DNA of 64,000 bases from Sphingomonas albertensis (GTDB lineage Bacteria; Pseudomonadota; Alphaproteobacteria; Sphingomonadales; Sphingomonadaceae), in the NCBI RefSeq assembly GCF_014358075.1, contig NZ_JACONT010000006.1, positions 1-64,000 of the forward strand. The letters are read 5' to 3'. The translations under genes and the position numbers were made by a program. Position 1 is the first letter of the stretch; the number at the start of each line of letters is the position of its first letter. Shown in pieces: positions 1 through 64,000 of this stretch. The notes under the pieces are model-generated. The model did no database searches. It was not told where the DNA came from and saw only the letters and a list, made by a program, of their open reading frames with translations.

Positions 1-30
1 TTCGGTGTGGGGGGTGTTTTGTTTGTTTTG

Positions 31-80
31 CCCCCGCGAAGGCGGGGACCCTGACTGGGCTCCCGCCTTCGCGGGAGAAC
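31..80. repeat. GC-rich palindromic repeat (type A)
   Basis: Two short palindromes built on CCCGCGAAGGCGGG face each other, one at each end. The same layout recurs at 5487-5562, 15100-15180 and 25370-25446. It is a REP-like dispersed intergenic element. Confidence 0.75.
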
Positions 81-119
81 AAGTTGGGGGCAGGATGCGG
101 TATCCCAAATCCCCACGCC

Positions 120-225
120 ACCACCCCGGCGGAGGCCGGGGCCCAATTGGGAAGCAGCGGTAACAGTGCGCAGTCCGTCGTCAGCAACGTCCCCCAATTG
201 GGCCCCGGCCTTCGCCGGGGTGGTG
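120..225. repeat. Long inverted repeat (type B)
   Basis: The arms (ACCCCGGCGGAGGCCGGGG on the left, CCCCGGCCTTCGCCGGGGTG on the right) are each followed or preceded by CCAATTGGG and flank a spacer of about 40 nt. Related copies lie at 14930-15036, 20598-20703, 23833-23940 and 27376-27483. Part of the spacer (TAACAGTGCGCAGTCCG) is also similar between copies, so this is a family of mobile or propagated elements and not only a simple terminator. No gene is seen in 1-245. Confidence 0.8.
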
Positions 226-245
226 TTTGGGGGTTGGGGTCGGGA

Positions 246-524
246 TTAATTCCCGGCGCGGTAGCCTTGGTACTGGCCGCACTCCGAACGCTGCGGGTCC
301 TTATTGCAGCGCTTCGCCAGTTCCTTGCGCTGCTTGCCCTCTTCGGCTTCCTGCTTGCGCATCTTCTTGCCGTAGTTGCGGTCCGATTCTTCCTGGCTGG
401 TCGTCGTCCAGTCGACCGCCTTGCCGGCGACCTGGAATGGTGCCTTCACGATCGAGGTTGCGGTGCTGATGCAGCCACTTACGAGGAACGGCAGCACCGC
501 GAGTACGGGAAGAACCTTACGCAT
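246..524 (-). CDS. Small secreted lipoprotein of unknown function
   Basis: This 92-residue protein has a short basic N-terminus, a hydrophobic stretch and a lipobox (LVSGC, Cys at about residue 18), so it should be a lipid-anchored envelope protein. The mature part is short, polar and charged (KKMRKQEAEEGKQRKE), with two further Cys residues near the C-terminus. Its ATG directly follows the TAA stop of the upstream phosphodiesterase gene (TAAATG), which points to co-transcription and translational coupling. I do not recognise a named family. The role is unknown. Confidence 0.75.
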   Translation of the reverse strand: MRKVLPVLAVLPFLVSGCISTATSIVKAPFQVAGKAVDWTTTSQEESDRNYGKKMRKQEAEEGKQRKELAKRCNKDPQRSECGQYQGYRAGN

Positions 525-1628
525 TTACTTTACTCCTGCACGCGCCCGGTCGCGCGCCTGAGCCCCGTATAGCGGAAAGTCGGTGAAGAAACCGTCGATA
601 CCTTGTGCAAGGCCGGCGTCGATCTCCGCGGCGATGTCGCCGTGGGCTGCGGGGTCGGTGCCGCGGCGGAAGCGGGTCGGTTCGAAGTAGTTTTCGGCGC
701 GGTAGGTCCAGGGGTGGACGCGTAGCCCCGCGGCGTGCGCGTCGGCGACCAGCGTGGTCGGCGTCGCGTCGGTCCAGAGCATGCTCTTGTTCGGGCCGAT
801 TCCGTAGGCGTAGCTGGCGACAGCTTTCAGGCCTTCGGGCGTGATCATCGCCTTGTAGCTCGGCTGTGCGCCGTCGGCAGGACCGCCCTCCCCGTCCATA
901 AGCTGGATCAGGCGGACTTTCGTCATCTTGTGGAGGCGCTGGAGGTTGGCGACCTCGAACGACTGGATGAACACCGGCGCTTTGGCCGAGTCCCAGCCGG
1001 CCTCGCGCAGTTCGGCGACCAGTTTCGCGTCGGTCGGGTGGCCGATCTTCGCGAAATAGGTCGGATGCTTGGTCTCGGGATAGATGCCGATCGTCCGGCC
1101 CGTATCGGCCGTGCGGCGCTTGGCGAGCGCGATGATCTCAGCGAGCGTCGGGATTGCGAATTGGCCGTCATAGGCGGTGTTCGCGGGGCGCAGCTTGGGC
1201 AGGCGTTCCTTCGCACGCAGCGTCTTCAGTTCGGCGAGCGTGAAATCCTCAACGAACCAGCCGGTCATGGTCTCGCCGTCGATCGTCTTGGTGGTTTTCC
1301 GGCTGGCGAACTCGGGATGGTCGGCGACGTTGGTCGTCTCGGCGATGTCGTTCTCGTGGCGCGCGACGAGGACGTCGTCCTTGGTCGGCACCAGATCGGG
1401 CTCGATGAAGTCCGCGCCCTGGTCGATCGCCAGCGAGTACGCCGCCAGCGTGTGCTCGGGCCGGAGCCCGCTCGCACCGCGGTGCGCGATCACGATTATA
1501 GCGGAGGGGGCTGGGGGCGACAAAGGCATGGAAACTGGCATCATCGCGGCAGCTTGCCCGCTTGCCGCGACGAGCGCCAGCGCACCGATATGTGAGAGCT
1601 TGTCGCAATAGGAAACGATCGGGCGCAT
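525..1628 (-). CDS. Glycerophosphodiester phosphodiesterase, exported
   Basis: This 367-residue protein would hydrolyse glycerophosphodiesters to glycerol-3-phosphate and an alcohol. The GDPD signature is clear: IAHRGASG with an adjacent EHT, then EPDLVPTKD with the metal and catalytic acids, then ARHEND. The spacing and length match the periplasmic GlpQ type. The N-terminus from MRPIV carries a hydrophobic signal-like segment ending near GQAAA, so periplasmic export is likely. I chose the ATG at 1628 because GAGGA lies about 10 nt upstream; an in-frame start at 1667 would add 13 polar residues. It is divergent from the oxidoreductase operon and precedes the small lipoprotein gene without a gap. 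Confidence 0.88.
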   Translation of the reverse strand: MRPIVSYCDKLSHIGALALVAASGQAAAMMPVSMPLSPPAPSAIIVIAHRGASGLRPEHTLAAYSLAIDQGADFIEPDLVPTKDDVLVARHENDIAETTNVADHPEFASRKTTKTIDGETMTGWFVEDFTLAELKTLRAKERLPKLRPANTAYDGQFAIPTLAEIIALAKRRTADTGRTIGIYPETKHPTYFAKIGHPTDAKLVAELREAGWDSAKAPVFIQSFEVANLQRLHKMTKVRLIQLMDGEGGPADGAQPSYKAMITPEGLKAVASYAYGIGPNKSMLWTDATPTTLVADAHAAGLRVHPWTYRAENYFEPTRFRRGTDPAAHGDIAAEIDAGLAQGIDGFFTDFPLYGAQARDRARAGVK

Positions 1629-1685
1629 CGGCGTTAAGTCCTCGAAATCCGTACATTCCCGGCACATTCAACCAGGGGCACCGCC

Positions 1686-2249
1686 ATGCATTTCACGATC
1701 AATGGTCAATCATATGACGCCGAGCCCGATATTCGCACGTCGGTGCTCGACCTTTGCCGCGAGCATCTCGGGCTGACGGGCTCGAAGAAGGGCTGCGACC
1801 ATGGCCAGTGCGGCGCGTGCACCGTGCTGATCAACGGGCGCCGCGTCAATTCCTGCCTGACGCTCGCGGTGATGCACCAGGACGACGAGATCACGACGAT
1901 CGAGGGGATCGGCCAGCCGGGCAACCTGCACGCGCTGCAGGACGCATTCGTGCGGCACGACGGCTATCAGTGCGGATATTGCACGCCGGGGCAGATCTGT
2001 TCGGCGGTCGGCATGCTCGACGAGGTCAAGAAGGGCTGGGCCAGCCATGCATCGGGCGACCTGACCGATCCGAAGTTCGACGATGCCGAGATTTCCGAGC
2101 GGATGAGCGGCAATCTGTGCCGTTGCGCCGCCTACCCGAACATCGTCGATGCGATCCGCGAAGTCGGTGGTGCCGAGCCCGCAGGCCGGACCGCAGACGA
2201 GAAGGACGCCGCGATGGAAGCCAACGCGCGCGGGGAGCTGGTGGCATGA
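1686..2249 (+). CDS. paoA: Aldehyde oxidoreductase/xanthine dehydrogenase-type 2Fe-2S subunit
   Basis: This 187-residue electron-transfer subunit belongs to a molybdenum hydroxylase. A plant-type ferredoxin cluster is formed by Cys37, 42, 45 and 57 ([10 protein letters not shown]...C). A second 2Fe-2S cluster is formed by Cys96/99 (QCGYC) and Cys145/147 (NLCRC). The adjacent FAD subunit has the extra FeS insertion typical of E. coli PaoB, so a PaoABC-like aldehyde oxidoreductase is the best match. Unlike E. coli PaoA, no twin-arginine signal is visible, and only 57 nt separate it from the divergent phosphodiesterase start. The complex may therefore be cytoplasmic. The stop overlaps the next gene's start (ATGA). 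Confidence 0.9.
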
Positions 2250-3226
2250 AGACCTTCACGTACGAGAAGCCCGCGACGCCCGAGGCTGCGGTCAAGGATA
2301 TCGACACGAGCGGCGCAAAGTTCATCGCGGGCGGTACCAACCTGCTCGACCTGATGAAGTTGCAGGTCGAGACGCCGGACAAGCTGGTCGACATCTCGCG
2401 GCTCGATCTCGCGAAGATCGAGGAGCGTGAGGATGGCGGGCTGACGATCGGTGCATTGGTGCCGAACAGCGATCTTGCTGCCGACCGTCGTGTCGTCGCC
2501 AAGTACGAGGTGCTGAGCCGCGCGTTGCTGGCGGGCGCCTCGGGGCAGTTGCGCAACAAGGCGTCGACCGGGGGCAATCTGCTCCAGCGGACGCGGTGCT
2601 ATTACTTCTACGACACTGCGGCGGCGTGCAACAAGCGCGAGCCGGGCAGCGGCTGTTCGGCGATCGGCGGCTTCAACCGCATCCTCGCCGTGCTGGGGAC
2701 GAGCGAGCACTGCATCGCGACGCACCCGAGCGACATGGCGGTGGCGATGCGCGCGCTCGACGCGACGATCGTGACGCTGAAGGCGGATGGCGATCGTCGG
2801 CGGATCTCGATCCACGATTTCTATCGCCTGCCGGGCGATACGCCGCATATCGAGAACGCGCTCGAAGCGGGTGAGCTGATCACGCACATCGAGCTGCCGG
2901 CGCCGGTCAAGGGCAAGCAGGAATATCGCAAGGTGCGCGACCGTGCATCGTATGCGTTCGCGCTCGTCTCGGTGGCGGCGATCGTCGACGTGCAGGACGG
3001 CGTGATCGCATCGGCCTCGCTCGCGTTCGGCGGGCTCGGGCCGATGCCGTGGCGCAACCCGGCGGTCGAGGCGGCGCTGGTCGGCAAGGCGCCGTCCGAT
3101 GCCGTATTCGAGGCGGCGGCGACCGCGTTGCTGGCCGATGCCAAGGGCTATGGCTCGAACGACTTCAAGATCCCCCTCGCCCGTCGCACGCTGATCGCGA
3201 CGCTGCGCAACGTCACGGGAGCATAA
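2246..3226 (+). CDS. paoB: Molybdo-hydroxylase FAD-binding subunit with extra FeS motif
   Basis: This 326-residue medium subunit passes electrons between the iron-sulfur clusters and the FAD. The FAD pyrophosphate loop is visible as [12 protein letters not shown] (about residues 26-37), with a second FAD motif ASTGGNLLQ near residue 107. Four cysteines at about 118, 128, 137 and 156 ([26 protein letters not shown]) match the region that carries an additional 4Fe-4S cluster in PaoB/YagS. Classical xanthine dehydrogenases lack this insertion. The ATG overlaps the stop of the 2Fe-2S gene, and the next subunit starts 3 nt after its own stop. A longer in-frame extension upstream lies inside paoA and is not real. 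Confidence 0.9.
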
Positions 3227-3228
3227 GC

Positions 3229-5460
3229 ATGTTTGGTCTTGGCACCACGAATAGCCTGACGATGGACAAGCCGCATCCGGACAGTCTTCTGGATACGGGC
3301 GTCCAGGGCGTCATCGGCAAGCCGCTCGACCGGATCGACGGTCCGCTGAAGGTCACGGGCACGGCGACCTATGCCGCGGAATACCAGTTCGCGAACATGG
3401 CGTATGGCGTGCTGGTTGGGACGAAGATCTCGGCGGGCAAGGTCGTTTCGATCGACGTCGATGCGGTCAAGGCGATCCCCGGCGTGATCGACGTCGTCAC
3501 CGATTTCGACCAGTTCATCCGCGTCTCGGCGCAGGGCGGCGCGACCGATGCACCGACGCAGGGCGTGAAGGACATCGCGTTCTTCGGCCAGATCGTTGCG
3601 ATCGTGCTCGCCGAGAGCTTCGAGGTCGCGCGCGATGCGGCGGCGCGCCTGCCGATCGAATATGACCAGGCCGAGGGACAGTACGACTTCGCCGCGCACC
3701 GCGATGAGACGCGGACGCCGCCGGACGACGCGACGCCCGCGCATTTCAAGCAGGGCGACGTCGACAAGGCGATGTCCGAGGCCGCGGTGACGATCGATTC
3801 GACCTTTGCCACGCCGAGCCAGAATTCGGCGGCGATGGAGCCGCATGCCTCGACCGCGGTGTGGGAAGAGGACGGCTCGCTGTCGCTGTACGGCGCCTAC
3901 CAGATGCCGACGTCGGATGCGCAGCAGCTGGCGAAGTCGCTGGGGCTGTCGGAGAAGAAGGTACGGATCATCGCGCGCTATATCGGCGGCGGGTTCGGGT
4001 CGAAGCTCGGCATCGCACCCGAGAGCGTCGCGGCGGCGATCGCGGCGAAGCAGCTTGGCCGTCCGGTCAAGGCGGTGATGTCGCGGCCGCAGGTGTTCGA
4101 GGCGACGGTGCGGCGGTCGAATACCGAGCAGCATGTGCGGCTCGCGGCGGATGCCGATGGCAAGTTGCTGGCGATCGGTCACGAGACGCTGACGTCGAAC
4201 CAGCCGACCGAGGATTATTTCGAGCCGGCGGGCATCGGCACGCACCTGCTGTACGGCGGTGAGAACAGGCTGATCACGCATGAGGTGGTCGATGTGAACT
4301 TCGTGCTGTCGGGCTCGATGCGTGCGCCGGGCGAGGCGGTCGGGATGCTCGCGCTGGAAGGCGCGATGGACGAGCTGGCCGAGAAGCTCCAGATGGATCC
4401 GATCGAGCTGCGCAAGCGCAACGATCCGAAGATCGATCCTGAGAAGGAGGTGCCGTATTCGTCGCGCAACCTGACGCGTGCGCTCGACGAGGGTGCGAAG
4501 AAGTTCGGGTGGGACAAGCGCCAGAAGGCCGGCACGCGCCGTGAGGGCGAGTGGCTGATCGGCATGGGCGTCGCCTCGGCGGTGCGCGGCAACATGATGA
4601 TGGAATCGTCCGCCAAGGTCGAGATCCATCCGGATGGCTCGGCTACCGTGTCGTCGGCGATGACCGATATCGGCACCGGCAGCTACACGATCCTGGCGCA
4701 GATCGCGTCGGAGATCCTCGGGATTCCGGTCGAGAACATCACGATGTCGCTGGGCGATACCAACGATCCTCCGGCCGCTGGTTCGGGCGGTTCGTGGGGT
4801 GCGGCGTCTTCGGGTACTGCCGTGTATCTGGCGTGCGAGATGCTGCGCGGGAAGCTGGCCAAGGCGGCGGGAGTCGACGAGGACGGCCTGACGCTCAAGG
4901 ACGGCAAGGCGATCGGCGACAATCGCTCGACGCCGATCGGCGAGCTGGTCGGCAAGGGTCTCGAGGCTACCGGGCACATCAAGCCGGGCAAGCAGGAGAA
5001 GGAGACGTCGCAGGCCGGGTTCGGTGCGCATTTCGCCGAGGTCGCGGTCAACGTGATCACCGGCGAGACGCGGGTGCGGCGGATGCTCGGGTCATTCGCG
5101 GCGGGGCGCGTGCTCAACGCGAAAACCGCCCGGTCGCAGTGCCTGGGCGGGATGACGTTCGGGATCGGCACGGCGCTGACCGAGGACCTCGTGCATGACA
5201 CACGGACCGGCAAGCTGGTGAACCACGATCTCGGCGAATACCACGTGCCGGCCAATGCGGACGTGCCGCAGATGGACGTCCACTTCGTCGACGAGCGCGA
5301 TGTGCATGCGAACCCGATCCACGCGAAGGGGATCGGCGAGTTGGGCATCTCGGGTGCTGGTGCTGCGGTGGCGAACGCAGTGTATAATGCGACGGGGATT
5401 AGGGTGCGGGAATTCCCGATTACGCTCGACAAGCTGCTGGATCAGTTGCCGGCTGTTTGA
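3229..5460 (+). CDS. paoC: Molybdo-hydroxylase molybdenum-cofactor subunit (copy 1)
   Basis: This 743-residue catalytic subunit binds the molybdopterin cofactor and hydroxylates aldehydes or N-heterocycles. Visible family motifs are YIGGGFGSK in the first half, GSMRAPGEA in the middle, DIGTGSYT, GSGGSWGA, and the C-terminal KGIGELGISGAG, in which Glu at about residue 704 is the expected catalytic base. The start MFGLG sits 3 nt after the FAD-subunit stop. It completes an A-B-C operon. A closely related second copy follows after a 290-nt gap of repeats. Confidence 0.9.
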   Translation: MFGLGTTNSLTMDKPHPDSLLDTGVQGVIGKPLDRIDGPLKVTGTATYAAEYQFANMAYGVLVGTKISAGKVVSIDVDAVKAIPGVIDVVTDFDQFIRVSAQGGATDAPTQGVKDIAFFGQIVAIVLAESFEVARDAAARLPIEYDQAEGQYDFAAHRDETRTPPDDATPAHFKQGDVDKAMSEAAVTIDSTFATPSQNSAAMEPHASTAVWEEDGSLSLYGAYQMPTSDAQQLAKSLGLSEKKVRIIARYIGGGFGSKLGIAPESVAAAIAAKQLGRPVKAVMSRPQVFEATVRRSNTEQHVRLAADADGKLLAIGHETLTSNQPTEDYFEPAGIGTHLLYGGENRLITHEVVDVNFVLSGSMRAPGEAVGMLALEGAMDELAEKLQMDPIELRKRNDPKIDPEKEVPYSSRNLTRALDEGAKKFGWDKRQKAGTRREGEWLIGMGVASAVRGNMMMESSAKVEIHPDGSATVSSAMTDIGTGSYTILAQIASEILGIPVENITMSLGDTNDPPAAGSGGSWGAASSGTAVYLACEMLRGKLAKAAGVDEDGLTLKDGKAIGDNRSTPIGELVGKGLEATGHIKPGKQEKETSQAGFGAHFAEVAVNVITGETRVRRMLGSFAAGRVLNAKTARSQCLGGMTFGIGTALTEDLVHDTRTGKLVNHDLGEYHVPANADVPQMDVHFVDERDVHANPIHAKGIGELGISGAGAAVANAVYNATGIRVREFPITLDKLLDQLPAV

Positions 5461-5486
5461 GGGGAAAGTACCCTGCCTCCTTCTAG

Positions 5487-5562
5487 TTCCCCCGCGAAAG
5501 CGGGGGCCCAGGAGCCAAAAGCGGTATCGCCCGTAACCCTGGATCCCCGCCTTCGCGGGGAA
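5487..5562. repeat. GC-rich palindromic repeat (type A)
   Basis: The left arm CCCCCGCGAAAGCGGGGGCCCAG and a right arm CTGGATCCCCGCCTTCGCGGGG make two REP-like palindromes in mutual inversion. They lie just downstream of paoC, where they could also act as a transcription barrier. This element and the next fill most of 5461-5750; no gene is seen there. Confidence 0.75.
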
Positions 5563-5592
5563 ACGTTGGGGCGAGGCCGATTATCCCCTCTT

Positions 5593-5690
5593 CCGTCATG
5601 CCGGGCTCGTTCCGGCATCCACCGTTCCGCACACTCATCAACGGCGAGTTCGCGGAACGGTGGACCCCGGAACTAGTCCGGGGTGACGGA
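5593..5690. repeat. Long inverted repeat (type C)
   Basis: The sequence is a near-perfect inverted repeat. CCGTCATGCCGG...TCCACCGTTCCGC pairs with GCGGAACGGTGGACCCCGG...GGTGACGG around a spacer of about 20 nt. It is the only clear copy of this type in the window and lies just upstream of the second molybdenum-subunit gene. Confidence 0.7.
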
Positions 5691-5750
5691 GGGTGGTTAG
5701 CAAATCCTCCTCTGACACCCATATCCATCCCTCCACCCGAGGACCGCAGA

Positions 5751-7955
5751 ATGAACGAACACGTAATGGATGCGGCGTTTCGGCCGGGTGGTCTCGACCG
5801 CGCGAAGCAGGGCGTTCTCGGGCTCGGGCTCGACCGGATCGAGGGGCCGGCGAAAGTCACCGGCGTGGCGGACTATGCGTATGAAGGCACGCCCGAGGGC
5901 ATTGCCTATGCGGCGATCGTCGGTACGCCCGTAGGCAGCGGGCGCATCCTCGGTATCGACGTGAGTGCCGCCGAGGCATTGCCCGGCGTCATCGCCATCA
6001 TCCATAACGACGCTCGCATGCCAGCGGGCGAAGCCAATTCGCGGGCGATGCCGAAGTTCGATACCGATGTCATCCTTCACCTCGGCCAGCCGGTCGCGAT
6101 CGTCGTAGCGGAGGACCAGGCGATCGCGCGCGATGCCGCGGCGCTGGTCGTGGTCCGTACCGAGGCGGGCGAGAACCGGTTCGACGTCGAGGCGCAGCCG
6201 ATCGACACCGCGCCGAAGATCGGCTTCCTGCCGCCGATCGACAATGGTGATCTCGACGCGGTGATGGCGGACGCGGCGGTGACGTTCGACCGGACCTACA
6301 CGACGCCCGTCCATTTCCCCGCCGCGCTAGAGCCGCATGCGACCACCGCGTGGTGGGAGGGCGACAAGCTTACCGTGCGATCGAGCAACCAGGTGATCGG
6401 CGGCGCGCGGAAGACTATCGCGAAAGCGCTGAAGATCGATGCGGACAAGGTGCGTGTCCTAGCCCCGTATGTCGGCGGCGGGTTCGGGGGCAAGACCGGG
6501 GTCGGACCAGAGGCGATCCTCGCAGCGATCGCGGCGGAGGTCGTCGGGCGGCCGGTCAAGGTCGCCCTGCCCCGTCGCCAGACTGCATACATGGTGCATC
6601 ATCGTTCGCACACGACGCAGCGGATCCGGATCGCCGCCGACGAGCACGGCGTGATCCTCGGCATGGGGCATGAAAGTGTCGTCGCGCAGAACGACGATGG
6701 CGAGTTTCTCGAGCCGGTGCCGTTCGGGACGCTGCCGCTGTACCGGGGCGACGCGCGGCGGTTCAAGACCGACCTCGTGCGTGTCGACCTGCCTGCGAGC
6801 GGCGCGGTGCGGGCGCCGGGCGAGGCGGTTGGGACGTTCGGCGTCGAGTGCGCGATGGACGAACTGGCCGAGCAGCTCGGGATCGACCCGATCGAACTGC
6901 GGCGGCGCAACGAGCCCGAGACCGATCCGGTGAGCGGCAAGCCGTTCTCCACGCGGCGGATGCTCGATTGCTATACGCAAGGCGCCGAGCGGTTCGGCTG
7001 GCCGGCGAAGGTGCCGGCGCCGGGATCGGTGCGCGACGGCGAGTGGCTGGTCGGGATCGGCATGGCGGCGAGCCTGCGCGGCAACTTCACCGTCGAGGCG
7101 CAGGCGCGCGTACGGCTGGAGGCGGATGGCCGCGCGACGGTCGAGTGCGACATGACCGATATCGGCACGGGGACGTACACCATCCTTGCGCAGACCGCGG
7201 GCGAGATGCTCGGGCTGCCGGTGGCCGAGGTCAATGTGCGACTGGGCGATACCGACTTCCCGCCGAGCGCGGGGTCGGGCGGGTCGTTCGGCGCTGGCAG
7301 CGCGTGTTCGGCGGTGGTGCTGGCGTGCGAGGATATCCTTGGCGAATTGGCGTTGCGGATGAATGCCGCGCCCGAGGATCTGAGCTTGCACAACGGCTGC
7401 GTGAGTGCTGGCGGGCGATCGGTGAAGCTTGCCGATCTGGTGCGCGGCGAACCGATCGTGGCGATGGGCAAGACCGGGCCGGGTGCCGAGAGCAAGCGGA
7501 CGAGCCAGGCGAGCCACGGCGCGCATTTCGTCGAGGTCGCGGTGAACGCGGTGACGGGCGAGACGCGCGTGCGGCGGATGCTCGGCGTGTTCGACGTCGG
7601 GCGGGTCCTCAATCGCAAGACCGCGACGAGCCAGATCACCGGCGGGATGGCGTGGGGGATCGCCTATGCGCTGAGCGAAGAGGGCATCGTCGATACGCGG
7701 ACGGGGGCGTTCGTGAACCCCGATTTCGGCGAATATCATGTCGCGGTGAATGCCGACATTCCGCAGCTGGAGGTGCATTTCATCGAGGAGATCGACGACT
7801 CCGCGAACCCGGTTGGGGCGAAGGGCGTTGGGGAGCTCGGGATTTCCGGCGCGGGGGCTGCGGTGGCGAATGGCATCTATAACGCGACGGGGGTGCGGGT
7901 TCGCGACTTTCCGGTGACGCTCGACAAGCTTCTCGAGGGGTTGCCCGCCATCTGA
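5751..7955 (+). CDS. Molybdo-hydroxylase molybdenum-cofactor subunit (copy 2)
   Basis: This 734-residue paralogue of the preceding catalytic subunit has the same motif order: YVGGGFGGK, GAVRAPGEA, DIGTGTYT, GSGGSFGAG and KGVGELGISGAG with the expected catalytic Glu at about residue 695. The last 40 residues of the two copies align without gaps. No second FeS or FAD subunit accompanies it, so the two catalytic subunits may share the small subunits and give two substrate specificities. I chose ATG 5751 (MNEHVMDAAF), about 10 nt after CGAGGA; extensions upstream would run into repeat DNA. Confidence 0.88.
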   Translation: MNEHVMDAAFRPGGLDRAKQGVLGLGLDRIEGPAKVTGVADYAYEGTPEGIAYAAIVGTPVGSGRILGIDVSAAEALPGVIAIIHNDARMPAGEANSRAMPKFDTDVILHLGQPVAIVVAEDQAIARDAAALVVVRTEAGENRFDVEAQPIDTAPKIGFLPPIDNGDLDAVMADAAVTFDRTYTTPVHFPAALEPHATTAWWEGDKLTVRSSNQVIGGARKTIAKALKIDADKVRVLAPYVGGGFGGKTGVGPEAILAAIAAEVVGRPVKVALPRRQTAYMVHHRSHTTQRIRIAADEHGVILGMGHESVVAQNDDGEFLEPVPFGTLPLYRGDARRFKTDLVRVDLPASGAVRAPGEAVGTFGVECAMDELAEQLGIDPIELRRRNEPETDPVSGKPFSTRRMLDCYTQGAERFGWPAKVPAPGSVRDGEWLVGIGMAASLRGNFTVEAQARVRLEADGRATVECDMTDIGTGTYTILAQTAGEMLGLPVAEVNVRLGDTDFPPSAGSGGSFGAGSACSAVVLACEDILGELALRMNAAPEDLSLHNGCVSAGGRSVKLADLVRGEPIVAMGKTGPGAESKRTSQASHGAHFVEVAVNAVTGETRVRRMLGVFDVGRVLNRKTATSQITGGMAWGIAYALSEEGIVDTRTGAFVNPDFGEYHVAVNADIPQLEVHFIEEIDDSANPVGAKGVGELGISGAGAAVANGIYNATGVRVRDFPVTLDKLLEGLPAI

Positions 7956-8084
7956 TCCTCCCCGGCACATGGAGGGGGACCGCGCCTCTTGGCGTGGTGG
8001 AGGGGGGCGACCCCAAGCGTAACGTCTGCGGCTGGCCCCCTCCACCAGCTGCGCTGGTCCCCCTCCCCGTGTGCGGGGAGGAAT
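7956..8084. repeat. GC-rich inverted repeat between oxidoreductase and chaperone genes
   Basis: CCTCCCCGGCACATGGAGGGGGACC on one side and GGTCCCCCTCCCCGTGTGCGGGGAGG on the other flank further nested palindromes (GGTGGAGG...CCTCCACC). It resembles other CCTCCC-type repeats in the window but has its own sequence (type E). Confidence 0.65.
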
Positions 8085-8100
8085 AGAAAGAGAACGAGAC

Positions 8101-9024
8101 ATGGCCGAAAACGATAGCGTGCTCGCTGCTGCAAAGACCTGGAAGGGCGAGAGGATGGCGATCGCCACGGTCGTCTCGACCTGGGGCTCGGCGCCGCGAC
8201 CCAAGGGGAGCCATATGCTCGTCCATGCCGATGGGCGGTTCGAGGGATCGGTCTCCGGCGGGTGCGTCGAGAGCGATATCCTGGCCACCGCTGCCGAGGT
8301 GATCGCGGGCGCGCCGTTCCAGGTGCGCAACTACGGCGTTGCGGATGCGGCGGCGTGGGAAGTCGGGTTGCCGTGCGGCGGCGAGATCGCGGTGATGGTG
8401 CAGCCGGTGTCGGCCGAAGGGTTCGATCCAGAGCTGTTCGACCGGATCGCCGATGCGCGCGACCAGGGCGATGCGCTGACGGTGACGACCGACCTCGCGA
8501 CCGGGCACAGTGACGCGCGGCCGTTGGAAACGGGCGAGGTGTTCGTAAACCGCTACGATCCGCCGCGCCGGCTGCTGATCGTTGGCGCGGTGCAGATCGC
8601 GCAGGCTCTGGCCGGGCTCGCGCGCGAACTCGGGATCGAGACGGTGGTGATCGATCCGCGTGCGCGCTTCCTGACCGAGGAGCGGTTTCCGGGCGTGACG
8701 CTCGACGATCGCTGGCCCGACGAGGCGATCGCCGCGCTCCGTCCCGGCCCCTCGACCGCGGTCGTGACGCTCAGTCACGACATCAAGATCGACGACCCCG
8801 CGCTGATCGCGGCGCTCGCGTCCGATGCCGCGTATGTCGGTGCGCTCGGCAGCCGCAAGAGCCATGCGGCGCGGCGCGAGCGGCTTGCCTCGGAAGGCGT
8901 TACGGCGGAGAACATCGACCGGATCGATGCGCCGGTCGGGCTCGACATCGGCGCGATCGGACCATCGGAAATCGCGCTGTCGGTCGCGGCGGCGATGATA
9001 GGAGCGTTCAATGATCGCCGCTGA
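8101..9024 (+). CDS. XdhC/PaoD-type molybdenum-cofactor maturation chaperone
   Basis: This 307-residue protein of the XdhC/CoxI family would bind and protect (sulfurate) the molybdopterin cofactor before insertion into the large subunit. The N-terminal XdhC motif is visible (VVSTWGSAPRPKGSHM, then SGGCVESDI with the cysteine expected for cofactor work). The C-terminal Rossmann half begins at RRLLIVGAVQIA and contains YVGALGSRKSHA. Its position after the catalytic subunits mirrors paoD in E. coli. The start follows GAACGAGAC-type purine-rich sequence. It overlaps the next gene by 14 nt. Confidence 0.9.
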   Translation: MAENDSVLAAAKTWKGERMAIATVVSTWGSAPRPKGSHMLVHADGRFEGSVSGGCVESDILATAAEVIAGAPFQVRNYGVADAAAWEVGLPCGGEIAVMVQPVSAEGFDPELFDRIADARDQGDALTVTTDLATGHSDARPLETGEVFVNRYDPPRRLLIVGAVQIAQALAGLARELGIETVVIDPRARFLTEERFPGVTLDDRWPDEAIAALRPGPSTAVVTLSHDIKIDDPALIAALASDAAYVGALGSRKSHAARRERLASEGVTAENIDRIDAPVGLDIGAIGPSEIALSVAAAMIGAFNDRR

Positions 9025-9628
9025 AAACGTCTTCCTCATACTCCTCGCCGCGGGCCGCTCGGAGCGGTTCGGCATCCCCAACAAGCTCGAGGTGCCGTTC
9101 CTCAACAAGCCGCTCGGGATGCATGTCGTCACCGCGTTCGAGAACATTCCGTTCAAGCGCCGGCTAGTCGTCACCGACGGCTGCAAGCTCGACTTCATCA
9201 GCCATCATTTCGAAGTCGTGCATAACGACGATCCGTCGTCGGGCATGTCGCAGTCGGTGAAGCTCGGCGTGCAGTGCGCCAAGGACGAAGGCGCGGAGGC
9301 GGTGCTGATCGCGCTCGCCGACATGCCGCGCGTGACCGCGGCGCATATCTACCGGATGCTTGATGCCGCCGACAGCGCGGACGCCGTTGTCGCGTCGAGC
9401 GATGGCGAGAAGCCGAGCCCCCCCGCCCTGTTCGGGCGCGATCGGTTCGATTTCCTGCTGACGCTGGACGGCGATGCGGGTGCGCGCGACCTGGTGAAGG
9501 CGGGGCGGCACGTCGTGACCGCGCCCGCCGAGCTGATCGATATCGATACGCCCGAGGATCTCGACCGGCTGCAGGCGCTGGTCCACGATCCCAAGGCGGC
9601 GATCACTCGTGCCTTAACGCGTCGATAG
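9011..9628 (+). CDS. MobA/MocA-like molybdenum cofactor nucleotidyltransferase
   Basis: This 205-residue NTP transferase probably converts molybdopterin cofactor to its cytosine dinucleotide form (MocA role). The N-terminal signature ILLAAGRSERFG followed by NKLEVPF is the nucleotide-binding loop, with ALADMPRV as the metal-site aspartate segment and PALFGRDRF downstream. The gene overlaps xdhC, as in other molybdo-hydroxylase operons, which supports the cofactor role over a sugar nucleotidyltransferase role. Its stop overlaps the 3' end of the convergent permease gene by 26 nt. Confidence 0.85.
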   Translation: MIAAENVFLILLAAGRSERFGIPNKLEVPFLNKPLGMHVVTAFENIPFKRRLVVTDGCKLDFISHHFEVVHNDDPSSGMSQSVKLGVQCAKDEGAEAVLIALADMPRVTAAHIYRMLDAADSADAVVASSDGEKPSPPALFGRDRFDFLLTLDGDAGARDLVKAGRHVVTAPAELIDIDTPEDLDRLQALVHDPKAAITRALTRR

Positions 9629-10811
9629 GGTTCATCGCCGCCGCGCGCCGGGCCGGGAAATAGCCGAACACCACGCCAATCACCGCCGAGATGACGAACG
9701 CGAATATATTGATCTCGGGCACGAAGATCCACTGGACCTTGATCAACGGTGCGATGATCGCGATCGCCAGCTGCGCGATGACGAGGCCGATGACGCCGCC
9801 GAGGCACGACAGCGCGATCGCCTCGACGAGGAACTGCATCAGCACCTCGCGCGCGACCGCGCCGATAGCTAAACGGATGCCGATCTCGCGCGTGCGCTCG
9901 GTCACCGACACCAGCATGATGTTCATGATTCCGATCCCGCCGACCACCAGGCTGATCCCGGCGACCGCGGCGACGATGCCAGTGAGCAACGTCGTGGTGC
10001 CGGTCAGCGTGTCCGAAATCTGCTTCGTGTCGAAGATGTTGAAGTCGTCTTCCTTGCCCGCGGTGATCGTGCGGCGTTCGCGGAGCAGGTCGGTGATCGA
10101 GGCCTGGACGGTCGCGGTCGAGAATTTCTGATCGACGCCGACCAGCATCAGGCGGATATCGCGGCTGCCGGTGAAGCGCCTTTGGACCGCCTTGATAGGC
10201 ATGATGACGACATCGTCCTGATCGCCGCCGAACCCGGCCTGGCCGCGGGCTGACAATACGCCGACCACGTCGCAGCTGATCGCGCCGATCCTCATACGCA
10301 GGCCGACTGCGTCGCCGCCGCGGAAGAGGTTGGTGCGGACCGTGTTGCCGATGATGCAGACGGCCTTGCCCGCGGCTTCCTCGACGGGCGAGAAGATGCG
10401 CCCTGCGGCGAGCGGCCAGGGCTGGACCTGGAAATAGGCGGAGGTGGTGCCGTTGATCGTGGTCGACCAGTTCGCGCCCTCGTAGATCGCGGTGGCGGTG
10501 GCCTGCGCTTGCGGCGCGACCGCGGTGACGCCGGCGGTCTGCTTGGCGATCGCGTCAACGTCCTCGGGCTTGAAGTCCGGCGGACGTGGCCCGCCGCCGC
10601 CGCGGCCGAAGCCTTGGCCGGGGCGGATCTGGAGGATGTTGGTGCCGAGTGCGGAGATCGACTGCTGGACCGCCGCCGTCGTCGCCTTGCCGAGCGTGAC
10701 CATCGTCACGACCGCACCGACGCCGATGACGATGCCGAGGATGGTCAGGAACGACCGCAGGAGGTGGCGGCGGATCGAGCGGAGTGCGAGGGATAGGGTG
10801 GTGCCGAACAT
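9603..10811 (-). CDS. MacB-type ABC transporter permease (FtsX family)
   Basis: This 402-residue inner-membrane permease has an N-terminal transmembrane helix (FLTILGIVIGVGAVVTM), a large periplasmic MacB_PCD domain (about residues 40-240) and three C-terminal helices with the FtsX region (GIGIMNIMLVSVTERTREIGIRLAIGA). It works with the ATPase and adaptor upstream to export a substrate through a TolC partner. Unlike fused MacB, permease and ATPase are separate genes. A repeat element of about 150 nt lies between them. Confidence 0.92.
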   Translation of the reverse strand: MFGTTLSLALRSIRRHLLRSFLTILGIVIGVGAVVTMVTLGKATTAAVQQSISALGTNILQIRPGQGFGRGGGGPRPPDFKPEDVDAIAKQTAGVTAVAPQAQATATAIYEGANWSTTINGTTSAYFQVQPWPLAAGRIFSPVEEAAGKAVCIIGNTVRTNLFRGGDAVGLRMRIGAISCDVVGVLSARGQAGFGGDQDDVVIMPIKAVQRRFTGSRDIRLMLVGVDQKFSTATVQASITDLLRERRTITAGKEDDFNIFDTKQISDTLTGTTTLLTGIVAAVAGISLVVGGIGIMNIMLVSVTERTREIGIRLAIGAVAREVLMQFLVEAIALSCLGGVIGLVIAQLAIAIIAPLIKVQWIFVPEINIFAFVISAVIGVVFGYFPARRAAAMNPIDALRHE

Positions 10812-10838
10812 TAGACTGGTTCCCCGCGCGAGGCTTCT

Positions 10839-10993
10839 GCTCCCCCGCCCGCTTGCGGGAGGGGGTTGGGGGGTGGGCTCGCGTTAACGGCAAGCGCAAC
10901 GGTCGAAGTGCGCGGGACCACCATCGCTGCCGTCGCGTTCGGCGTGAGCGCATGCCCACCCCCGGCCCCTCCCGCTTGCGGGAGGGGAGAAGA
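10839..10993. repeat. GC-rich inverted repeat (type D) inside the exporter operon
   Basis: CTCCCCCGCCCGCTTGCGGGAGGGG and GGCCCCTCCCGCTTGCGGGAGGGGAG stand at the two ends, with GGGGGTGGGCTCG and GCCCACCCCCGG next to them. It fills the 193-nt space between the ATPase and permease genes. Type D copies also lie at 14757-14873, 19299-19413 and 23650-23759. Confidence 0.75.
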
Positions 10994-11004
10994 AGTGGTG
11001 CCGC

Positions 11005-11719
<715 letters not shown>

Positions 11720-11730
<11 letters not shown>

Positions 11731-13108
11731 CGCCCCCACCCTTGCTCGCGCCGCCCGAGCGACGGGCGCCGCCGCCGCTGCGCTTGGTGTCATCCGACCC
11801 ACTGGCCAACTGTCCGGTGATGACCTGCGCGCCGGGCTGAAGATTACCCGACAGGACTTCGGTCATCGTGCCGTTGGTGTCGCCGGTAGTGATCTGCACG
11901 GCTTGCGGCGTGCCGTCCGCACCCTTGACGTAGATCGTCTGCTGCGCGCCGCGGCCGAGCGTCGCGGTCCGCTCGGCCCCGCCGCCGCCACGACGCGGCC
12001 GGAAGGTCAGCGAGCCGGCGATGCCGCCACCTGCATCGCCCGTCGCCGCGGTCGGCTTGAAGCGCAGCGCGGCGTTGGGGACGAGCATCACGTTGCGCTT
12101 GTCCGAGGTGACGATGTCCGCGGTCGCCGTCATGCCGGGACGCAGCGTCAGCGACGGGTTCGCGACGGTGAGGTCGGCCGCGTAGGACACGACCTGGCCG
12201 GTGGTCGACGTCGTGGTCGTGGTGCTCGACGAGGTCGCCGAGCTGACCGTCAGGTTCGAGCCGAGATCGACGCGGCTGATCGTCGCGGGGAAGGTCTGGC
12301 CGGGGAACGCGTCGACCGTGAAGCTGGCCTTTTGGCCGATCTTGACCTCGCCGACGTCCGCCTCGTCGATCGCAACCTCGAGCTTCATCTTGGTGAGATC
12401 CTCGGCGATCACGAACAAAGTCGGCGTGTTGAACGACGAGGCGACCGTCTGGCCAGGGTCGATCTGGCGCGCGAGCACCACGCCGGTAACCGGCGAACGG
12501 ATGATCGCGCGCGCACGCTGCGTCTGGTTCTGCGCGAGGAGCGCGCGGCTGGCGGCGACGTTCGCTTCGGCGACCTTTTGCGCCGCGACGGCGCGCGCGT
12601 AGTCGGCGCGACCGGTCTGGAGCTCGGTCTTCGACGGAACGCGGCCACCCGACAGGCGCGAGACTTCTTCGAGGCGGTTCAACTGCGCGCGGGCTTCGGC
12701 GACGGTGGCCTGCGCCTGGGCGACCTGCGCCTGATTCGCGGCGAGCTGAGCGCTGGTCTGGCGGATCTGGTCGTCGAGCTGCTCTGGATCGATCAACGCG
12801 AGCGGCTGGCCGGCGACGACACGATCGTTGACGTCGACGACGACCTTGGTGACGAGGCCTGACAGCTGCGAACCGACCGTGACCTGCGTCGTCGGCGCGA
12901 GCTTGCCGGTGGCCGAGACCGTGACCGTCAGGTTGCCGCGCTGGGCGGCCTGCGTCGAATATTGCGTCTGCTCCTTCGCGCCGAAGCACTTGGCGAGCAG
13001 CAGGCAGAGCAGGATCACGCCGACCGCGATCACCACCCACTTTATGTAGCGTTTCCAGGGGGCCTGCGGTTTTACGCCGAGGAAGTCGTCGATCGATGCG
13101 TCGGCCAT
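11720..13108 (-). CDS. MacA/HlyD-type periplasmic adaptor protein
   Basis: This 462-residue membrane fusion protein would link the inner-membrane ABC transporter to the outer-membrane channel. It has an N-terminal anchor helix (about residues 24-45, VVIAVGVILLCLLLA), a biotinyl-lipoyl half motif, a coiled coil rich in Ala/Gln (about 105-190), the second lipoyl half (RSPVTGVVLAR), a beta-barrel domain, and a very Gly/Ser-rich C-terminal tail. The ATG overlaps the stop of the TolC-like gene (ATGA), so all four genes form one operon starting at about 14583. Confidence 0.9.
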
Positions 13109-14583
13109 CAGCGTGCCTCTGGATTGGATTGGGGCGCTTCAGGGATCACGGTGGAGTCCCAGCCGCCGCCGAGTGCGGCATAGAGTGCGATCAACGCGGT
13201 CGCGGCATCGGCGCGCGCTTGCGTCGCGCCGTTGCGTGCGGACAGGAGCGCGGTTTCCTGCTGGTTGAGCGTGGTGAAATCGGTGAGGCCGGTGCGGTAT
13301 TGGCTGCGGCTGAGGATCGCGGAATTGTTCGACGCATCGAGCGCGATCGCGAATTGGCGCTCGCGTTCCTGCGCAGTCTGGAGCGCGACGACGGCGTTCT
13401 CGACGTCCTCCAGCGCGGTCAGCACCGTCGACTTGTAAAGCGCCAGCGCACCGTCGGCGGCGGCTTCGCTGGTGCGGACCTGGCTTCGCAGACGCCCGCC
13501 GTTGAAGATCGCCTGCGTCAGGCCGGCGAACAGGCTGCCGGTGATCGCGTCGCCGATGTTGCCGATCGACGTCGCGTTGGTATTCAGATTGCCGGTGATC
13601 GCGAGCGCGGGATAGAGCTGTGCCTTGGCGACGCCAATCCGCGCGGTGGCGGCGGCAAGCGCGCGTTCGGCGGATCGGATGTCGGGGCGCTGGCGCAGCG
13701 TGTCGCCGGGGATGCCGACGCCGACCGCGGCGGGGCCGGTCGGGATCGCCTTGGCGGGTGCCATCATCGTGCGGAGCGTGCCGGGGGCTTGGCCGGTCAG
13801 CACGCCGATGCGCGCGACGGCGGCGGCGTATTGCTGATCGAGGCTGGGGATCGTCGCGGCGGTCTGGGCTCGCTGGGCACGCGCCTGTTCGGCGTCGACG
13901 CTGGAGACTAGGCCGGCCTGGACGCGGAAGCCGGCGATTTCGAGATTGTCGTCCTGGATCGCGAGCGAGGCGCGGGCGTTGGCGAGCTGCTGTTGATACA
14001 GCCGTGCGAGTACGTAGTTGCGCGCGACCTCGCTTTCGACCGAGATCAGGACGGTGGCGTAGTCGTAGCCGGACGCGGCGTATTCGGCGCGGCTGGCCTC
14101 GACGGTGCGGCGGATCTCGCCGAAGACGCCGACCTGGTAGCTGGCGCTGGCGCCGAGCGTGAAGCTGTTCGCGCCGCCGCCGCCGGTGTCGACGACGGTG
14201 CCGTCGGGCAGCGTGAACGAGCGCCCGCCGCCGCGGACATTCTCGTTGCGCTGGTAGCCGGCCGAGCCGTTGACCGTGGGGAGCAGCGAAGCGCGGTTCT
14301 GGAGCAGGCTTTCGCGGGCCTGGCGGAGGCGGGATACCGACTGTGCGATGTCGAGATTGGCGCCGGCGGCCTGCTCGACGAGCTGGCCGAGGACGGGGTC
14401 GTCGAACTTCTGCCACCAGCGGGTCAGGTCTTCGGGCTTGGTTTCGGGGGTGACCGAGTATGCGTCGGGGACGCCGAGTTCGGCCGCCGCCTTTGGGCGA
14501 TAGTCCGGCCCGACGGTGCAGCCGGCGAGCAGGACGCCTGCCGATAGGACGGGTGCGAGAAGGAAGGCGCTGACGCGGGACAT
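13108..14583 (-). CDS. TolC/NodT-type outer-membrane efflux lipoprotein
   Basis: This 491-residue outer-membrane channel subunit has a signal peptide with lipobox (SAGVLLAGC) followed by the typical GPDYRP motif of NodT/OprM proteins. Two repeated OEP helical regions follow, with landmarks RRRPDIRSAER-like (RQRPDIRSAERALAAA) and FNGGRLR. It is the first gene of the exporter operon. The closing C-terminal residues are Pro/Ser-rich. The substrate is unknown. Confidence 0.9.
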   Translation of the reverse strand: MSRVSAFLLAPVLSAGVLLAGCTVGPDYRPKAAAELGVPDAYSVTPETKPEDLTRWWQKFDDPVLGQLVEQAAGANLDIAQSVSRLRQARESLLQNRASLLPTVNGSAGYQRNENVRGGGRSFTLPDGTVVDTGGGGANSFTLGASASYQVGVFGEIRRTVEASRAEYAASGYDYATVLISVESEVARNYVLARLYQQQLANARASLAIQDDNLEIAGFRVQAGLVSSVDAEQARAQRAQTAATIPSLDQQYAAAVARIGVLTGQAPGTLRTMMAPAKAIPTGPAAVGVGIPGDTLRQRPDIRSAERALAAATARIGVAKAQLYPALAITGNLNTNATSIGNIGDAITGSLFAGLTQAIFNGGRLRSQVRTSEAAADGALALYKSTVLTALEDVENAVVALQTAQERERQFAIALDASNNSAILSRSQYRTGLTDFTTLNQQETALLSARNGATQARADAATALIALYAALGGGWDSTVIPEAPQSNPEAR

Positions 14584-14756
14584 GGGCGGCAGGCATGACC
14601 AACGGGCGTTTGCTAGTCCAGCGGTTTTGTGTCGCGAGGTGTCGCAGGCGGGGTGGATTGGAGGGGGTGTGGGACGCCAAGCGATGCGTCGGCGTCGTCG
14701 GTTACTATCCTATCTCTGGGGTTGGAAGACGGGATCGGGGGAAGACGAGGCCTGTC

Positions 14757-14873
14757 TTTCTCCCCTCCCTGGAAGGGAGGGGCTGGGGGTGGGTCGGTCC
14801 GCTCGTGCCACTGGCGTCGCGTGATGCGGAAGCCGACCCACCCCCTACCCCTCCCTTCCAGGGAGGGGAGAAG
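14757..14873. repeat. GC-rich inverted repeat (type D)
   Basis: Left arm TCTCCCCTCCCTGGAAGGGA and right arm TCCCTTCCAGGGAGGGGAGA, each followed inward by GGGGGTGGGTCGG and CCGACCCACCCCC. The spacer GCTCGTGCCACTGGCGTCGC is unrelated between copies. Confidence 0.75.
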
Positions 14874-14929
14874 ATTCCCGAAGGTGGGCCGGCGCCGGAT
14901 GTCGCTCCGCCCCAGTCATCCCGGCTACA

Positions 14930-15036
14930 GCCACCCCGGCGGAGACCGGGGTCCAATTGGAACGTCGGAGGTCATGGAGCGCAGCGCGTATCATCACCGT
15001 CCCCCAACTGGGCCCCGGCCTTCGCCGGGGTGGTGC
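14930..15036. repeat. Long inverted repeat (type B)
   Basis: The arms CCACCCCGGCGGAGACCGGGG and CCCCGGCCTTCGCCGGGGTGG each adjoin a CCAATTGG/CCAACTGG segment. The spacer contains GGAGCGCAGCGCG. It is a family member of 120-225. Confidence 0.75.
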
Positions 15037-15099
15037 CAGCGGGGTTGGTGAGGTCCGCGGAATCTCAGTGGGGTTATCATGCCGTTGATCCCCTACGCC

Positions 15100-15180
15100 G
15101 TTCTCCCGCGAAAGCGGGAGCCCAGGGTTACGAGCGTATCGCTGCTTGATCCTGGGCTCCCGCTTTGGCGGGAGAACGGT
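15100..15180. repeat. GC-rich palindromic repeat (type A)
   Basis: GTTCTCCCGCGAAAGCGGGAGCCCAGG on the left and CCTGGGCTCCCGCTTTGGCGGGAGAAC on the right form a long inverted repeat made of two palindromes. Confidence 0.75.
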
Positions 15181-15266
15181 AGAGGTGCGAGCCACGCCCC
15201 TTCCCCCTCCCCAAAACCGCACCGAAAAATAATCGAACCGGCTCCGTTCCAATTTTGCAGTGCAGC

Positions 15267-15292
15267 GGAACGTAGCGGCACCTCTGCGGGTT
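15267..15292 (+). promoter_or_regulatory. EcfG-type general stress promoter of otsB
   Basis: GGAAC (15267-15271), 17 nt, then GGTT (15289-15292), close to the alphaproteobacterial EcfG consensus GGAAC-N16/17-CGTT. It ends 8 nt before the otsB ATG. Trehalose synthesis is a known EcfG-regulated function in this class. A matching element precedes the MscS gene, and both share TGCAGCGGAAC. Confidence 0.65.
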
Positions 15293-15300
15293 GGGGGATC

Positions 15301-16083
15301 ATGCTAGCCGAACGCCAGCCCGCGACTGATGTCCTCGCGCCGCCGCTTGCCGTGCTCGATCCGCCACCTTTGGCCCTCGACAATGTCAGTCTGTTCTTCG
15401 ATTTCGACGGGACGCTCGTCGATCTCGCGCCGACCCCCGATGCCGTCCTGGTCGACCAGCGCCTGCTCGACCGGCTCGATACGCTCGCCGAGCGCTTCCC
15501 CGGACGCGTCGCGATCATCAGCGGGCGCTCGATCACGCAGCTCGATGCGATGCTCGGTCGCCACGCGCAGCTGTTCGCGGTTGCGGGCAGCCACGGCGCG
15601 GAACGTCGCACTCCCGAAGACGGCCATATCGCAGCCGAACGCCCCGCCTCGCTCGAGGCCGCCGCCGCGGTGTTGCGCGCCTTCGCCGATGCCAACGGGC
15701 TCGTCTACGAAGCCAAGAGCCTCGGCGCCGGGCTGCATTACCGGATGTCGCCCGCGTTCGAACCCGACGCCGTCCGCCTCGCCGAGGATCTCGCCGCCAC
15801 CCACGGCCTCACGCTCCAGCGCGGCAAGATGATGGTCGAGCTGCGGACCCCCGGCGACAAGGGTGCGGCCTTGCGCGCATTGATCGCAGCGCCGACAATG
15901 GCAGGAAGCATGCCGTACTTCTTTGGCGACGATGTCACCGACGAAGACGGCTTCGAGGCCGCGCGTGCCCTTGGTGGTGCGGGCATTCTCATCGGCGAGC
16001 CGCGCCCGACCGCAGCCGCCTACCGCCTGAACGACGTTGCCGCGCTCCGTGACTGGATTGCCGCCATATTGGAAACACGATGA
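15301..16083 (+). CDS. otsB: Trehalose-6-phosphate phosphatase
   Basis: This 260-residue HAD-superfamily enzyme dephosphorylates trehalose-6-phosphate to trehalose. HAD motif I is FFDFDGTLVD (about residues 30-39), motif II is IISGRS, and the C-terminal metal motif is GDDVTDEDGFEA. The start at 15301 lies right after the stress-type promoter, leaving a very short leader. It overlaps the downstream GH15 gene by ATGA and is part of a three-gene otsB-GH15-otsA operon, which indicates osmotic or general stress protection. Confidence 0.93.
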   Translation: MLAERQPATDVLAPPLAVLDPPPLALDNVSLFFDFDGTLVDLAPTPDAVLVDQRLLDRLDTLAERFPGRVAIISGRSITQLDAMLGRHAQLFAVAGSHGAERRTPEDGHIAAERPASLEAAAAVLRAFADANGLVYEAKSLGAGLHYRMSPAFEPDAVRLAEDLAATHGLTLQRGKMMVELRTPGDKGAALRALIAAPTMAGSMPYFFGDDVTDEDGFEAARALGGAGILIGEPRPTAAAYRLNDVAALRDWIAAILETR

Positions 16084-17876
16084 CCGCACCTACCCAAAAA
16101 GCCGACATGAACCTTTGGCCGATCGGCAATTGTCAGGTCTCCGCGCTGATCGACAAGACCGGCACGTTCGTCTGGGGCTGCGTACCGCGCGTCGATGGCG
16201 ACCCGGCATTCTGCGCCCTGCTCGGGGGCGATGCGCCCAAGACCGGGTTCTGGGCGATCGAACTCGAAGGCGGCGCGAAGACCACGCAGGCCTATATCCG
16301 CAACACGCCGATCCTGGTGACGCGTCACGAGGACGAGGCTGGCAACGCGGTCGAGGTGATCGATTTCTGCCCGCGCTTCGTCCGCGAAGGCCGCACCTAT
16401 CGCCCAACCAGCTTCGTGCGGATCGTCAAGCCGGTCGCCGGCTCGCCGCGGATCCGCATCCGGATGCGCGTCGCGACCAACTGGGGCAAGCCCACCGAGC
16501 ATACGCAGGGGTCGAACCACATCCGTTTTCTGATGGACGACCAGACCTTGCGGCTGACGACGGATGCGCCGGTCGGGCATATCGTCGGCGAGAACTGGTT
16601 CCGGCTCGAACGCCAGATGCACCTGTTCCTCGGCCCCGACGAGAGTTTCGCGGGTGTGCTGCACGAGGCGGCGGAGGCGATGCTGTCGCGGACCAAGGAC
16701 GAGTGGCGCCACTGGGTGCGCGGGCTCGCGACGCCGGTCGAGTGGCAGGACGTCGTCATCCGCGCCGCTATCACGCTGAAGCTGTGCCAGCACGAGGAAA
16801 CCGGCGCGATCGTCGCTGCGCTCACAACGTCGATCCCCGAGCATGAGGGTTCTGAGCGCAACTGGGACTATCGCTACTGCTGGATTCGCGACGCCTATTA
16901 TACGGTGCAGGCGCTGAACCGGCTGGGCGCGCTCGACGTGCTGGAGGGCTATCTCGAATATCTGCGCAACATCGTCGATGCATCGAAGGGCGGCCATGTC
17001 CAGCCGCTCTACGGTGTTGGCGGCGAAGCCATCTTGATCGAGCGGATCGAGAGCGACCTGCCGGGCTATCGCGGGATGGGTCCGGTGCGTGTCGGCAACC
17101 AGGCGTACGAGCAGATCCAGCACGACGCGTACGGCCAGATCATCCTGTCCGACGTCCAGGCGTTCTTCGACAAGCGGCTGTTCCGGATGTCGAGCGAAGA
17201 GGATTTCAAGAGCCTCGAATTGGTCGGTGACCGTGCTTGGGAGACGTACGACAAACCCGACGCCGGGCTTTGGGAGCTGCGCACCAAGGCGCACGTCCAT
17301 ACCTATTCCGCCGCCATGTGCTGGGCGGCGTGCGATCGGTTGGCCAATGCCGCCGGAGTTCTCGGGCTCGAGGATCGCCGCACCTTTTGGAACGCACGCG
17401 CGGACACGATCCGTACCACGATCGAGACGTCGGCGTGGCGTGAGGACACGCAGCGTATCTCGGCGACATTCGGTGGTGACGACCTCGACGCAAGCCTGAT
17501 CCAGCTGCTCGACCTGCGCTTCTTCGCGCCCGACGATCCGCGGTTCCAGTCGACGCTGAAGGCGGTCGAGGAAGGGCTGCGTCGCGGCAGTCATATGCTG
17601 CGCTATGCGACCGAGGACGATTTCGGCCTGCCGCACACCGCGTTCAACGTATGCACCTTCTGGCTCATCGAGGCGCTGCACGCGACCGGCCGGACCGCCG
17701 ATGCGCGCGAGTTGTTCGACGAGATGGTCGCGCGACGTACGCCGGCCGGGCTGCTGTCGGAGGATATCGATCCGAACACCGGCGAGCTGTGGGGCAATTA
17801 TCCACAGACCTATTCGCTGGTCGGGCTGATCAATTGCGCGGTCTTGCTTAGCAAGCCGTGGAGTGCCGTCCGATGA
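16080..17876 (+). CDS. Glycoside hydrolase family 15 protein (glucoamylase/trehalase-like)
   Basis: This 598-residue protein has an N-terminal beta domain of GH15 proteins (MNLWPIGNCQVSALID, about residues 10-230) and an alpha/alpha barrel with the substrate-binding motif NWDYRYCWIRDAYYT and the acidic catalytic region near the C-terminus (SEDIDPNTGELWGNYPQTYS). GH15 enzymes hydrolyse alpha-glucosides, and some relatives are trehalases. Its place between otsB and otsA with ATGA overlaps on both sides suggests trehalose or glucan turnover. No signal peptide is seen, so it should be cytoplasmic. Substrate is not certain. Confidence 0.9.
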   Translation: MTAPTQKADMNLWPIGNCQVSALIDKTGTFVWGCVPRVDGDPAFCALLGGDAPKTGFWAIELEGGAKTTQAYIRNTPILVTRHEDEAGNAVEVIDFCPRFVREGRTYRPTSFVRIVKPVAGSPRIRIRMRVATNWGKPTEHTQGSNHIRFLMDDQTLRLTTDAPVGHIVGENWFRLERQMHLFLGPDESFAGVLHEAAEAMLSRTKDEWRHWVRGLATPVEWQDVVIRAAITLKLCQHEETGAIVAALTTSIPEHEGSERNWDYRYCWIRDAYYTVQALNRLGALDVLEGYLEYLRNIVDASKGGHVQPLYGVGGEAILIERIESDLPGYRGMGPVRVGNQAYEQIQHDAYGQIILSDVQAFFDKRLFRMSSEEDFKSLELVGDRAWETYDKPDAGLWELRTKAHVHTYSAAMCWAACDRLANAAGVLGLEDRRTFWNARADTIRTTIETSAWREDTQRISATFGGDDLDASLIQLLDLRFFAPDDPRFQSTLKAVEEGLRRGSHMLRYATEDDFGLPHTAFNVCTFWLIEALHATGRTADARELFDEMVARRTPAGLLSEDIDPNTGELWGNYPQTYSLVGLINCAVLLSKPWSAVR

Positions 17877-19261
17877 GCCGCCTCGTCGTCATCTCGAACC
17901 GCGTCCAGTCGGTCGATGCGCCTTCGGGCAACCAGGGCGGCCTTGCCGTCGCGCTGCTTGCCGCATTGCGCGAAAAGGGCGGGGTGTGGTTCGGCTGGTC
18001 GGGCGAGACCACCGAGACCTTCACCGGGCACATCAATTTCCAGCAGGGCAAGGGCGTCACCACCGCAACGATCGACCTCGAAGAGCAGGACTTCGACGAA
18101 TATTATAACGGCTATGCGAACCGGACCTTGTGGCCGCTGTTCCATTACCGGATCGACCTGACCGAGTTCGAGCGCGATTTCTCCAGCGGCTATGCTCGCG
18201 TGAACAAGCGGTTCGCGGAGACGGTGCTGCCGCTGATCGAGCCCGACGATCTGGTGTGGGTGCATGATTACCACCACGTCCCGCTCGGTCGCGAACTGCG
18301 CAAGCTGGGCGTCGAGAACAAGATCGGCTTCTTCCTCCACATCCCGTGGCCGCCGATGGCGATGCTGCTGTCGCTGCCCAGCCACCGTGCGCTGGTCGAA
18401 TCGATGTTCGCGTACGACGTGGTCGGGTTCCAGACGCAGGACTGGCTCGACAGCTTCCTGCATTATGTCACGAGCCAGCTCGACGGCGTGGTCGGCGAGG
18501 ATGGCTGGGTAACGGTCGGCGACCGCACGATCAAGGCGATCACCACGCCGATCGGGATCGAAACCGCGGACTTCGAGAAGTCGGCGAACAGCGACGCGGC
18601 ACGGCATTCGAAGGAGCGCATGTATATGTCCGCGACCGGTCGCAGCCTGATCGTGGGCGTAGACCGGCTCGATTATTCGAAGGGTCTGGCCGAGCGGTTC
18701 GCGGGCTATGAGCGCTTTCTCGGGTCGCATCCGGATCGGCGCGGGCTGGTCTACATGCTTCAGATCGCGCCGCCCTCGCGCGAGAAAGTCGATACGTACC
18801 AGGAGATTCGCGCGAACCTCGATTCGATGTCGGGGCGGATCAACGGCGAATATTCGGACATCGACTGGACGCCGATCCGGTACGTCAACCAGGGCTTCCC
18901 GCGCGACGTGTTGGCGGGGATTTATCGCGCGGCTCGCGTCGGGTTGGTGACGCCTTTGCGCGACGGGATGAACCTAGTCGCGAAGGAATATGTCGCGGCG
19001 CAGGATCCCGAGGATCCGGGCGTACTGGTGCTGTCGCACTTCGCGGGTGCGGCGACGCAGTTGAAGGACGCGGTGCTGGTCAATCCGTACAGCCCCGAGG
19101 AAATGTCCGACGCGATCGACCGGGCGCTGAAGATGCCGCTCGCCGAGCGGAAGGCGCGGTGGGAGAAGCTCATCGACAACGTCCGCAAGGAGGACGTGAT
19201 GTGGTGGTGCGAGCTGTTCATCACGGCGCTCGAGGCGGTGCCGGAGCACGTCGAGGCCTGA
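17873..19261 (+). CDS. otsA: Trehalose-6-phosphate synthase (GT20)
   Basis: This 462-residue glycosyltransferase makes trehalose-6-phosphate from UDP-glucose and glucose-6-phosphate. Family landmarks are the N-terminal VISNRV with the GGLAVAL loop, VWVHDYHHVPLG, FFLHIPWPP, the nucleotide-sugar site GVDRLDYSKGL and the C-terminal GMNLVAKEYVAAQ. The true ATG (MSRLVVISN) overlaps the GH15 stop as ATGA; an earlier in-frame ATG would add only five residues. It is the last gene of the trehalose operon and is followed by a type D repeat that may end transcription. Confidence 0.94.
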   Translation: MSRLVVISNRVQSVDAPSGNQGGLAVALLAALREKGGVWFGWSGETTETFTGHINFQQGKGVTTATIDLEEQDFDEYYNGYANRTLWPLFHYRIDLTEFERDFSSGYARVNKRFAETVLPLIEPDDLVWVHDYHHVPLGRELRKLGVENKIGFFLHIPWPPMAMLLSLPSHRALVESMFAYDVVGFQTQDWLDSFLHYVTSQLDGVVGEDGWVTVGDRTIKAITTPIGIETADFEKSANSDAARHSKERMYMSATGRSLIVGVDRLDYSKGLAERFAGYERFLGSHPDRRGLVYMLQIAPPSREKVDTYQEIRANLDSMSGRINGEYSDIDWTPIRYVNQGFPRDVLAGIYRAARVGLVTPLRDGMNLVAKEYVAAQDPEDPGVLVLSHFAGAATQLKDAVLVNPYSPEEMSDAIDRALKMPLAERKARWEKLIDNVRKEDVMWWCELFITALEAVPEHVEA

Positions 19262-19298
19262 TTTCTTGGCCCTCTGAACAGGAGGGGGCCTAATTTCT

Positions 19299-19413
19299 TG
19301 CCCCCCTCCCTGAAAGGGAGGGGTTGGGGGTGGGTCTGCCAGTTTTACCCCATACGCCTGGGACTATGCGGAAGCCGACCCACCCCCGGCCCCTCCCTTC
19401 CTGGGAGGGGGGA
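19299..19413. repeat. GC-rich inverted repeat (type D) between convergent genes
   Basis: GCCCCCCTCCCTGAAAGGGAGGGG and CCCCTCCCTTCCTGGGAGGGGGG flank GGGGGTGGGTCTG...CCGACCCACCCCC. It lies between the convergent otsA and mscS-like genes and could serve as a two-way terminator. Confidence 0.75.
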
Positions 19414-19415
19414 AG

Positions 19416-20495
19416 TTAGGCTCGACCCACCGGGTCCGGCGCCATCAGCAGGCGGTTGCGCGGGATCGCTTCCGGCATTTCCTCGCGGATATACTTCAGC
19501 AACGCCTCACGGACATCACAGCGCAGGTCGAACGCGATCGCCGCGTCCTTGGCGGTCATCAGCCCACGCAATTCGATGCAGTCCGTCTTAACGTCGGTGA
19601 CCTGAAGGTTGTAGAACCGCTTGTCCCAGCGCGGGTTGGACGTGACGATCTCCCCCAGTTTCTCGCGCAGCCGTGGCACGTCCGCGGACGGATCGAGATA
19701 CCAGAACACCGACCCCATCAGCTGGCTGGTCTCGCGCGTCCAGTTCTGGAAACTCTGCTCGAGAAACTTCGACACCGGCACGACAAGGCGGCGTTCGTCC
19801 CAGATCTTAATGACCACGAACGTCAGGTTGATCTGCTCGACACGCCCCCATTCGCCGTCGACGATCAACACGTCGTCGATCCTGATCGGCTCGGTGAAGG
19901 CCATCTGCACGCCGGCGATCAGGTTCTTCAGCGCGGGCTGCGCGGCGGCACCGACGACCAGGCCGGCGATACCCGCCGACGCCATCAACGTGACGCCGAT
20001 CGAGCGGATGCCGGGAACGCTCAGCAGCATCAGGCAGACGCTGATGAAGATGATGAAGAACGTCCCGATGCGTCCCAGGATCGCGGCGCGCGTGCGCTTG
20101 CGGCGGGCGCGGAGATTGTCCTCGACCGAGATGTCGGCGCGGATCTCGATGACGTCCTGGAACGCACGAAGGGCCGCGACCGCGAGCCAGCCAAGCAGCG
20201 CAGGGACGAGGAAGCCGAGCAGTTGCTTCCACAGATCCTCGATGTCGTTGTCCATCGGCAGGATCCGCGCGACGAATGCGACCGACACCGAGACGAACAC
20301 CGCGCGCAGCGGGCGGCGGACGCGAGCGAGGACGAGGCCGTCGGTCTTGGCGGTCGAACGCCGCTGCGCATGGCCGCCGATCCGCATCGTCAGCCAATGC
20401 GCGACCAGCGCGACGAGGACGGCCGCGGAGACGACGGCGACGCTCTCCAGCCAGACCCATTCGGGGGGTATGTGGAGCGATCTGAACATGCGCAT
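19416..20495 (-). CDS. MscS-family mechanosensitive ion channel
   Basis: This 359-residue protein has several N-terminal transmembrane helices (starting at about residue 17), the pore-lining MscS helix region (ASAGIAGLVVGAAAQPALKNLIAGVQMAFTEPIRIDDVL is the core, about 172-210) and a cytoplasmic beta/alpha C-terminal domain. It would relieve hypo-osmotic pressure. The annotated ATG lies 9 nt from the -10 element of an EcfG-type promoter, so the message may be leaderless; a second ATG is two codons later. Convergent with the trehalose operon, it shares that operon's apparent stress control. Confidence 0.88.
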   Translation of the reverse strand: MRMFRSLHIPPEWVWLESVAVVSAAVLVALVAHWLTMRIGGHAQRRSTAKTDGLVLARVRRPLRAVFVSVSVAFVARILPMDNDIEDLWKQLLGFLVPALLGWLAVAALRAFQDVIEIRADISVEDNLRARRKRTRAAILGRIGTFFIIFISVCLMLLSVPGIRSIGVTLMASAGIAGLVVGAAAQPALKNLIAGVQMAFTEPIRIDDVLIVDGEWGRVEQINLTFVVIKIWDERRLVVPVSKFLEQSFQNWTRETSQLMGSVFWYLDPSADVPRLREKLGEIVTSNPRWDKRFYNLQVTDVKTDCIELRGLMTAKDAAIAFDLRCDVREALLKYIREEMPEAIPRNRLLMAPDPVGRA

Positions 20496-20503
20496 TTTAG
20501 CGC

Positions 20504-20529
20504 AACGGTTGGGGGTAGCGGGATGTTCC
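20504..20529 (-). promoter_or_regulatory. EcfG-type general stress promoter of the MscS gene
   Basis: On the minus strand, GGAAC (20529-20525), 17 nt, then CGTT (20507-20504) match the EcfG consensus exactly. The upstream TGCACTGCAGC resembles the bases before the otsB GGAAC. The start codon is only 9 nt downstream. Confidence 0.7.
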
Positions 20530-20597
20530 GCTGCAGTGCAGCATTTTGGTTACGGTTGAATCTAGGATCGATTCCCGGAAGGCCACACCCGGCGACA

Positions 20598-20703
20598 ACC
20601 ACCCCGGCGAAGGCCGGGGCCCAATTGGGGGACGGCTGTAACGATGCGCCGTCCGCCATTACTGCGATCTTTCCAATTGGACCCCGGCCTTCGCCGGGGT
20701 GGT
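20598..20703. repeat. Long inverted repeat (type B)
   Basis: CCACCCCGGCGAAGGCCGGGG and CCCCGGCCTTCGCCGGGGTGG arms with CCAATTGGG next to each, around a spacer beginning GGACGGCTGTAACGATGCG. It shares much of this spacer with the copy at 23833-23940. With the MscS promoter it accounts for the gap 20496-20803; no gene is seen. Confidence 0.8.
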
Positions 20704-20803
20704 AATCGTTGACGGCGCAGCGCTTCCCCCGGGAGTAAATCACGCACCGCCCCAAACGATACCCAATGACGCACCGCCCCGATCATGCCAGAACCACCCG
20801 ACC

Positions 20804-22474
20804 ATGATCGCCCAGAGAATCAGACACTTCCTGAGCGAAGAGGACTGGCAGTTCGCCGAACACGAACGCCCCGTACTCCCCGGCTCCCCAGGCTCGCCGC
20901 TCCACCCCAGACACCGCCAGATCGCCTATGCGCTGATCGGCATATTGCTCGGGCTGACGGTAGGATTCGGCAACGCATTGATCAGCGCCAATACCTACAC
21001 GCTCCAGGGCGCGCTCGGGCTCGATCCGGCGGAGATCGCGTGGCTGCCGACGGTGTACGTCATGACCAACGTCAGCATAAACCTGCTGATGATCAAGTTC
21101 CGTGCGCAGTTCGGGCTGCGGCCGTTCGCGATGATCTTCCTGATCCTCTACGTGCTGATCACGCTCGCGCATCTGTTCGTCCACGGGTTCGCGACCGCGA
21201 TCGCCGTCCGCGCGATCAGCGGGATGGCGGGCGCCGCGCTGAGCAGCCTGTGCCTCTATTACGTGATGCAGTCGCTCCCCGCAAAATGGCGGTTGAAGGC
21301 GGTCGTGCTCGGCATCGGCATACCGCAATGCGCGACGCCGCTTGCGCGGCTGTTCTCGCCCGACCTGCTGGCGATGTCGCAGTGGCGGACTTTGTACCTG
21401 TTCGAACTCGGGCTCGCGCTGCTGTCGCTCGCCGCGGTCGCCGCCCTTCGCCTTCCGCCGACGACGCGGAGCAAGGCGTTCGAGCCGCTCGACTTCCTGA
21501 CCTTCGTACTGTTCGCCGGATCGACCGCGCTGTTCGCCGCGGTGCTCGGCCTCGGCCGGATCGTGTGGTGGACCAACGCGCCGTGGATCGGCTGGGCGCT
21601 CATAGTGGCGATCCCGATGTTCGCCGCCGCGATCGTCGTCGAGCATCACCGCGCCAACCCGCTGCTCAACACACGCTGGCTGGGCAGCGCCGACATCGTC
21701 CGGTTCACGATCGTCATCGTCATGGCGCGGATCGTGCTTTCGGAGCAGACCTATGCCTCGGTCGGGCTGCTGACCGTGCTGGGCCAGAACAACGACCAGC
21801 TCGTGCCGTTCTTCCTGATCATCTTCGTCGCGTCGGTAGCGGGCGTGATCGCGAGCGCGGTGACCTTGGACGTCGAGCGGCTCGGCCATCCGATCATGCT
21901 GGCGATCGGTCTGGTCGCGGTGGCGGCATGGTTCGATTCCTACGCGACCAGCCTGACGCGCGCGCCGCAGATGTACGTGACGCAGGCGATCATCGGCTTC
22001 TCCGCGACGTTCTTCCTTGGGCCGGCACTGCTGTTCGGGATGACCCGCGCGTTGAAGGAAGGCGCGGGCCACATCATCAGCTTCATCGCGCTGTTCGGGA
22101 TCATCAACTCGCTCGGCGGGCTCGGCGGCACGGCGTTGCTCGGCAGCTATCAGGTGATCCGCGAGAAGGCGAACAGCGCGGCGCTCGTCCAGCAGATCTC
22201 GCCGACCGACCCGATCGTGACGCAGCGTATCGCCGCCGGCGGTGCCGCAGTCGGGCGAGTGATCGTCGACCCGACGCTGCGCAATGCCGAGGGCGCCGCG
22301 ATCCTGTCGCAAACCACGACGCGGGAGGCGAACGTGCTTGCGTATGACGACGTCTTCCGGTTGATCGCGGTCCTCGCCGGCGGAACGTTCGGGTATCTGC
22401 TGTTCCTGCTGGCGAGACGCGCGCGACGCGAACGACGGGCGCGGCTTGAGGGCCCGGTTAAGGGGACGACATGA
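20804..22474 (+). CDS. EmrB/DHA2-type MFS efflux transporter
   Basis: This 556-residue major facilitator protein has about 14 hydrophobic segments, beginning at IAYALIGILLGLTVGFG (about residue 45) and ending at VLAGGTFGYLLFLLARRARR. Length and topology fit the DHA2 (EmrB) group, which works with an HlyD-type adaptor. I chose ATG 20804 (MIAQRIRHF) since upstream in-frame codons run into the repeat. The stop overlaps the adaptor ATG (ATGA). Together with the next two genes it forms a second drug or metabolite exporter in the window. Confidence 0.9.
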   Translation: MIAQRIRHFLSEEDWQFAEHERPVLPGSPGSPLHPRHRQIAYALIGILLGLTVGFGNALISANTYTLQGALGLDPAEIAWLPTVYVMTNVSINLLMIKFRAQFGLRPFAMIFLILYVLITLAHLFVHGFATAIAVRAISGMAGAALSSLCLYYVMQSLPAKWRLKAVVLGIGIPQCATPLARLFSPDLLAMSQWRTLYLFELGLALLSLAAVAALRLPPTTRSKAFEPLDFLTFVLFAGSTALFAAVLGLGRIVWWTNAPWIGWALIVAIPMFAAAIVVEHHRANPLLNTRWLGSADIVRFTIVIVMARIVLSEQTYASVGLLTVLGQNNDQLVPFFLIIFVASVAGVIASAVTLDVERLGHPIMLAIGLVAVAAWFDSYATSLTRAPQMYVTQAIIGFSATFFLGPALLFGMTRALKEGAGHIISFIALFGIINSLGGLGGTALLGSYQVIREKANSAALVQQISPTDPIVTQRIAAGGAAVGRVIVDPTLRNAEGAAILSQTTTREANVLAYDDVFRLIAVLAGGTFGYLLFLLARRARRERRARLEGPVKGTT

Positions 22475-23628
22475 GCGACGCACGCAGCCCGGTGGCCGAG
22501 GGGCCGGCGACCGAAGAAAAGCAGGCAGAGGCGGCTGCACCGGCCGCCCCGGTCACGCCCGTCGGGTCTGGCTGGCGTCCACAACCGCCGAGCCGCACCG
22601 TCATCATCGTCATCGTGCTGCTCGCGGTCGCCGGCGTGTGCGCGGTGCTGGCGGCGTGGCGCCTGCCCCCGTTCGCGACGAGCTATCAGTCGACCGACAA
22701 CGCCTATGTGCGCGGGCGGACGACGGTGATCAGCCCGCAGGTCAGCGGCTATGTGACGCAGGTGCTCGTGCGCGATTTCGCCGATGTGAAGCAGGGCGAT
22801 CCGCTGGTGAAGATCGACGACCGCATCTATCGCCAGCGCGTCGATCAGGCGCAGGCGCAGGTCGATGCGCAGGCTGCGACGCTCGCCAACAGCCGGCAGA
22901 CGGCGGCCAGCCGCGAGGCGACGTTCGCGGCACAGGACGCCGCGGTCGCGAATGCCTCGGCGCAGTTGATGCGCGCGCAGGCGGACATGGCGCGCGTCAA
23001 CGACTTGGTGACGGACGGCTCGGTGTCGCTGCGCGAACGCGACCAGACGCTGGCGGCGTTGCGGCAGGCGCAGGCGCAGGTCCAGCAGGCGAAGGCCGCG
23101 CGGGAGATTGCGCGGCAGGATATCCGCACGGTCGAAGTCGGGCGTGGCGGTCAGAAGGCGGGCGTCTCGGGCGCGGAGGCGGCGCGTCGGCTCGCACAGA
23201 TCGATCTCGCCAACACCGTGATCCGCGCGCCGGAGACGGGACGGTTGAGCGAGGTCGGCGTACGACTGGGCCAATATGTGACGGCGGGGTCGCAGCTGAT
23301 GTTCCTGGTGCCGCCGGAGACATGGGTGATCGCGAACTTCAAGGAAGCGCAGACCGCGCGGATGGTGGTCGGCCAGCCTGCGTCGTTCACCGTCGATGGG
23401 TTGGCGAACGCGCGGCTGACCGGGCGGGTCGAGCGTATCTCGCCGGCGGCTGGGTCCGAATTCGCGGTGCTGAAGGCGGATAATGCGACGGGCAACTTCA
23501 CCAAGGTGCCGCAGCGTATCGCGGTGCGGATTCGGGTGGATGCGGGGCAGCCGCTCAGCGCACGACTGCGGCCGGGGATGTCGGTGCAGGCGCGGGTGGA
23601 CACGGCCGGCGGGCCGGGGGTGCGGTGA
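22471..23628 (+). CDS. EmrA/HlyD-type efflux adaptor
   Basis: This 385-residue membrane fusion protein has a Pro/Ala-rich cytoplasmic N-terminus, one transmembrane helix (VIIVIVLLAVAGVCAVLAAW, about residues 43-62), the biotinyl-lipoyl motif (TDNAYVRGRTTVISPQVSGYV), a long Ala/Gln-rich coiled coil (about 115-230) and the second lipoyl half (TVIRAPETGRLSEVGVRLGQYV). This arrangement is that of EmrA, which pairs with EmrB-type transporters and a TolC-like channel, both encoded next to it. Confidence 0.92.
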   Translation: MSDARSPVAEGPATEEKQAEAAAPAAPVTPVGSGWRPQPPSRTVIIVIVLLAVAGVCAVLAAWRLPPFATSYQSTDNAYVRGRTTVISPQVSGYVTQVLVRDFADVKQGDPLVKIDDRIYRQRVDQAQAQVDAQAATLANSRQTAASREATFAAQDAAVANASAQLMRAQADMARVNDLVTDGSVSLRERDQTLAALRQAQAQVQQAKAAREIARQDIRTVEVGRGGQKAGVSGAEAARRLAQIDLANTVIRAPETGRLSEVGVRLGQYVTAGSQLMFLVPPETWVIANFKEAQTARMVVGQPASFTVDGLANARLTGRVERISPAAGSEFAVLKADNATGNFTKVPQRIAVRIRVDAGQPLSARLRPGMSVQARVDTAGGPGVR

Positions 23629-23649
23629 TGGGCCACCGTCACCGCGGAC

Positions 23650-23759
23650 TTCCCCCCTGCCTGGAAGGGAGGGGTTGGGGGTGGGTCGCTCTCGAGGGAA
23701 CGCCGTCTCCTGCCCCAGGCCTACCCACCCCAAACCCCTCCCTTTCAGGGATGGGAGAC
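23650..23759. repeat. GC-rich inverted repeat (type D)
   Basis: TTCCCCCCTGCCTGGAAGGGAGGGG and CCCCTCCCTTTCAGGGATGGGAGA arms with GGGGGTGGGTCGC and GCCTACCCACCCC inward. It lies in the leader of the downstream NodT gene. Confidence 0.7.
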
Positions 23760-23832
23760 GCGGTGACGATACCGCACACTATTCTGGTGGTGAGAGCCGG
23801 CACCCTGACGCATGTCACCACGCCAACAAAGG

Positions 23833-23940
23833 CCACCACCCCGGCGAAGGCCGGGGCCCAGTTGGGGGACGGCTGTAACGAAGCGCAGTCCGCTATTACC
23901 TCGACCTCTCCAACTGGGCCCCGGCCTTCGCCGGGGTGGC
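23833..23940. repeat. Long inverted repeat (type B)
   Basis: CCACCACCCCGGCGAAGGCCGGGG and CCCCGGCCTTCGCCGGGGTGG arms with CCAGTTGGG and CCAACTGGG. The spacer GGACGGCTGTAACGAAGCG is nearly the same as in the copy at 20598-20703. Confidence 0.8.
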
Positions 23941-23951
23941 GTAGCGTTGCA

Positions 23952-25367
23952 GTGTGGCATCGCGCACCAAGATGGCGGCGCAGTAAAAGCGTAGGTGCCC
24001 TCACCCTCGCCCTCCTCGCCACAGCTTGTATCGGCCCCCGCCCCGAGCCCCCCGCGACAACCGCCGTCGCCCCGCCCCCGGCCTGGCGCACGGCGCTCGG
24101 CACCGGCGCGCCAATCCGGGCCGACTGGTGGAGCGCGTTCGGCGATCCGGTGCTCACCGGCCTCGTCGCGCGGGCACTCGCCAACAGCCCGGACCTCGGC
24201 TCAGCCGCCGCGCGCATCGACGAAGCGCGCGCCGCGGCGCGCCTCGCCCGCGCGCAACAGACGCCCCTCGTCAGCGGCGCGGCTCCCGGCACTACCGGCC
24301 AGACCGTCAGCCCGTTCGGAACACCCTCCGACGCGATCGGCGCGCAGCCGGCGGTGTCGATCAGCTACGACCTCGACCTGTTCGGCCGCCTCCGCCTCGC
24401 AAGCCAAGCCGCCCGTGCGCAGTTGCTCGCAAGCGAGGCGGCGCGCGACACGGTAAGGCTCGGCATCGCGAGCAGCGTCGCGACCGGCTACATCACGCTC
24501 CGCGCGCTCGACCAGCGTCTCGCCGTCGCGCGCCAGACGCTGGCGGCCCGCGCGGAAGGCCTGCGTATCGCGCGGCGACGCGCCGAGGCCGGCTACACCT
24601 CGAACCTCGAACTGCGGCAGTCGGAGGCGGAATTCCACGCCACCGAACAGCTCGTCCCCGCCGCCCAGCTCGCGATCAGCCGGCAGGAGAATGCGCTGAG
24701 CCTGCTGCTCGGCGACAACCCGGGTCCGATCCCGCGCGGACGCACCCTCGACCAGTTGGCGGCCCCCGCGATCCCCGACGGCCTGCCCGCCGACCTGCTC
24801 CGCCGCCGACCCGATCTCTATCAGGCCGAGCAGACACTCGTCGCGACCGACCGCTCGCTCGACAGCGCGCGTGCGGCGATGCTGCCGAACCTTGCCCTGA
24901 CCGGCTCGGCGGGGGTGGTGCTGTCGACGGCTCTGGCAAACCCGATCGCGGTATTCTCGATCGGCGCGAGCGTGCTCAGCCCGATCTTCGACGGCGGGCG
25001 GCTCGGCGCACAGGCCGATGCCGCGACCGCGCGGCGCGATCAGGCGGCGTTCGCGTATCGCCGGACCGCGTTGCAGGCGTTCCGCGAGGTCGACGACAGC
25101 CTGGCGGGAGTGCAGCGCTCTGGCCAGCAGGCGGTCGCGCTCGCCGGCCAACGCGATGCGCTGGCGGGGGCGTTGCGCAATGCCTCGAACCGGTACCGCG
25201 CGGGGTATTCGGCGTATATCGACCAGCTCGATGCGCAACGCGGGTTGCTGACCGCGGAGCTGTCGCTGGTGCAGGCGCGCGCGGATCGGCTGACGGCGTA
25301 TGTGACGCTGTACCAGGCGATGGGCGGGGGCTGGTCTCGTGCTGATGCCGAAGTGGTGCAGCGATAG
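23952..25367 (+). CDS. NodT-type outer-membrane efflux lipoprotein
   Basis: This protein of about 471 residues is the outer-membrane partner of the EmrAB-like pump. A signal sequence ends in a lipobox (LLATACIG), followed by IGPRPEP, and two OEP repeats with RRRPDLYQAEQ and IFDGGRLGAQ. The start is uncertain: I use the GTG at 23952, the first in-frame start after the type B repeat, giving a basic RAPRWRRSK n-region. The open frame continues upstream through the repeats with no convincing ribosome site. It is a distant relative of the TolC-like protein at 13108-14583. Confidence 0.85.
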   Translation: MWHRAPRWRRSKSVGALTLALLATACIGPRPEPPATTAVAPPPAWRTALGTGAPIRADWWSAFGDPVLTGLVARALANSPDLGSAAARIDEARAAARLARAQQTPLVSGAAPGTTGQTVSPFGTPSDAIGAQPAVSISYDLDLFGRLRLASQAARAQLLASEAARDTVRLGIASSVATGYITLRALDQRLAVARQTLAARAEGLRIARRRAEAGYTSNLELRQSEAEFHATEQLVPAAQLAISRQENALSLLLGDNPGPIPRGRTLDQLAAPAIPDGLPADLLRRRPDLYQAEQTLVATDRSLDSARAAMLPNLALTGSAGVVLSTALANPIAVFSIGASVLSPIFDGGRLGAQADAATARRDQAAFAYRRTALQAFREVDDSLAGVQRSGQQAVALAGQRDALAGALRNASNRYRAGYSAYIDQLDAQRGLLTAELSLVQARADRLTAYVTLYQAMGGGWSRADAEVVQR

Positions 25368-25369
25368 TG

Positions 25370-25446
25370 TTCCCCCGCGAAGGCGGGGGCCCAGGATCAA
25401 GCAGCGCTGCGTTCGTGGTCCTGGGCTCCCGCCTCCGCGGGAGAAC
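25370..25446. repeat. GC-rich palindromic repeat (type A)
   Basis: TTCCCCCGCGAAGGCGGGGGCCCAGG and CCTGGGCTCCCGCCTCCGCGGGAGAA in mutual inversion, directly after the NodT stop. Confidence 0.75.
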
Positions 25447-25516
25447 TGGAAATGGCTTATGCCCTCACCCCATCGATGCATTTTCCTGCCACACTTCGCC
25501 CGTACAGCCGCACTCC

Positions 25517-26257
25517 ATGAAGGCCATCATCCTTGCCGCGGGTCACGGATCGCGGTTGCTGCCGTTGACGCTCACCACGCCGAAATGCCTGGTCGAAGTC
25601 GGCGGTCGCGCGATCCTCGATCACCAGCTCGACGCGGTCGCCGCGGCGGGGTTCGAGGGTGCGGTGGTGGTTGGCGGCTACCGGATCGACCAGATCGCCG
25701 CGCATCTGAGCGCGCGCGACGGTGGTCTGCCGACCGAGCTCGTCTTCAACCCGTTCTGGGGAATCGCGAACAGCATCGGCAGCGTCTGGGCGGCGCGCGC
25801 GTATCTCGACGCGCCGTTCGCGCTGATGAACGGCGACACGGTGTTCGATGCACCGATCCTGCGCGCTGCAGTGTCCGATCCGGTCGCGGGCGTAAAGCTG
25901 GTGATCGAGCCGCTCGCCGAACCCGGTCTCGACGACATGCTGGTCGAGGCGGACGGCGACCGGATCGTCGCGGTCGGCAAGCATCTGGTCGGGCACGAGG
26001 CGACCGCGCGCTCGCTCGGACTGATCGTATCCACCGGCGGGACGACTTACGCCGACGCACTGCGCGCGGTGATCGGCGAGGAGGACGGCATCCATGCCTA
26101 TCACCACGCCGTCGTCCGCCGCGCCGCGGAAACCGTCGGTGTCCGCGCGGTGCGGATCGCGGGCGATGTCCGCTGGCAGGAGATCGACCGCCCGGAGGAC
26201 ATCGCGCTGTGGCAGCACGACCATGATGCGCTCGCCGGAGATGGGTCGGGCGCATGA
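25517..26257 (+). CDS. Sugar- or polyol-phosphate nucleotidyltransferase
   Basis: This 246-residue protein has the nucleotidyltransferase fold: IILAAGHGSRLLPLT at the N-terminus, then PKCLVEVGGRAILDHQLD and the metal aspartate in LMNGDTVFD. The RLLPLT/PKCL pattern is that of CTP-dependent phosphocholine or inositol-phosphate cytidylyltransferases, and of glucose-1-phosphate relatives. Because the next genes encode a CDP-glycerol-transferase-like enzyme and a CDP-alcohol phosphotransferase, a CTP-using enzyme making a CDP-alcohol is the likely role (inference). ATGA overlap with the next gene. Confidence 0.82.
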   Translation: MKAIILAAGHGSRLLPLTLTTPKCLVEVGGRAILDHQLDAVAAAGFEGAVVVGGYRIDQIAAHLSARDGGLPTELVFNPFWGIANSIGSVWAARAYLDAPFALMNGDTVFDAPILRAAVSDPVAGVKLVIEPLAEPGLDDMLVEADGDRIVAVGKHLVGHEATARSLGLIVSTGGTTYADALRAVIGEEDGIHAYHHAVVRRAAETVGVRAVRIAGDVRWQEIDRPEDIALWQHDHDALAGDGSGA

Positions 26258-27357
26258 CGCGGAAGGTCGCGTTCCTGTTTCTCGGCGAGACGCTGCTGAT
26301 CCCGCATCTCTATCCGATCGTCGAGGCGCTGGCCGCGACGTCCGACGTGCCGATCGAGCTCTGGGTGAGCACGTCGGTGCACGAGGCGTTGCTGGCGCGC
26401 TGGACCGCGCCCTTCCCGACCGTTCGTATCCGCCGCGCGCCGGGGTTTCGCGCGGTTGCCGACGATGGCAGCGGGCGCAACCCCGTGCTGCCCGCCAAGA
26501 TCCCGATGCTCCTCCGCCTGCTCCCTTATCTGCGCAGCGCAAGCATCGTGGTGTGTGCCGAGCAGACAAGCTTGTGGCTCCCGCGGCTGTTTCCGATGCG
26601 CGCGAAGTTCTTGAAGACCTCGCACGGCGTTGGGTCGATGAGCGCGCGTGACGATCCGCGGCGGCGTGCGGCGGCGTTGACGCTAGTGCCGAGCGAGCTT
26701 GAGCGGCGGACGTATCTCGACCGCGGGTTCGCTCCCGATAAGTTCGTCGCGACCGGCTATGTGAAGGCCGATTTCGCGCACCGGACGCATGCCGCGCCGC
26801 CGTTCGCGGATACGCGGCCGGTGGTGCTGTACGCGCCGCATTGGCAGCAGCATCGCTCGTCTTGGTGGCGCTGGGGCGCGGAGGTGGTGCGGCGGATCGT
26901 CGCGGACGGGCGCTACAACCTGATCTTCGCGCCGCATCAGCGGCTAATCGAGAAAGCTCCGGAAGTCGCGGACTTGATGCGTGAGGTCGGCGATTTGCCG
27001 CATGTGCACTGCGACATCGACGGGTTCGCGATGGTCGACGGGAGTTATACCGGCGTGGCGGACGTGTATCTCGGCGATACGTCGAGCCAGGTGATCGAGT
27101 TCCTGATGCGCCCGCGGCCCTGCGTGTTTCTCAATGCGGGGGGTGTCGCCTGGGAGGGCGATCCGAACTACGCGATGTGGGTTTGCGGTGAGGTGGTCGA
27201 GGACGTTGCGGATGTAGTGGCGGCGGTCAATCGCGCCGCGCTGTCGCATGGGGAGTATGCCGCGGTGCAGGCGAACTTCGCCGCGCGGTCGCTGGGGTCG
27301 GTCGAAGGGGGTGCGGCCAGGGCGGCGGGGGAAATCGTCAAGCTGATCGACGCGTAA
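26254..27357 (+). CDS. CDP-glycerol glycerophosphotransferase-like GT-B enzyme
   Basis: This 367-residue protein resembles the CDP-glycerol:polyglycerophosphate transferase group of Gram-positive teichoic acid synthesis. Two segments show this: YAPHWQQH with FAPHQRLIEK in the middle, and the nucleotide-binding GVADVYLGDTSSQVIEFL followed by PCVFLNAGG. No signal peptide or clear transmembrane helix is seen, so it may act at the inner face of the membrane. The ATGA overlap with the nucleotidyltransferase gene suggests it uses that enzyme's product. Such a gene in a Gram-negative is unusual. Exact donor and acceptor are unknown. Confidence 0.75.
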   Translation: MTRKVAFLFLGETLLIPHLYPIVEALAATSDVPIELWVSTSVHEALLARWTAPFPTVRIRRAPGFRAVADDGSGRNPVLPAKIPMLLRLLPYLRSASIVVCAEQTSLWLPRLFPMRAKFLKTSHGVGSMSARDDPRRRAAALTLVPSELERRTYLDRGFAPDKFVATGYVKADFAHRTHAAPPFADTRPVVLYAPHWQQHRSSWWRWGAEVVRRIVADGRYNLIFAPHQRLIEKAPEVADLMREVGDLPHVHCDIDGFAMVDGSYTGVADVYLGDTSSQVIEFLMRPRPCVFLNAGGVAWEGDPNYAMWVCGEVVEDVADVVAAVNRAALSHGEYAAVQANFAARSLGSVEGGAARAAGEIVKLIDA

Positions 27358-27375
27358 TGCGTTCCACAACCCGCT

Positions 27376-27483
27376 AGCACCCCGGCGGAGGCCGGGGCCC
27401 AGGTGGCATGACCATAATGGCATCACGCGGTCCCTGGGTTAGCAACGTTCCCCAACTGGGCCCCGGCCTCCGCCGGGGAGGTG
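27376..27483. repeat. Long inverted repeat (type B)
   Basis: CACCCCGGCGGAGGCCGGGG and CCCCGGCCTCCGCCGGGGAGG arms with CCCAGGTGG and CCAACTGGG inside. It shares GTTAGCAACGTTCCCC with the copy at 120-225. Confidence 0.75.
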
Positions 27484-27569
27484 CACGTGGACGGGAATGC
27501 GCACACTTCACCCCGCCACCTAACTCCTCCCCCCTCGCTTTCACGACCAGATCGGGTAACGGGTGCGGG

Positions 27570-28694
27570 ATGGTAGATTCGACAGCCCCTACGCCAGCGC
27601 TCCGGACCGTCCGGGCGAACGACACGCTGCTCTGGGGCATGACCAATGCCGAGCGGATCCGGCGGATCGGCGTCGCGCAGGGGTTGGCCCCGGATACCGA
27701 CGACAGCACCGGCCCCGTCATCCTCGCCAACCTCGCCTACGCCTTCGATCCGGTCTGGATCGGGCATCTGAAGTCGCGCCCCGGGACCGTCGTCACGCGC
27801 ACCGGCGTTCCCGTGCTGGCGCATGTCCGCGACGCAGGCGAACGCGAGCGGATGACCGCAGCGATGCTCGGCGAGGCGCCGCTGGTGACCGGGCTGACGG
27901 TGATCGCCGCCGAGGCCGAGGAAGGCATCCTCAACGAAGCGCTCCGGAAACGCGAGCGGCCGTTCGCCGAACTGCTGACCCCCGCTGCGGTGCCGGCGAT
28001 CGAGCGCGCGAGCTATGTCGGCGCGTACAAGGGCGTCACCGACCTGCTGACCAAATATCTGTGGCCCGAATGGGCGCTGGCGATCACGCGGGTCTGCGCA
28101 CGTGCCGGGATCACGCCGAACCAGGTGACCGCGCTCGGCTCGGTGCTGTGCATCGTCGCGACCGTGGCGTTCTGGTATGGCTGGTTCTGGACGGGGCTCG
28201 CCACGGGGCTGTTCTTCATGGTGCTCGATACCGTCGACGGGAAGCTCGCGCGGTGCACGATTACCTCGTCGAAGCTGGGCAACGCGTGGGATCACGGCGT
28301 CGACCTGGTGCATCCGCCGTTCTGGTGGTGGGCCTGGGCGGCCGGTTGCGCGCCGTACGGACGGCCGCTCGAGGACGGCGTGTTCTGGGCGGTGATCGGG
28401 ACGATGCTGTTCGGCTATGTTGCGCAGCGCCTGATCGAGGGGGCGTTCATCGTCCGATTCGGTATGCATATCCATGTGTGGGAGCGGTTCGACAGCTGGT
28501 TCCGGCTGATCACCGCGCGGCGTAACCCGAACATGGTGATCTTGTTCGCGGGGTTGCTGGTGACGCGGCCGGACTGGGGGATCATCGGGGTGGCAGCGTG
28601 GACCGCGATCTCGTTGGTGGTGCATCTTGTGCGCCTGGTCCAGGCGATGGCGCGCAAGGCCCGGGGCGAGACGTTGGTGAGTTGGCTGGCTTGA
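27570..28694 (+). CDS. CDP-alcohol phosphatidyltransferase-domain membrane protein
   Basis: This 374-residue protein has two parts. Residues 1 to about 160 look like a partial nucleotidyltransferase-type domain (LLWGMTNAERIRRIG). The C-terminal half is a membrane-embedded CDP-alcohol phosphotransferase with the full signature D-x2-D-G-x2-A-R-x8-G-x3-D-x3-D (LDTVDGKLAR, then GNAWDHGVD) and several hydrophobic helices. Such enzymes move a phosphoalcohol from CDP to a lipid or a second alcohol, as in di-inositol phosphate synthases, which are also fused to a nucleotidyltransferase. I start at ATG 27570 (MVDSTAP). The gene is last in the plus-strand group. Confidence 0.85.
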   Translation: MVDSTAPTPALRTVRANDTLLWGMTNAERIRRIGVAQGLAPDTDDSTGPVILANLAYAFDPVWIGHLKSRPGTVVTRTGVPVLAHVRDAGERERMTAAMLGEAPLVTGLTVIAAEAEEGILNEALRKRERPFAELLTPAAVPAIERASYVGAYKGVTDLLTKYLWPEWALAITRVCARAGITPNQVTALGSVLCIVATVAFWYGWFWTGLATGLFFMVLDTVDGKLARCTITSSKLGNAWDHGVDLVHPPFWWWAWAAGCAPYGRPLEDGVFWAVIGTMLFGYVAQRLIEGAFIVRFGMHIHVWERFDSWFRLITARRNPNMVILFAGLLVTRPDWGIIGVAAWTAISLVVHLVRLVQAMARKARGETLVSWLA

Positions 28695-28738
28695 GGCTTC
28701 GCGGAGTCGCTACCTGCTAACGCCGACCTCCCTCCCTT

Positions 28739-28891
28739 CCGTTCGTCCTGAGTAGCCATCGAGTAGCTGCTCTTGCAGCGTATCGAGAGGGCGTATCGAA
28801 GGACAGGTTGCCGCGCGGAACCCATGCTTCGATACGCGCCCTCGATACGCTCCTGACGGAGCTACTCGGTCTCTACTCAGCACGAACGGAA
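28739..28891. repeat. Long imperfect inverted repeat between convergent genes
   Basis: CCGTTCGTCCTGAGTAGC... on the left and ...GCTACTCGG with TACTCAGCACGAACGG on the right pair over about 65 nt per arm. Both arms contain CGTATCGA-type segments (GCGTATCGAGAGGGCG and CGCGCCCTCGATACGC). It fills the 216-nt gap between two convergent genes and may act as a two-way terminator. Confidence 0.75.
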
Positions 28892-28910
28892 AAGGGGGAT
28901 GCGGCGAGCC

Positions 28911-30824
28911 CTATCCCTCGACCAGCGTTTTCGGCCGGCCGATCCACCACAGACAGTAGATCGCCAGCGCGTACAGGAAGCGGCTATAATCGCGTTTCCC
29001 CGCGCGGTGATCGGCGAACACCTTGTCGACCGCGCCCGTACGCCACATCCCCTGCTCCCGCACGCCGCTGTCGCGCCACAGCTGTTCGGCATACGCCCCG
29101 AAATCGCCCGCGAACCACGCCGCCAGCGGCATCTGGAAGCCCTGTTTCCGCCGGTCGAGAATTCCCTCCGGCAACCACGGCGCGATGGCTTGGCGGATGA
29201 CGTATTTGCCGACCTTGCCGTGCAGCTTCATGTCGGCGGGCATCGACAGCGCGAGGTCGACCATCCCCTGCCCCAGCATCGGGACGCGCACTTCGAGCGA
29301 ATGCGCCATGCTCGCGCGGTCGACCTTGGTCAGCATCGCGCCCGGCAGGTTGAGCGCCAAGTCGGCGAGCCCGAACTGCTCAAGCGTGTCGGTCGAGATC
29401 GCGTCGGGATCGGGGAAATATTCCGCGACCAGCGCGGCGATCCCGCCTTCCTCCTCGGCGATGAACTCGGCCGAGAATATCTCGCGACGGAAGGCTTCGT
29501 TCGTGATCTGCGTCTTGGCGAAGAACCGCGCGACGCCGTTCGGAAGCGCGGCGCTGCCGGTCGTCTTGCGCCAGCGTTGCAACACCGCGTTCGCATGGCG
29601 TGATGGCAGCGTCGGCACCGCGTCGAGCGCGCGGGCGAGGCGGCGCAACGGCGCCGGCAGCGAACTGATCCGCCGCTCCGTCGCGTGGCGTTTATACCCG
29701 AAAAACAGTTCGTCGCCGCCGTCACCCGACAGCGCAACCTTGACCTCCTGCGCGGCGATCTGGCTGACGTACCAGGTCGGCACCGCGGAGGGATCGGCGA
29801 ACGGCTCGTCATAGCAATGCTGGACCTCGGGCAGCATCGCCTGCGCATCCGCCAACTCCAGCGTGCGCGTGACGTGGTGGCAGCCGAGATGCCGCGCGAT
29901 CGCCTCGGCATGCGGCGATTCGTCGAAGCGGGGGTCGGGGAAGCCGATCGTGAAGGTGCGTACCGGCCGATCCGAGACCTGCGCCATCGCCGCGACCACC
30001 GCGGACGAGTCGACACCGCCGGACAGGAATGCGCCGACATCGACATCCGCGACCATCTGCTTGCCGATCGTGTCCAGCCACTCGTCGCGGAAGCGCTCGA
30101 TCCATGCCGCCTCGGACCTGGTTTCAGAGGGATGATAGGCCGGCGTCCAATAGGCGCGCATCGTCGGCGGACCGCTCGCCTCGATCGTCATCACATGGCC
30201 CGGCGGCAGCGTGCGGACCTGCGCATAGATCGAGCGCGGGGTGCGAATATGGCCGAAGCTGAAATAATCGTGGAGCGCACGGCGATCGACGGCGAACGCC
30301 ATCCCGGGCAACAGTGTGAGCGTCTTCAGTTCGGAGCCGAACGCGAACCCGGCGGCCTGGTCGGTGTAATAGAGTGGCTTGATACCCACCGGATCGCGCG
30401 CCAGCGTCAGGCGTCGTTCGCGAATATCCCACACCGCGACCGCGAACATCCCGTCGAGCCGCGCCCAGACGTCGTCGCCCCAGCGTTCGTAGCCCGCCAG
30501 GATGACCTCGGTATCGCCCGCGCTCTCGAAGATGCGCCCCAACGCCTGCAACTCGCGCCGCAACTCGCGGAAATTGTAGATTTCGCCGTTGAAGACGAGT
30601 GCATAGCGGCCGTCGGGCGAATGGAACGGCTGATGCCCGCCCTCGATGTCGATGATGCTCAGCCGGCGCATCCCGAAGCCGAAATCGCCATCGGTCATCA
30701 CGCCCTGATCGTCGGGCCCGCGGTGGAGGATCGCGTCGCACTGCGCAGTAATGAGAGGCGCGGTCACGAGGCGGGGCGAGACCGCAGCGCCACCTCGCGC
30801 GTAAAGGCCGGCAATTCCGCAGAT
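28911..30824 (-). CDS. Asparagine synthase-type glutamine amidotransferase (apparent ATC start)
   Basis: This AsnB-family protein of about 637 residues moves ammonia from glutamine to an acid group. The class II glutaminase domain begins CGIAGLYARG, where the Cys must be the N-terminal nucleophile, and the synthetase domain has the PP-loop AFLSGGVDSSAVV (about residues 255-267). The codon before that Cys is ATC at 30824, not ATG. A GAGGG stretch lies about 10 nt upstream. The only in-frame standard start upstream is a GTG at 30854, which would leave a 12-residue extension before the nucleophile. Here I mark the ATC. Neighbours suggest modification of an envelope polysaccharide or lipid. It is divergent from the flippase gene. 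Confidence 0.85.
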   Translation of the reverse strand: MCGIAGLYARGGAAVSPRLVTAPLITAQCDAILHRGPDDQGVMTDGDFGFGMRRLSIIDIEGGHQPFHSPDGRYALVFNGEIYNFRELRRELQALGRIFESAGDTEVILAGYERWGDDVWARLDGMFAVAVWDIRERRLTLARDPVGIKPLYYTDQAAGFAFGSELKTLTLLPGMAFAVDRRALHDYFSFGHIRTPRSIYAQVRTLPPGHVMTIEASGPPTMRAYWTPAYHPSETRSEAAWIERFRDEWLDTIGKQMVADVDVGAFLSGGVDSSAVVAAMAQVSDRPVRTFTIGFPDPRFDESPHAEAIARHLGCHHVTRTLELADAQAMLPEVQHCYDEPFADPSAVPTWYVSQIAAQEVKVALSGDGGDELFFGYKRHATERRISSLPAPLRRLARALDAVPTLPSRHANAVLQRWRKTTGSAALPNGVARFFAKTQITNEAFRREIFSAEFIAEEEGGIAALVAEYFPDPDAISTDTLEQFGLADLALNLPGAMLTKVDRASMAHSLEVRVPMLGQGMVDLALSMPADMKLHGKVGKYVIRQAIAPWLPEGILDRRKQGFQMPLAAWFAGDFGAYAEQLWRDSGVREQGMWRTGAVDKVFADHRAGKRDYSRFLYALAIYCLWWIGRPKTLVEG

Positions 30825-30987
30825 GACGAACGATCCCTCGCATGACGGCGGCACCGCCGCCCGAACGCGCGCGGTCTAGGAGCCGGCCGGCGCTTTGTCA
30901 CCTTTGGGCGCCCCGGCCCCTTCTTCACACCTCACGGCCCCCGAAACCTTGCCGCACCCGCCGTCGCGCTCTAGGAGCCGGTCGCAG

Positions 30988-32349
30988 ATGGTTCAGGACC
31001 CCGCTCCTTCTCCGGCCCCGGCGGATGCGCCGGCACGTGCCGGCACGACCGGGATTTTCCGGGCGGCGGCGCGCAACCTCGGCTGGCTGCTCGCCAGTCG
31101 CAGCGTGCTGGCGATCCTGTCGCTCTTCTATCTCGGCTTTGCGACGCGCACGCTGGGCGTGGTCGATTTCGGCCGGTTCGCGCTGATCTCGGGGGCGGCG
31201 CAGGCGCTGGCGACCTTCGTCGGCTTCCAGACGTGGCAGATCATCGTCCAATACGGCGTCGAGCCGATCCAGCAGGGCGATACGCCGCGGCTCGCGCGCC
31301 TGCTCCGACTGTCGGCGATCCTCGACATCTGCAGCGCGCTGGTCGGCGCCGTGCTGACCGTGGCGATCCTGTTCGCGTGGAGCGATGGGTTCGGCATCCC
31401 GCCCGACCTGATGCGCGACACGCTGATGTTCGCGGTGGTGCAGCTGATTACGATCCGCTCGACGCCGCTCGGCATCCTGCGGCTGCGCGACAAATTCTCG
31501 TTGTCGGCGGTGGCGGACAGCATGACGCCGATCATGCGCTTCGTCGGCGCGGGCGCGGCGATGATCTTCGAACCGACGATCCGCGGCTTCATGCTCGCCT
31601 GGGCGATCGCCGAGATCGTCACAGCCGCAACCTATTGGATCATGGTCGCGCGCAGTGGCGACCTGCGCCTGCTCGCGAGCGGCCGGGGCAGCTGGCAGCA
31701 GGTCCGCGACGAGAACCCCGGCATCGTCCGCTTCTCGCTGAGCACCAACGCCAGCGCGACGCTCGGCCTGTCGAGCAAGCAGATCCCGCTGCTGCTGGTC
31801 GGCGCGTCGATCGGTCCGGCGGCGGCGGGTGCGTTTCGGCTGGCGACTCAGCTGGCACAGGCGCTGGCGAAACTGTCGCAGATGCTGTCGCGCGCCGCCT
31901 TCCCGGAGATCGTCCGCGCGGTCCGTACCGCCGAGCCCTCGCGCCTGCGCCGCATCCTCGTGCGAACGATGCTTGCGAGCACGGCGGCCGCGCTCGTGAT
32001 CCTCGCGATCGTCGCGCTGGTCGGCGAACCGATCCTGAAACTGGTCGGCGGCAAGTCGTTCGTCGGCGCGTATCCGGTGCTGTTGTGGCTCGCTGCCGCC
32101 GGCTGTTTCGACCTCGCCACGGTCAGCCTCGACACGGTGATGACCGCGCTGCACCGCGCCGGCACGGTGTTCGCGATCCGTGCGGTCGGTGTCGGCCTGC
32201 TGTTCGTCGCGGCATTCGTGCTGATGCCCGCTTATGGATCGGCGGGTATCGCCGCGGCGGTCGCCACCGGATCGGTCGCGGTGGCGATCCTGCTGGGGTT
32301 CGCAGCGGCCCGGATGACCCGCACGCCGGACGAAGCGCAGCCCGCATAG
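30988..32349 (+). CDS. Wzx-like oligosaccharide flippase
   Basis: This 453-residue membrane protein has a Pro/Ala-rich N-terminus followed by about 12 hydrophobic segments, starting at LGWLLASRSVLAILSLFYLG, with the family motif TLGVVDFGRFALI. It belongs to the polysaccharide biosynthesis (MOP flippase) group that turns lipid-linked oligosaccharides across the inner membrane. I chose ATG 30988 because AGGAG lies 10 nt before it; a longer frame from 30895 has no ribosome site. It is divergent from the amidotransferase gene, which suggests a joint role in surface glycan assembly. Confidence 0.87.
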   Translation: MVQDPAPSPAPADAPARAGTTGIFRAAARNLGWLLASRSVLAILSLFYLGFATRTLGVVDFGRFALISGAAQALATFVGFQTWQIIVQYGVEPIQQGDTPRLARLLRLSAILDICSALVGAVLTVAILFAWSDGFGIPPDLMRDTLMFAVVQLITIRSTPLGILRLRDKFSLSAVADSMTPIMRFVGAGAAMIFEPTIRGFMLAWAIAEIVTAATYWIMVARSGDLRLLASGRGSWQQVRDENPGIVRFSLSTNASATLGLSSKQIPLLLVGASIGPAAAGAFRLATQLAQALAKLSQMLSRAAFPEIVRAVRTAEPSRLRRILVRTMLASTAAALVILAIVALVGEPILKLVGGKSFVGAYPVLLWLAAAGCFDLATVSLDTVMTALHRAGTVFAIRAVGVGLLFVAAFVLMPAYGSAGIAAAVATGSVAVAILLGFAAARMTRTPDEAQPA

Positions 32350-32453
32350 AGCCCCCGGCAAGCTCCGGGCGTTGGCGATAAACGCCTCGTTCACGTCGCA
32401 AATGTCATCTGCGCGCCGCTCTATCGCCACTATTTTCGGGTCTTAGTCTGCCG

Positions 32454-32915
32454 ATGAACCATGTAATTCTTATGGCGCTGGGTGCGGCCGCCGTGCTCGC
32501 GCCGGTCCAGGCGCATGCCGTCGAGACCTGCGAGGGCACGCCGGGCAATGGCAACGCCAAGCTGATCCTCGAGGCGACGACGATGCACAACACCGTCGGT
32601 GAAGTCGCCTTCACGATCTATCCGGACGACAAGAAGCGGTTCCTGGCAAAGGGCGCGAAGCTGGCGCGCGCGCGCGTTTCGGCGGCGAACCCGCGCGCCT
32701 GTTTCTGGCTCAAGCCCGGCTATTACGCGATCGCGCAATATCACGACGAGAACAGCGATCATGATTTCAACCGGACGCTGTTCATGCCGAAGGAGGGCTT
32801 CGGCTTCTCCAACGACGCCCCGACCTCGATCGGGCTGCCGTCCTTCGAATCGGCTCGTACGGCCCTGCCCGCCTCCGGCACCGTCGTACGGATGAAGATG
32901 CGGTATCGCCGATAA
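32454..32915 (+). CDS. DUF2141-family exported protein
   Basis: This 153-residue protein has a cleavable signal peptide (MNHVILMALGAAAVLAPVQAHA, cut near AHA). The mature domain shows the DUF2141 landmarks: VGEVAFTIYPD, PGYYAIAQYHDENSD, LFMPKEGFGFSNDA. Members are small beta-rich secreted proteins of unknown function. The gene stands alone on the plus strand, 104 nt after the flippase gene; that gap starts with a short GC-rich hairpin just past the flippase stop. Confidence 0.85.
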   Translation: MNHVILMALGAAAVLAPVQAHAVETCEGTPGNGNAKLILEATTMHNTVGEVAFTIYPDDKKRFLAKGAKLARARVSAANPRACFWLKPGYYAIAQYHDENSDHDFNRTLFMPKEGFGFSNDAPTSIGLPSFESARTALPASGTVVRMKMRYRR

Positions 32916-33004
32916 TATGCGTCCGGACTGCGGCTGACGCGGAACGGAAATCTTGCTGACACAAATTTGTAGCGGTTCTGTACCGTGACGGGTATCTCTA
33001 TATC

Positions 33005-34096
33005 GTGGCTGATGCTGTTTCGAACTTCGACGCCTTTGGCAGGCAATCGCTCTCCCCTCCAGTCGCACCCGCGTGGCTGCCTGAGGGGATGTTCGATTCG
33101 GCTGCGTCCGAACGCGCCAGCGTGAACCCGCGCGAGGCAGCCGCGAAGATTCGCACCGGCATCATCTGCAACCCGAAGAGCCATCGCAACCGCAGCAGCG
33201 TCGAGGCGACCAAGCCGTTCCTGTCGGGCACGGTGCTGGCCGTCACGCCGCGCACCCAGGCCGAACTGGCCGAGGTGCTGACCGATTTCGCGCGCCACGG
33301 CATCGAACTGCTCGTGATCGACGGTGGCGACGGCACGATCCGCGACGTGATGACCGCCGCCGCGCGCATCTGGACCGGTGCCGCACCGCGCGTCGCGATC
33401 GTTCCCTCGGGCAAGACCAACGCGCTCGCACTCGATCTCGGCATCCCCGATACCTGGACGCTCGATCAGGCGCTGACCGCGGCGCGGCATGGTCGCGTCA
33501 AGCTGCGCAGCCCGGTCGAGGTGATCCGCAAGGACAGCGGCGCGAAACTGTGCGGCTTCCTGTTCGGCGCAGGCGCGTTCGTCGATGCCACCGCGCTCGC
33601 GCAGCGCACCCACCGCGCTGGCGCCTTCAACGGCGTCGCGGTCGGGCTCGCGCTGTGCTGGGCGATCCTGCAGACGCTGTTCGGCGGCGCCAACAGCGCA
33701 TGGCGCGCCGGCAACCGGATGCGGATCCGCTTCCAGTCGCGCGGCGACGAGGGCGCGCACGCCGCGGGCAAGCATGCCGACACCGATCGCGCGCGCTACA
33801 TCCTGCTCGCCTCGACGCTGAAGCGCATGCCGATCGGTATCCGTCCATTCGGCGTACCACGCGCCGGGCTGAAGACGCTGGTGGTCGATGCGCCGCCGCG
33901 CTGGCTTGCCGCCGCGACGCCGCTGATCGTCGCCGGCTCGCCCGCCGCCTGGCTCGATCGCGCGGGCTATCACCGGATCGATACACCGAGCTTCGACCTG
34001 TCGATCGACTCGGGCTTCATCCTCGACGGCGAAGTCTATCCCGGCGGCGACCTGACCGTCCGCGAAGCGCGCGCGCTCAGTTTCGTCGTCCCGTGA
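33005..34096 (+). CDS. Diacylglycerol/lipid kinase catalytic-domain protein
   Basis: This 363-residue protein is of the DAGK/LCB5 lipid-kinase type, which phosphorylates diacylglycerol or sphingoid bases. The ATP-binding core is clear: IICNPKSHRN, then LLVIDGGDGTIRDVM (GGDGT) and VPSGKTNALALDLG. The C-terminal half ends with the usual beta-sandwich and GEVYPGGDLTV. The start is a GTG at 33005; an in-frame ATG at 33089 (MFDSAASER) would give 335 residues and still keep the domain. Its stop overlaps the next gene's GTG (GTGA). Sphingomonads make sphingolipids, so the lipid substrate could be either class. Confidence 0.85.
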   Translation: MADAVSNFDAFGRQSLSPPVAPAWLPEGMFDSAASERASVNPREAAAKIRTGIICNPKSHRNRSSVEATKPFLSGTVLAVTPRTQAELAEVLTDFARHGIELLVIDGGDGTIRDVMTAAARIWTGAAPRVAIVPSGKTNALALDLGIPDTWTLDQALTAARHGRVKLRSPVEVIRKDSGAKLCGFLFGAGAFVDATALAQRTHRAGAFNGVAVGLALCWAILQTLFGGANSAWRAGNRMRIRFQSRGDEGAHAAGKHADTDRARYILLASTLKRMPIGIRPFGVPRAGLKTLVVDAPPRWLAAATPLIVAGSPAAWLDRAGYHRIDTPSFDLSIDSGFILDGEVYPGGDLTVREARALSFVVP

Positions 34097-34995
34097 TCAC
34101 GCTCGGCGACGTCGTCCGCCGCCAGTTGCACGTCCCCACCATCCCCGCGGTCCGCGACGTCTCTGCGATACTCGCCGAGAGCGCGCCCGGGACCGTGGCG
34201 GTGCTGTTCTACGGCTCGAACCTGCGCACCGGCGCGACCGAGGGCGTGCTCGATTTCTACGTGCTGACCGCAGGCCCCCCCGAGCGCGGCATGTGGCCGA
34301 CCGTCAGCTACCGCGAATTCGACCTGCGCGGCGAGACGTTGCGCGCCAAGATCGCGACCATGCGCCTCGCGACCTTTGCCAAGGCGGCGGCGGCGCGGAC
34401 GCTCGACACGACGATCTGGACCCGCTTCGTGCAACCCTCCGCGCTCGTCTGGGTGCGCGATCCGGAGACCGCGACGCAGGTTGCCGAGGCCATCGCCGAC
34501 GCGGCCAAGTCCGCCGCGCGCTTTGCCGCCGCGCTCGGCCCCGAGACGGGCACCGCCGACGAGTATTGGCGCGCTCTGTTCCGCCAGACCTACGCCGCCG
34601 AACTCCGCGTCGAACGCAAGGGCCGTGAGGGGCAGATCCTCGGCTTCGACCCCGCGCGCTATGCCGAACTCCTCCCGCTCGCCTGGACCGCCGACGGCAT
34701 CGCCTTCCGCGACGAGGCCGGCGTGTTGAAGCCCGACCTGGCGCCGGCACGACGTCGCGCACTGCTCCAGGCCTGGGCCCACCGCCGCCGCGCCGGCAAA
34801 CCGATCAACGTCGCCCGCCTGGTACGCGCCGCCTTCACCTTCGAGGGCGCCGCCCGCTACGGCATCTGGAAGGTCGAACGCCACACCGGCGTCGCCGTGC
34901 CGCTGACCCCGTGGCGCGAGAAACATCCGATCCTCGCGGCGCCCGGCGTGTTCTGGCGGGTCTGGCGCGCGCGTACCGGCCCCAAAGCGGTATGA
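34093..34995 (+). CDS. Protein resembling TAM41-type CDP-diacylglycerol synthase
   Basis: This 300-residue protein starts at a GTG overlapping the lipid-kinase stop. Near residue 38 it has FYGSNLRTG...GVLDFYVL, which matches in pattern the YGSG...DFIFVV nucleotidyltransferase centre of mitochondrial TAM41, a CDP-diacylglycerol synthase. It then has LRGETLRAKIATMRL and RFVQPSALVWV, where TAM41 has its conserved blocks. No transmembrane helix is seen. A TAM41-like enzyme following a lipid kinase would convert its phosphatidate product to CDP-DAG. This is pattern recognition by eye and the assignment is tentative; the gene could be another nucleotidyltransferase-fold protein. Confidence 0.6.
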   Translation: MITLGDVVRRQLHVPTIPAVRDVSAILAESAPGTVAVLFYGSNLRTGATEGVLDFYVLTAGPPERGMWPTVSYREFDLRGETLRAKIATMRLATFAKAAAARTLDTTIWTRFVQPSALVWVRDPETATQVAEAIADAAKSAARFAAALGPETGTADEYWRALFRQTYAAELRVERKGREGQILGFDPARYAELLPLAWTADGIAFRDEAGVLKPDLAPARRRALLQAWAHRRRAGKPINVARLVRAAFTFEGAARYGIWKVERHTGVAVPLTPWREKHPILAAPGVFWRVWRARTGPKAV

Positions 34996-35759
34996 GCGCC
35001 TCTGCTGGCCAAGGTTTCAGCGCGCTGATCCTCGCCGGATCGCGCGGCGGCGTCGACCCCGTCGCGGCCTATGCCGGCGTCTCGCACAAGGCGCTGATCG
35101 AACTCGACGGCCAGACCCTGCTCGCCCGCGTCGCCAAGGCGTTGCGCGAGGCCGGTGCAACGCAGATCGCAGTCTCGGTATCCGACGACACCGTCCGCGC
35201 TGCCGCCACCGCGCTAGACCTCACCGTCCTGACCGCCGCATCCGGCCCCAGCTGCAGCGTCCGCGACGGCATCGAGACACTCGGCACGCCGCTGCTCGTC
35301 ACCACTGCGGATCACGCGCTGCTCCGACCCGAATGGATCACGCGCTTCCTTGCCGATGCACCCGCGCACGCCGACGTCGCCGCGCTGCTCGCCCGCCAGG
35401 ACGTGATCGAGGCCGCCGCGCCCGGCACGCGCCGCACCTATCTCCGCTTCGCCGATGGCGCGTGGTCGGGCTGCAACCTGTTCCACTTCGCCACGCCCCG
35501 GTCGGTCGCCGCACTCGATCTGTGGGCGCAGGTCGAGGCGGATCGAAAGCGGCCATGGCGGATCGTCCGCCGGCTCGGGATCGGCACGCTGGTCCGGTAC
35601 ATGTCCGGTCGCCTGACGCTGGTCGCCGCACTCGCGCATCTCGGACGTCTCGCCGGTCTCCATGCCGCCGCGGTGGCGACCCCGTTCGGCCTCGCGGCGG
35701 TCGATGTCGACAAGCCAGCCGACCTTGACCTCGTGCGAGACCTGATCGCCCGCCCCTGA
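34992..35759 (+). CDS. MobA-like NTP transferase
   Basis: This 255-residue protein has a nucleotidyltransferase N-terminus (SALILAGSRGGVDP, then HKALIELDGQTLLAR) and the metal aspartate region (LLVTTADHALL). The GSRGG loop differs from the MobA GxSxRMG form, so the nucleotide or substrate may differ. ATGA overlap with the TAM41-like gene makes a three-gene unit of lipid kinase, TAM41-like protein and NTP transferase. A role in making an activated phosphoalcohol for lipids is likely (inference), in line with the upstream CDP-alcohol genes. Confidence 0.78.
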   Translation: MSASAGQGFSALILAGSRGGVDPVAAYAGVSHKALIELDGQTLLARVAKALREAGATQIAVSVSDDTVRAAATALDLTVLTAASGPSCSVRDGIETLGTPLLVTTADHALLRPEWITRFLADAPAHADVAALLARQDVIEAAAPGTRRTYLRFADGAWSGCNLFHFATPRSVAALDLWAQVEADRKRPWRIVRRLGIGTLVRYMSGRLTLVAALAHLGRLAGLHAAAVATPFGLAAVDVDKPADLDLVRDLIARP

Positions 35760-35876
35760 GGCCGACAGCGCACGGCCGGTACCGCACCACCGACCACGTC
35801 ATCTTTCGCGGAGAAATTACCTCAGGCTACCGCTCCCCCCTGTCCCCGAACCGCCGCTTGGTGCAAAGCGCGACGC

Positions 35877-36647
35877 ATGCAGACGCTCGCGCCCCACCCC
35901 GCCCCGACCGCCACCAGTTCGCCCGCGATCGGCATCTACGGCAGCGCCGGACGCATGGGCCGCGCGATCGTCGATGCGATCGAAGCGGCGGGCGCGTCGC
36001 TCGCCGGCGGCGTCGATGCCGGCGAAGACCCCGCCCCGCTCGCACGGACCGCCAACGTGCTGGTCGATTTCTCGACCCCCTCCGCGGTCGAAGCACATCT
36101 CGCCGCCGCGCGCGCCGCTGGTACCGCTATCGTGATCGGCACGACCGGCCTGTCGCCGCAGCACCAGTCGATGATCGACGCCGCCGCCGCCGACATCGCG
36201 ATCCTCCAGACCGGCAACACCTCGCTCGGCGTGACCCTGCTCGGCATCCTGGTCCGCGAGGCCGCCGCGCGGCTTGGCGCCGACTGGGACGTCGAGATCG
36301 TCGAGATGCATCACAAGCACAAGGTCGATGCGCCGTCGGGCACCGCGCTGCTGCTGGGCGACGCCGCAGCCAAGGGCCGCGGCTCGTCGCTCGCCGAACT
36401 CCGGGTCGACAGCCGCGCCGGCCTGGTCGGCGCACGCACCGAAGGCACGATCGGCTTCGCCAGCTTGCGCGGCGGATCGGTGATCGGCGACCATAGCGTG
36501 ATCTTCGCAGGCGAAGGCGAGCGGATCGAACTCAACCACCGCGGCGACGATCGCTCGATCTTCGCACGCGGCGCGGTCCGTGCGGCGATCTGGCTCGCGG
36601 GACAACCTGCCGGCCGCTACCGGATGGGCGACGTGCTCGGACTGTAA
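35877..36647 (+). CDS. dapB: 4-hydroxy-tetrahydrodipicolinate reductase
   Basis: This 256-residue enzyme catalyses the NAD(P)H-dependent step of lysine and diaminopimelate synthesis. The Rossmann dinucleotide motif is IGIYGSAGRMGRAI. The substrate loop EMHHKHKVDAPSGTA carries the conserved HHxxKxDAPSGT signature, and GTTGLSPQ and FASLRGGSVIGDHSV are further family landmarks. The N-terminus has about 16 extra residues before the fold, so the start could be later. It is followed closely by nth and lies after a 117-nt gap. Confidence 0.95.
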   Translation: MQTLAPHPAPTATSSPAIGIYGSAGRMGRAIVDAIEAAGASLAGGVDAGEDPAPLARTANVLVDFSTPSAVEAHLAAARAAGTAIVIGTTGLSPQHQSMIDAAAADIAILQTGNTSLGVTLLGILVREAAARLGADWDVEIVEMHHKHKVDAPSGTALLLGDAAAKGRGSSLAELRVDSRAGLVGARTEGTIGFASLRGGSVIGDHSVIFAGEGERIELNHRGDDRSIFARGAVRAAIWLAGQPAGRYRMGDVLGL

Positions 36648-36651
36648 GGCA

Positions 36652-37353
36652 GTGAAGAGGGCCGACGTCATCGAGTTCTACGCGCGCCTGGCCGAAGCCG
36701 ACCCGCACCCCGAGACCGAACTCGAATTCGTCAATCCGTACACGCTCGTCGTCGCGGTGGCCTTGTCTGCACAAGCCACCGACATCGGCGTCAACAAGGC
36801 GACGCGCGCGCTGTTCCGCGAGGTCGACACGCCCAAGAAGATGGTCGCGCTCGGGCTCGACGAGCTGAAGCGCCACATCAAGACGATCGGGCTGTTCAAC
36901 ACCAAGGCGAAGAACGTCATCGCGCTCTCGCAGATGCTGATCGACGATTACGGCGGCGAAGTCCCGAACGACCGCGCCGCCTTGGAGCGCCTGCCCGGCG
37001 TCGGACGCAAGACCGCGAACGTGGTACTGAACGTCGCGTTCGGCGCGGAGACCTTCGCGGTCGACACGCACATCTTCCGCGTCGGCAACCGCACCGGCCT
37101 CGCCCGCGGCAAGACTCCGCTCGCGGTCGAACTGAAACTCGACAAGGCCACGCCGCAACCGTTCCGCCTGCACGCGCATCACTGGCTGATCCTGCACGGC
37201 CGCTATGTCTGCAAGGCGCGGACGCCCGAATGCTGGCGCTGCATCGTCAGCGATCTCTGCGCGTACAAGCCGAAGACGCCGCCACCGAAGAGCAAATCGG
37301 CGACGCCTGTATCACCGGAAGCGCTCGCCGATCCGACACCCGGGGAGCCCTGA
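36652..37353 (+). CDS. nth: Endonuclease III (DNA glycosylase/AP lyase)
   Basis: This 233-residue base-excision enzyme removes oxidised pyrimidines. Visible parts are the helix-hairpin-helix LERLPGVGRKTANVVLN with catalytic Lys, the catalytic Asp in FAVDTHIFRV, and the iron-sulfur loop C-x6-C-x2-C-x5-C (CKARTPECWRCIVSDLC). The start is the GTG at 36652, 5 nt after the dapB stop; the preceding open frame overlaps dapB and is not real. The C-terminus is extended by a Pro/Lys-rich tail. Confidence 0.95.
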   Translation: MKRADVIEFYARLAEADPHPETELEFVNPYTLVVAVALSAQATDIGVNKATRALFREVDTPKKMVALGLDELKRHIKTIGLFNTKAKNVIALSQMLIDDYGGEVPNDRAALERLPGVGRKTANVVLNVAFGAETFAVDTHIFRVGNRTGLARGKTPLAVELKLDKATPQPFRLHAHHWLILHGRYVCKARTPECWRCIVSDLCAYKPKTPPPKSKSATPVSPEALADPTPGEP

Positions 37354-37404
37354 ACACGAAAACGTCTGGCGCACCCCGTTTCGCTTTGCTAGGCGAGCCA
37401 TCCG

Positions 37405-37481
<77 letters not shown>

Positions 37482-37485
37482 AACT

Positions 37486-38592
37486 TCACTTATTTTCCCC
37501 TAATTTCAACGCCTTAGCGGCATCTTTGGCTAACCTTTCCGCAAGGTTAGCCAGAAGCTTGTCGGCGGCGGTGTCTGAAAGCGTGCGCTGGTCGGCTGCT
37601 GCGGTGTAGCGCGCGACCTCGCTGTCGGTCGTGTGACCGGTCCAGGCCTTGATCTCTTGGTTCGAGCAACCTGCCTCGGCGAATCGCCGCGCGGCGGCCT
37701 TGCGAAGGCCGTGAGCCGAGCAGTTCGGCAAGCCGGCCTCGTCACACCATTGGCGAAATTTGTTGCCGAAACCCTTTACCGAGAATTGCTTGCCGAATTC
37801 GGTGACGACAAAGAACGCGCCTACCGTCGGCGTTGCGAGGATCGATTCCGCCAAGCCGGGCATGATCGGCAGCGACACGAAGACTTTCGTCTTTTCCTGA
37901 GTCAGTTCGAGCCGGGTGTCATGGACGCTGGCCGGACCCATCTTGCGAGCGTCACCGCCGCGCTGGCCCGTCCAGATCATCAGGTCGAACGCAAGGCGCG
38001 CGACCGTACCGATCGGATGGCGCCGTTCGTAAGCCGCGATCTCTTCCTCGGTCCAACTGTGGAACCCTCCGCCGCTAACCTTGAAGGGACGCGTGACGAT
38101 GACCGGGTTCGTGCCGGCCATGCCGATGCGCATGGCGAACTTCATCAGCGCAGAGAGCCGTTTGCGGAGCATGTTCGCAGACGTCCGGTGCGGCAGGAGT
38201 TCCGCAAGCATCGCCTCGACATGACGCGGCTGCAGCTCACGCACCATGATCTCGCCGTAACGCCGCCCCTTGCGCGTCCGCGAACGCCAGCGCTCGAGCG
38301 TTCCCCGATAGACAACGCGCGTACGCTCGCCTGGATCGAGGAAATCCGGCGAGCGATAATAGCGGGAAAGCAGGTCGTCGAACGTCCCGACGGCAGCACG
38401 GTTGGCGCCGACTTCGATCTCCGGGGCGCTAACGCCGTCGTTGCACGCACGCAGCTCTGCGAGAAACGCCTCGGTCCCGGGCTCGTTCTTGAAATAGTAG
38501 GTGACGAAGCCGGTGCGACGATACCGGTAATGAGCCTTACCGTGCCGATCACGAAACGTGCTGACATGCTTCGGTAGCCAACGCCGCTTCAT
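37486..38592 (-). CDS. int: Prophage tyrosine-family integrase
   Basis: This 368-residue site-specific recombinase has an N-terminal SAM-like DNA-binding domain (about residues 60-170) and a catalytic domain with the Arg box (MIWTGQRGGDARKM), AHGLRKAAARRF (H-x-x-R), a GHTTDSEV box and the nucleophile Tyr in VARYTAA. Standing right at tRNA-Arg with its 3' end towards the tRNA, it defines the left prophage end. Its ATG overlaps the stop of a small upstream gene (ATGA), so it is the last gene of the early operon. Confidence 0.94.
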   Translation of the reverse strand: MKRRWLPKHVSTFRDRHGKAHYRYRRTGFVTYYFKNEPGTEAFLAELRACNDGVSAPEIEVGANRAAVGTFDDLLSRYYRSPDFLDPGERTRVVYRGTLERWRSRTRKGRRYGEIMVRELQPRHVEAMLAELLPHRTSANMLRKRLSALMKFAMRIGMAGTNPVIVTRPFKVSGGGFHSWTEEEIAAYERRHPIGTVARLAFDLMIWTGQRGGDARKMGPASVHDTRLELTQEKTKVFVSLPIMPGLAESILATPTVGAFFVVTEFGKQFSVKGFGNKFRQWCDEAGLPNCSAHGLRKAAARRFAEAGCSNQEIKAWTGHTTDSEVARYTAAADQRTLSDTAADKLLANLAERLAKDAAKALKLGENK

Positions 38593-38759
38593 GCAAACAT
38601 CTCGTCTAAGCTGTTGGCGCCTGCGGGCACGATATCCCTGCCCGTCGTGACAACGATCCGGCCGGGCTCGATCTCAACCCGAACGGGGATGCCGACTTTC
38701 TCCGCAGCGCGAAGAACACGCGCAAGATCAGCTTGTCGGATCAGGGCGCGCGCGCTCAT
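38589..38759 (-). CDS. Small prophage protein, possible excision or recombination partner
   Basis: This 56-residue frame starts MSARALIRQADLARVLRAAE and ends ...NSLDEMFA. ATGA overlaps on both sides (with the gene above and with int) show it is a real translated gene although short. The N-terminal half looks like a helix pair and the second half like two beta strands (VRVEIEP, RIVVTTG). Small proteins in this place are common beside phage integrases. No family is assigned; an excisionase-like role is only a guess. Confidence 0.7.
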   Translation of the reverse strand: MSARALIRQADLARVLRAAEKVGIPVRVEIEPGRIVVTTGRDIVPAGANSLDEMFA

Positions 38760-39106
38760 TCAGCAGTTCCCATGCATTTGGCTTGAGGTTCGATCCCATC
38801 ACGTAGCTTGCGGGCATGATCGAGCATCTTCTTGCCGCGTGTTTCGAGCGTGCTTGCCGCCAACGTCAGGTCCAAGTTTGACACGCCACGCTCAGCGTTT
38901 AACTTGTAGTTCAGCGAGCGAACGGTGATGCCTAGAGCGCTCGCCAGCCTGCCCTTACCGCCGAGGATTTCGAACGCGGTTTGCATGCCCACCATCCGCC
39001 ATATCTCGATCGGATAGCCCCGCTGTTCCCGCATTGGGGAACAGTTGATTGACTGTGAAAACACCGGGGCCTCGCGAGCATCATTGTGCGAAGCGCTGAT
39101 CATCAT
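38756..39106 (-). CDS. Prophage helix-turn-helix-like protein
   Basis: This 116-residue protein has a probable HTH in its central part (GGKGRLASALGITVRSLNYKLN, about residues 49-70), followed by a helical C-terminus rich in basic residues (TRGKKMLDHARKLRDG). It is probably a small DNA-binding regulator of the phage. The start at 39106 overlaps the upstream stop (ATGA); an internal ATG at about 38995 would still keep the HTH. It is part of the minus-strand early operon. Confidence 0.65.
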   Translation of the reverse strand: MMISASHNDAREAPVFSQSINCSPMREQRGYPIEIWRMVGMQTAFEILGGKGRLASALGITVRSLNYKLNAERGVSNLDLTLAASTLETRGKKMLDHARKLRDGIEPQAKCMGTAE

Positions 39107-39324
39107 GAATGACCCTGCTTTTGGATGCGTTGATGACGACTGCCATTCGTCGAAGGGTGTGAAATGCCGTCCGACACTTGCAGCGGCAGTTCGATCTCAC
39201 CGAGGGCAAGCCTGACGATGCGCGGCCACTGCGGAATTAGGCTGTTGGCAATGGCGCCAGCCGCGGTCGCACCGGAGGCGACGAACAGTCCGACACCGAT
39301 GTCGTGAAACAGAGCAACCGACAT
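39103..39324 (-). CDS. Small prophage membrane-associated protein
   Basis: This 73-residue frame starts at ATG 39324, which shares a base with the stop of the previous gene (TAATG). It has one hydrophobic stretch (DIGVGLFVASGATAAGAIANSL) near the N-terminus and a polar His/Gln-rich tail. A longer in-frame opening up to 39735 is Arg/Pro-rich and overlaps other genes, so I reject it. Function unknown. Confidence 0.55.
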   Translation of the reverse strand: MSVALFHDIGVGLFVASGATAAGAIANSLIPQWPRIVRLALGEIELPLQVSDGISHPSTNGSRHQRIQKQGHS

Positions 39325-39482
39325 TACGCGCGCCGATCCGGCATGCCCGCGACGACCATCATGATGGCGACCGGGATCCACACGAAAGCGAACGCAATCA
39401 GCAGGACCACCTTTGCGGTGCGGCGGCGACGCATGCAACGTTCGACCTGGCGCGGCGCCGTCGAAGCGGTGGCGACGTTCAC
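39324..39482 (-). CDS. Small prophage transmembrane protein
   Basis: This 52-residue frame starts at a GTG overlapping the upstream stop (GTGA). It has a basic stretch (CMRRRRTAK) followed by a single transmembrane helix (VVLLIAFAFVWIPVAIMMVVAG), so it should be an inner-membrane peptide with its N-terminus in the cytoplasm. An alternative ATG at 39434 begins at MRRRR. Overlaps on both sides support translation. Function unknown. Confidence 0.55.
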   Translation of the reverse strand: MNVATASTAPRQVERCMRRRRTAKVVLLIAFAFVWIPVAIMMVVAGMPDRRA

Positions 39483-39916
39483 TGGTACACCGTGAGCGGA
39501 AAGGCCGCACCGCTGCAGCGCGTGCAGGTCTTTTCGTCCGCGAACGTGCAAGTGCCGACGTCATCGGGCGCGACGCACGGATCCCAATGACTGCATCCGC
39601 AACCGGCGCAAATTCGCGGATGCGTAGCGGCTGGGCCGTCGCGCAGCTGGAGGTAGACATCGGCGTCGACAGGGTATGCGTCGCGGAGTGCGTGGATCGT
39701 TTCGACATACCGGGCAGCGGCACCGTCGGTTTCAAGCAGGCGGATTAACGCAGCGCCTTTAGCCCGATTATTCGGTGCGATGACTTTGGCGGCGTCTGCT
39801 ACCGAAACGCCAGCGGCGTTTCGGCGGAGACGAAGGTACCCTGCCGGGGTGACCGGCGCGATCGGCGCAGTCTTGAGCGCCAAACAGCGGTGGGTCGACG
39901 ATGATACATGAAGCAT
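39479..39916 (-). CDS. Prophage protein with cysteine cluster
   Basis: This 145-residue protein has a helical N-terminal half (YLRLRRNAAGVSVADAAKVI resembles an HTH arm) and a C-terminal cysteine cluster CAGCGCSHWDPC with two later Cys (CTFADEKTCTRC), likely a metal site. It lies in the early operon 103 nt after the Ogr-like gene. Similar phage proteins are known only as hypothetical. A DNA-binding or regulatory role is an inference. Confidence 0.65.
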   Translation of the reverse strand: MLHVSSSTHRCLALKTAPIAPVTPAGYLRLRRNAAGVSVADAAKVIAPNNRAKGAALIRLLETDGAAARYVETIHALRDAYPVDADVYLQLRDGPAATHPRICAGCGCSHWDPCVAPDDVGTCTFADEKTCTRCSGAAFPLTVYQ

Positions 39917-40019
39917 GGTTCAATCCTCTTCAGGCAAAGGTGTGGCGTCGCCGAAAGCGGGGAGCTTGCGGCCGGGTGTTCAGTCAGCGGGGATGACGGG
40001 CGCGGCGTACCCCGCGGGT

Positions 40020-40358
40020 TCAGCTGGGCGCGGGTCCGATCACGGCCGGCGACGTCGCGACGTCGTCGTTGGCCGGTGTGCGGGTGTCGTCATTCGCCGG
40101 TACCGGTCGGGTCCGACCGACGTTCGGGTTCGAAAAAGGGAGGCGGACCTCCGGGTTCGGACGGGCGCTCGGCACGATCGTGCGGATGACCTGCAGCTCG
40201 GCGACGAACACATGACCGCACTCGTCATTCTCACAGCGATAGCGAATGTGACGAACCGTCGTAGTCAGTGCTGCGCTGTTACGGATGCCAGCCGGACCGT
40301 CGCAATGCGGACAGGAAAGCCCGGGAATTCTGTGCTTGGTAGGCTTCGAAATAGTCAT
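40020..40358 (-). CDS. Ogr/Delta-like zinc-finger late activator
   Basis: This 112-residue protein carries CPHC (about residues 16-19) and CENDEC (about 42-47), followed by GHVFVAELQVIRT. This is the zinc-finger arrangement of the P2 Ogr / P4 Delta late-gene activators. These bind upstream of late operons and recruit RNA polymerase. The C-terminal 50 residues are Pro/Asn-rich and longer than in Ogr. Unlike P2, where ogr follows D, here it sits in the early operon. ATGA overlap with the upstream gene. Confidence 0.75.
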   Translation of the reverse strand: MTISKPTKHRIPGLSCPHCDGPAGIRNSAALTTTVRHIRYRCENDECGHVFVAELQVIRTIVPSARPNPEVRLPFSNPNVGRTRPVPANDDTRTPANDDVATSPAVIGPAPS

Positions 40359-40849
40359 TGGGTCCCCCCGGTGTTCCCCGAGTGCGACCCCGCGCCGAAC
40401 CGGAAGAATTTGGGTAGGCGTCGCATGAGCGCGCCAAGTGCCGTCTCAACGTCCTGCGCCTCGACCAGCGCACGACTATGGGCGTGCGGGGAGGCACCGG
40501 GTTGACCGGCTTCAATAAGGGCTGCACTGAGTTCGCCGGCTTCGCGAACGAACTTGGCGGTGTCGGCAGCGAGCGCCCGGTAACAGGCAATCTCGCTGGA
40601 ATATTCGACGTCGACCGCGAACGCGAGTGCCTGGGCATAGGGTGCATATTCACCGCCGGCTGCGAGATACGCGGCATCGAGCGCAGCCGCTTGGTGCAGC
40701 ATCGGCGTCGTCTTGCAGTTCGGCTGGCTCCAGTACCGGATCGTACGCGTCGACCGCTTGACGATCTTCCTCATGGCCTCCCAGCTCAGCAAACCAGCGA
40801 TCGTCGTCGTTGCCTGCGCGAACGTTTTAGGCGGGCGCGCGATCGTCAT
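40355..40849 (-). CDS. Prophage early-operon protein, regulator-like
   Basis: This 164-residue protein has an N-terminal segment (SWEAMRKIVKRSTRTIRYWSQ, about residues 22-42) that could be a helix-turn-helix, then a long Ala-rich helical region. Overlaps with both neighbours by ATGA show a tightly coupled early operon. No named family is recognised; a phage regulator of the CII kind is possible by position. Confidence 0.6.
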   Translation of the reverse strand: MTIARPPKTFAQATTTIAGLLSWEAMRKIVKRSTRTIRYWSQPNCKTTPMLHQAAALDAAYLAAGGEYAPYAQALAFAVDVEYSSEIACYRALAADTAKFVREAGELSAALIEAGQPGASPHAHSRALVEAQDVETALGALMRRLPKFFRFGAGSHSGNTGGTQ

Positions 40850-41205
40850 GCTCCTGCCCGCTTCAAAACCGGCAATCGATCGAAAGCGACGGATGCGTGA
40901 GTCGCGCCGTATAGATGCGGCATGGCGTTAGCAGGGAGAGGTGGGCGACCGATGCTGATTAATGCGGCAACCGCGTCACGGGGTATTGTATGATCAGGCC
41001 AATTCGCAGGTACCCGAAACCACGAAGCGAACTTTTCCAGATTGGTGACGGAGAAGGTCTTTCCGTCGCGCAACCGGGTGAAAAATGCGCCGCTGCTCAC
41101 GACAATCGTTGCAACTCGCGACAGCGATTTGCCACCCCAGCGGGCGACTTCGGCATCGTACGAGTCGGCGATCGTTCGCAATGCGTTCTGGTATGCAGCG
41201 CTCAT
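40846..41205 (-). CDS. First gene of the prophage early operon, Cro-like candidate
   Basis: This 119-residue protein is the first minus-strand gene after the operator and is divergent from the repressor. The middle (ATIVVSSGAFFTRLRDGKTFSVTNLEKFASWF, in pieces of an HTH) looks like a DNA-binding helix pair that contacts operator DNA and counts the LEKFASWF helix after it, a layout seen in small phage regulators. Its place matches Cro or Cox in other temperate phages. That role is an inference from position. Confidence 0.65.
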   Translation of the reverse strand: MSAAYQNALRTIADSYDAEVARWGGKSLSRVATIVVSSGAFFTRLRDGKTFSVTNLEKFASWFRVPANWPDHTIPRDAVAALISIGRPPLPANAMPHLYGATHASVAFDRLPVLKRAGA

Positions 41206-41210
41206 GACGC

Positions 41211-41250
41211 ATATTTACGTCACATTTGCGGCACCCGTCAACGTAAATAT
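41211..41250. promoter_or_regulatory. Divergent early operator with inverted repeat
   Basis: ATATTTACGT (41211-41220) and ACGTAAATAT (41241-41250) form a perfect 10-nt inverted repeat with a 20-nt spacer between the divergent early gene and repressor gene. The A/T-rich arms stand out from the GC-rich surroundings. ATGCGTCA also repeats directly at about 41264-41280. This is the likely repressor-binding switch region. Confidence 0.7.
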
Positions 41251-41290
41251 TCCGCATGCCATGCGTCACTTCATGCGTCATGAGTGCAGC

Positions 41291-42016
41291 ATGAGAAAGA
41301 ACGTACCTGACGTGTTGAAAGAGCGACTCTCGGCGAAGATTGCCGAGAAGAATATGTCAGCTCGTGAGGTGTCGATTGCGGCCTTGAACAAGCCAGACGC
41401 TATTCGCGCGATCCTGGCTGGCCATATGCCGGGGCTCGACCGGCTCGATGCGATTGCAGATATCCTCGACACAACTTCCGATTGGCTGCTCGGACGCGAT
41501 CAGGGTATTGAACGCACGATCCCGGCGGACGGCCATACAACTCTAGAAGCGCTTCGACGGCTTCCCAAGACGTTGCCCATCTATGGCACAGCGCTCGGTG
41601 CCGACCTGGAATTCGACGGTTGCAACGGGATCGTAGTAACTGTCGAGCAAACAGAGGTGCATATGTCCGCACCCCTTGATTTTATGACTCGGCCGATCGG
41701 CGTCACCGGCAGGCCCGACCTCTACGTCGTCTCGGTATCGGGGCACTCGATGGAGCCGCGATTTGATGCGGGAAGCCGTGTTCTCGTCGATCCTAAGCGG
41801 TCGCCCGGCGTTGGTGATGACGTGGTGGTGCAGTTGCGCGGTCCAACATTTGACGGCGAAGAGATCCGTCACGTCCTAATTAAGCAGTTGGTGCGGCGGC
41901 GCCCAACCGTTGTGATTCTTCGACAGTTCAACCCTGCCGCAGAGTTCGAAGTCCCGAATGAGCAGGTGTCGTCTGTCCATCGGGTGATGCCGTGGGATGA
42001 GGCGATGGGATACTAG
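41291..42016 (+). CDS. LexA/CI-like S24 prophage repressor
   Basis: This 241-residue repressor has an N-terminal HTH domain (VLKERLSAKIAEKNMSARE, with ALNKPDAIRAILAG as recognition region) and a C-terminal S24 peptidase-like domain. The Ser nucleophile is Ser153 in SGHSMEPRF and Lys198 (VLIKQL) is the probable base. The cleavage region reads YGTALGADL; a classical Ala-Gly pair is not seen, so SOS cleavage is uncertain. I use ATG 41291 (MRKNVPD); ATG 41273 adds six residues. It should hold the early operon shut. Confidence 0.87.
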   Translation: MRKNVPDVLKERLSAKIAEKNMSAREVSIAALNKPDAIRAILAGHMPGLDRLDAIADILDTTSDWLLGRDQGIERTIPADGHTTLEALRRLPKTLPIYGTALGADLEFDGCNGIVVTVEQTEVHMSAPLDFMTRPIGVTGRPDLYVVSVSGHSMEPRFDAGSRVLVDPKRSPGVGDDVVVQLRGPTFDGEEIRHVLIKQLVRRRPTVVILRQFNPAAEFEVPNEQVSSVHRVMPWDEAMGY

Positions 42017-42199
42017 CGGGCATTAGCGGAATGGCCGGGATGGGAAGGAAAGCGGAACGGCGGCTTTCGGGAATGCGGAGGACAATAACCGACACTGCGA
42101 GGTTGTCCTTTTTTCCAACGGCTACCTCCGTCTCCGCTCGCAGCGCACGGCACCGGTTTTAGCTGTCGGGAGAGTTCCTTGCTTATCGTCGGTCGCAGC
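42017..42199. other. Intergenic gap between convergent repressor and RT genes
   Basis: No supported gene is seen. The base composition changes from GC-rich to AT-richer across this segment, marking the left edge of the RT/SLATT cargo. Confidence 0.5.
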
Positions 42200-43531
42200 T
42201 CAAGACAGCGCAGCCAACACGTCTGCCTCAAGGTCTGACACCTCTCGGGCGATGAGCTTATCGAACTGTTCGTCGATAAATTCCGCATTCCTTGCTTCGA
42301 CTTCCGCTAGAGTCTTATCGGTTAGCAATGCGATCGTTTGCGCCTTTTCCGACCGGGTGTAGGTGTCGAAGTTAGGAATATAGCGCGAGGCCTCTCCGAA
42401 ATAGCGAATTTCATGATAACTTCTTAGGAAGGTAGCTTGACCACCTAATACAGATCTGAGCTTCAACCGAGTCATCTGTTGTACAACAAACTTATCCAAC
42501 CGGGCTAGTTGCCCTAAATTCTCTGTCTGGGAGAAAAACATTAGCCATCCACGCCTGCGCCCATCAATGAAGCAGCCGGTTATCCTAAGGTTAAGTTTGA
42601 ATAGCGTCTTTTCCATAGATTTAGAAAATCGAAAAGATGTTAGAACCTTCAATAGGTTGCCAAACATCTTTTTATAGGAAGACGCCCGTATTCCAATGTC
42701 ATCCTTGCTTATTCGGTAACCGAGATAATCAACGCCTTCCGATATTCGTTTCTCTTCGGTCTTACCAGGCACACCTAATGGATGTGGCTTAAGCAAAAGA
42801 GCATTTAATTGCGTAAACAGGCTTATATAGCGTTTATTTATTTCTTGCGAAGGGGCGACGACTAATATGTCGTCGACATATCGATGGTAGATACCTTGCT
42901 TACGTTGTTCGGCATCGAACTCGGACAAATATATTGCGGATAGAATATTCGAGATACTAAGGCCCTGCGGCACGCCAATCGTATTAATTTTACCGGATCG
43001 CCGTATAGCCGTAGGATTTCGGATCGCAGATAATATCAACGTGACCAAAAATGGTTCAGCGCCCGCTTTTACAAGGGCATTGGTAAGCAGTTCGTGATTT
43101 ATAGTCGGGAAAAAGTCTCGAACATCCATGCGTAAAAATGATAGTGGCTCGTCCGATCCCCTGACATGTTTTGCAATAGCCTTCACATGCGCATGAGGCG
43201 GCATGGCGTGCGCATGAGGAGCAAGCACTGACAAACAGTTACAAATTGATCTTAGGGTTAGTCGATCGCGTACCGTAGGAATCGAAAGCTGCCGTGGCAG
43301 TTTTGATGCACCCCGTGAGATAAGCTTCTCTCGGTATCCAGTAAAACCATATAGCGATGAGAAAACCTTCTGCTCGATGATGGATACTTCTGCATCTATT
43401 GATTTACTAAAGTGATTAAGCCTTACGCCGTCCAGTCCAACCGCGCGTGATTTCGTAACATGCCCATCGAATGTTGCCTTGAGCGCATCGGCGGTAAAAA
43501 ATATACGCTGATCCACAGCCGTTAGGTGCAC
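42200..43531 (-). CDS. Reverse transcriptase, defence-type
   Basis: This 443-residue protein has a full RT fold: AVGLDGVRLNHF (motif 0, about 30-41), IPTVRDRLTLRSI (motif 1), RMDVRDFFPTIN with the catalytic Asp136 and Asp139, VPQGLSISNILSAIYL (about 188-201), the catalytic YVDD (218-221), and VDYLGYRIS. A C-terminal region of about 170 residues has ITGCFIDGRRRGWLMFFSQ. There is no maturase or endonuclease domain, so it is not a mobile intron RT. The gene overlaps the SLATT-like gene by 10 nt and is AT-richer than the phage genes around it. RTs of this kind paired with SLATT proteins are predicted defence systems. Confidence 0.9.
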   Translation of the reverse strand: MHLTAVDQRIFFTADALKATFDGHVTKSRAVGLDGVRLNHFSKSIDAEVSIIEQKVFSSLYGFTGYREKLISRGASKLPRQLSIPTVRDRLTLRSICNCLSVLAPHAHAMPPHAHVKAIAKHVRGSDEPLSFLRMDVRDFFPTINHELLTNALVKAGAEPFLVTLILSAIRNPTAIRRSGKINTIGVPQGLSISNILSAIYLSEFDAEQRKQGIYHRYVDDILVVAPSQEINKRYISLFTQLNALLLKPHPLGVPGKTEEKRISEGVDYLGYRISKDDIGIRASSYKKMFGNLLKVLTSFRFSKSMEKTLFKLNLRITGCFIDGRRRGWLMFFSQTENLGQLARLDKFVVQQMTRLKLRSVLGGQATFLRSYHEIRYFGEASRYIPNFDTYTRSEKAQTIALLTDKTLAEVEARNAEFIDEQFDKLIAREVSDLEADVLAALS

Positions 43532-44079
43532 ATAAACGCTACGGGTGGCGCTAAGAAAAGCGCAGCGGTAATGATCCAGGCCGCCAGTCTTCTAGCGATC
43601 TGCGTCGCAACGAGGAGGACGGTAACGGGTATCAAACCGTTGGAATTGCTCACGCGCTGATTTCGTAGCCATCCATCGAAAATAACGCGATCGTTATCGC
43701 TAGTCGAATGATTCGGATAGTGATCTAACAAATCATGGTAAGTAGACAATCGGTTTGCTGCGTCCTTATTCCGATACAACGATTGTAATTTTAGGTAACA
43801 TTCGCGGTACGTACTCGCTCGCTCCTCAAACTTGAACCCTGAAATAACGAGCGACAAGCCGAACGTCAGCACCGATAAAATAATACCGAGATTAGCAGCA
43901 TCAACGTCGCCGATGGCACCACCAATTTTAGACTGATAAACACTAAAAACGATAGACCAGAAAGCATACCACGTTAGCAAAAGGTGACTTATTAGCGCAT
44001 ACGCTCTCAATCGTCGCTCTGAATTTATTCTAGCCTTAGCGGTAAGCCATAAGGGAGCTAGTTCATTACTATCACTCAT
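43522..44079 (-). CDS. SLATT-like two-helix membrane protein
   Basis: This 185-residue protein (MSDSNELAP start) has two close hydrophobic helices (LISHLLLTWYAFWSIVFSVY and ANLGIILSVLTFGLSLVISG), then a conserved amphipathic region (FEERASTYRECYLKLQSLYR) and a third C-terminal hydrophobic segment. This layout matches the SLATT superfamily, predicted pore-forming effectors; the SLATT_5 subfamily is known to be coupled to reverse transcriptases. The ATG at 44079 has CGGAG before it; the open frame to 44118 has no better site. It is co-transcribed with the RT and lies 13 nt after a structured RNA. Confidence 0.78.
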   Translation of the reverse strand: MSDSNELAPLWLTAKARINSERRLRAYALISHLLLTWYAFWSIVFSVYQSKIGGAIGDVDAANLGIILSVLTFGLSLVISGFKFEERASTYRECYLKLQSLYRNKDAANRLSTYHDLLDHYPNHSTSDNDRVIFDGWLRNQRVSNSNGLIPVTVLLVATQIARRLAAWIITAALFLAPPVAFMCT

Positions 44080-44092
44080 CGCGACTCCGGGT

Positions 44093-44217
44093 GTGCGGGC
44101 ATAAGTAAATGAAAGCAACTACGCCCTCTTTCGAAGGCAGCACGAGCTAAGGTTTCCCTTGGTCGATAAGAATAGCCCGTAAGAGCTGATGCGACGAATG
44201 TCGCATCATGCCCGCAC
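44093..44217 (-). ncRNA. Candidate structured RNA of the RT-SLATT cassette
   Basis: Read on the minus strand, the 125-nt segment begins GTGCGGGCAT (44217-44208) and ends ATGCCCGCAC (44102-44093), a perfect 10-bp closing stem. Inside are three hairpins: GATGCGAC-ATTC-GTCGCATC (44207-44188), AAGG-GAAA-CCTT (44160-44149) and GCCTTC-GAAA-GAGGGC (44138-44123), the last two with GNRA-type GAAA loops. It lies directly upstream of the SLATT and RT genes. Several RT-based defence systems and retrons use such an RNA as template or primer. A 5' leader regulatory structure is an alternative. Upstream TTGTAT and TACGGT could be a weak promoter. Confidence 0.65.
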
Positions 44218-44632
44218 GGCGTAACCGTACATGATCCTTATTCTGATACAAGCGCCCGCCCCATCTCCCGCTAATTCGCTGTGTATGATTCATCCAAGTT
44301 AGGCGTTTGAATACGGTCGCTTCCGATGCACCGTTGCTTGACTGGGATAGTGCCATGTTAACACCGTCTCGTGATAGCAGGGTTTCGAGCTACGGTTCAG
44401 GTATAGGTTTAGCCGCTCGCGGCAGATTAGAATTCTCGCAACGATCGTCGGGCGGGACAGCGGTTTTGCCCGATGGGGCTGACAGCCGTCAGCTTTGCCG
44501 CTTTCTCGAAATTCCCTCTCTAAACTCGAGCATCGGAGATCATTTTGCTGAGCGGATGTCCGCTTTCGGAATTAGGGATTACCCACAGGGGCGTCCGAAT
44601 GTGGGCGAAAGCCGTCATTAAATCAATGTCGG
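44218..44632. other. Intergenic region with hairpins between gpD and the cargo
   Basis: No supported gene is seen. Two hairpins are visible: AGCGG...CCGCT (44459-44502) enclosing GCTGAC-AGCC-GTCAGC (44478-44493), and CCCACA...TGTGGG (44582-44605). They lie just after the gpD stop in the direction of late transcription and may slow or end it. There is no long T run. Confidence 0.5.
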
Positions 44633-45643
44633 CTACGCTGCGCTCTCCAGCGTTAGGGCCGTCGTGAAACCGCGATCGGCGATCAGTTCGTGAGAGACAT
44701 CGGAAACCAGCCACTTCACCGCATCAATCTCAGCCTTGAACCCCGCAACCGTCACCGGGCGGTCAGGGTAAATTTCCAACCGGCCGAGGGCGAGCCCCAG
44801 ATCCAGCGTGCGCGGCTCGCGTGCGGCACGGCCCTGCTCGGCAGTCGCGGCGCGGCGGGCGGCATCCTCGGACGAGTAGGTGCGCGTGAGCCGCTTAGTC
44901 TCGCCGGTACCGCTGCCGACCGTTACCGTTTTCTTCTTCGCACCCTTGCGGTCGTGCCAGTCGGCCGAGACGCTGCCGGCCTCGTCGCGCTTCTTGATCC
45001 GAAAGCTATGACGATCGCCATCGCCGCGCCGGATAGTGAGCGCGGGGATCGCCGCGCCGGTCGCGGTCGTGGCGGCGCCGGTGGGCGCGAGGATCAGCAC
45101 GCCGGCCTTCACCGTCGCCGTGGCGTCGTTCTCCCGCCCCAGCCGGCGCAGGAGCGCAATGTCGCTTTCCCGGGTCTGTGCCATCGCCTTGACTGCAATC
45201 GACGCCAGTGCGGGCGCGCAGCGGGGCGTCAGCTTGTTACGGCCGGCGATCTCCCTGACGATCGCGCCCAGCGTCGTGTCGTGCCAGCTCTTCTCGCGCC
45301 GGATGGCGATGGCGCTGGTGAAGTCCGCCGCGCGTGCGCGGATCGTGATCTGGTCGGGCGGGCCGCTATGCTCGATCTCGTCGACGGTAAATTTGCCCTT
45401 GTCGACCAGGCCGACCGTCACGTCGGCGCCGGCGGACCAGCCGAGCTGTACCGTCAGCGTCGCGCCAGCACGCGGCACCGCGAGCTTGCCATCCGAATCG
45501 TCGATCGTGATCTCGAGCTGGTCGGCGTCGCCGCCTCGTTTCTCGCTCAAGCGCAGCGAGATCAGGCGCGGACGAATGCGATCGGTCAGATCGGTGCCAT
45601 CGAGCGTGACCTTGAAGTCGGGGACGTTGTTGACCGCCGTCAT
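44633..45643 (-). CDS. D: P2-like late control protein D (tail hub/spike base)
   Basis: This 336-residue protein is of the phage late control gene D family, which forms the tail hub, like T4 gp27. Landmarks are the N-terminal DLTDRIRPRLISLRLSEKRGGDADQLEITIDD and a C-terminal RPVTVAGFKAEIDAVKWLVSDVSH. Length and place (last gene of the tail operon) match P2 D. The ATG overlaps the gpU stop (ATGA). It is the last late gene before the cargo island. Confidence 0.93.
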   Translation of the reverse strand: MTAVNNVPDFKVTLDGTDLTDRIRPRLISLRLSEKRGGDADQLEITIDDSDGKLAVPRAGATLTVQLGWSAGADVTVGLVDKGKFTVDEIEHSGPPDQITIRARAADFTSAIAIRREKSWHDTTLGAIVREIAGRNKLTPRCAPALASIAVKAMAQTRESDIALLRRLGRENDATATVKAGVLILAPTGAATTATGAAIPALTIRRGDGDRHSFRIKKRDEAGSVSADWHDRKGAKKKTVTVGSGTGETKRLTRTYSSEDAARRAATAEQGRAAREPRTLDLGLALGRLEIYPDRPVTVAGFKAEIDAVKWLVSDVSHELIADRGFTTALTLESAA

Positions 45644-46038
45644 GCCGCACCCGCCGCGCTATCGGCGATCTCGAGCAGCTCGACGGTGAAGTCGACCTTC
45701 CGCGGCGTGCCGTCCGCAAAGAACTCCTTCATGCCTTCGTCGATGCCGGTGATGACAAAGGCGCCGTAGACCCGCCCGGTGCCGTCGATCAGCGGCCACG
45801 CCTCGCCCTTGGCCGCCATGTCGCGCAGATCGTCAAGCGAAGCGCGCCCCGCCATGAGTTCGGCATAGGCCGTGCCCGACAAGCCAATCGTATCGTTCTC
45901 GCGGCCGACGAACTGCGTCGCGTCGATCGCGCCGATCCGGCCGCTCCTCGCGTGCCGCCAGGCGCTTTTGCGCTGCATCTCCTGATATGCCAGCGTCGGC
46001 AGCGAGAAGACGAACATGCCGAGGGCCATCATGTTCAC
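45640..46038 (-). CDS. U: P2-like tail protein U
   Basis: This 132-residue protein is of the phage P2 GpU family, which caps or terminates the tail tube. MALGMFVFSLPTLAYQEMQRKSAWRHA at the N-terminus and VYGAFVITGIDEGMKEFFADGTPRKVDFTVEL in the second half are the family pattern. It overlaps both the tape-measure stop and the gpD start by 4 nt, as usual for this module. Confidence 0.93.
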   Translation of the reverse strand: MNMMALGMFVFSLPTLAYQEMQRKSAWRHARSGRIGAIDATQFVGRENDTIGLSGTAYAELMAGRASLDDLRDMAAKGEAWPLIDGTGRVYGAFVITGIDEGMKEFFADGTPRKVDFTVELLEIADSAAGAA

Positions 46039-48566
46039 AGGTCGGCTCCATCAGGCGTGTCAGAAAAGGACGATCGCGACATGGCGCGCTGGCGGTTCAG
46101 TAGGCGTTCCAGTGCACGCTCGATCTTCTCGGCAAGAGCCTGCTCGCTTTGGCCTGGCGCCCCGTAAATGTTCATCGTGATCGGTGCCGGCGCGGGGGCC
46201 GGGCGACCATAGGCTGCGGATCCGCCAGGCGTGGCCGCGGTTGCGGGCGTCAGCGCCGGCAGCGCCGAGCCGATCGCAAGCGCGGCGGTGAGACGGCGCG
46301 ACAGGCTATCAACCCGGCGCACCGGCGCATCCTCGTCGGTCATCATACCGGGCGGACGTAGCGAGGCGGCGGACATGGCACCGGTCAGGTTGCGCGACAG
46401 GCGGTCGATCCGACGTACCGGTTCGCGCGCGCCGCCAGCGATGCCGTTGCTGAGGCCCTGCATCATGAACCCGCCAAAGCCCGCGAACACCCGCGACGGC
46501 GAGCGGATGCCGAGTTTCTGCTTGAACCAGTTCGCGGCCGACGACGCCGCCCCGACGATCGTCGCCTTCAGCGCTCCCAGCATGCCGGTGATGCCGTTGA
46601 TCATTCCGCTGATCATGTTGCGGCCGAACTCACCGAAGCGCGCCGGGAGAGCGCCGAACCAGCCGAGGACGCCGGTGACGACGCCGACGATCCCCTGCCA
46701 CAGCGAGCCGAACCACGCGGTGATCGGACCCCAGTTCGCGTAGATCAGGTACACCGCGCCCGCGAGTAGCGCGATCACCGCGACGATCGCGAGAACGGTG
46801 CCGAGGATCGGCAGCAGCCCAATAGACGCGGTGCCGCCCGCGACGCCCATGGCGATCAGGCCGGCGTTGAGGATGGCGATCGGCCCCATGATCGCGGCGA
46901 TGACGATCGCCGCACCCCCGAGGACGATGAAAAGCAGGGCGAGCACCGCTGCGCTGATCGCGATCGCCTTCGCCAGCACTGGATGGCGTTCGGTCCATCG
47001 CGCGAGACCGCTGGCAAGAGCCGAGGCACGTTTCGTGATCGCGTTGACCGCCGGCAAGAGCATGGAGCCCAGCGACACCGATAGCACCTGCGCGTTGATC
47101 TTCAACTGCTTGGTCTGCTCGGCCGAGTCCTTCATGCGCTCGGCGAAATCGGTGTCGGTCGTGCCCTTCGCGCCGGCCGCGGTCGCGCGGATGCGCCGAT
47201 ATTCCTCCATATTCTGAATCAGCGGACGCAGACCCTGCTGCACCTGGGCGTCCTCGAACAGGAAGCCGATCTTGCCGAGATCACCGCCCGTCGCCTTCTT
47301 CGTTAGTTCGGCAATCGCCTCGAGCGGCGTCTTGCCGTCCGCGTAGGCCTTCTTCAGCGCGTTCGGCAGATCGATGCCGAACTTCGAGAACGCCTTGATC
47401 GTGGCCGGCGAGGCGATCTTCTGAATGATGTTCGCGACATTCGACGCCGCGGTCGAGGAGTCGCCGGCACCCTTGCGTGCGATCTGCAGCGCTGCGGCGA
47501 GATCCGCGACCGCGCCGGTACCGGTCTGGCCAAGCGCCTGATAGCCGGCGGTCAGCGCCGGGAACGCGCCCGCCATGTCCTTGATCTCGAACGCACCGCT
47601 TTTGCCGGCCTGCGCCATGATATCGATGACGCGCCCGGTCTGCTCGATCGGCACCTTCAGATTGTCGTTGGCGGCAAACGCCGCGGCGGACAGGTCGGCG
47701 ATCTCCGCCTTGTACGCAGTCGCCGCGCGCCCGATCGGCTTCATCATCGCGACCGCCTTGGTCGGATCGAGGCCGAACCCCGCCAGCGTGTCGACGCCCT
47801 TTTGCAGTTCGTCGGGCATCTGGTTTGCGGCGCGCGCAGCCGCGAGAAGGTTGCGCCCCATGCGGTCAGCACGATCGCGGCCGAGATCCGCCTTCTGGGC
47901 GATGTCGGTCATGACCGACTGATATGCCTGCGCGTCCTCGACCGCTCCGAGGATCGGACGTGCGAGCGTCCGGCCCGTCGCGATGCCGGCCGCGCCGCCT
48001 GCGGCAATGCCGGTCGCCATGTTCTGCGTCCGCGCGAACCCCGCGCGCGCCCTCGCAAAACGAGTCTGGCGCTCGTCGAGGCGGTCGAACTCCGCGCGCT
48101 GCTGACCCATCGTGGCGGTCGTCGCGGCGATGTTGTCGCGCAGCCGCTGCTCATGGGCGCCGAGGTTGCGGACATCGACGCCCGCCGACGTCAGCGCCGA
48201 CCGCATGCGCGTCAGCTCCGCGCTATGCTCCTCGCTGGCGTGAACGAGCTTACGTTCCGCCGCCTCCGCCGACGCGAGGGCGTTGGTCATGCGTTTGGTT
48301 GGCGCATCCGTGCGGGCGATATCGTCGCGCAAGGCCCGAATGCGGCGACGGGCATCGTCGATCTTCCCGAACATCTCCCCGCCCTTGGCCTGGCCGATCC
48401 GAAATTCGCCGATCGCGCGTGCCTGCGCGCTCAGATCCTTGAGCCCCTGCCGGGTGACCTTCAGCGCCGCTGCCGCCTTCGCGGATCCGCCGACGATATC
48501 GCGCAAGGGCTTGGTGACCTTGTCGCTCGCCTCGAGCAGCATGCGGATCCGGAGGTTGCGGTCCAT
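46035..48566 (-). CDS. T: P2-like tail tape measure protein T
   Basis: This 843-residue protein sets tail length and lies inside the tube. It has N-terminal coiled-coil regions (about residues 60-200), the TP901-type core (NQMPDELQKGVDTLAGFGLDP, AAFAANDNLKVPIEQTGRVID), strong hydrophobic helices in the middle (VLALLFIVLGGAAIVIAAIMGPIAIL, about 540-570, and VLAIVAVIALLAGAVYLIY) and a low-complexity end. I chose ATG 48566 (MDRNLRIRM); the ORF to 48602 reaches into gpE'. The tail length implied is like that of P2. Confidence 0.92.
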   Translation of the reverse strand: MDRNLRIRMLLEASDKVTKPLRDIVGGSAKAAAALKVTRQGLKDLSAQARAIGEFRIGQAKGGEMFGKIDDARRRIRALRDDIARTDAPTKRMTNALASAEAAERKLVHASEEHSAELTRMRSALTSAGVDVRNLGAHEQRLRDNIAATTATMGQQRAEFDRLDERQTRFARARAGFARTQNMATGIAAGGAAGIATGRTLARPILGAVEDAQAYQSVMTDIAQKADLGRDRADRMGRNLLAAARAANQMPDELQKGVDTLAGFGLDPTKAVAMMKPIGRAATAYKAEIADLSAAAFAANDNLKVPIEQTGRVIDIMAQAGKSGAFEIKDMAGAFPALTAGYQALGQTGTGAVADLAAALQIARKGAGDSSTAASNVANIIQKIASPATIKAFSKFGIDLPNALKKAYADGKTPLEAIAELTKKATGGDLGKIGFLFEDAQVQQGLRPLIQNMEEYRRIRATAAGAKGTTDTDFAERMKDSAEQTKQLKINAQVLSVSLGSMLLPAVNAITKRASALASGLARWTERHPVLAKAIAISAAVLALLFIVLGGAAIVIAAIMGPIAILNAGLIAMGVAGGTASIGLLPILGTVLAIVAVIALLAGAVYLIYANWGPITAWFGSLWQGIVGVVTGVLGWFGALPARFGEFGRNMISGMINGITGMLGALKATIVGAASSAANWFKQKLGIRSPSRVFAGFGGFMMQGLSNGIAGGAREPVRRIDRLSRNLTGAMSAASLRPPGMMTDEDAPVRRVDSLSRRLTAALAIGSALPALTPATAATPGGSAAYGRPAPAPAPITMNIYGAPGQSEQALAEKIERALERLLNRQRAMSRSSFSDTPDGADL

Positions 48567-48570
48567 GGCG

Positions 48571-49004
48571 TCAGCTTTCCGGGTTGTGTCGCTCGGCTGC
48601 ACGCATGCGCCAGCGCATCAGGTCGGCGATCGTCATCTCGTCCATGGCGGCGGGGGGCCAATGGAAGACGATCGCGAGATCCGCCATCGCGTCGTCGACT
48701 AGCCCTGGGAGTCCTGTTCCTTCGCTGCTTTCGGCAACAAAAAATCCTGAATTTCCATACCGAACTGCGTCAGGTCGGCGGGATCGAGATTGTTGATCTC
48801 GGCATCGGTCAGGGGCGGCATGGTGATGCGCGGCAGCAGCTTGGCGGTCGCGGCAACATTCATCTGCACCAGGTCGGCGATGTTGAGGCCGCGCAGCTCG
48901 CCCGAGCGCGGGCGGCGGACCTGAACCTTCTCGATGGTCTGGTCGCCGCGGGCGAACGGGAAGTCGAGCTTGACGGTGGCGAGTTCGGTCTTGGTGTCGG
49001 TCAT
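48571..49004 (-). CDS. E': Tail assembly chaperone E+E' made by -1 frameshift
   Basis: The long product is read as gpE from 49004 to the slippery site T-TTT-TTG (44-38 of 48744-48738, minus strand). It then continues in the -1 frame as VAESSEGTGLPGLVDDAMADLAIVFHWPPAAMDEM... to the stop at 48571. The E' part has the GpE-family FHWPPAAMDEMTIADLMRWR block. Frame 0 at the site is GAT TTT TTG, which satisfies X-XXY-YYZ. The same arrangement, with the same heptamer, is known from P2, where E and E+E' assist tail assembly around the tape measure. Confidence 0.88.
48699..49004 (-). CDS. E: P2-like tail assembly protein E
   Basis: This 101-residue protein is the short, in-frame product of the tail chaperone gene (Phage_TAC_7-like). 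It reads MTDTKTELATVKLDFPF..., with LNIADLVQMNVAATAKLLPRIT in the centre, and ends PKAAKEQDSQG. Between tail tube FII and tape measure T, it is at the place of P2 E. Its 3' end carries the slippery site that yields the longer E+E' form. Confidence 0.9.
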   Translation of the reverse strand: MTDTKTELATVKLDFPFARGDQTIEKVQVRRPRSGELRGLNIADLVQMNVAATAKLLPRITMPPLTDAEINNLDPADLTQFGMEIQDFLLPKAAKEQDSQG

Positions 49005-49065
49005 GCGAAATTCCTTGGATCGAGGCGGGGATGGTCATGGAGCCGGCGCTGGCGCCGGGGCGTCC

Positions 49066-49572
49066 TCACAGGATGATGTCGCGCATGTCCGCGAGCCGAT
49101 CGACGCCACCGACGATGTGGACCATGTTGAGGACGTCGATCTCGATCAGGACGGCGCCGTTCCACTCGAGGCGGTAGTAGACGAGCGCCATCTTGACCTT
49201 GAACTCGCCGCCCTCGCCGACCTTCTGCTCGCCCATGTCGATCTCTTCGTGACGGCCGCGCACGGTCACCTCGACAGCATCGGACGTGCCGGCCGAATCG
49301 TTCTGATACTGACCGGCGAAGCGCAGGAAGATCCCGCCGATCGTCGGCGCGGTGGCCTGCAGCAGGACGTCGCGCAGCGGACCGCCGGCGGTGAATTCCA
49401 GCTCCATGGCTTCGGCGCCCATGTCGAGCTTGACAGTGCCGTCCATGCCCCCGCCGCGATACTCCTCGAGCTTGCGGGTGAGCTTGGGCAGCGTGACCGA
49501 GGGGACCTCGGCCAGATAGCTCTGGCCTTCGTTGAACAGGTTCATGTTCTTCAGTTTGCGCGGCAATGCCAT
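49066..49572 (-). CDS. FII: P2-like major tail tube protein FII
   Basis: This 168-residue protein is the structural unit of the inner tail tube. The family N-terminus is ALPRKLKNMNLFNEGQSYLAEVPSVTLPKLTRK, and it has the GGPLRDVLLQATAPTIGG and YYRLEWNGAVLIEIDVLNM blocks. It lies between the sheath gene and gpE, as in P2. About 40 nt separate it from the sheath stop. Confidence 0.95.
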   Translation of the reverse strand: MALPRKLKNMNLFNEGQSYLAEVPSVTLPKLTRKLEEYRGGGMDGTVKLDMGAEAMELEFTAGGPLRDVLLQATAPTIGGIFLRFAGQYQNDSAGTSDAVEVTVRGRHEEIDMGEQKVGEGGEFKVKMALVYYRLEWNGAVLIEIDVLNMVHIVGGVDRLADMRDIIL

Positions 49573-49611
49573 GATCGGCTCCTAGATTTCGGGTCGGGTG
49601 AGCGGGGGCGA

Positions 49612-50790
49612 TCAGGCGACGGAGAAGTCGGCGAGATAGCTGTCGGTGATGCGCTGGTTGAGCATCAGGTTTTCGAGCGGCGGGACCGGCGTGTAATCGT
49701 AATCGATCGTCACCTTGCCGGTCTTGAGCGTCGCCGCGGTGTTCTTGGCCGCGTCGAACCACGCGTTGCCGTCGATGATCTGGCCGGAGGTCTTCATCCC
49801 GCGCAGCGTGCCGTTGATCGTCTCGACGATGTCCTTCACCAGACTTGGGCGCAGCGGCTTGTCGATCGCCCACGTCATGCCGCCCGCGATCGTATCCATG
49901 AGGACCTGCGCGGTGCGGGTCGCGGACTCGAAAGTGAACGGCGAGGTCGGGTCGATCGTCGTGCGCGAGCCCCAGAACCGAAAGCCCCCGCCGCTGCGGA
50001 TCAGCGCCGTTACCTGCTGCGCGTTGAGCAGGTTCGCCTCGCAGTTCGGATCCTGCACGTCGAACTGGATGTCCTTGGTCAGGCCGACGACGCCGACGAC
50101 GGGGACATTCGACAGCGTCTTGTGCCAGCCCTCGTCGGAATCGATGCGGGCGCGCATGCCGAGTGCGCGGGCAACCGCAAAGCTGGTGGCGTTGGCGCTC
50201 GCGACGGTGTCGAAGGCGATGAAGTCGGGGCAGATCAGCATCAGCTCGCGTGCGCTGAAGCTTCCCCGGTAGGCCGTCGCGGCAGCGATGTCGGCGCCGA
50301 TCGCGGAAGCATAGGCCATGCCGCGCAGCTTCTGCGCGACGACGACGAGTGCGGTAGTGACCGCCTGCGTGTCCAGGCCAGGGCAGCCGAGGATCCGCGG
50401 TTTGATCCCGAGCTGCGCTTCGGCTGCGAGCAGCGCCTGCATGCCGGTCTTTAGCCCGTTGACCGTCCCGCCGATCACGGCGGTGTTGGTGGCGGCAGCA
50501 TCTGCCCCTGCAGCGACGCGAACGACGACGACGGGTGCGCGCGCCTGGTCGGCGATCGCCTGCAGCGCGAGACGCAGCGTGCCGGTCGTGCCGGCGACGC
50601 CGATCGCGGCCGCAATGTCGGTCACCAGCGCCGGCCGGTTGAGCGGGAACGCCGCATCGAGCGCGGCGGTCGCGGCACCCGCGGGCGCGGTCGCGGTTGC
50701 GACCAGGCCGATGACGGCGGTGGCGACGTCGACGAGCGTGCGGGCGCCCGCGGTAACTTCGGTGACGGTGATTCCGTGCTGGTAGGCCAT
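49612..50790 (-). CDS. FI: P2-like tail sheath protein FI
   Basis: This 392-residue protein forms the contractile tail sheath. It starts MAYQHGITVTEVTAGARTL and has PRILGCPGLDTQ, ICPDFIAFD, FRFWGSRTT and the C-terminal YDYTPVPPLENL of P2 FI-like sheaths. Presence of a sheath and tube identifies the prophage as a myovirus. The start is ATG 50790 with GAAAGGATC about 8 nt upstream. It follows the gpW gene after a 20-nt gap. Confidence 0.96.
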   Translation of the reverse strand: MAYQHGITVTEVTAGARTLVDVATAVIGLVATATAPAGAATAALDAAFPLNRPALVTDIAAAIGVAGTTGTLRLALQAIADQARAPVVVVRVAAGADAAATNTAVIGGTVNGLKTGMQALLAAEAQLGIKPRILGCPGLDTQAVTTALVVVAQKLRGMAYASAIGADIAAATAYRGSFSARELMLICPDFIAFDTVASANATSFAVARALGMRARIDSDEGWHKTLSNVPVVGVVGLTKDIQFDVQDPNCEANLLNAQQVTALIRSGGGFRFWGSRTTIDPTSPFTFESATRTAQVLMDTIAGGMTWAIDKPLRPSLVKDIVETINGTLRGMKTSGQIIDGNAWFDAAKNTAATLKTGKVTIDYDYTPVPPLENLMLNQRITDSYLADFSVA

Positions 50791-50810
50791 CGAAACAGAT
50801 CCTTTCAGGA

Positions 50811-51170
50811 CTATGCGGGCAGCGCGCCGGCAAGCGGGATGGAGAGACGGGTGCGGGCGGCGAGCGCCGGGACATCGGTGCGCTTGCCGTCGAGGATGAG
50901 CGCGAAGCTGGCTGGGCCGATCTGCCCCAGCGCGACGTTGGTCAGCGTGATGCGCGGTTCCCAGCGCAGCAGCGCGAGCGCGGTCGCGGCGAGCAGGCGC
51001 ATGCGGCCGGCGGGGTTCATCGCCTGATCGATAAGGTCGGGCAGCAGCGAGCCGTAATCACGCCGAGCGATGCGCGAGCCGATCGGCGTCGACAGGATAT
51101 CGGCGATCGACTGGGTGAGATGGTCGACGCCATCGAGCGGCGCGCCGGTTCTGGCGTTCATGCCGTTCAC
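50811..51170 (-). CDS. W: Baseplate wedge protein W (gp25-like)
   Basis: This 119-residue protein is of the GPW/gp25 family, which links baseplate wedge to sheath. The family core is HLTQSIADILSTPIGSRIARRDYGSLLPDLIDQ, with TNVALGQIGPASFALILDG in the C-terminal half. The ATG overlaps the gpV stop. It is followed by the sheath gene, whereas in P2 the J gene follows W. Confidence 0.95.
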   Translation of the reverse strand: MNGMNARTGAPLDGVDHLTQSIADILSTPIGSRIARRDYGSLLPDLIDQAMNPAGRMRLLAATALALLRWEPRITLTNVALGQIGPASFALILDGKRTDVPALAARTRLSIPLAGALPA

Positions 51171-51736
51171 TGCGGCAACCCCGACACGCCGCCACCGGCG
51201 GTGACGCCGAGATGCTTGTGGCTCTTGAGACTCTTGCCCCCGCCGACGACGTCGTCGCTGGCGGTCGCCTTGCCCGCGATATCGACGTCGCCGGTGATCG
51301 TGACGGCACCGGTGATCGAAACCGGACCGGTGATGGTAACGCCGCCCGGCGCATCGATCTGCACCTTGCCGCCCGCGGGGAGCTGCGCGACGAGCAGGTG
51401 CGCGGTCGCGTCATAGGAGAGGATCGCGCCGTCGCCGAAGCGGATCAGGTCGATGTCGTCGCTCGACGGGGCGGGCATCGCATCGGAGAACAGGCCGAGG
51501 ATCGCGACGCCGCCATCGGTATCGCCTTCGGGGCAGATCAGGAGGCATTGCTCGCCGATCGTGGGCGGCGACCAGATCCGCGTGTTGCCGGCGCGCTGGA
51601 CGATCCAGCAGACGTCACCGGTCACGATCTCGCCGACGCGTACGCGGCACGTCGCATCGGCAAGATCGACGGATTCGATCGTGCCGATGCGGACGATGTT
51701 GCCGATAATGCGGCGAGGATCAGGGAGCGCGTTCAT
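51167..51736 (-). CDS. V: P2-like baseplate spike protein V
   Basis: This 189-residue protein is the membrane-piercing tip of the tail (P2 V, Gp45-like). It shows VRIGTIESVDLADATCRVRVG, TRIWSPPTIGEQCLLICPEGD and a C-terminal repeat-rich segment (TGPVSITGAVTITGDVDIAG) that makes a beta-helix needle, then a His-containing tip (LKSHKHLGV). I start at ATG 51736 (MNALPDP), which aligns with the P2 V N-terminus; ATG 51748 is an alternative. A hairpin lies upstream. Confidence 0.93.
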   Translation of the reverse strand: MNALPDPRRIIGNIVRIGTIESVDLADATCRVRVGEIVTGDVCWIVQRAGNTRIWSPPTIGEQCLLICPEGDTDGGVAILGLFSDAMPAPSSDDIDLIRFGDGAILSYDATAHLLVAQLPAGGKVQIDAPGGVTITGPVSITGAVTITGDVDIAGKATASDDVVGGGKSLKSHKHLGVTAGGGVSGLPQ

Positions 51737-51780
51737 GACGCGGGACATTGGCGCGGCGATCCGGCTCGTGCGCGGTCGTG

Positions 51781-51807
51781 CGGGTGTGGAATGCGATCCC
51801 ACACCCG
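51781..51807. terminator. Perfect hairpin upstream of gpV
   Basis: CGGGTGTGG (51781-51789) and CCACACCCG (51799-51807) form a 9-bp stem with a 9-nt loop, between the small gene's stop and gpV. Without a T run it is not a classical terminator; it may attenuate or protect the late transcript. Confidence 0.45.
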
Positions 51808-51813
51808 AAGGGA

Positions 51814-52044
51814 TCAGGCGGGGTTCGGCTCGGGGTCGGGAGCGTTGGCGATCACGCCGAGGCCGATCTTCACCGCGACGCCGCGGCCGACTTCTTCGAC
51901 ACGTTCCGCGGTGGCGATTGCATCGTAGTCGCCGCTCGCGTCGTAGCAGGCGTTGACGCTGCGCTCGTGCACGACGTCGCCGCTGGTGAAGGTGGCGGCG
52001 ACGGTGCGCGTCGTCGGATCGTGGTCGCCGATGGTGATCTTCAT
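51814..52044 (-). CDS. Small phage structural-region protein
   Basis: This 76-residue protein starts MKITIGDHDPTTRTVAATF and is polar with alternating beta-prone stretches (GDVVHERSVNACYD). It lies between the fibre gene and gpV and its ATG has GGAAGGACC about 6 nt upstream. No family is recognised. By place it may be a fibre chaperone or small baseplate part (inference). Confidence 0.7.
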   Translation of the reverse strand: MKITIGDHDPTTRTVAATFTSGDVVHERSVNACYDASGDYDAIATAERVEEVGRGVAVKIGLGVIANAPDPEPNPA

Positions 52045-52084
52045 TGCGTATGGTCCTTCCGGTTGGTGGATGTGAATGCGGGCG

Positions 52085-54001
52085 TCAGCCGTGCTGGACG
52101 TCGACCCATGCGCGGCCGTCGCGCACCGCCCAGACCTTGCCGATGCGCGCCCGGTACTGGTCGAAGCCGATCGTCGCGGCATCGATGGCGACCGCCGTGA
52201 TTCCGTCGCCGTCCGGGGCGGCGACGATGTAATCTCCGACAGCGAACGCGCCGCTGACCGCCACCGGGACCTGGCCGCAAAAGGCGATCCGGTCGACATT
52301 GGCGCGGGCCGCCTCGAGGGCGTCTTCAAACGTCGCTAGATCCGCCACGTACGCGGCGTGCGCGGTGTCCCAATCGTCAGCGGTTTCGTCGGTAGGCTCG
52401 ATCGGTCGTTCGCCCAGGTGCGCCCCGTAGGTGTCGTTGCCGACGAACCCCGGCTGGTCCGACTTCACGACGAAGCTCCGGGCATCCGCCCAGCGCGTCA
52501 CCAGCTCGCCGTTGATATCGACGCCGCACACGTCGCCGGCCGCGATCGGGCCGCAGCCGTCTGCCTTCTGCATATACTCGGCATAGTCGGCGCCGCTGGC
52601 GTTGATCGTACCGGCCGCGTTGATCGACCGTCCCGTGCTGCTGTTCTTCGACAGGTAGAAGGCCGACGCAGCCGAACTCTGCCCCGATGCATTCGCGATG
52701 TTGAAGGTCGCGACATAGCCGTTCGGTCCGAGGAAGCCCGTATGTTGCGCGTTCTCCGCACCGCCCTTGGCGAGGATATGCGCGCTGCCGGTGGTGACGC
52801 CGACAAGCAGATTGGCGTTGGCGTCACCGGTGACGCTGCCGATCGTCCCCGTAGGTGCCGAAACCGCCCCGGTGAAAGCCGCGCCTGCGAGCAGCGCGAA
52901 CTCGGCACCCTGGCGACCGTCGAGCAGATCGGCATCGAGCCCTGACCCGGCGCCATCGACCGTCAAGAGCCGCGATATGATGTTGGCGCCGGTAAAGGTT
53001 GTGACGTTGACCGGCGTGTATCCCAGCCGGGCAACGATGTCGGTGTACCAGGCACCTTGCTGGCCATCGAGCAGATCCGCGTCGAGGCCGGATCCCGCGC
53101 CATCGTTCGCGGCGTTCCACATCAGCGATCCGTTAAACGCGACCGTCGTCTGCGTGATGCGGAGGCGCAGCGCGCCCGCACCGAACTGGCCCTGGTAGAT
53201 GCTCAGCGCGTTGTCGGCGGACGAACCCATGTACCAGTTGAGCGATACGTTGGCATCGGACGCTTCGCCGAACTGCAGGAAGCCGTAACCGTTCGTGCCG
53301 TCCGATATGCGCAGGCCCGCGGCCAGTCCGGCATGACGGATGCCGACCGGCCCCGTAAAGTTGCCACCGGACCACAGGGCGAACTCCGCGCCCTGGCGGC
53401 CATCGAGCAGATCCGCGTCGAGGCCCGAACCTGCGCCATCGACCGAGAGCAGGCGCGACAGGACGTTCGCCGCGGTGAAGATCGCCGCCATGTTCTTCGG
53501 GGTGAGCGCGCGGACCGCGTCGGCCAGCGCGGTGGCTTCGGCATCGGTCGCCAGCTCGACCACGCCGGGGGTCGCCGTAGTGGCAGGTGGATTGAGGAAG
53601 TTGGCGTTGCCGAACGTGATCTGGCTGGCGGCGACGTCGAGCAGCGTGGCGTCGATCGCGAGCAGCAGCAGCGCGCCGGCCGACTTCTCGATGATCGGCG
53701 CGGCCTGCCCATAGGCGCCGAACAGCGTGCCATCGGTCAGGTAGAGCGCAAGGCTGCGGACCGTGTAGGTGTCGGCGGTCTCGTCGCGCACGACCAGGTG
53801 GATGACGTCGGCCGCGACACCTGCGCCCGAGATCGTCGCGATGCGCTTTACCTCGCCGGGCAGCGCAGCGGTATTCGCCGCAGCGACGATCGCGGTCGGG
53901 GATACGCCGACGCTCGCGATCCGGACGGCGTTGGTGCCGTCGCGGGCGGCGTTGACGAGGGCGGCGCGGCCGGCGTCGGTGATGCGTAAGACGAGCGACA
54001 T
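52085..54001 (-). CDS. H: Tail fibre protein with repeats and G2-peptidase-like end
   Basis: This 638-residue fibre would recognise the host surface. The N-terminus (MSLVLRITDAGRAALVNAARDG) is the P2 H-type tail-attachment domain. The middle has three repeats of DGAGSGLDADLLDGxQGA, a known tail-fibre shaft unit, at about residues 190, 305 and 355. From about residue 475 it reads SGADYAEYMQ...GFVGN, which resembles the peptidase G2 (intramolecular chaperone, self-cleaving) domain of phage fibres and spikes. No separate G-type chaperone gene follows, which fits an internal chaperone. It precedes a small gene and gpV. Confidence 0.85.
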   Translation of the reverse strand: MSLVLRITDAGRAALVNAARDGTNAVRIASVGVSPTAIVAAANTAALPGEVKRIATISGAGVAADVIHLVVRDETADTYTVRSLALYLTDGTLFGAYGQAAPIIEKSAGALLLLAIDATLLDVAASQITFGNANFLNPPATTATPGVVELATDAEATALADAVRALTPKNMAAIFTAANVLSRLLSVDGAGSGLDADLLDGRQGAEFALWSGGNFTGPVGIRHAGLAAGLRISDGTNGYGFLQFGEASDANVSLNWYMGSSADNALSIYQGQFGAGALRLRITQTTVAFNGSLMWNAANDGAGSGLDADLLDGQQGAWYTDIVARLGYTPVNVTTFTGANIISRLLTVDGAGSGLDADLLDGRQGAEFALLAGAAFTGAVSAPTGTIGSVTGDANANLLVGVTTGSAHILAKGGAENAQHTGFLGPNGYVATFNIANASGQSSAASAFYLSKNSSTGRSINAAGTINASGADYAEYMQKADGCGPIAAGDVCGVDINGELVTRWADARSFVVKSDQPGFVGNDTYGAHLGERPIEPTDETADDWDTAHAAYVADLATFEDALEAARANVDRIAFCGQVPVAVSGAFAVGDYIVAAPDGDGITAVAIDAATIGFDQYRARIGKVWAVRDGRAWVDVQHG

Positions 54002-54013
54002 GGTCTCTCCGGG

Positions 54014-54559
54014 TCAGGCCGCGGGGGCGGTCATGGTGAGGCGGGTAAAAACAGCGGGGCGCGCGGCGCCGACCGGCACGAAGCCGGCGGTGGCGTTGAG
54101 CGCCTGGCTGAAGGTGAAGTGCGAGCGGACCGGCTTGGTGCGGTAGACCTCGGCGATGACGGCATCGACGAACGCGGCATCGACGGGCGCGCCGGCGTCG
54201 TCGGTGATGTTCAGCAGGAGGTTGAAGGTGTGCGGATCACCGGGCGGCGCCATCTGCCACCATTCGCGCAGAGCAACCGATCCACCGAACGAGGCGACGA
54301 CGTCGCGGACGGACGATGCCGTGCCCTTGCGGCGCTGGATCGCCAGCGCCTGGCGCACGCGTGCGCGCTTGATCGTTTCCGGCCAAGCGCTCGACCAGCT
54401 GTCCAGCGACAGCGCCCATGCGAGGTAGGGCAACAGGTCGACCGGGCACGTATCGGGGTTCCAGAGCGAGCGCAGCGGCACTGGCACGTCCGCGAGGCGC
54501 GCCATGCTGGCCTCGACCGCGCGCTCGAGCGCGGTAGCGTTGGGCGGGAGCAGCGTCAC
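54014..54559 (-). CDS. I: P2-like tail protein I
   Basis: This 181-residue protein is of the P2 gpI baseplate family. Near the N-terminus it has LLPPNATALERAVEASMARL and RSLWNPDTCPVDLLPYLAWALSLDSW, a typical I-family block, then QRRKGTASSVRDVVASFGG and REWW. The GTG at 54559 overlaps the gpJ stop (GTGA); an open frame to 54598 has no site. It links the baseplate to the fibres. Confidence 0.94.
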   Translation of the reverse strand: MTLLPPNATALERAVEASMARLADVPVPLRSLWNPDTCPVDLLPYLAWALSLDSWSSAWPETIKRARVRQALAIQRRKGTASSVRDVVASFGGSVALREWWQMAPPGDPHTFNLLLNITDDAGAPVDAAFVDAVIAEVYRTKPVRSHFTFSQALNATAGFVPVGAARPAVFTRLTMTAPAA

Positions 54560-55455
54560 TCGCCGAGCCCGGCGTGGACGACGTTGGACGCGGTGCACCA
54601 GCCGGCCTGCGTGCGATCGAGAACGACGTCCGACGCGGGACTGGTGAGGACGACATTCTGCACGCCCTCGACGTGGAGCGCGGCGAAGATCCCCGACCGG
54701 GTGATGTCGCGGCCGAGGCGGTGTGAGTTGGCAATGTAGGCGGAGAGACGCGCACGCGCCTCCGCGATGACGATCGAGCCATCAGGACCGGCGAACGTCG
54801 TGATCGAGGCGGCGACCGCGTATGGCACGATCTGCGCCGACTGGATCGTCACGTAGTCTGTCAGCGGGCGGCGGGTTTCGGCCGAGACATAAGCGAGAAC
54901 GGCGGCGAGCAGCGCTGCCGATGCGACGCCAGTGCCGGCGCGCGCGAGGACGGTGACGCGGACCTCGCCGGTCGTCGGGCTGGTCGCGCTGGCGTCGAGA
55001 ACGTCCGGCGATGCCGACAGTGCGTGGAAGATGTACGCGCCCTCGGGGCCGGCAACCGAATAGCCCTCTGGTGCGAGGACCAGGCGTCGCCGGAAGTCCT
55101 CGTCGCTTTCGAGGACCGCAGCGGCGCCGGTCTGTGCATCAGCCGGCGTGATGACCAGGCGAACCACGCCCATGAGGGCGGCAAGGTTGTCGAGATCCGC
55201 GCCAATCGCATAGGCAGGCATGACGGCGCGGGCGGCGTCGTTCACGCGGGCGCGCAGCAGCATCTCACGGTAAGCTGCGACCTGCAGCAGTTTGACGGCG
55301 GGATCGGATTCGACGGTAGCATCGAAGTCGGGGAGCAGCGCGACGAGTTGCGCCAGCATCTGACCGTAGATCGTGTCGAAATCGAGGGTCTCGACGATCG
55401 TCGGCGCCGGCAGGCGGGACAGATCGACAGCGGTGAAGGTGGACGGCTCGGCCAT
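54556..55455 (-). CDS. J: P2-like baseplate protein J
   Basis: This 299-residue protein is a baseplate wedge component of the gpJ/gp6 family. Landmarks are FDTIYGQMLAQLVALLPDFDATVESDPAVKLLQVAAYREMLLRARVND, DNLAALMGVVR, and the ESDEDFRRRLVLAPEGYSVAGPEGAY block. It starts the lower tail module J-I-H, which here comes before V-W, unlike P2. An AT-rich cargo island lies directly upstream. Confidence 0.95.
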   Translation of the reverse strand: MAEPSTFTAVDLSRLPAPTIVETLDFDTIYGQMLAQLVALLPDFDATVESDPAVKLLQVAAYREMLLRARVNDAARAVMPAYAIGADLDNLAALMGVVRLVITPADAQTGAAAVLESDEDFRRRLVLAPEGYSVAGPEGAYIFHALSASPDVLDASATSPTTGEVRVTVLARAGTGVASAALLAAVLAYVSAETRRPLTDYVTIQSAQIVPYAVAASITTFAGPDGSIVIAEARARLSAYIANSHRLGRDITRSGIFAALHVEGVQNVVLTSPASDVVLDRTQAGWCTASNVVHAGLGE

Positions 55456-55836
55456 CGGGCCATGTCGTCGGTTAGGTCAGGGCAGCGCCATCATGCTGGG
55501 GTGTGAGATAGCTTTTCACACTCGCGTTTGTGTCGCGCCTTCGGCGCCGCGGAACAGCGGCTTCGAGATGGACGCCAACAACCGTAGTTTGAAAAGAAGC
55601 CAGAAACGGAAACCGCATTCCTAATGCGTACAGGATATTATCTTGAGATCGCCGTAAATCGATAAATTAATCCCGCCATTCTGCACAAGTGTCTATTATG
55701 ATTGGATTATAATTCAATTTTAAACATCGCATTTGTTTATAGTATTTTAAGCACTATATCCGAACTGCGGCTTATATTTCAGCGTCGCGTAAAGTGCGCG
55801 CAATTTTGCTCTGCATTTTTTTGCAGGAGAAATGAG
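55456..55836. other. AT-rich intergenic region before the Crp-like gene
   Basis: No supported gene is seen. The base composition drops from GC-rich phage sequence to AT-rich at about 55600. It probably holds promoters for the divergent gpJ operon and the Crp-like gene, but none is clear by eye. Confidence 0.5.
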
Positions 55837-56568
55837 TTGCCGTATAATGCCGCTGCTCCGCTCGAGAAAATGATAGAAAAGCTAGCAATGCGATCTTCGT
55901 TACTTGACGGTGATCGCGCTGCCCTAATTTCATTGCCACATTCTATAGCATCTTATGACCCCGGAAGTTACATCATTCGTGATGGCGACATCGCGGTTCG
56001 TTGCATAGTTCTAATTTCGGGTTTTGCCTTTAGGCATAAAATAACTAGGCATGGTGGTCGCCAAATCGTTTCAATCCACATGCCGGGCGATATAATTAAT
56101 CTTAATAATATCCACATTGGCCTATCGGACTACAATGTACAGGCAGTCACAAGTTGCACTGCGGTAACGATACCGGTTAAAGATTTGCAGGAATTGTTGA
56201 TAGATAATTCCGCGATTAGTGCGGCATTTTTTACAATTAGTTTAGTAGAGGCATCCTCATACAGGGAGTGGATGCTAAATCTTGGAAGACGGGACGCTCG
56301 TGGACGCGTTTCTCATTTACTATGTGAATTTGCAGTCAAACTTGATACCTTGGGTATTGGTCCCGGCCAGTCTTACGACCTACCTATGACTCAAGAGCAG
56401 ATTGGTGATGCGGTCGGCCTCTCGGCTGTCCATGTGAGTCGCACTTTAAAGTCATTGGCTCAGGATGGTCTTATTACCATGAATAAACGAGGGATTGGGC
56501 TTCCGAATTGGAATCGCCTTAAAGACGAGGCTGGATTCAACGCGAGGTATCTTCACATTAGCGAGTGA
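55837..56568 (+). CDS. Crp/Fnr-family transcription regulator (cargo)
   Basis: This 243-residue regulator has an N-terminal cyclic-nucleotide-binding-type beta-roll (YDPGSYIIRDGDIAVRCIVLISGFAFRH, about 35-65) and a C-terminal winged helix with the recognition region PMTQEQIGDAVGLSAVHVSRTLKSL. No cysteine set for an Fnr FeS cluster is seen. I start at TTG 55837 because AGGAG lies 7 nt upstream; ATG 55870 would also work. It is AT-rich and on the strand opposite to the phage late genes, so it is a cargo gene with its own promoter. Confidence 0.85.
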   Translation: MPYNAAAPLEKMIEKLAMRSSLLDGDRAALISLPHSIASYDPGSYIIRDGDIAVRCIVLISGFAFRHKITRHGGRQIVSIHMPGDIINLNNIHIGLSDYNVQAVTSCTAVTIPVKDLQELLIDNSAISAAFFTISLVEASSYREWMLNLGRRDARGRVSHLLCEFAVKLDTLGIGPGQSYDLPMTQEQIGDAVGLSAVHVSRTLKSLAQDGLITMNKRGIGLPNWNRLKDEAGFNARYLHISE

Positions 56569-56682
56569 GATCGCGTTTCACCCTCATACCTCACATTGGC
56601 GGAGGACGGCTGTTCGCCCTCCGCTTTGACTCATCCTAGCGTCGCGGAATTGCAGTGCCGCGACGCCACGCTCAAAATCCCT

Positions 56683-56892
56683 TCAAGGCTTCTTGCCCTT
56701 TATAGCGTCGATCCGTTCCCGAACGCAGTGCAGGCTCTCGTCTAGCTTCGCGGCAATCATGAACTCCCCTTGTTCGTCAGCAAGGGCCAGCGCCTGTTGC
56801 ACCATTCCGGCGATGTACGTCAGCTTGGCGATCGGGTCGGGGTCATTACGCATCAGCCAGCCTAGCTCGAGATCAATATATCCAGTATACAT
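56683..56892 (-). CDS. Small hypothetical protein (cargo island)
   Basis: This 69-residue protein starts MYTGYIDLELGWLMRNDPDP and is largely helical (IAKLTYIAGMVQQALALADEQ). It has no transmembrane helix or known motif. It lies between two plus-strand regulators. Function unknown. Confidence 0.6.
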   Translation of the reverse strand: MYTGYIDLELGWLMRNDPDPIAKLTYIAGMVQQALALADEQGEFMIAAKLDESLHCVRERIDAIKGKKP

Positions 56893-57066
56893 CCAATGGC
56901 AGACGCAACCGTTTTAACCAATGCCCACCAGGCCATTGGCCGTCAGATTTTTACAATTTCTGCCAGCACTAGCGCTAACATAAAAGACTGTCCATAAAAG
57001 CAGCATAGTCATCGATTCTATAAAGTCGGGTTCATAGAACGGCTTGCATAACGAGGAACCCCGGCG

Positions 57067-57510
57067 ATGGGTCAAGGCGTAGCAAAAATTTGGACGGCTC
57101 CCGATGCGATCGGCGACGCTGAGCGATTATCTTGTGCAGTAAGCATGATAGCAGCACGTAACGCGCTACACGGTCCCTTACCATCCGAAATATTACACGA
57201 TCCTGCATTGGGAATTCTGCTGCAGCTCTTTGTTGCGAGTTCAGGCGATCAGTATCTATCTCTTAGTCAGTTATCGGAACGCACCAACGTTTCGCGATCG
57301 GTAGCTCTTCGCTGGCTCAAGGTGCTCGAATACGCCGGAACTGTTTCGATCAATGATGAGACGGCTGACAATCCAACGCCCTCTTTATCTGCGCAAGGCG
57401 TTGACGAAATGAACGCGGCGATGTCAGCGGTGATAAACTCGCAAATCACGTTGCATGGCCAGCATGATGATCAGCGCACTGCGGAAAAGAGCGTGCGTTC
57501 GGTAACGTAG
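57067..57510 (+). CDS. Winged-helix regulator-like protein (cargo)
   Basis: This 147-residue protein has a winged-helix motif in its centre (LGILLQLFVASSGDQYLSLSQLSERTNVSRSVALRWLKVLEYAGTV, about 52-97). The SLSQLSERTNVSRSVALRWL piece is the recognition part. It is MarR-like in shape. ATG 57067 follows AGGAACCCCGGCG. It is AT-richer than phage genes and, with the Crp-like gene, makes an island of regulators between tail genes J and S. Confidence 0.75.
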   Translation: MGQGVAKIWTAPDAIGDAERLSCAVSMIAARNALHGPLPSEILHDPALGILLQLFVASSGDQYLSLSQLSERTNVSRSVALRWLKVLEYAGTVSINDETADNPTPSLSAQGVDEMNAAMSAVINSQITLHGQHDDQRTAEKSVRSVT

Positions 57511-57675
57511 AAGCTTGCGGGCAGCGCGAACCGGCATATTCGCTGCAGAGGTCGCATTCCCGGAGGTGCGTCCACGCCCCACATTCTAGCGTTCTAGTTC
57601 GGCGGGCCATCGGTTCGCTCAATACGTTGGCGTTAATTACCTCGCTTTATCAACGTCCGCCATCCGGTGTTGGCG

Positions 57676-58146
57676 TCAAAATCCTGGCACATTGAAATGG
57701 TCGAGCGCGATGTCGAGTAGCGCCTGCCGTTCCGGTTCGGTGTCCCCAAGCAATACACGGCGCGCATAGCGTACAGGCTTTCGCCCCTTCGAGGGAACAT
57801 CATTAAGTCCCTCCTGGTGAACGCGCGCGATCTGCGCAGCTCGGCCGCTGAAGCCGACCCATGCCTCGGTGTCGGTCGCGCCTGCCTTGAGGTTCGACGC
57901 GTTGCGCAGCTTGCGGAACATCGCCTGTCGCTTGATCGTCCCCTTACGCCGCAGCCGCCCTGCGGGTTGGGGTTTTCGAGCGGCATAAGGCTGGCCGTCC
58001 GGATCCTGCTGGCGTGCGATACGGGCCGCTTGGCTGCGCTGTAGCGAGCGCACCATGAGGTGGAGGACCTTCCGGCGCTCGCCCGCATCGACCTTGCGAA
58101 GAAGCGCGCCCGCAAGCTGCTCGATCTGGGCAAGATCGTCGGTCAT
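57676..58146 (-). CDS. S: P2-like tail completion protein S
   Basis: This 156-residue protein is of the phage virion morphogenesis (GpS) family, which finishes the tail. It has IARQQDPDGQPYAARK and GFSGRAAQIARVHQEGLNDVPSKG, with YARRVLLG near the end, as in P2 S. The ATG overlaps the gpR stop (ATGA). It ends the R-S module; the next late gene in that direction is gpJ, after the cargo island. Confidence 0.94.
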   Translation of the reverse strand: MTDDLAQIEQLAGALLRKVDAGERRKVLHLMVRSLQRSQAARIARQQDPDGQPYAARKPQPAGRLRRKGTIKRQAMFRKLRNASNLKAGATDTEAWVGFSGRAAQIARVHQEGLNDVPSKGRKPVRYARRVLLGDTEPERQALLDIALDHFNVPGF

Positions 58147-58643
58147 GCCGTTGACACGAATGCAGGATCGCTGGTCTGCGCGACCAGGTCATCGCGCAGG
58201 AACAGTTGCCACAGGTTCACGCAGCACACGCCATCGAACCCGCCGCCGTCGTGGAGTTCGGCAAGGTGCGTCGCGTCATAGCCGCCGCCATCCTTCGCCG
58301 TGACGCGGACCGCCTCGCTCAGTTCGATCGTGATCGAGACGTCGGCGGTGTCGGCGTCGAGCAGCTCGGACTCGAAACCGAACGGCTCGGGATCATTCCC
58401 CTGCAACAGGTCCGGCTGCTGGTCGGCGATCCATGCGAGGATCGGGATCATAATATCGTTCACGGCGCCGGCGTAATCCTGCACGACGATGTTGAGCGTG
58501 TAGCGGTATTCGAGCGACAGCGTGCCCCCGGCGCGCGCGGCGATCCGCCCCTTGTCGACGAACATCGCCAAATTCTCGGGCTTGGTCTTCAAGCCCGGCA
58601 CCGCGGCGAGCAGCAGCGATCGAAGGGTTTCGGGCTTTTTCAT
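58143..58643 (-). CDS. R: P2-like tail completion protein R
   Basis: This 166-residue protein is of the P2 phage tail completion R family. It has MKKPETLRSLLLAAVPGLKTKPENLAMFVDKGRI and the LEYRYTLNIVVQDYAG, ILAWIADQQPDLLQ blocks. It is needed for joining tails to heads in P2. It stands between the exported SGNH-hydrolase gene and gpS. Confidence 0.94.
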   Translation of the reverse strand: MKKPETLRSLLLAAVPGLKTKPENLAMFVDKGRIAARAGGTLSLEYRYTLNIVVQDYAGAVNDIMIPILAWIADQQPDLLQGNDPEPFGFESELLDADTADVSITIELSEAVRVTAKDGGGYDATHLAELHDGGGFDGVCCVNLWQLFLRDDLVAQTSDPAFVSTA

Positions 58644-58707
58644 TTCAGGATCCTGCGGAAATGCGGGGGCGGTAGCGGCCGAATGAGGGCCGCTACCGTT
58701 GACAGGT

Positions 58708-60075
58708 TCAGCCGTTCGGCGCCGACAGCCGGCGACGGATCGGCATCTGCCGGATCACGAAGCTGGCGGTGCCCGCGCACGACCCTTCAAGGTGGACGTA
58801 CGCCGCCATATAGCTCTTCGCGGTGTAGGCCGGGACGGTGAAGGGCCGCGTCATCAACGTGGCCGTATAGGGCTGATCAGCGCCCAAACTGCCGGTCGTG
58901 GTGGCGGTGTAGCCGTCCATGTAGTTGAAGCCCGTCGCCGACCCGTTCAGCGTCCCGACCGTGACCAGCTCGAGGCGGGTTGCCGCAAGGCATGGCGATG
59001 CCGCGGTGATCTGAATCTGCGTCACCGCCTGGACGATGTCGCCCGGCAGCCAGTTCGCCGACCCCACGGTCTGAAACAACCGGCAGCTATCGCCGGCCGC
59101 GACCCACTGGCACGTCACGGTGACGTTGTTGCCGACGCCTTCGGGATCGGCCTGCGTGCCGAACGTCGCTGTCGTGCCCGCCGAGCCGAACGCGGTCCAA
59201 CCAGAGGGGACGGTTCCGGTTGCCGTGCCGCTCAGCGTGCCGCCCGTCGCGGTCGCGAAGATCGGGTTCGCGAGGAGCTGCCAGCGGCCATTGCCGGGAA
59301 GTTCGGTACCGGTACGGGTCAGGACGCTGCGGGGCGGAACGATCTGGTTGATCAGCGGCAGCAGCGTGAGGGCATGGTAATACGAGCCGCGGCTTACCTC
59401 GTGCGTCCCGTCGAGCGAGAAGCCGGGTTTGAACGTCACGGTCGTCGCGCCCGCGGTCGGGTTCATCACCGCCGATCGCGCATCGTTCAGATAGACGTTC
59501 GGGGTGCCCTCGACATAGTCGGCGAGCCGGATGTTGAGTTCGTTCATCTGGCTGACCTGCGCGGCGGTCAAACCGTTCGCGCCGACTTCCGCCTCGAGGA
59601 TGACCTTGATCCCGGCAAGCCGCCCCATCTCCGCCATCGCGATGATGTTCCCCGCTGCGGTCGCGCCGCTGGTCGTCGCGGTCGGATAGTTCTGTGCGAG
59701 GTCGTTCACCCCGGCGATGATGTAAAGGAGGCCTGCGCGCGTCGCGAGCGCCTGCGGCATGCGAGCCATCATCTGGTCGGTACGATCGCCCGACTTTCCG
59801 AAGGTCGGGCCGATCGAGAACCGCCCCCCGGACAGCTGCTTTGCCCATACCAGAGCGCTGCGCATGTTCAGCGCGTATTGCGCGGGATCGATATAGACCG
59901 CGTCACCGCGGCTATCGGCGATCACCGTAGCGATGCGCGCATCGCGACCAATGGCCAGAGCCTGTGCCTGCACCGCCAGGCCGCGCGCCGACGGGTCGAT
60001 CTGCGCGGCGATCGGCGAGGCCGCGAACGTCAGCAGCAGGAAGAACGCGATCAGGCGCGCCATCATCGCGCGCAT
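58708..60075 (-). CDS. Exported SGNH/GDSL-like hydrolase in the late operon
   Basis: This 455-residue protein has a signal peptide (MRAMMARLIAFFLLLTFAASPIAAQ). The SGNH blocks are visible: VIADSRGDAV (nucleophile Ser), AGVNDLAQN (GxND) and DGTHE (DxxH). This suggests an esterase that removes acyl groups from glycans or lipids. The C-terminal third is beta-rich and may bind carbohydrate. I start at ATG 60075, overlapping the upstream stop (ATGA). A secreted esterase is not a standard P2 late gene; it may be part of the tail, aid release, or alter the lysogen's surface. Confidence 0.8.
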   Translation of the reverse strand: MRAMMARLIAFFLLLTFAASPIAAQIDPSARGLAVQAQALAIGRDARIATVIADSRGDAVYIDPAQYALNMRSALVWAKQLSGGRFSIGPTFGKSGDRTDQMMARMPQALATRAGLLYIIAGVNDLAQNYPTATTSGATAAGNIIAMAEMGRLAGIKVILEAEVGANGLTAAQVSQMNELNIRLADYVEGTPNVYLNDARSAVMNPTAGATTVTFKPGFSLDGTHEVSRGSYYHALTLLPLINQIVPPRSVLTRTGTELPGNGRWQLLANPIFATATGGTLSGTATGTVPSGWTAFGSAGTTATFGTQADPEGVGNNVTVTCQWVAAGDSCRLFQTVGSANWLPGDIVQAVTQIQITAASPCLAATRLELVTVGTLNGSATGFNYMDGYTATTTGSLGADQPYTATLMTRPFTVPAYTAKSYMAAYVHLEGSCAGTASFVIRQMPIRRRLSAPNG

Positions 60076-60701
60076 CACTGCGATACCCGGTAGCCGATGC
60101 CGGCGTTCGGGAGGGACAGGTAGAAGGTCGCGCCGGCTTCCGTCTCCAGCCACGGCTGGTCGACGCCCTGGCGGGTGTACGTGCCTAGAACGACGCCGGC
60201 CGGCATCAGCGGTAGCCTGGTCGTGCCGCCATCGGTCGAGCGCAGCAGCTGCGCCGTGCCGCCCGGCCATGCCGCAGCGGACAGGGCGACGGTGATCGCG
60301 CGGCCGAGCTGGGGCACGAACGGGCCGACGACCTGTGCGACCGACGACGTGCCGGCAATGGCCGTCGACGTCGCCGCGAGGGTGACCGGGTTCAGCGTGC
60401 CGGAAACGGGAATGGCGGCCGCGCCGGGGATGCCCTGAATCGTCACGACCTTAGCGTTCGGCGTGCCGGCCACGCCGGTCGGCGTGCCATCGCCGCCACT
60501 GGCGCTACAGCCCGACATGCAGCGGACGGGCAAACCGTGTGCGTCGTCGACGGGGATCGCTTCGCTACGCAGCGGGCCGAAGGCGAGGCCCTGCAGCACG
60601 GTGATGCTCTGGTCGTTGTAGATCGGCTTGGCCTGGCCGTGCGCGCTGACGGATGCCAGCAGCGCAGGCCCTGCCAGCAGGGCGAGTAGACGGAGTTTCA
60701 C
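60075..60701 (-). CDS. Exported protein of the late operon, unknown
   Basis: This 208-residue protein begins at a GTG (60701) with AAGGAG 6 nt upstream. It has a signal peptide (MKLRLLALLAGPALLASVSAHG), a Cys pair (RCMSGCSASGG), a Thr/Ala/Gly-rich beta-prone middle and a C-terminus GATFYLSLPNAGIGYRVSQ. It resembles small phage structural or host-surface proteins by composition only. Overlap with the SGNH gene suggests that the two exported proteins act together. Confidence 0.7.
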   Translation of the reverse strand: MKLRLLALLAGPALLASVSAHGQAKPIYNDQSITVLQGLAFGPLRSEAIPVDDAHGLPVRCMSGCSASGGDGTPTGVAGTPNAKVVTIQGIPGAAAIPVSGTLNPVTLAATSTAIAGTSSVAQVVGPFVPQLGRAITVALSAAAWPGGTAQLLRSTDGGTTRLPLMPAGVVLGTYTRQGVDQPWLETEAGATFYLSLPNAGIGYRVSQ

Positions 60702-60712
60702 CGCGGCTCCTT

Positions 60713-61048
60713 TCACTTTGCGTTGGCGACCGGGCACGAGCCCGGCGCATTCCAGTTGACGAGGCGGTCGCCGCGATCGGCGTTGCCGGCGAAGGCGCGC
60801 GCGAGGCGGATGATGCCGGCGCGGATGGCGGTCGGGATCTGCGCGATCAGCGCGGGATCCTCAGGGAGCCCCGCGGGGCGATCGGCGCAGTGCAGCAGCT
60901 CGGCGGGGGGCGTGGCCTTCACTTTCACGACGATCGGCGTTGAGACGACCGCGGGCGGTACGTCAGCGTGCCGGGCGCAGGCCGGCAACGCCGTTAACAG
61001 CGCGAAACCAATCGCTATCGACAAGGTTCGTCCGTTCAGCTTTCGCAT
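60713..61048 (-). CDS. Rz1-like spanin lipoprotein
   Basis: This 111-residue frame starts MRKLNGRTLSIAIGFALL and has the lipobox LLTALPAC. Its first 86 nt overlap the 3' end of the Rz-like gene in another frame, a layout well known for Rz/Rz1 spanin pairs. The mature part has Pro-rich AVVSTP and a mixed polar tail. Rz1 is the outer-membrane subunit that, with Rz, fuses the membranes at lysis. It is longer than lambda Rz1. Confidence 0.82.
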   Translation of the reverse strand: MRKLNGRTLSIAIGFALLTALPACARHADVPPAVVSTPIVVKVKATPPAELLHCADRPAGLPEDPALIAQIPTAIRAGIIRLARAFAGNADRGDRLVNWNAPGSCPVANAK

Positions 61049-61427
61049 CTGCCATCTCCATTCGTTGAGCAGCCGAGCTTGCTGCCTCGGCAGCAGCACG
61101 CGCGGCGCGGGTGTCTTCATTCTGTCGGGCGTCATGGTCGGCCATCGCCTGCGCGAGCGTCGCCGCGGCGAGCTGGTCGCTGCTGGCCTTGAACCGGACG
61201 AGGCCGGCGACCGTGGCGGCGCAGGCTTCCCCGCGCGGCGTCTTGCCGGCCGCGGCAAAGTCGGTGCCGGATCCGGCACATATGACCTGTGCCGCGTGCT
61301 GGAGATCGTCGCGATCGGCGCGCGCCTGGCGAGCCTCGACATATTGCCAGGCGCCGACCGCGGCGACGATTACGAGGACGACGAACGCGAAGTCGCCGCG
61401 CAGCTTGGTGAACAGGGTGCGGATCAT
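60963..61427 (-). CDS. Rz-like inner-membrane spanin
   Basis: This 154-residue protein has an N-terminal transmembrane anchor (FAFVVLVIVAAVGAWQYV) followed by a periplasmic, Ala/Arg/Glu-rich coiled coil (RQARADRDDLQHAA, then QNEDTRAARAAAEAASSAAQRM). It is the inner spanin of the lysis cassette. The start overlaps the lysozyme stop by 4 nt. The 3' end hosts the nested Rz1-like frame. Confidence 0.83.
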   Translation of the reverse strand: MIRTLFTKLRGDFAFVVLVIVAAVGAWQYVEARQARADRDDLQHAAQVICAGSGTDFAAAGKTPRGEACAATVAGLVRFKASSDQLAAATLAQAMADHDARQNEDTRAARAAAEAASSAAQRMEMADAKAERTNLVDSDWFRAVNGVAGLRPAR

Positions 61428-62032
61428 CGCGGAAGCTCCTTCAGGCAGATGGCGCGCTCGCGTGCGCGGCGGGCGACCAGGCCGGGCAGGACGCGTCCGC
61501 CGGCAAACTTGTAGCGCGGGAAGAAATCGCAGCCGGCGCGCCACTGGCCGGCGTTCCAGAACCGGGCGATGCTCGATTTGCAGACCATCGAAACGCCGAC
61601 ATTGTAGGCGAGCGACACGATCGCGATGGCCTGGTTGGTGCGCCCGTAGACGCCTGGGATGCACTTGATGACGCCCTCAGCGTGCACGATCAGCTCGCGC
61701 TCGAGCATCGTCGCGCACTGCGCCTCGGTGTAGGTCTGGCCGAGCCGGATATCCTTCGTCGCGATACCGTCGCAGGCGGTCGCGACGCCGACCGCGTCGA
61801 GATACGCCTTCAGATATTGCTTTCCCGAGACGTGCTTGATGGTGATCGCGCCGCTCGGCGCGACGGTCGCGGTGACCTTGCGGCCGCTCTCTTCGGCCGG
61901 GGTCATCACGAACAGCGCGAGCGCTGCACCGACGCTGCCGAGAACACCAGCGAGGGTCTTTGCCGGGACCTTGGTATTCGGCGATTTGGCAGGCTGGGGC
62001 GCGAGCTTCGGCGCAGGCGGGGCAACGGTCAC
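61424..62032 (-). CDS. K: GH24-type phage lysozyme, membrane-anchored
   Basis: This 202-residue endolysin has a Pro/Lys-rich N-terminus, a hydrophobic segment (LAGVLGSVGAALALFVM, about 30-46) that may be a signal-anchor-release helix, and a GH24 fold. The catalytic neighbourhood reads ITIKHVSGKQYLKAYLDAVGVATACDG: the Asp (YLDAVG) and Thr (VAT) are in place, but the Glu that normally stands near HEG is not seen. Later blocks (YTEAQC, IVSLAYNVG, GRVLPGLVARRARER) are typical. The GTG at 62032 overlaps the holin-like gene's stop (GTGA) and has AAAGGA upstream. Confidence 0.83.
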   Translation of the reverse strand: MTVAPPAPKLAPQPAKSPNTKVPAKTLAGVLGSVGAALALFVMTPAEESGRKVTATVAPSGAITIKHVSGKQYLKAYLDAVGVATACDGIATKDIRLGQTYTEAQCATMLERELIVHAEGVIKCIPGVYGRTNQAIAIVSLAYNVGVSMVCKSSIARFWNAGQWRAGCDFFPRYKFAGGRVLPGLVARRARERAICLKELPR

Positions 62033-62382
62033 AGGCGATCCTTTCGCGGAAAGAAGCGGTCGAAAAAGGCCGCGGGGATATCGGTGACACGCTCGCTGAG
62101 GCCGGCGATGAACTTGGGCGTCGCCTTGAAAGCGATCATGCCGACGACGAACCCGACCGCCTGGATGACGAACGGGTCGGGCTGGCCCCACGGCCACAGC
62201 ACGCGGATGACGCCGGTCGCGAAATAGCTGACGACGATGCCGACCGACATTTGCAGAAAGCGGCGCGACCAGGTCAGGCCGGTTTCGTAGGCGAGGCTGA
62301 CCGCAGCACCGAGCGCGGCCGGCGTCAGTCCGAACGCGAATGCCAGCAGCGACACGCCGAATTCGTGGAGAAGATCCTTCAT
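62029..62382 (-). CDS. Holin-like membrane protein
   Basis: This 117-residue protein has three hydrophobic segments (VSLLAFAFGLTPAALGAAVSL, MSVGIVVSYFATGVI, VIQAVGFVVGMIAF) and charged ends (FFPRKDRL). It is directly upstream of the lysozyme and overlaps its start, so it probably forms the lysis hole. It is not recognisably related to P2 Y by eye. I start at ATG 62382 (MKDLLHEFG). Confidence 0.75.
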   Translation of the reverse strand: MKDLLHEFGVSLLAFAFGLTPAALGAAVSLAYETGLTWSRRFLQMSVGIVVSYFATGVIRVLWPWGQPDPFVIQAVGFVVGMIAFKATPKFIAGLSERVTDIPAAFFDRFFPRKDRL

Positions 62383-62386
62383 ACGG

Positions 62387-62602
62387 TCAGTCCCAAAGCT
62401 GGATGAGCGGGAGGGTGCGCGCGGCGGGCGCCATGCTGGTGGGCATCGCGATCTGTGCGCCGAGCGGCAGCACGGCGCCGGCGTCGGCAATGCCGCGGTT
62501 GAGATCGAGCACGCGGCCAATGTCGGCCGCGCCCAGGCCGCGTTCGCGCCAGATGAGTTCGTCGAGCGTGTCGCCCTGTTTCGCGGTGAGGACGTCGGCC
62601 AT
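62387..62602 (-). CDS. X: P2-like tail protein X
   Basis: This 71-residue protein is of the tail protein X family, with a LysM-like fold (MADVLTAKQGDTLDELIWRERG, then VLDLNRGIADAGAVLPLGAQI). It is thought to bind to peptidoglycan or the tail tip. The ATG overlaps the gpL stop at 62602, as in P2 (L-X order). Confidence 0.95.
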   Translation of the reverse strand: MADVLTAKQGDTLDELIWRERGLGAADIGRVLDLNRGIADAGAVLPLGAQIAMPTSMAPAARTLPLIQLWD

Positions 62603-63081
62603 CAGATCAGCTCGACGCGCAGGCGCGTCCGGCCGAGCATGTCGCGCACCGCGTGGAGCGCATCGCGGCGCAGCTCGACGATCGACGGTTCCATGTCGTC
62701 AACCTGCCGCTGCCCCGCGCCGGTCAGATCCATATCGCGGTACGTTTCGACCAGCTCGGCCTTGGCGCTGGCGCCGATCGCGCGCGCGTAGAGCAGGACG
62801 AGGCGGCTCGTGCCGTCGATCTTCGGCGATGGAACAGCGGCAAGCGACGCGTGCCCGGCGAGGACGTGGGCGACCTGCCAGGCGGCAAGCTGGTTGCCGA
62901 TGGTCATGATCGCGCCGACGATCGCGCGCTTCAGTCGGTCCGGCGTCACGACATCGCGCACGCGCCATTCGTCGCGGATCCGCGTGGCGTCGATGTCGGG
63001 AAACCATCCGTCGTTCGTGACCGGCATTTCGGCCAGCTCCGGCGGGATGACGATGAGGGGCGCGCAGCCGAACCCACTCAT
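62602..63081 (-). CDS. L: P2-like head completion protein L
   Basis: This 159-residue protein is of the GpL head completion/stabilisation family. Landmarks are WFPDIDATRIRDEWRVRDVVTPDRLKRAI near the N-terminus and VLLYARAIGASAKAELVETYRDMDLTGAGQRQVDDMEPS in the second half. It seals the head after DNA packaging. It follows gpM across a gap with a strong hairpin. Confidence 0.95.
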   Translation of the reverse strand: MSGFGCAPLIVIPPELAEMPVTNDGWFPDIDATRIRDEWRVRDVVTPDRLKRAIVGAIMTIGNQLAAWQVAHVLAGHASLAAVPSPKIDGTSRLVLLYARAIGASAKAELVETYRDMDLTGAGQRQVDDMEPSIVELRRDALHAVRDMLGRTRLRVELI

Positions 63082-63196
63082 GCGACGATGGCGATTGTGA
63101 CGAGCATTGGGCGCGATCCTTCGTGTTTTCGGGGGTGGGGATCAGGATCGGTCGATGGCCCTCAGCGCCGAAGCGCCCTCCCATCCCGCGTGATCC

Positions 63197-63215
63197 GCCC
63201 CCGAGCGCCGGGGGC
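63197..63215 (-). terminator. GC-rich hairpin after gpM
   Basis: GCCCCC (63197-63202) and GGGGGC (63210-63215) form a stem a few bases past the gpM stop. No T run follows on the minus strand, so it may only reduce read-through into L. The gap 63082-63219 holds no gene that I can see. Confidence 0.4.
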
Positions 63216-63219
63216 GAGC

Positions 63220-63999
63220 TTATTTGGCCGGCGACGTGCCGGCGGATTTCGTGGTGGGCTTTGGCGGCGCAAGCGCGCGCTCGAGCCGTTTGATTTGTCC
63301 GGCAACGCCGACCCGGTCGTGCAGCGCAACGGCGCGACGCAGAGGAGCAAGCGCACGGTGCGCAACTTCGGCGAATTCCGGTTTAGTCGGATCCATCGCG
63401 TCGGCCGCGCGCGCCAGTTCCGTGCCGATCGCCTTGTGCAGTTTGGCGCGAACCTGATCGTGCATGTCCGCGTCGGCTGTCAGTTCTTCGACATGCTCCA
63501 GCACGTCGAGCGGGAACGGCTGCTTGGCGGTCTGCGCGCGAATGGCGGCGTCGGCGATTTCCTCGACGATCAGCGTCGGCGCGGATCGTTCGTAACGCGA
63601 TGGCAGCGGCACGTCATAGGCGACGACATGTTCAGCGAGTTCGAGCGCGCGCACGTAATCGCCGGTGTCGATCAGCCAGACCATGATCGTCGGCAGGACG
63701 TCCTCGGCAACGCCGATGCCGGCATTCCGCCCGCCCTCGAGCAGCCCGGCAACCCAGTCGGCATAAGCTGGCAACAGCTCGCGCTTGGTTTCAATCTTGC
63801 GCTGGATCGAGTGGATCTCTTTCAGCCGGCGCAGATCGTGCTGCAGCCGCATCGCGATCGATGCGGCTGCGCGTTCGGCGGGAGTGCCCGCGTCGGACGC
63901 TGGCGCCGACGCAGGTTGGGATAACCCGCTCTCCATGACGGGAGCAGATGCCATCTGGGATGCAAGGATTCGATCCCGATGTTTGCGAGCAAGGCTCAT
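63220..63999 (-). CDS. M: P2-like terminase endonuclease subunit M
   Basis: This 259-residue protein is the small terminase subunit of the P2 GpM family. MSLARKHRDRILASQMA is the family N-terminus, followed by LQHDLRRLKEIHSIQRKIETKRELLPAYADWVAGLL and DVLPTIMVWLIDTGDYVRALELAEHVV. It cuts cos DNA in P2. The ATG is at the window edge (63999) and the start agrees with the family, so the gene is probably complete. The C-terminus is Lys/Pro/Ser-rich. Capsid, portal and large terminase genes must lie beyond the window. Confidence 0.93.
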   Translation of the reverse strand: MSLARKHRDRILASQMASAPVMESGLSQPASAPASDAGTPAERAAASIAMRLQHDLRRLKEIHSIQRKIETKRELLPAYADWVAGLLEGGRNAGIGVAEDVLPTIMVWLIDTGDYVRALELAEHVVAYDVPLPSRYERSAPTLIVEEIADAAIRAQTAKQPFPLDVLEHVEELTADADMHDQVRAKLHKAIGTELARAADAMDPTKPEFAEVAHRALAPLRRAVALHDRVGVAGQIKRLERALAPPKPTTKSAGTSPAK

Positions 64000-64000
64000 G

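What the first reader, a model, noticed from the sequence alone, without database searches (positions are those of the whole stretch)
44093..44217. Highly structured 125-nt candidate RNA just upstream of the SLATT-RT genes
A perfect 10-nt inverted repeat (GTGCGGGCAT / ATGCCCGCAC) closes a segment holding three hairpins, one with an 8-bp perfect stem and two with GAAA (GNRA-type) tetraloops. Such density of perfect stems in non-coding DNA is unlikely by chance. A stem between RNA ends next to an RT recalls retron a1/a2 or DRT-associated RNAs, but the RT lacks clear retron signatures.
Basis: partly seen in the sequence, partly recalled or inferred. Interest (0 to 1): 0.85.

Follow-up and report, generated by a model that had tools for sequence, protein, structure and literature searches.

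The report
DRT10 antiphage template RNA in prophage
The structured RNA next to the reverse transcriptase is very probably the template RNA of a bacterial antiphage system called DRT10, whose enzyme makes repeated DNA in a telomerase-like way; here it lies in a prophage, and it is a new example of a recently described kind of system.

Summary
On the minus strand, 44217-44093 folds far better than shuffles (z -7.0): a perfect 10-bp closing stem around four clear hairpins and a 20-nt loop. It is conserved as RNA: aligned with five relatives, 18 of 31 pairs show compensatory changes, and a model of these six finds a seventh, held-out locus. The RT is not a retron RT but UG17 (430.8 bits), its partner is RTasSLATT/SLATT_5, and UG17 + SLATT + a ncRNA upstream of SLATT is DRT10 (preprint PMC12632851). 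The RT has YVDD and ends in serine, the reported priming residue. I infer that the RNA templates tandem-repeat cDNA; the best-placed template is UUGCUUUCA with UU as realignment site (repeat TGAAAGCAA). That register is unproven: A-B-A' is highly significant in Eco3-like and related RNAs, but not in the window's class (p = 0.36, seven loops). The window's RNA is a sequence class apart from Eco3-like ncRNAs. It lies in a prophage, between P2-like tail genes and an S24-type gene. Verdict: new member of a known kind.

The parts
44093..44217 (-). DRT10-type ncRNA (core; true ends unknown, Eco3DRT10's RNA is 137 nt)
   Evidence: fold z -7.0; covariation; model R1 114 bits (a training sequence), only match at E <= 10 in its genome, 150 of 431 first-look candidates scored
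44208..44217 (-). closing stem, 5' arm GUGCGGGCAU
   Evidence: helix 1: 5 of 11 pairs with compensatory change
44188..44207 (-). hairpin 1, GAUGCGAC-AUUC-GUCGCAUC, 8 bp perfect
   Evidence: helix 2: 5 of 5 pairs with compensatory change
44174..44187 (-). hairpin 2, AGCUC-UUAC-GGGCU
   Evidence: helix 3: 2 of 5 pairs with compensatory change
44149..44160 (-). hairpin 3, AAGG-GAAA-CCUU
   Evidence: helix 4: 3 of 3 pairs with compensatory change, 83% of cells paired
44123..44138 (-). last hairpin, GCCUUC-GAAA-GAGGGC; placed like SL5 of Eco3DRT10, the proposed 5' template boundary
   Evidence: helix 5: 3 of 7 pairs with compensatory change, 83% of cells paired
44103..44122 (-). template loop GUAGUUGCUUUCAUUUACUU
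   Evidence: position between the last hairpin and the closing arm as in DRT10
44110..44118 (-). best-placed template A-B = UU-GCUUUCA (predicted cDNA repeat TGAAAGCAA); A' = UU at 44108-44109
   Evidence: inference from position after the last hairpin and from the aligned loops of L037, L004, L030, L005; not significant statistically
44093..44102 (-). closing stem, 3' arm AUGCCCGCAC
43522..44079 (-). SLATT protein, 185 aa (ATG; GGAG ribosome-binding site at 44085-44088, read from the sequence)
   Evidence: RTasSLATT 185.2 bits, SLATT_5
42200..43531 (-). UG17 reverse transcriptase, 443 aa (GTG start as listed), YVDD at 218, C-terminal S443; overlaps the SLATT gene by 10 nt
   Evidence: RT_UG17 430.8 bits

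Best explanation
This is the noncoding RNA of a DRT10 antiphage system carried by a P2-like prophage. The RNA binds the UG17 RT. The RT starts DNA on its own C-terminal serine (S443), copies a short template in the loop just 3' of the last hairpin (SL5), stops at SL5, lets the new DNA slip back onto a short matching stretch downstream (A'), and copies again, giving long single-stranded tandem-repeat DNA. That DNA is thought to control the SLATT membrane protein (the authors' proposal). Shown here: the gene set, the conserved covarying RNA, its place, the C-terminal serine, one copy in the genome. Inferred from the characterised E. coli systems: RNA binding, priming, repeat synthesis, defence. 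Predicted only: repeat TGAAAGCAA (9 nt); shorter or 10-nt registers are possible because the loop holds several U-runs.
For: RT_UG17 430.8 bits and RTasSLATT 185.2 bits. DRT10 = UG17 + SLATT + ncRNA directly upstream of SLATT, large central stem with four smaller stem-loops, template loop after SL5 (PMC12632851). Same layout here and in six relatives. Covariation, window plus five relatives: 18 of 31 pairs, 93.9% of cells paired against 33-53% when slid. R1 finds held-out L005 at 56.8 bits; best of 80 control loci sharing a closing-stem pattern 21.2 bits. With filters off, R1's best hit is the ncRNA site in 9 of 14 DRT10 loci of other RNA classes and in two near-identical E. coli loci with a 444-aa, Tyr-ending RT. 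C-terminal residue Ser in 36 and Tyr in 5 of 46 UG17 RTs that differ in their last 250 residues, window included.
Against: A-B-A' is not above chance in the window's RNA class (7 loops): mean repeat 2.14 nt against 1.96 in shuffles, p = 0.36; unrestricted search p = 0.79. One of five covariation measures, further pair types, is no better than shuffles (31 against 30.2, 224 of 500). The Eco3-like model R2, which I rebuilt, does not hit the window at E <= 10, and R1 with default filters hits no DRT10 locus outside its own class. No promoter-like site was found (0.6 expected by chance). No transcript, binding or cDNA data for this locus.
Confidence: 0.9

Rival explanations
1. The RNA is a cis-acting leader (attenuator or translational switch) that controls SLATT-RT expression and is not an RT template.
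For: It ends only 13 nt before the SLATT ATG (sequence); three terminator-like matches in the 601 bases scanned, all inside the RNA, against 0.3 expected; no promoter-like site found for a separate transcript.
Against: The same place holds the RT-bound ncRNA in three E. coli DRT10 systems by RIP-seq (PMC12632851). The terminator-like hits have only broken T-runs; two of the three coincide with conserved hairpins. A strong fold directly before SLATT is also seen where the RT gene comes first (not verified as the ncRNA).
Confidence: 0.06
2. A retron: the closing stem is a1/a2 and the RNA is an msr-msd.
For: RNA ends pair next to an RT; NCBIfam retron_St85_RT matches at 41.4 bits, far below its cut-off of 235.
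Against: RT_UG17 430.8 bits; no NAxxH or VTG motif (motifs recalled); no Rfam match.
Confidence: 0.01
3. It is a DRT10 RNA, but the template register differs: UUUCA (repeat TGAAA, 5 nt) or CUUUCAUUUA (repeat TAAATGAAAG, 10 nt), or a mixture. (A variant within the best explanation, so its odds overlap with it.)
For: UUU and CUU give 3-nt A/A' matches in the loop, longer than the 2-nt UU of the preferred register (read from the loop). Eco1DRT10 shows imprecise repeats because of a cryptic site.
Against: Their A segments start 6-8 nt after the last hairpin, whereas Eco3's starts 3 nt after it (L053 loop). In the position-limited search the relatives L037, L004 and L005 put A right after (T/A)AG, as in the preferred register.
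Confidence: 0.35

Closest known systems
Eco3DRT10 and Eco3-like relatives (UG17 + SLATT + ncRNA; PMC12632851)
   Same: Gene set, order ncRNA-SLATT-RT, YVDD, C-terminal Ser, RNA architecture (closing stem, four hairpins, loop after the last). L053 carries the published Eco3 template.
   Different: RNA sequence class: models R1 and R2 do not find each other's members with default filters; A-A' match 2 nt instead of 4; RT 33-34% identical to the six Eco3-like members in alignment A8.
E. coli locus L243/L244, probably Eco1DRT10-like (444-aa RT ending in Tyr, tyrosine recombinase beside it)
   Same: Same operon; R1's best hit lies at the ncRNA site, though weak (11.8 bits, E 0.06, filters off).
   Different: C-terminal Tyr instead of Ser; sits by a tRNA-Arg with an Ogr/Delta-like gene. 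That it is Eco1 is inferred from length and last residue.
DRT9 (SenDRT9)
   Same: Class 2 UG RT with a similarly shaped ncRNA (stated in PMC12632851); structure match Z 22.4, 3.4 A over 359 residues.
   Different: Poly-U template, poly-A product; Drt9 model scores 55.1 bits here against 430.8 for UG17.
Telomerase (TERT + TR)
   Same: Repeat addition from a short RNA template with a boundary element and realignment (PMC12632851).
   Different: Primes on DNA ends, has further domains, serves chromosome maintenance.

Membership tests
DRT10 | RT belongs to UG17 | tested here: met
   RT_UG17 430.8 bits over residues 11-438; next model 102.8
DRT10 | adjacent SLATT protein | tested here: met
   RTasSLATT 185.2 bits, Pfam SLATT_5 88.2; gene upstream, 10-nt overlap
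DRT10 | structured ncRNA in the intergenic stretch upstream of SLATT: central stem with four stem-loops | tested here: met
   as sequence and structure; transcription not tested
DRT10 | stable stem-loop immediately before the template loop | tested here: met
   GCCUUC-GAAA-GAGGGC at 44138-44123; 3 of 7 pairs of helix 5 covary
DRT10 | A-B-A' pattern in the template loop | tested here: inconclusive
   UU-GCUUUCA-UU present, but the class is not above shuffles (p 0.36, 7 loops); 15 distinct loops of Eco3-like and related RNAs are (0 of 5000)
DRT10 | C-terminal Ser (or Tyr) as priming residue | tested here: met
   presence only: S443 is the last residue; Ser 36, Tyr 5, Lys 3, Gly 2 of 46 UG17 RTs. 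Its role was not tested
DRT10 | RT binds the ncRNA, makes tandem-repeat cDNA, gives phage defence | not testable with these tools
   needs RIP-seq, cDNA sequencing, plaque assays
Eco3-like DRT10 ncRNA class | match to an Eco3-like covariance model | tested here: not met
   R2, rebuilt here from 7 sequences, has no window match at E <= 10; the authors' own models were not available
Retron | retron RT signatures NAxxH and VTG | tested here: not met
   neither motif in the 443 aa (motifs recalled)
Retron | msr-msd RNA | tested here: inconclusive
   no Rfam match at gathering score or at E <= 5; not all retron RNAs are in Rfam

The most novel reading that the evidence does not exclude
The window and its relatives hold a separate DRT10 RNA class in which the template core is partly conserved (GCUUUCA or a close variant in four of seven loops) and the realignment match is only 1-3 nt, so that the enzyme either resets on almost no homology or makes a conserved, irregular or non-tandem product that its SLATT protein recognises by sequence.
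Probability: 0.2. Interest if true: 0.6.

Novelty: new member of a known kind. Interest (0 to 1): 0.4.

Why it matters
DRT10 is a recently described bacterial system that makes telomere-like repeats, and how its DNA serves defence is open. The window adds a prophage-borne member with its RNA delimited by covariation. Its RNA class has a short A-A' match and a partly conserved template core, which makes two open points testable: how little homology template resetting needs, and whether the product's sequence matters to SLATT.

Tried and rejected
Rfam: only a tRNA in the whole window and nothing at E <= 5 around the RNA. Retron and group II intron readings: rejected by the UG17 score. Genome-contig scan with the single RT: 2 distant RTs only. 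Phage collection: 25 records with RT matches, all under 60% identity, one covering 80% of the RT at 22.1%; no DNA match. SL5 pattern scan: the window's and L037's contigs plus one phage contig (L239) without an R1 match and without an RT among its listed ORFs; a second pattern found nothing. Scan with L021's RT: one distant RT. Genus searches: no new locus (3 and 41 genomes). E. coli searches with L060 and L056: no match. L005 was first given the wrong stem, was left out of the training set, and was placed by R1 at 762-878. L038, L039, L213 and L214 are cut off before the RNA site and gave no R1 match. In one search some further loci gave stems that later proved to be wrong choices (L050, L052, L062), so that listing was not counted. 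Telomerase is not among the 50 rows shown for the RT model; this says nothing either way. Host: a host stretch of the window matches plasmid records best in Sphingomonas (73.9% over 17% of the query) but also many other genera, so 'alphaproteobacterium, perhaps a sphingomonad' is a guess.

Papers: PMC12632851, abstract, sections 4, 6, 7, 8, 10 and part 1 of section 15 read; section 9 and supplements not. PMC8934634 and PMC13174585, passages only. PMC12483538, search listing only. Searches of print: (capped listings). Whether this very locus is in the authors' tables was not checked.

Full report
Observation. The segment 44093-44217, read on the minus strand (the strand of SLATT and RT), folds at -56.3 kcal/mol with z -7.0 against dinucleotide shuffles; the plus strand is less stable. 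There are four clear hairpins, two with GAAA loops, and then a 20-nt stretch GUAGUUGCUUUCAUUUACUU before the 3' closing arm. The closing stem alone would not be remarkable: 34 start positions of such 10-nt repeats occur in the window, against 4-18 in 20 block-shuffled copies. Fifteen of 2062 scanned 125-nt windows reach or exceed it in energy excess; the 12 listed lie at six places, and the four places I looked at hold long palindromes.

What the genes are. The RT (42200-43531, minus) matches PADLOC RT_UG17 with 430.8 bits over nearly its whole length; the next best model has 102.8. The upstream protein (43522-44079, minus, 185 aa) is RTasSLATT (185.2 bits) and SLATT_5. UG17 RTs with a neighbouring SLATT and a ncRNA were named DRT10 in the preprint PMC12632851. 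That work reports a 137-nt RNA directly upstream of SLATT with a central stem and four smaller stem-loops; a template loop just after SL5; an A-B-A' pattern that lets the cDNA slip back; protein priming from a C-terminal Ser (Eco3 S456) or probably Tyr (Eco1 Y444); and defence that needs RNA, RT and SLATT. An earlier survey found SLATT_5 with 82% of UG17 RTs (PMC8934634, passages).

Relatives. The window's RT is in an IMG/VR viral contig of 38,160 bases (L036, 100% identity). The closest other RT is L037 (53%). UG17 hits above 430 bits are rare: 3 of 397 genomes searched in the window's family, own included.

The RNA is conserved. A MAFFT sequence alignment of the window with L037, L004, L021, L030 and L212 gives one consensus structure with 31 pairs; 18 pairs have compensatory changes, in all five helices. 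93.9% of cells are standard pairs, against 33-53% when the partners are slid by 1-3 columns. No shuffle of 500 reached the observed compensatory pairs, compensatory cells, percentage paired or covariation score; the fifth measure, further pair types, was no better than shuffles (224 of 500). The structure was derived from the same alignment, so the percentage leans in its favour; the compensatory counts are the stronger point. The covariance model R1 finds an untrained seventh locus, L005, at 56.8 bits directly upstream of its SLATT gene. Among 80 control contigs chosen for carrying a matching closing stem the best score is 21.2 bits, and the window's genome gave one match at E <= 10 (150 of 431 first-look candidates scored).

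Relation to the E. coli RNAs. L053 holds the published Eco3 template and, with six relatives, gave model R2. With default filters R1 finds no RNA outside its class among the 60 sources and R2 finds neither the window nor its class at E <= 10. With filters off, R1's best hit is the ncRNA site in 9 of 14 loci of other classes (L031, L060, L063, L064, L217, L054, L065, L053, L032), a lower-ranked hit in two (L033, L055) and not listed in three (L057, L058, L059); most of these scores are weak on their own (best 23.7 bits, E 0.0005). It is also the best hit, at 11.8 bits, in two near-identical E. coli loci whose 444-aa RT ends in Tyr. I read this as one architecture with several sequence classes. 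I could not compare with the authors' Eco1-like and Eco2-like models, so the window's class may already be among them.

Template. In the Eco3-like and related set the A-B-A' pattern at the expected place is unmistakable: mean match 3.73 nt over 15 distinct loops, against 1.94 in shuffles (0 of 5000). In the window's class it is not: 2.14 against 1.96 over 7 loops, p = 0.36, and p = 0.79 without the position limit. By position, the window reads (UAG) UU-GCUUUCA-UU, L037 (AAG) AU-GCUUUCA-AU, L004 (UAG) AU-GCUUCCAA-AU, L030 GUU-GCUUUGA-GUU and L005 (UAG) UGU-UACAU-UGU: A differs among these and A' follows it, but the pairs were picked by the search, so this is no independent test. L021 (UA, 8-nt unit, other start) and L212 (1 nt only) do not fit well. 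Eco1 and Eco2 are reported to work with 2-nt A segments, so a UU match is within the known range, but the 9-nt repeat TGAAAGCAA is a prediction only.

Protein. YVDD lies at residue 218 and the last residue is S443. Of 46 UG17 RTs that differ in their last 250 residues, 36 end in Ser, 5 in Tyr, 3 in Lys and 2 in Gly. The AlphaFold model is good (mean pLDDT 91.2) and its best-scoring matches are group II intron, DGR, G2L4 and DRT9 RTs; where the serine lies relative to YVDD was not measured, since no coordinates were available. No match among solved structures is named UG17 or DRT10; the best single-sequence match is 48.9 bits.

Setting. The operon lies between P2-like tail genes (GPD at 44633-45643, GpU at 45640-46038) and an S24-peptidase (repressor-like) gene (41042-42016), with an integrase at 37486-38592 beside a tRNA-Arg. 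GpU has matches in 312 phage records, Peduovirus P2 among those listed. It is therefore probably phage-borne cargo used against competing phages (inference).

Verdict. The finding is real and most probably the template RNA of a DRT10 system: a known kind, a new member, in an RNA class that deserves a cDNA experiment.

Noticed in passing
L008, L009, L070, L072, L073, L089: UG17 loci with the RT gene first and SLATT downstream; a strong fold lies before SLATT, so the ncRNA-SLATT order may be kept while the RT has moved (not verified as the ncRNA). RT scores are 329-371 against my profile, apart from most others. In one search these end in Gly (L008, L089), Lys (L072, L073), Ser (L009) and Tyr (L219, the same contig as L070).
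   Followed up: partly
window 14758-14872, 15098-15179, 5592-5690, 20593-20708: Long imperfect palindromes (29-45-nt arms), some sharing CACCCCGGCG...CGCCGGGGTG; they fold better than the RNA and look like dispersed host repeats.
   Followed up: no
L243/L244: E. coli DRT10 with a 444-aa Tyr-ending RT beside a tRNA-Arg, a tyrosine recombinase (pseudogene in L244) and an Ogr/Delta-like gene, as in a P4-like satellite.
   Followed up: partly
L040-L053; A place covering at least 80% of the L046 query (Eco3-type DRT10) is in 185 of 5426 complete E. coli genomes; the four such rows shown list a DinI-like gene, and one (NZ_CP082087.1) an IS2-type transposase inside the matched stretch.
   Followed up: no
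L074, L076: UG17 RT genes split into two open frames, apparently decayed copies.
   Followed up: no
window 37405-38592: tRNA-Arg directly followed by a tyrosine integrase gene: a likely attachment end of the prophage.
   Followed up: no
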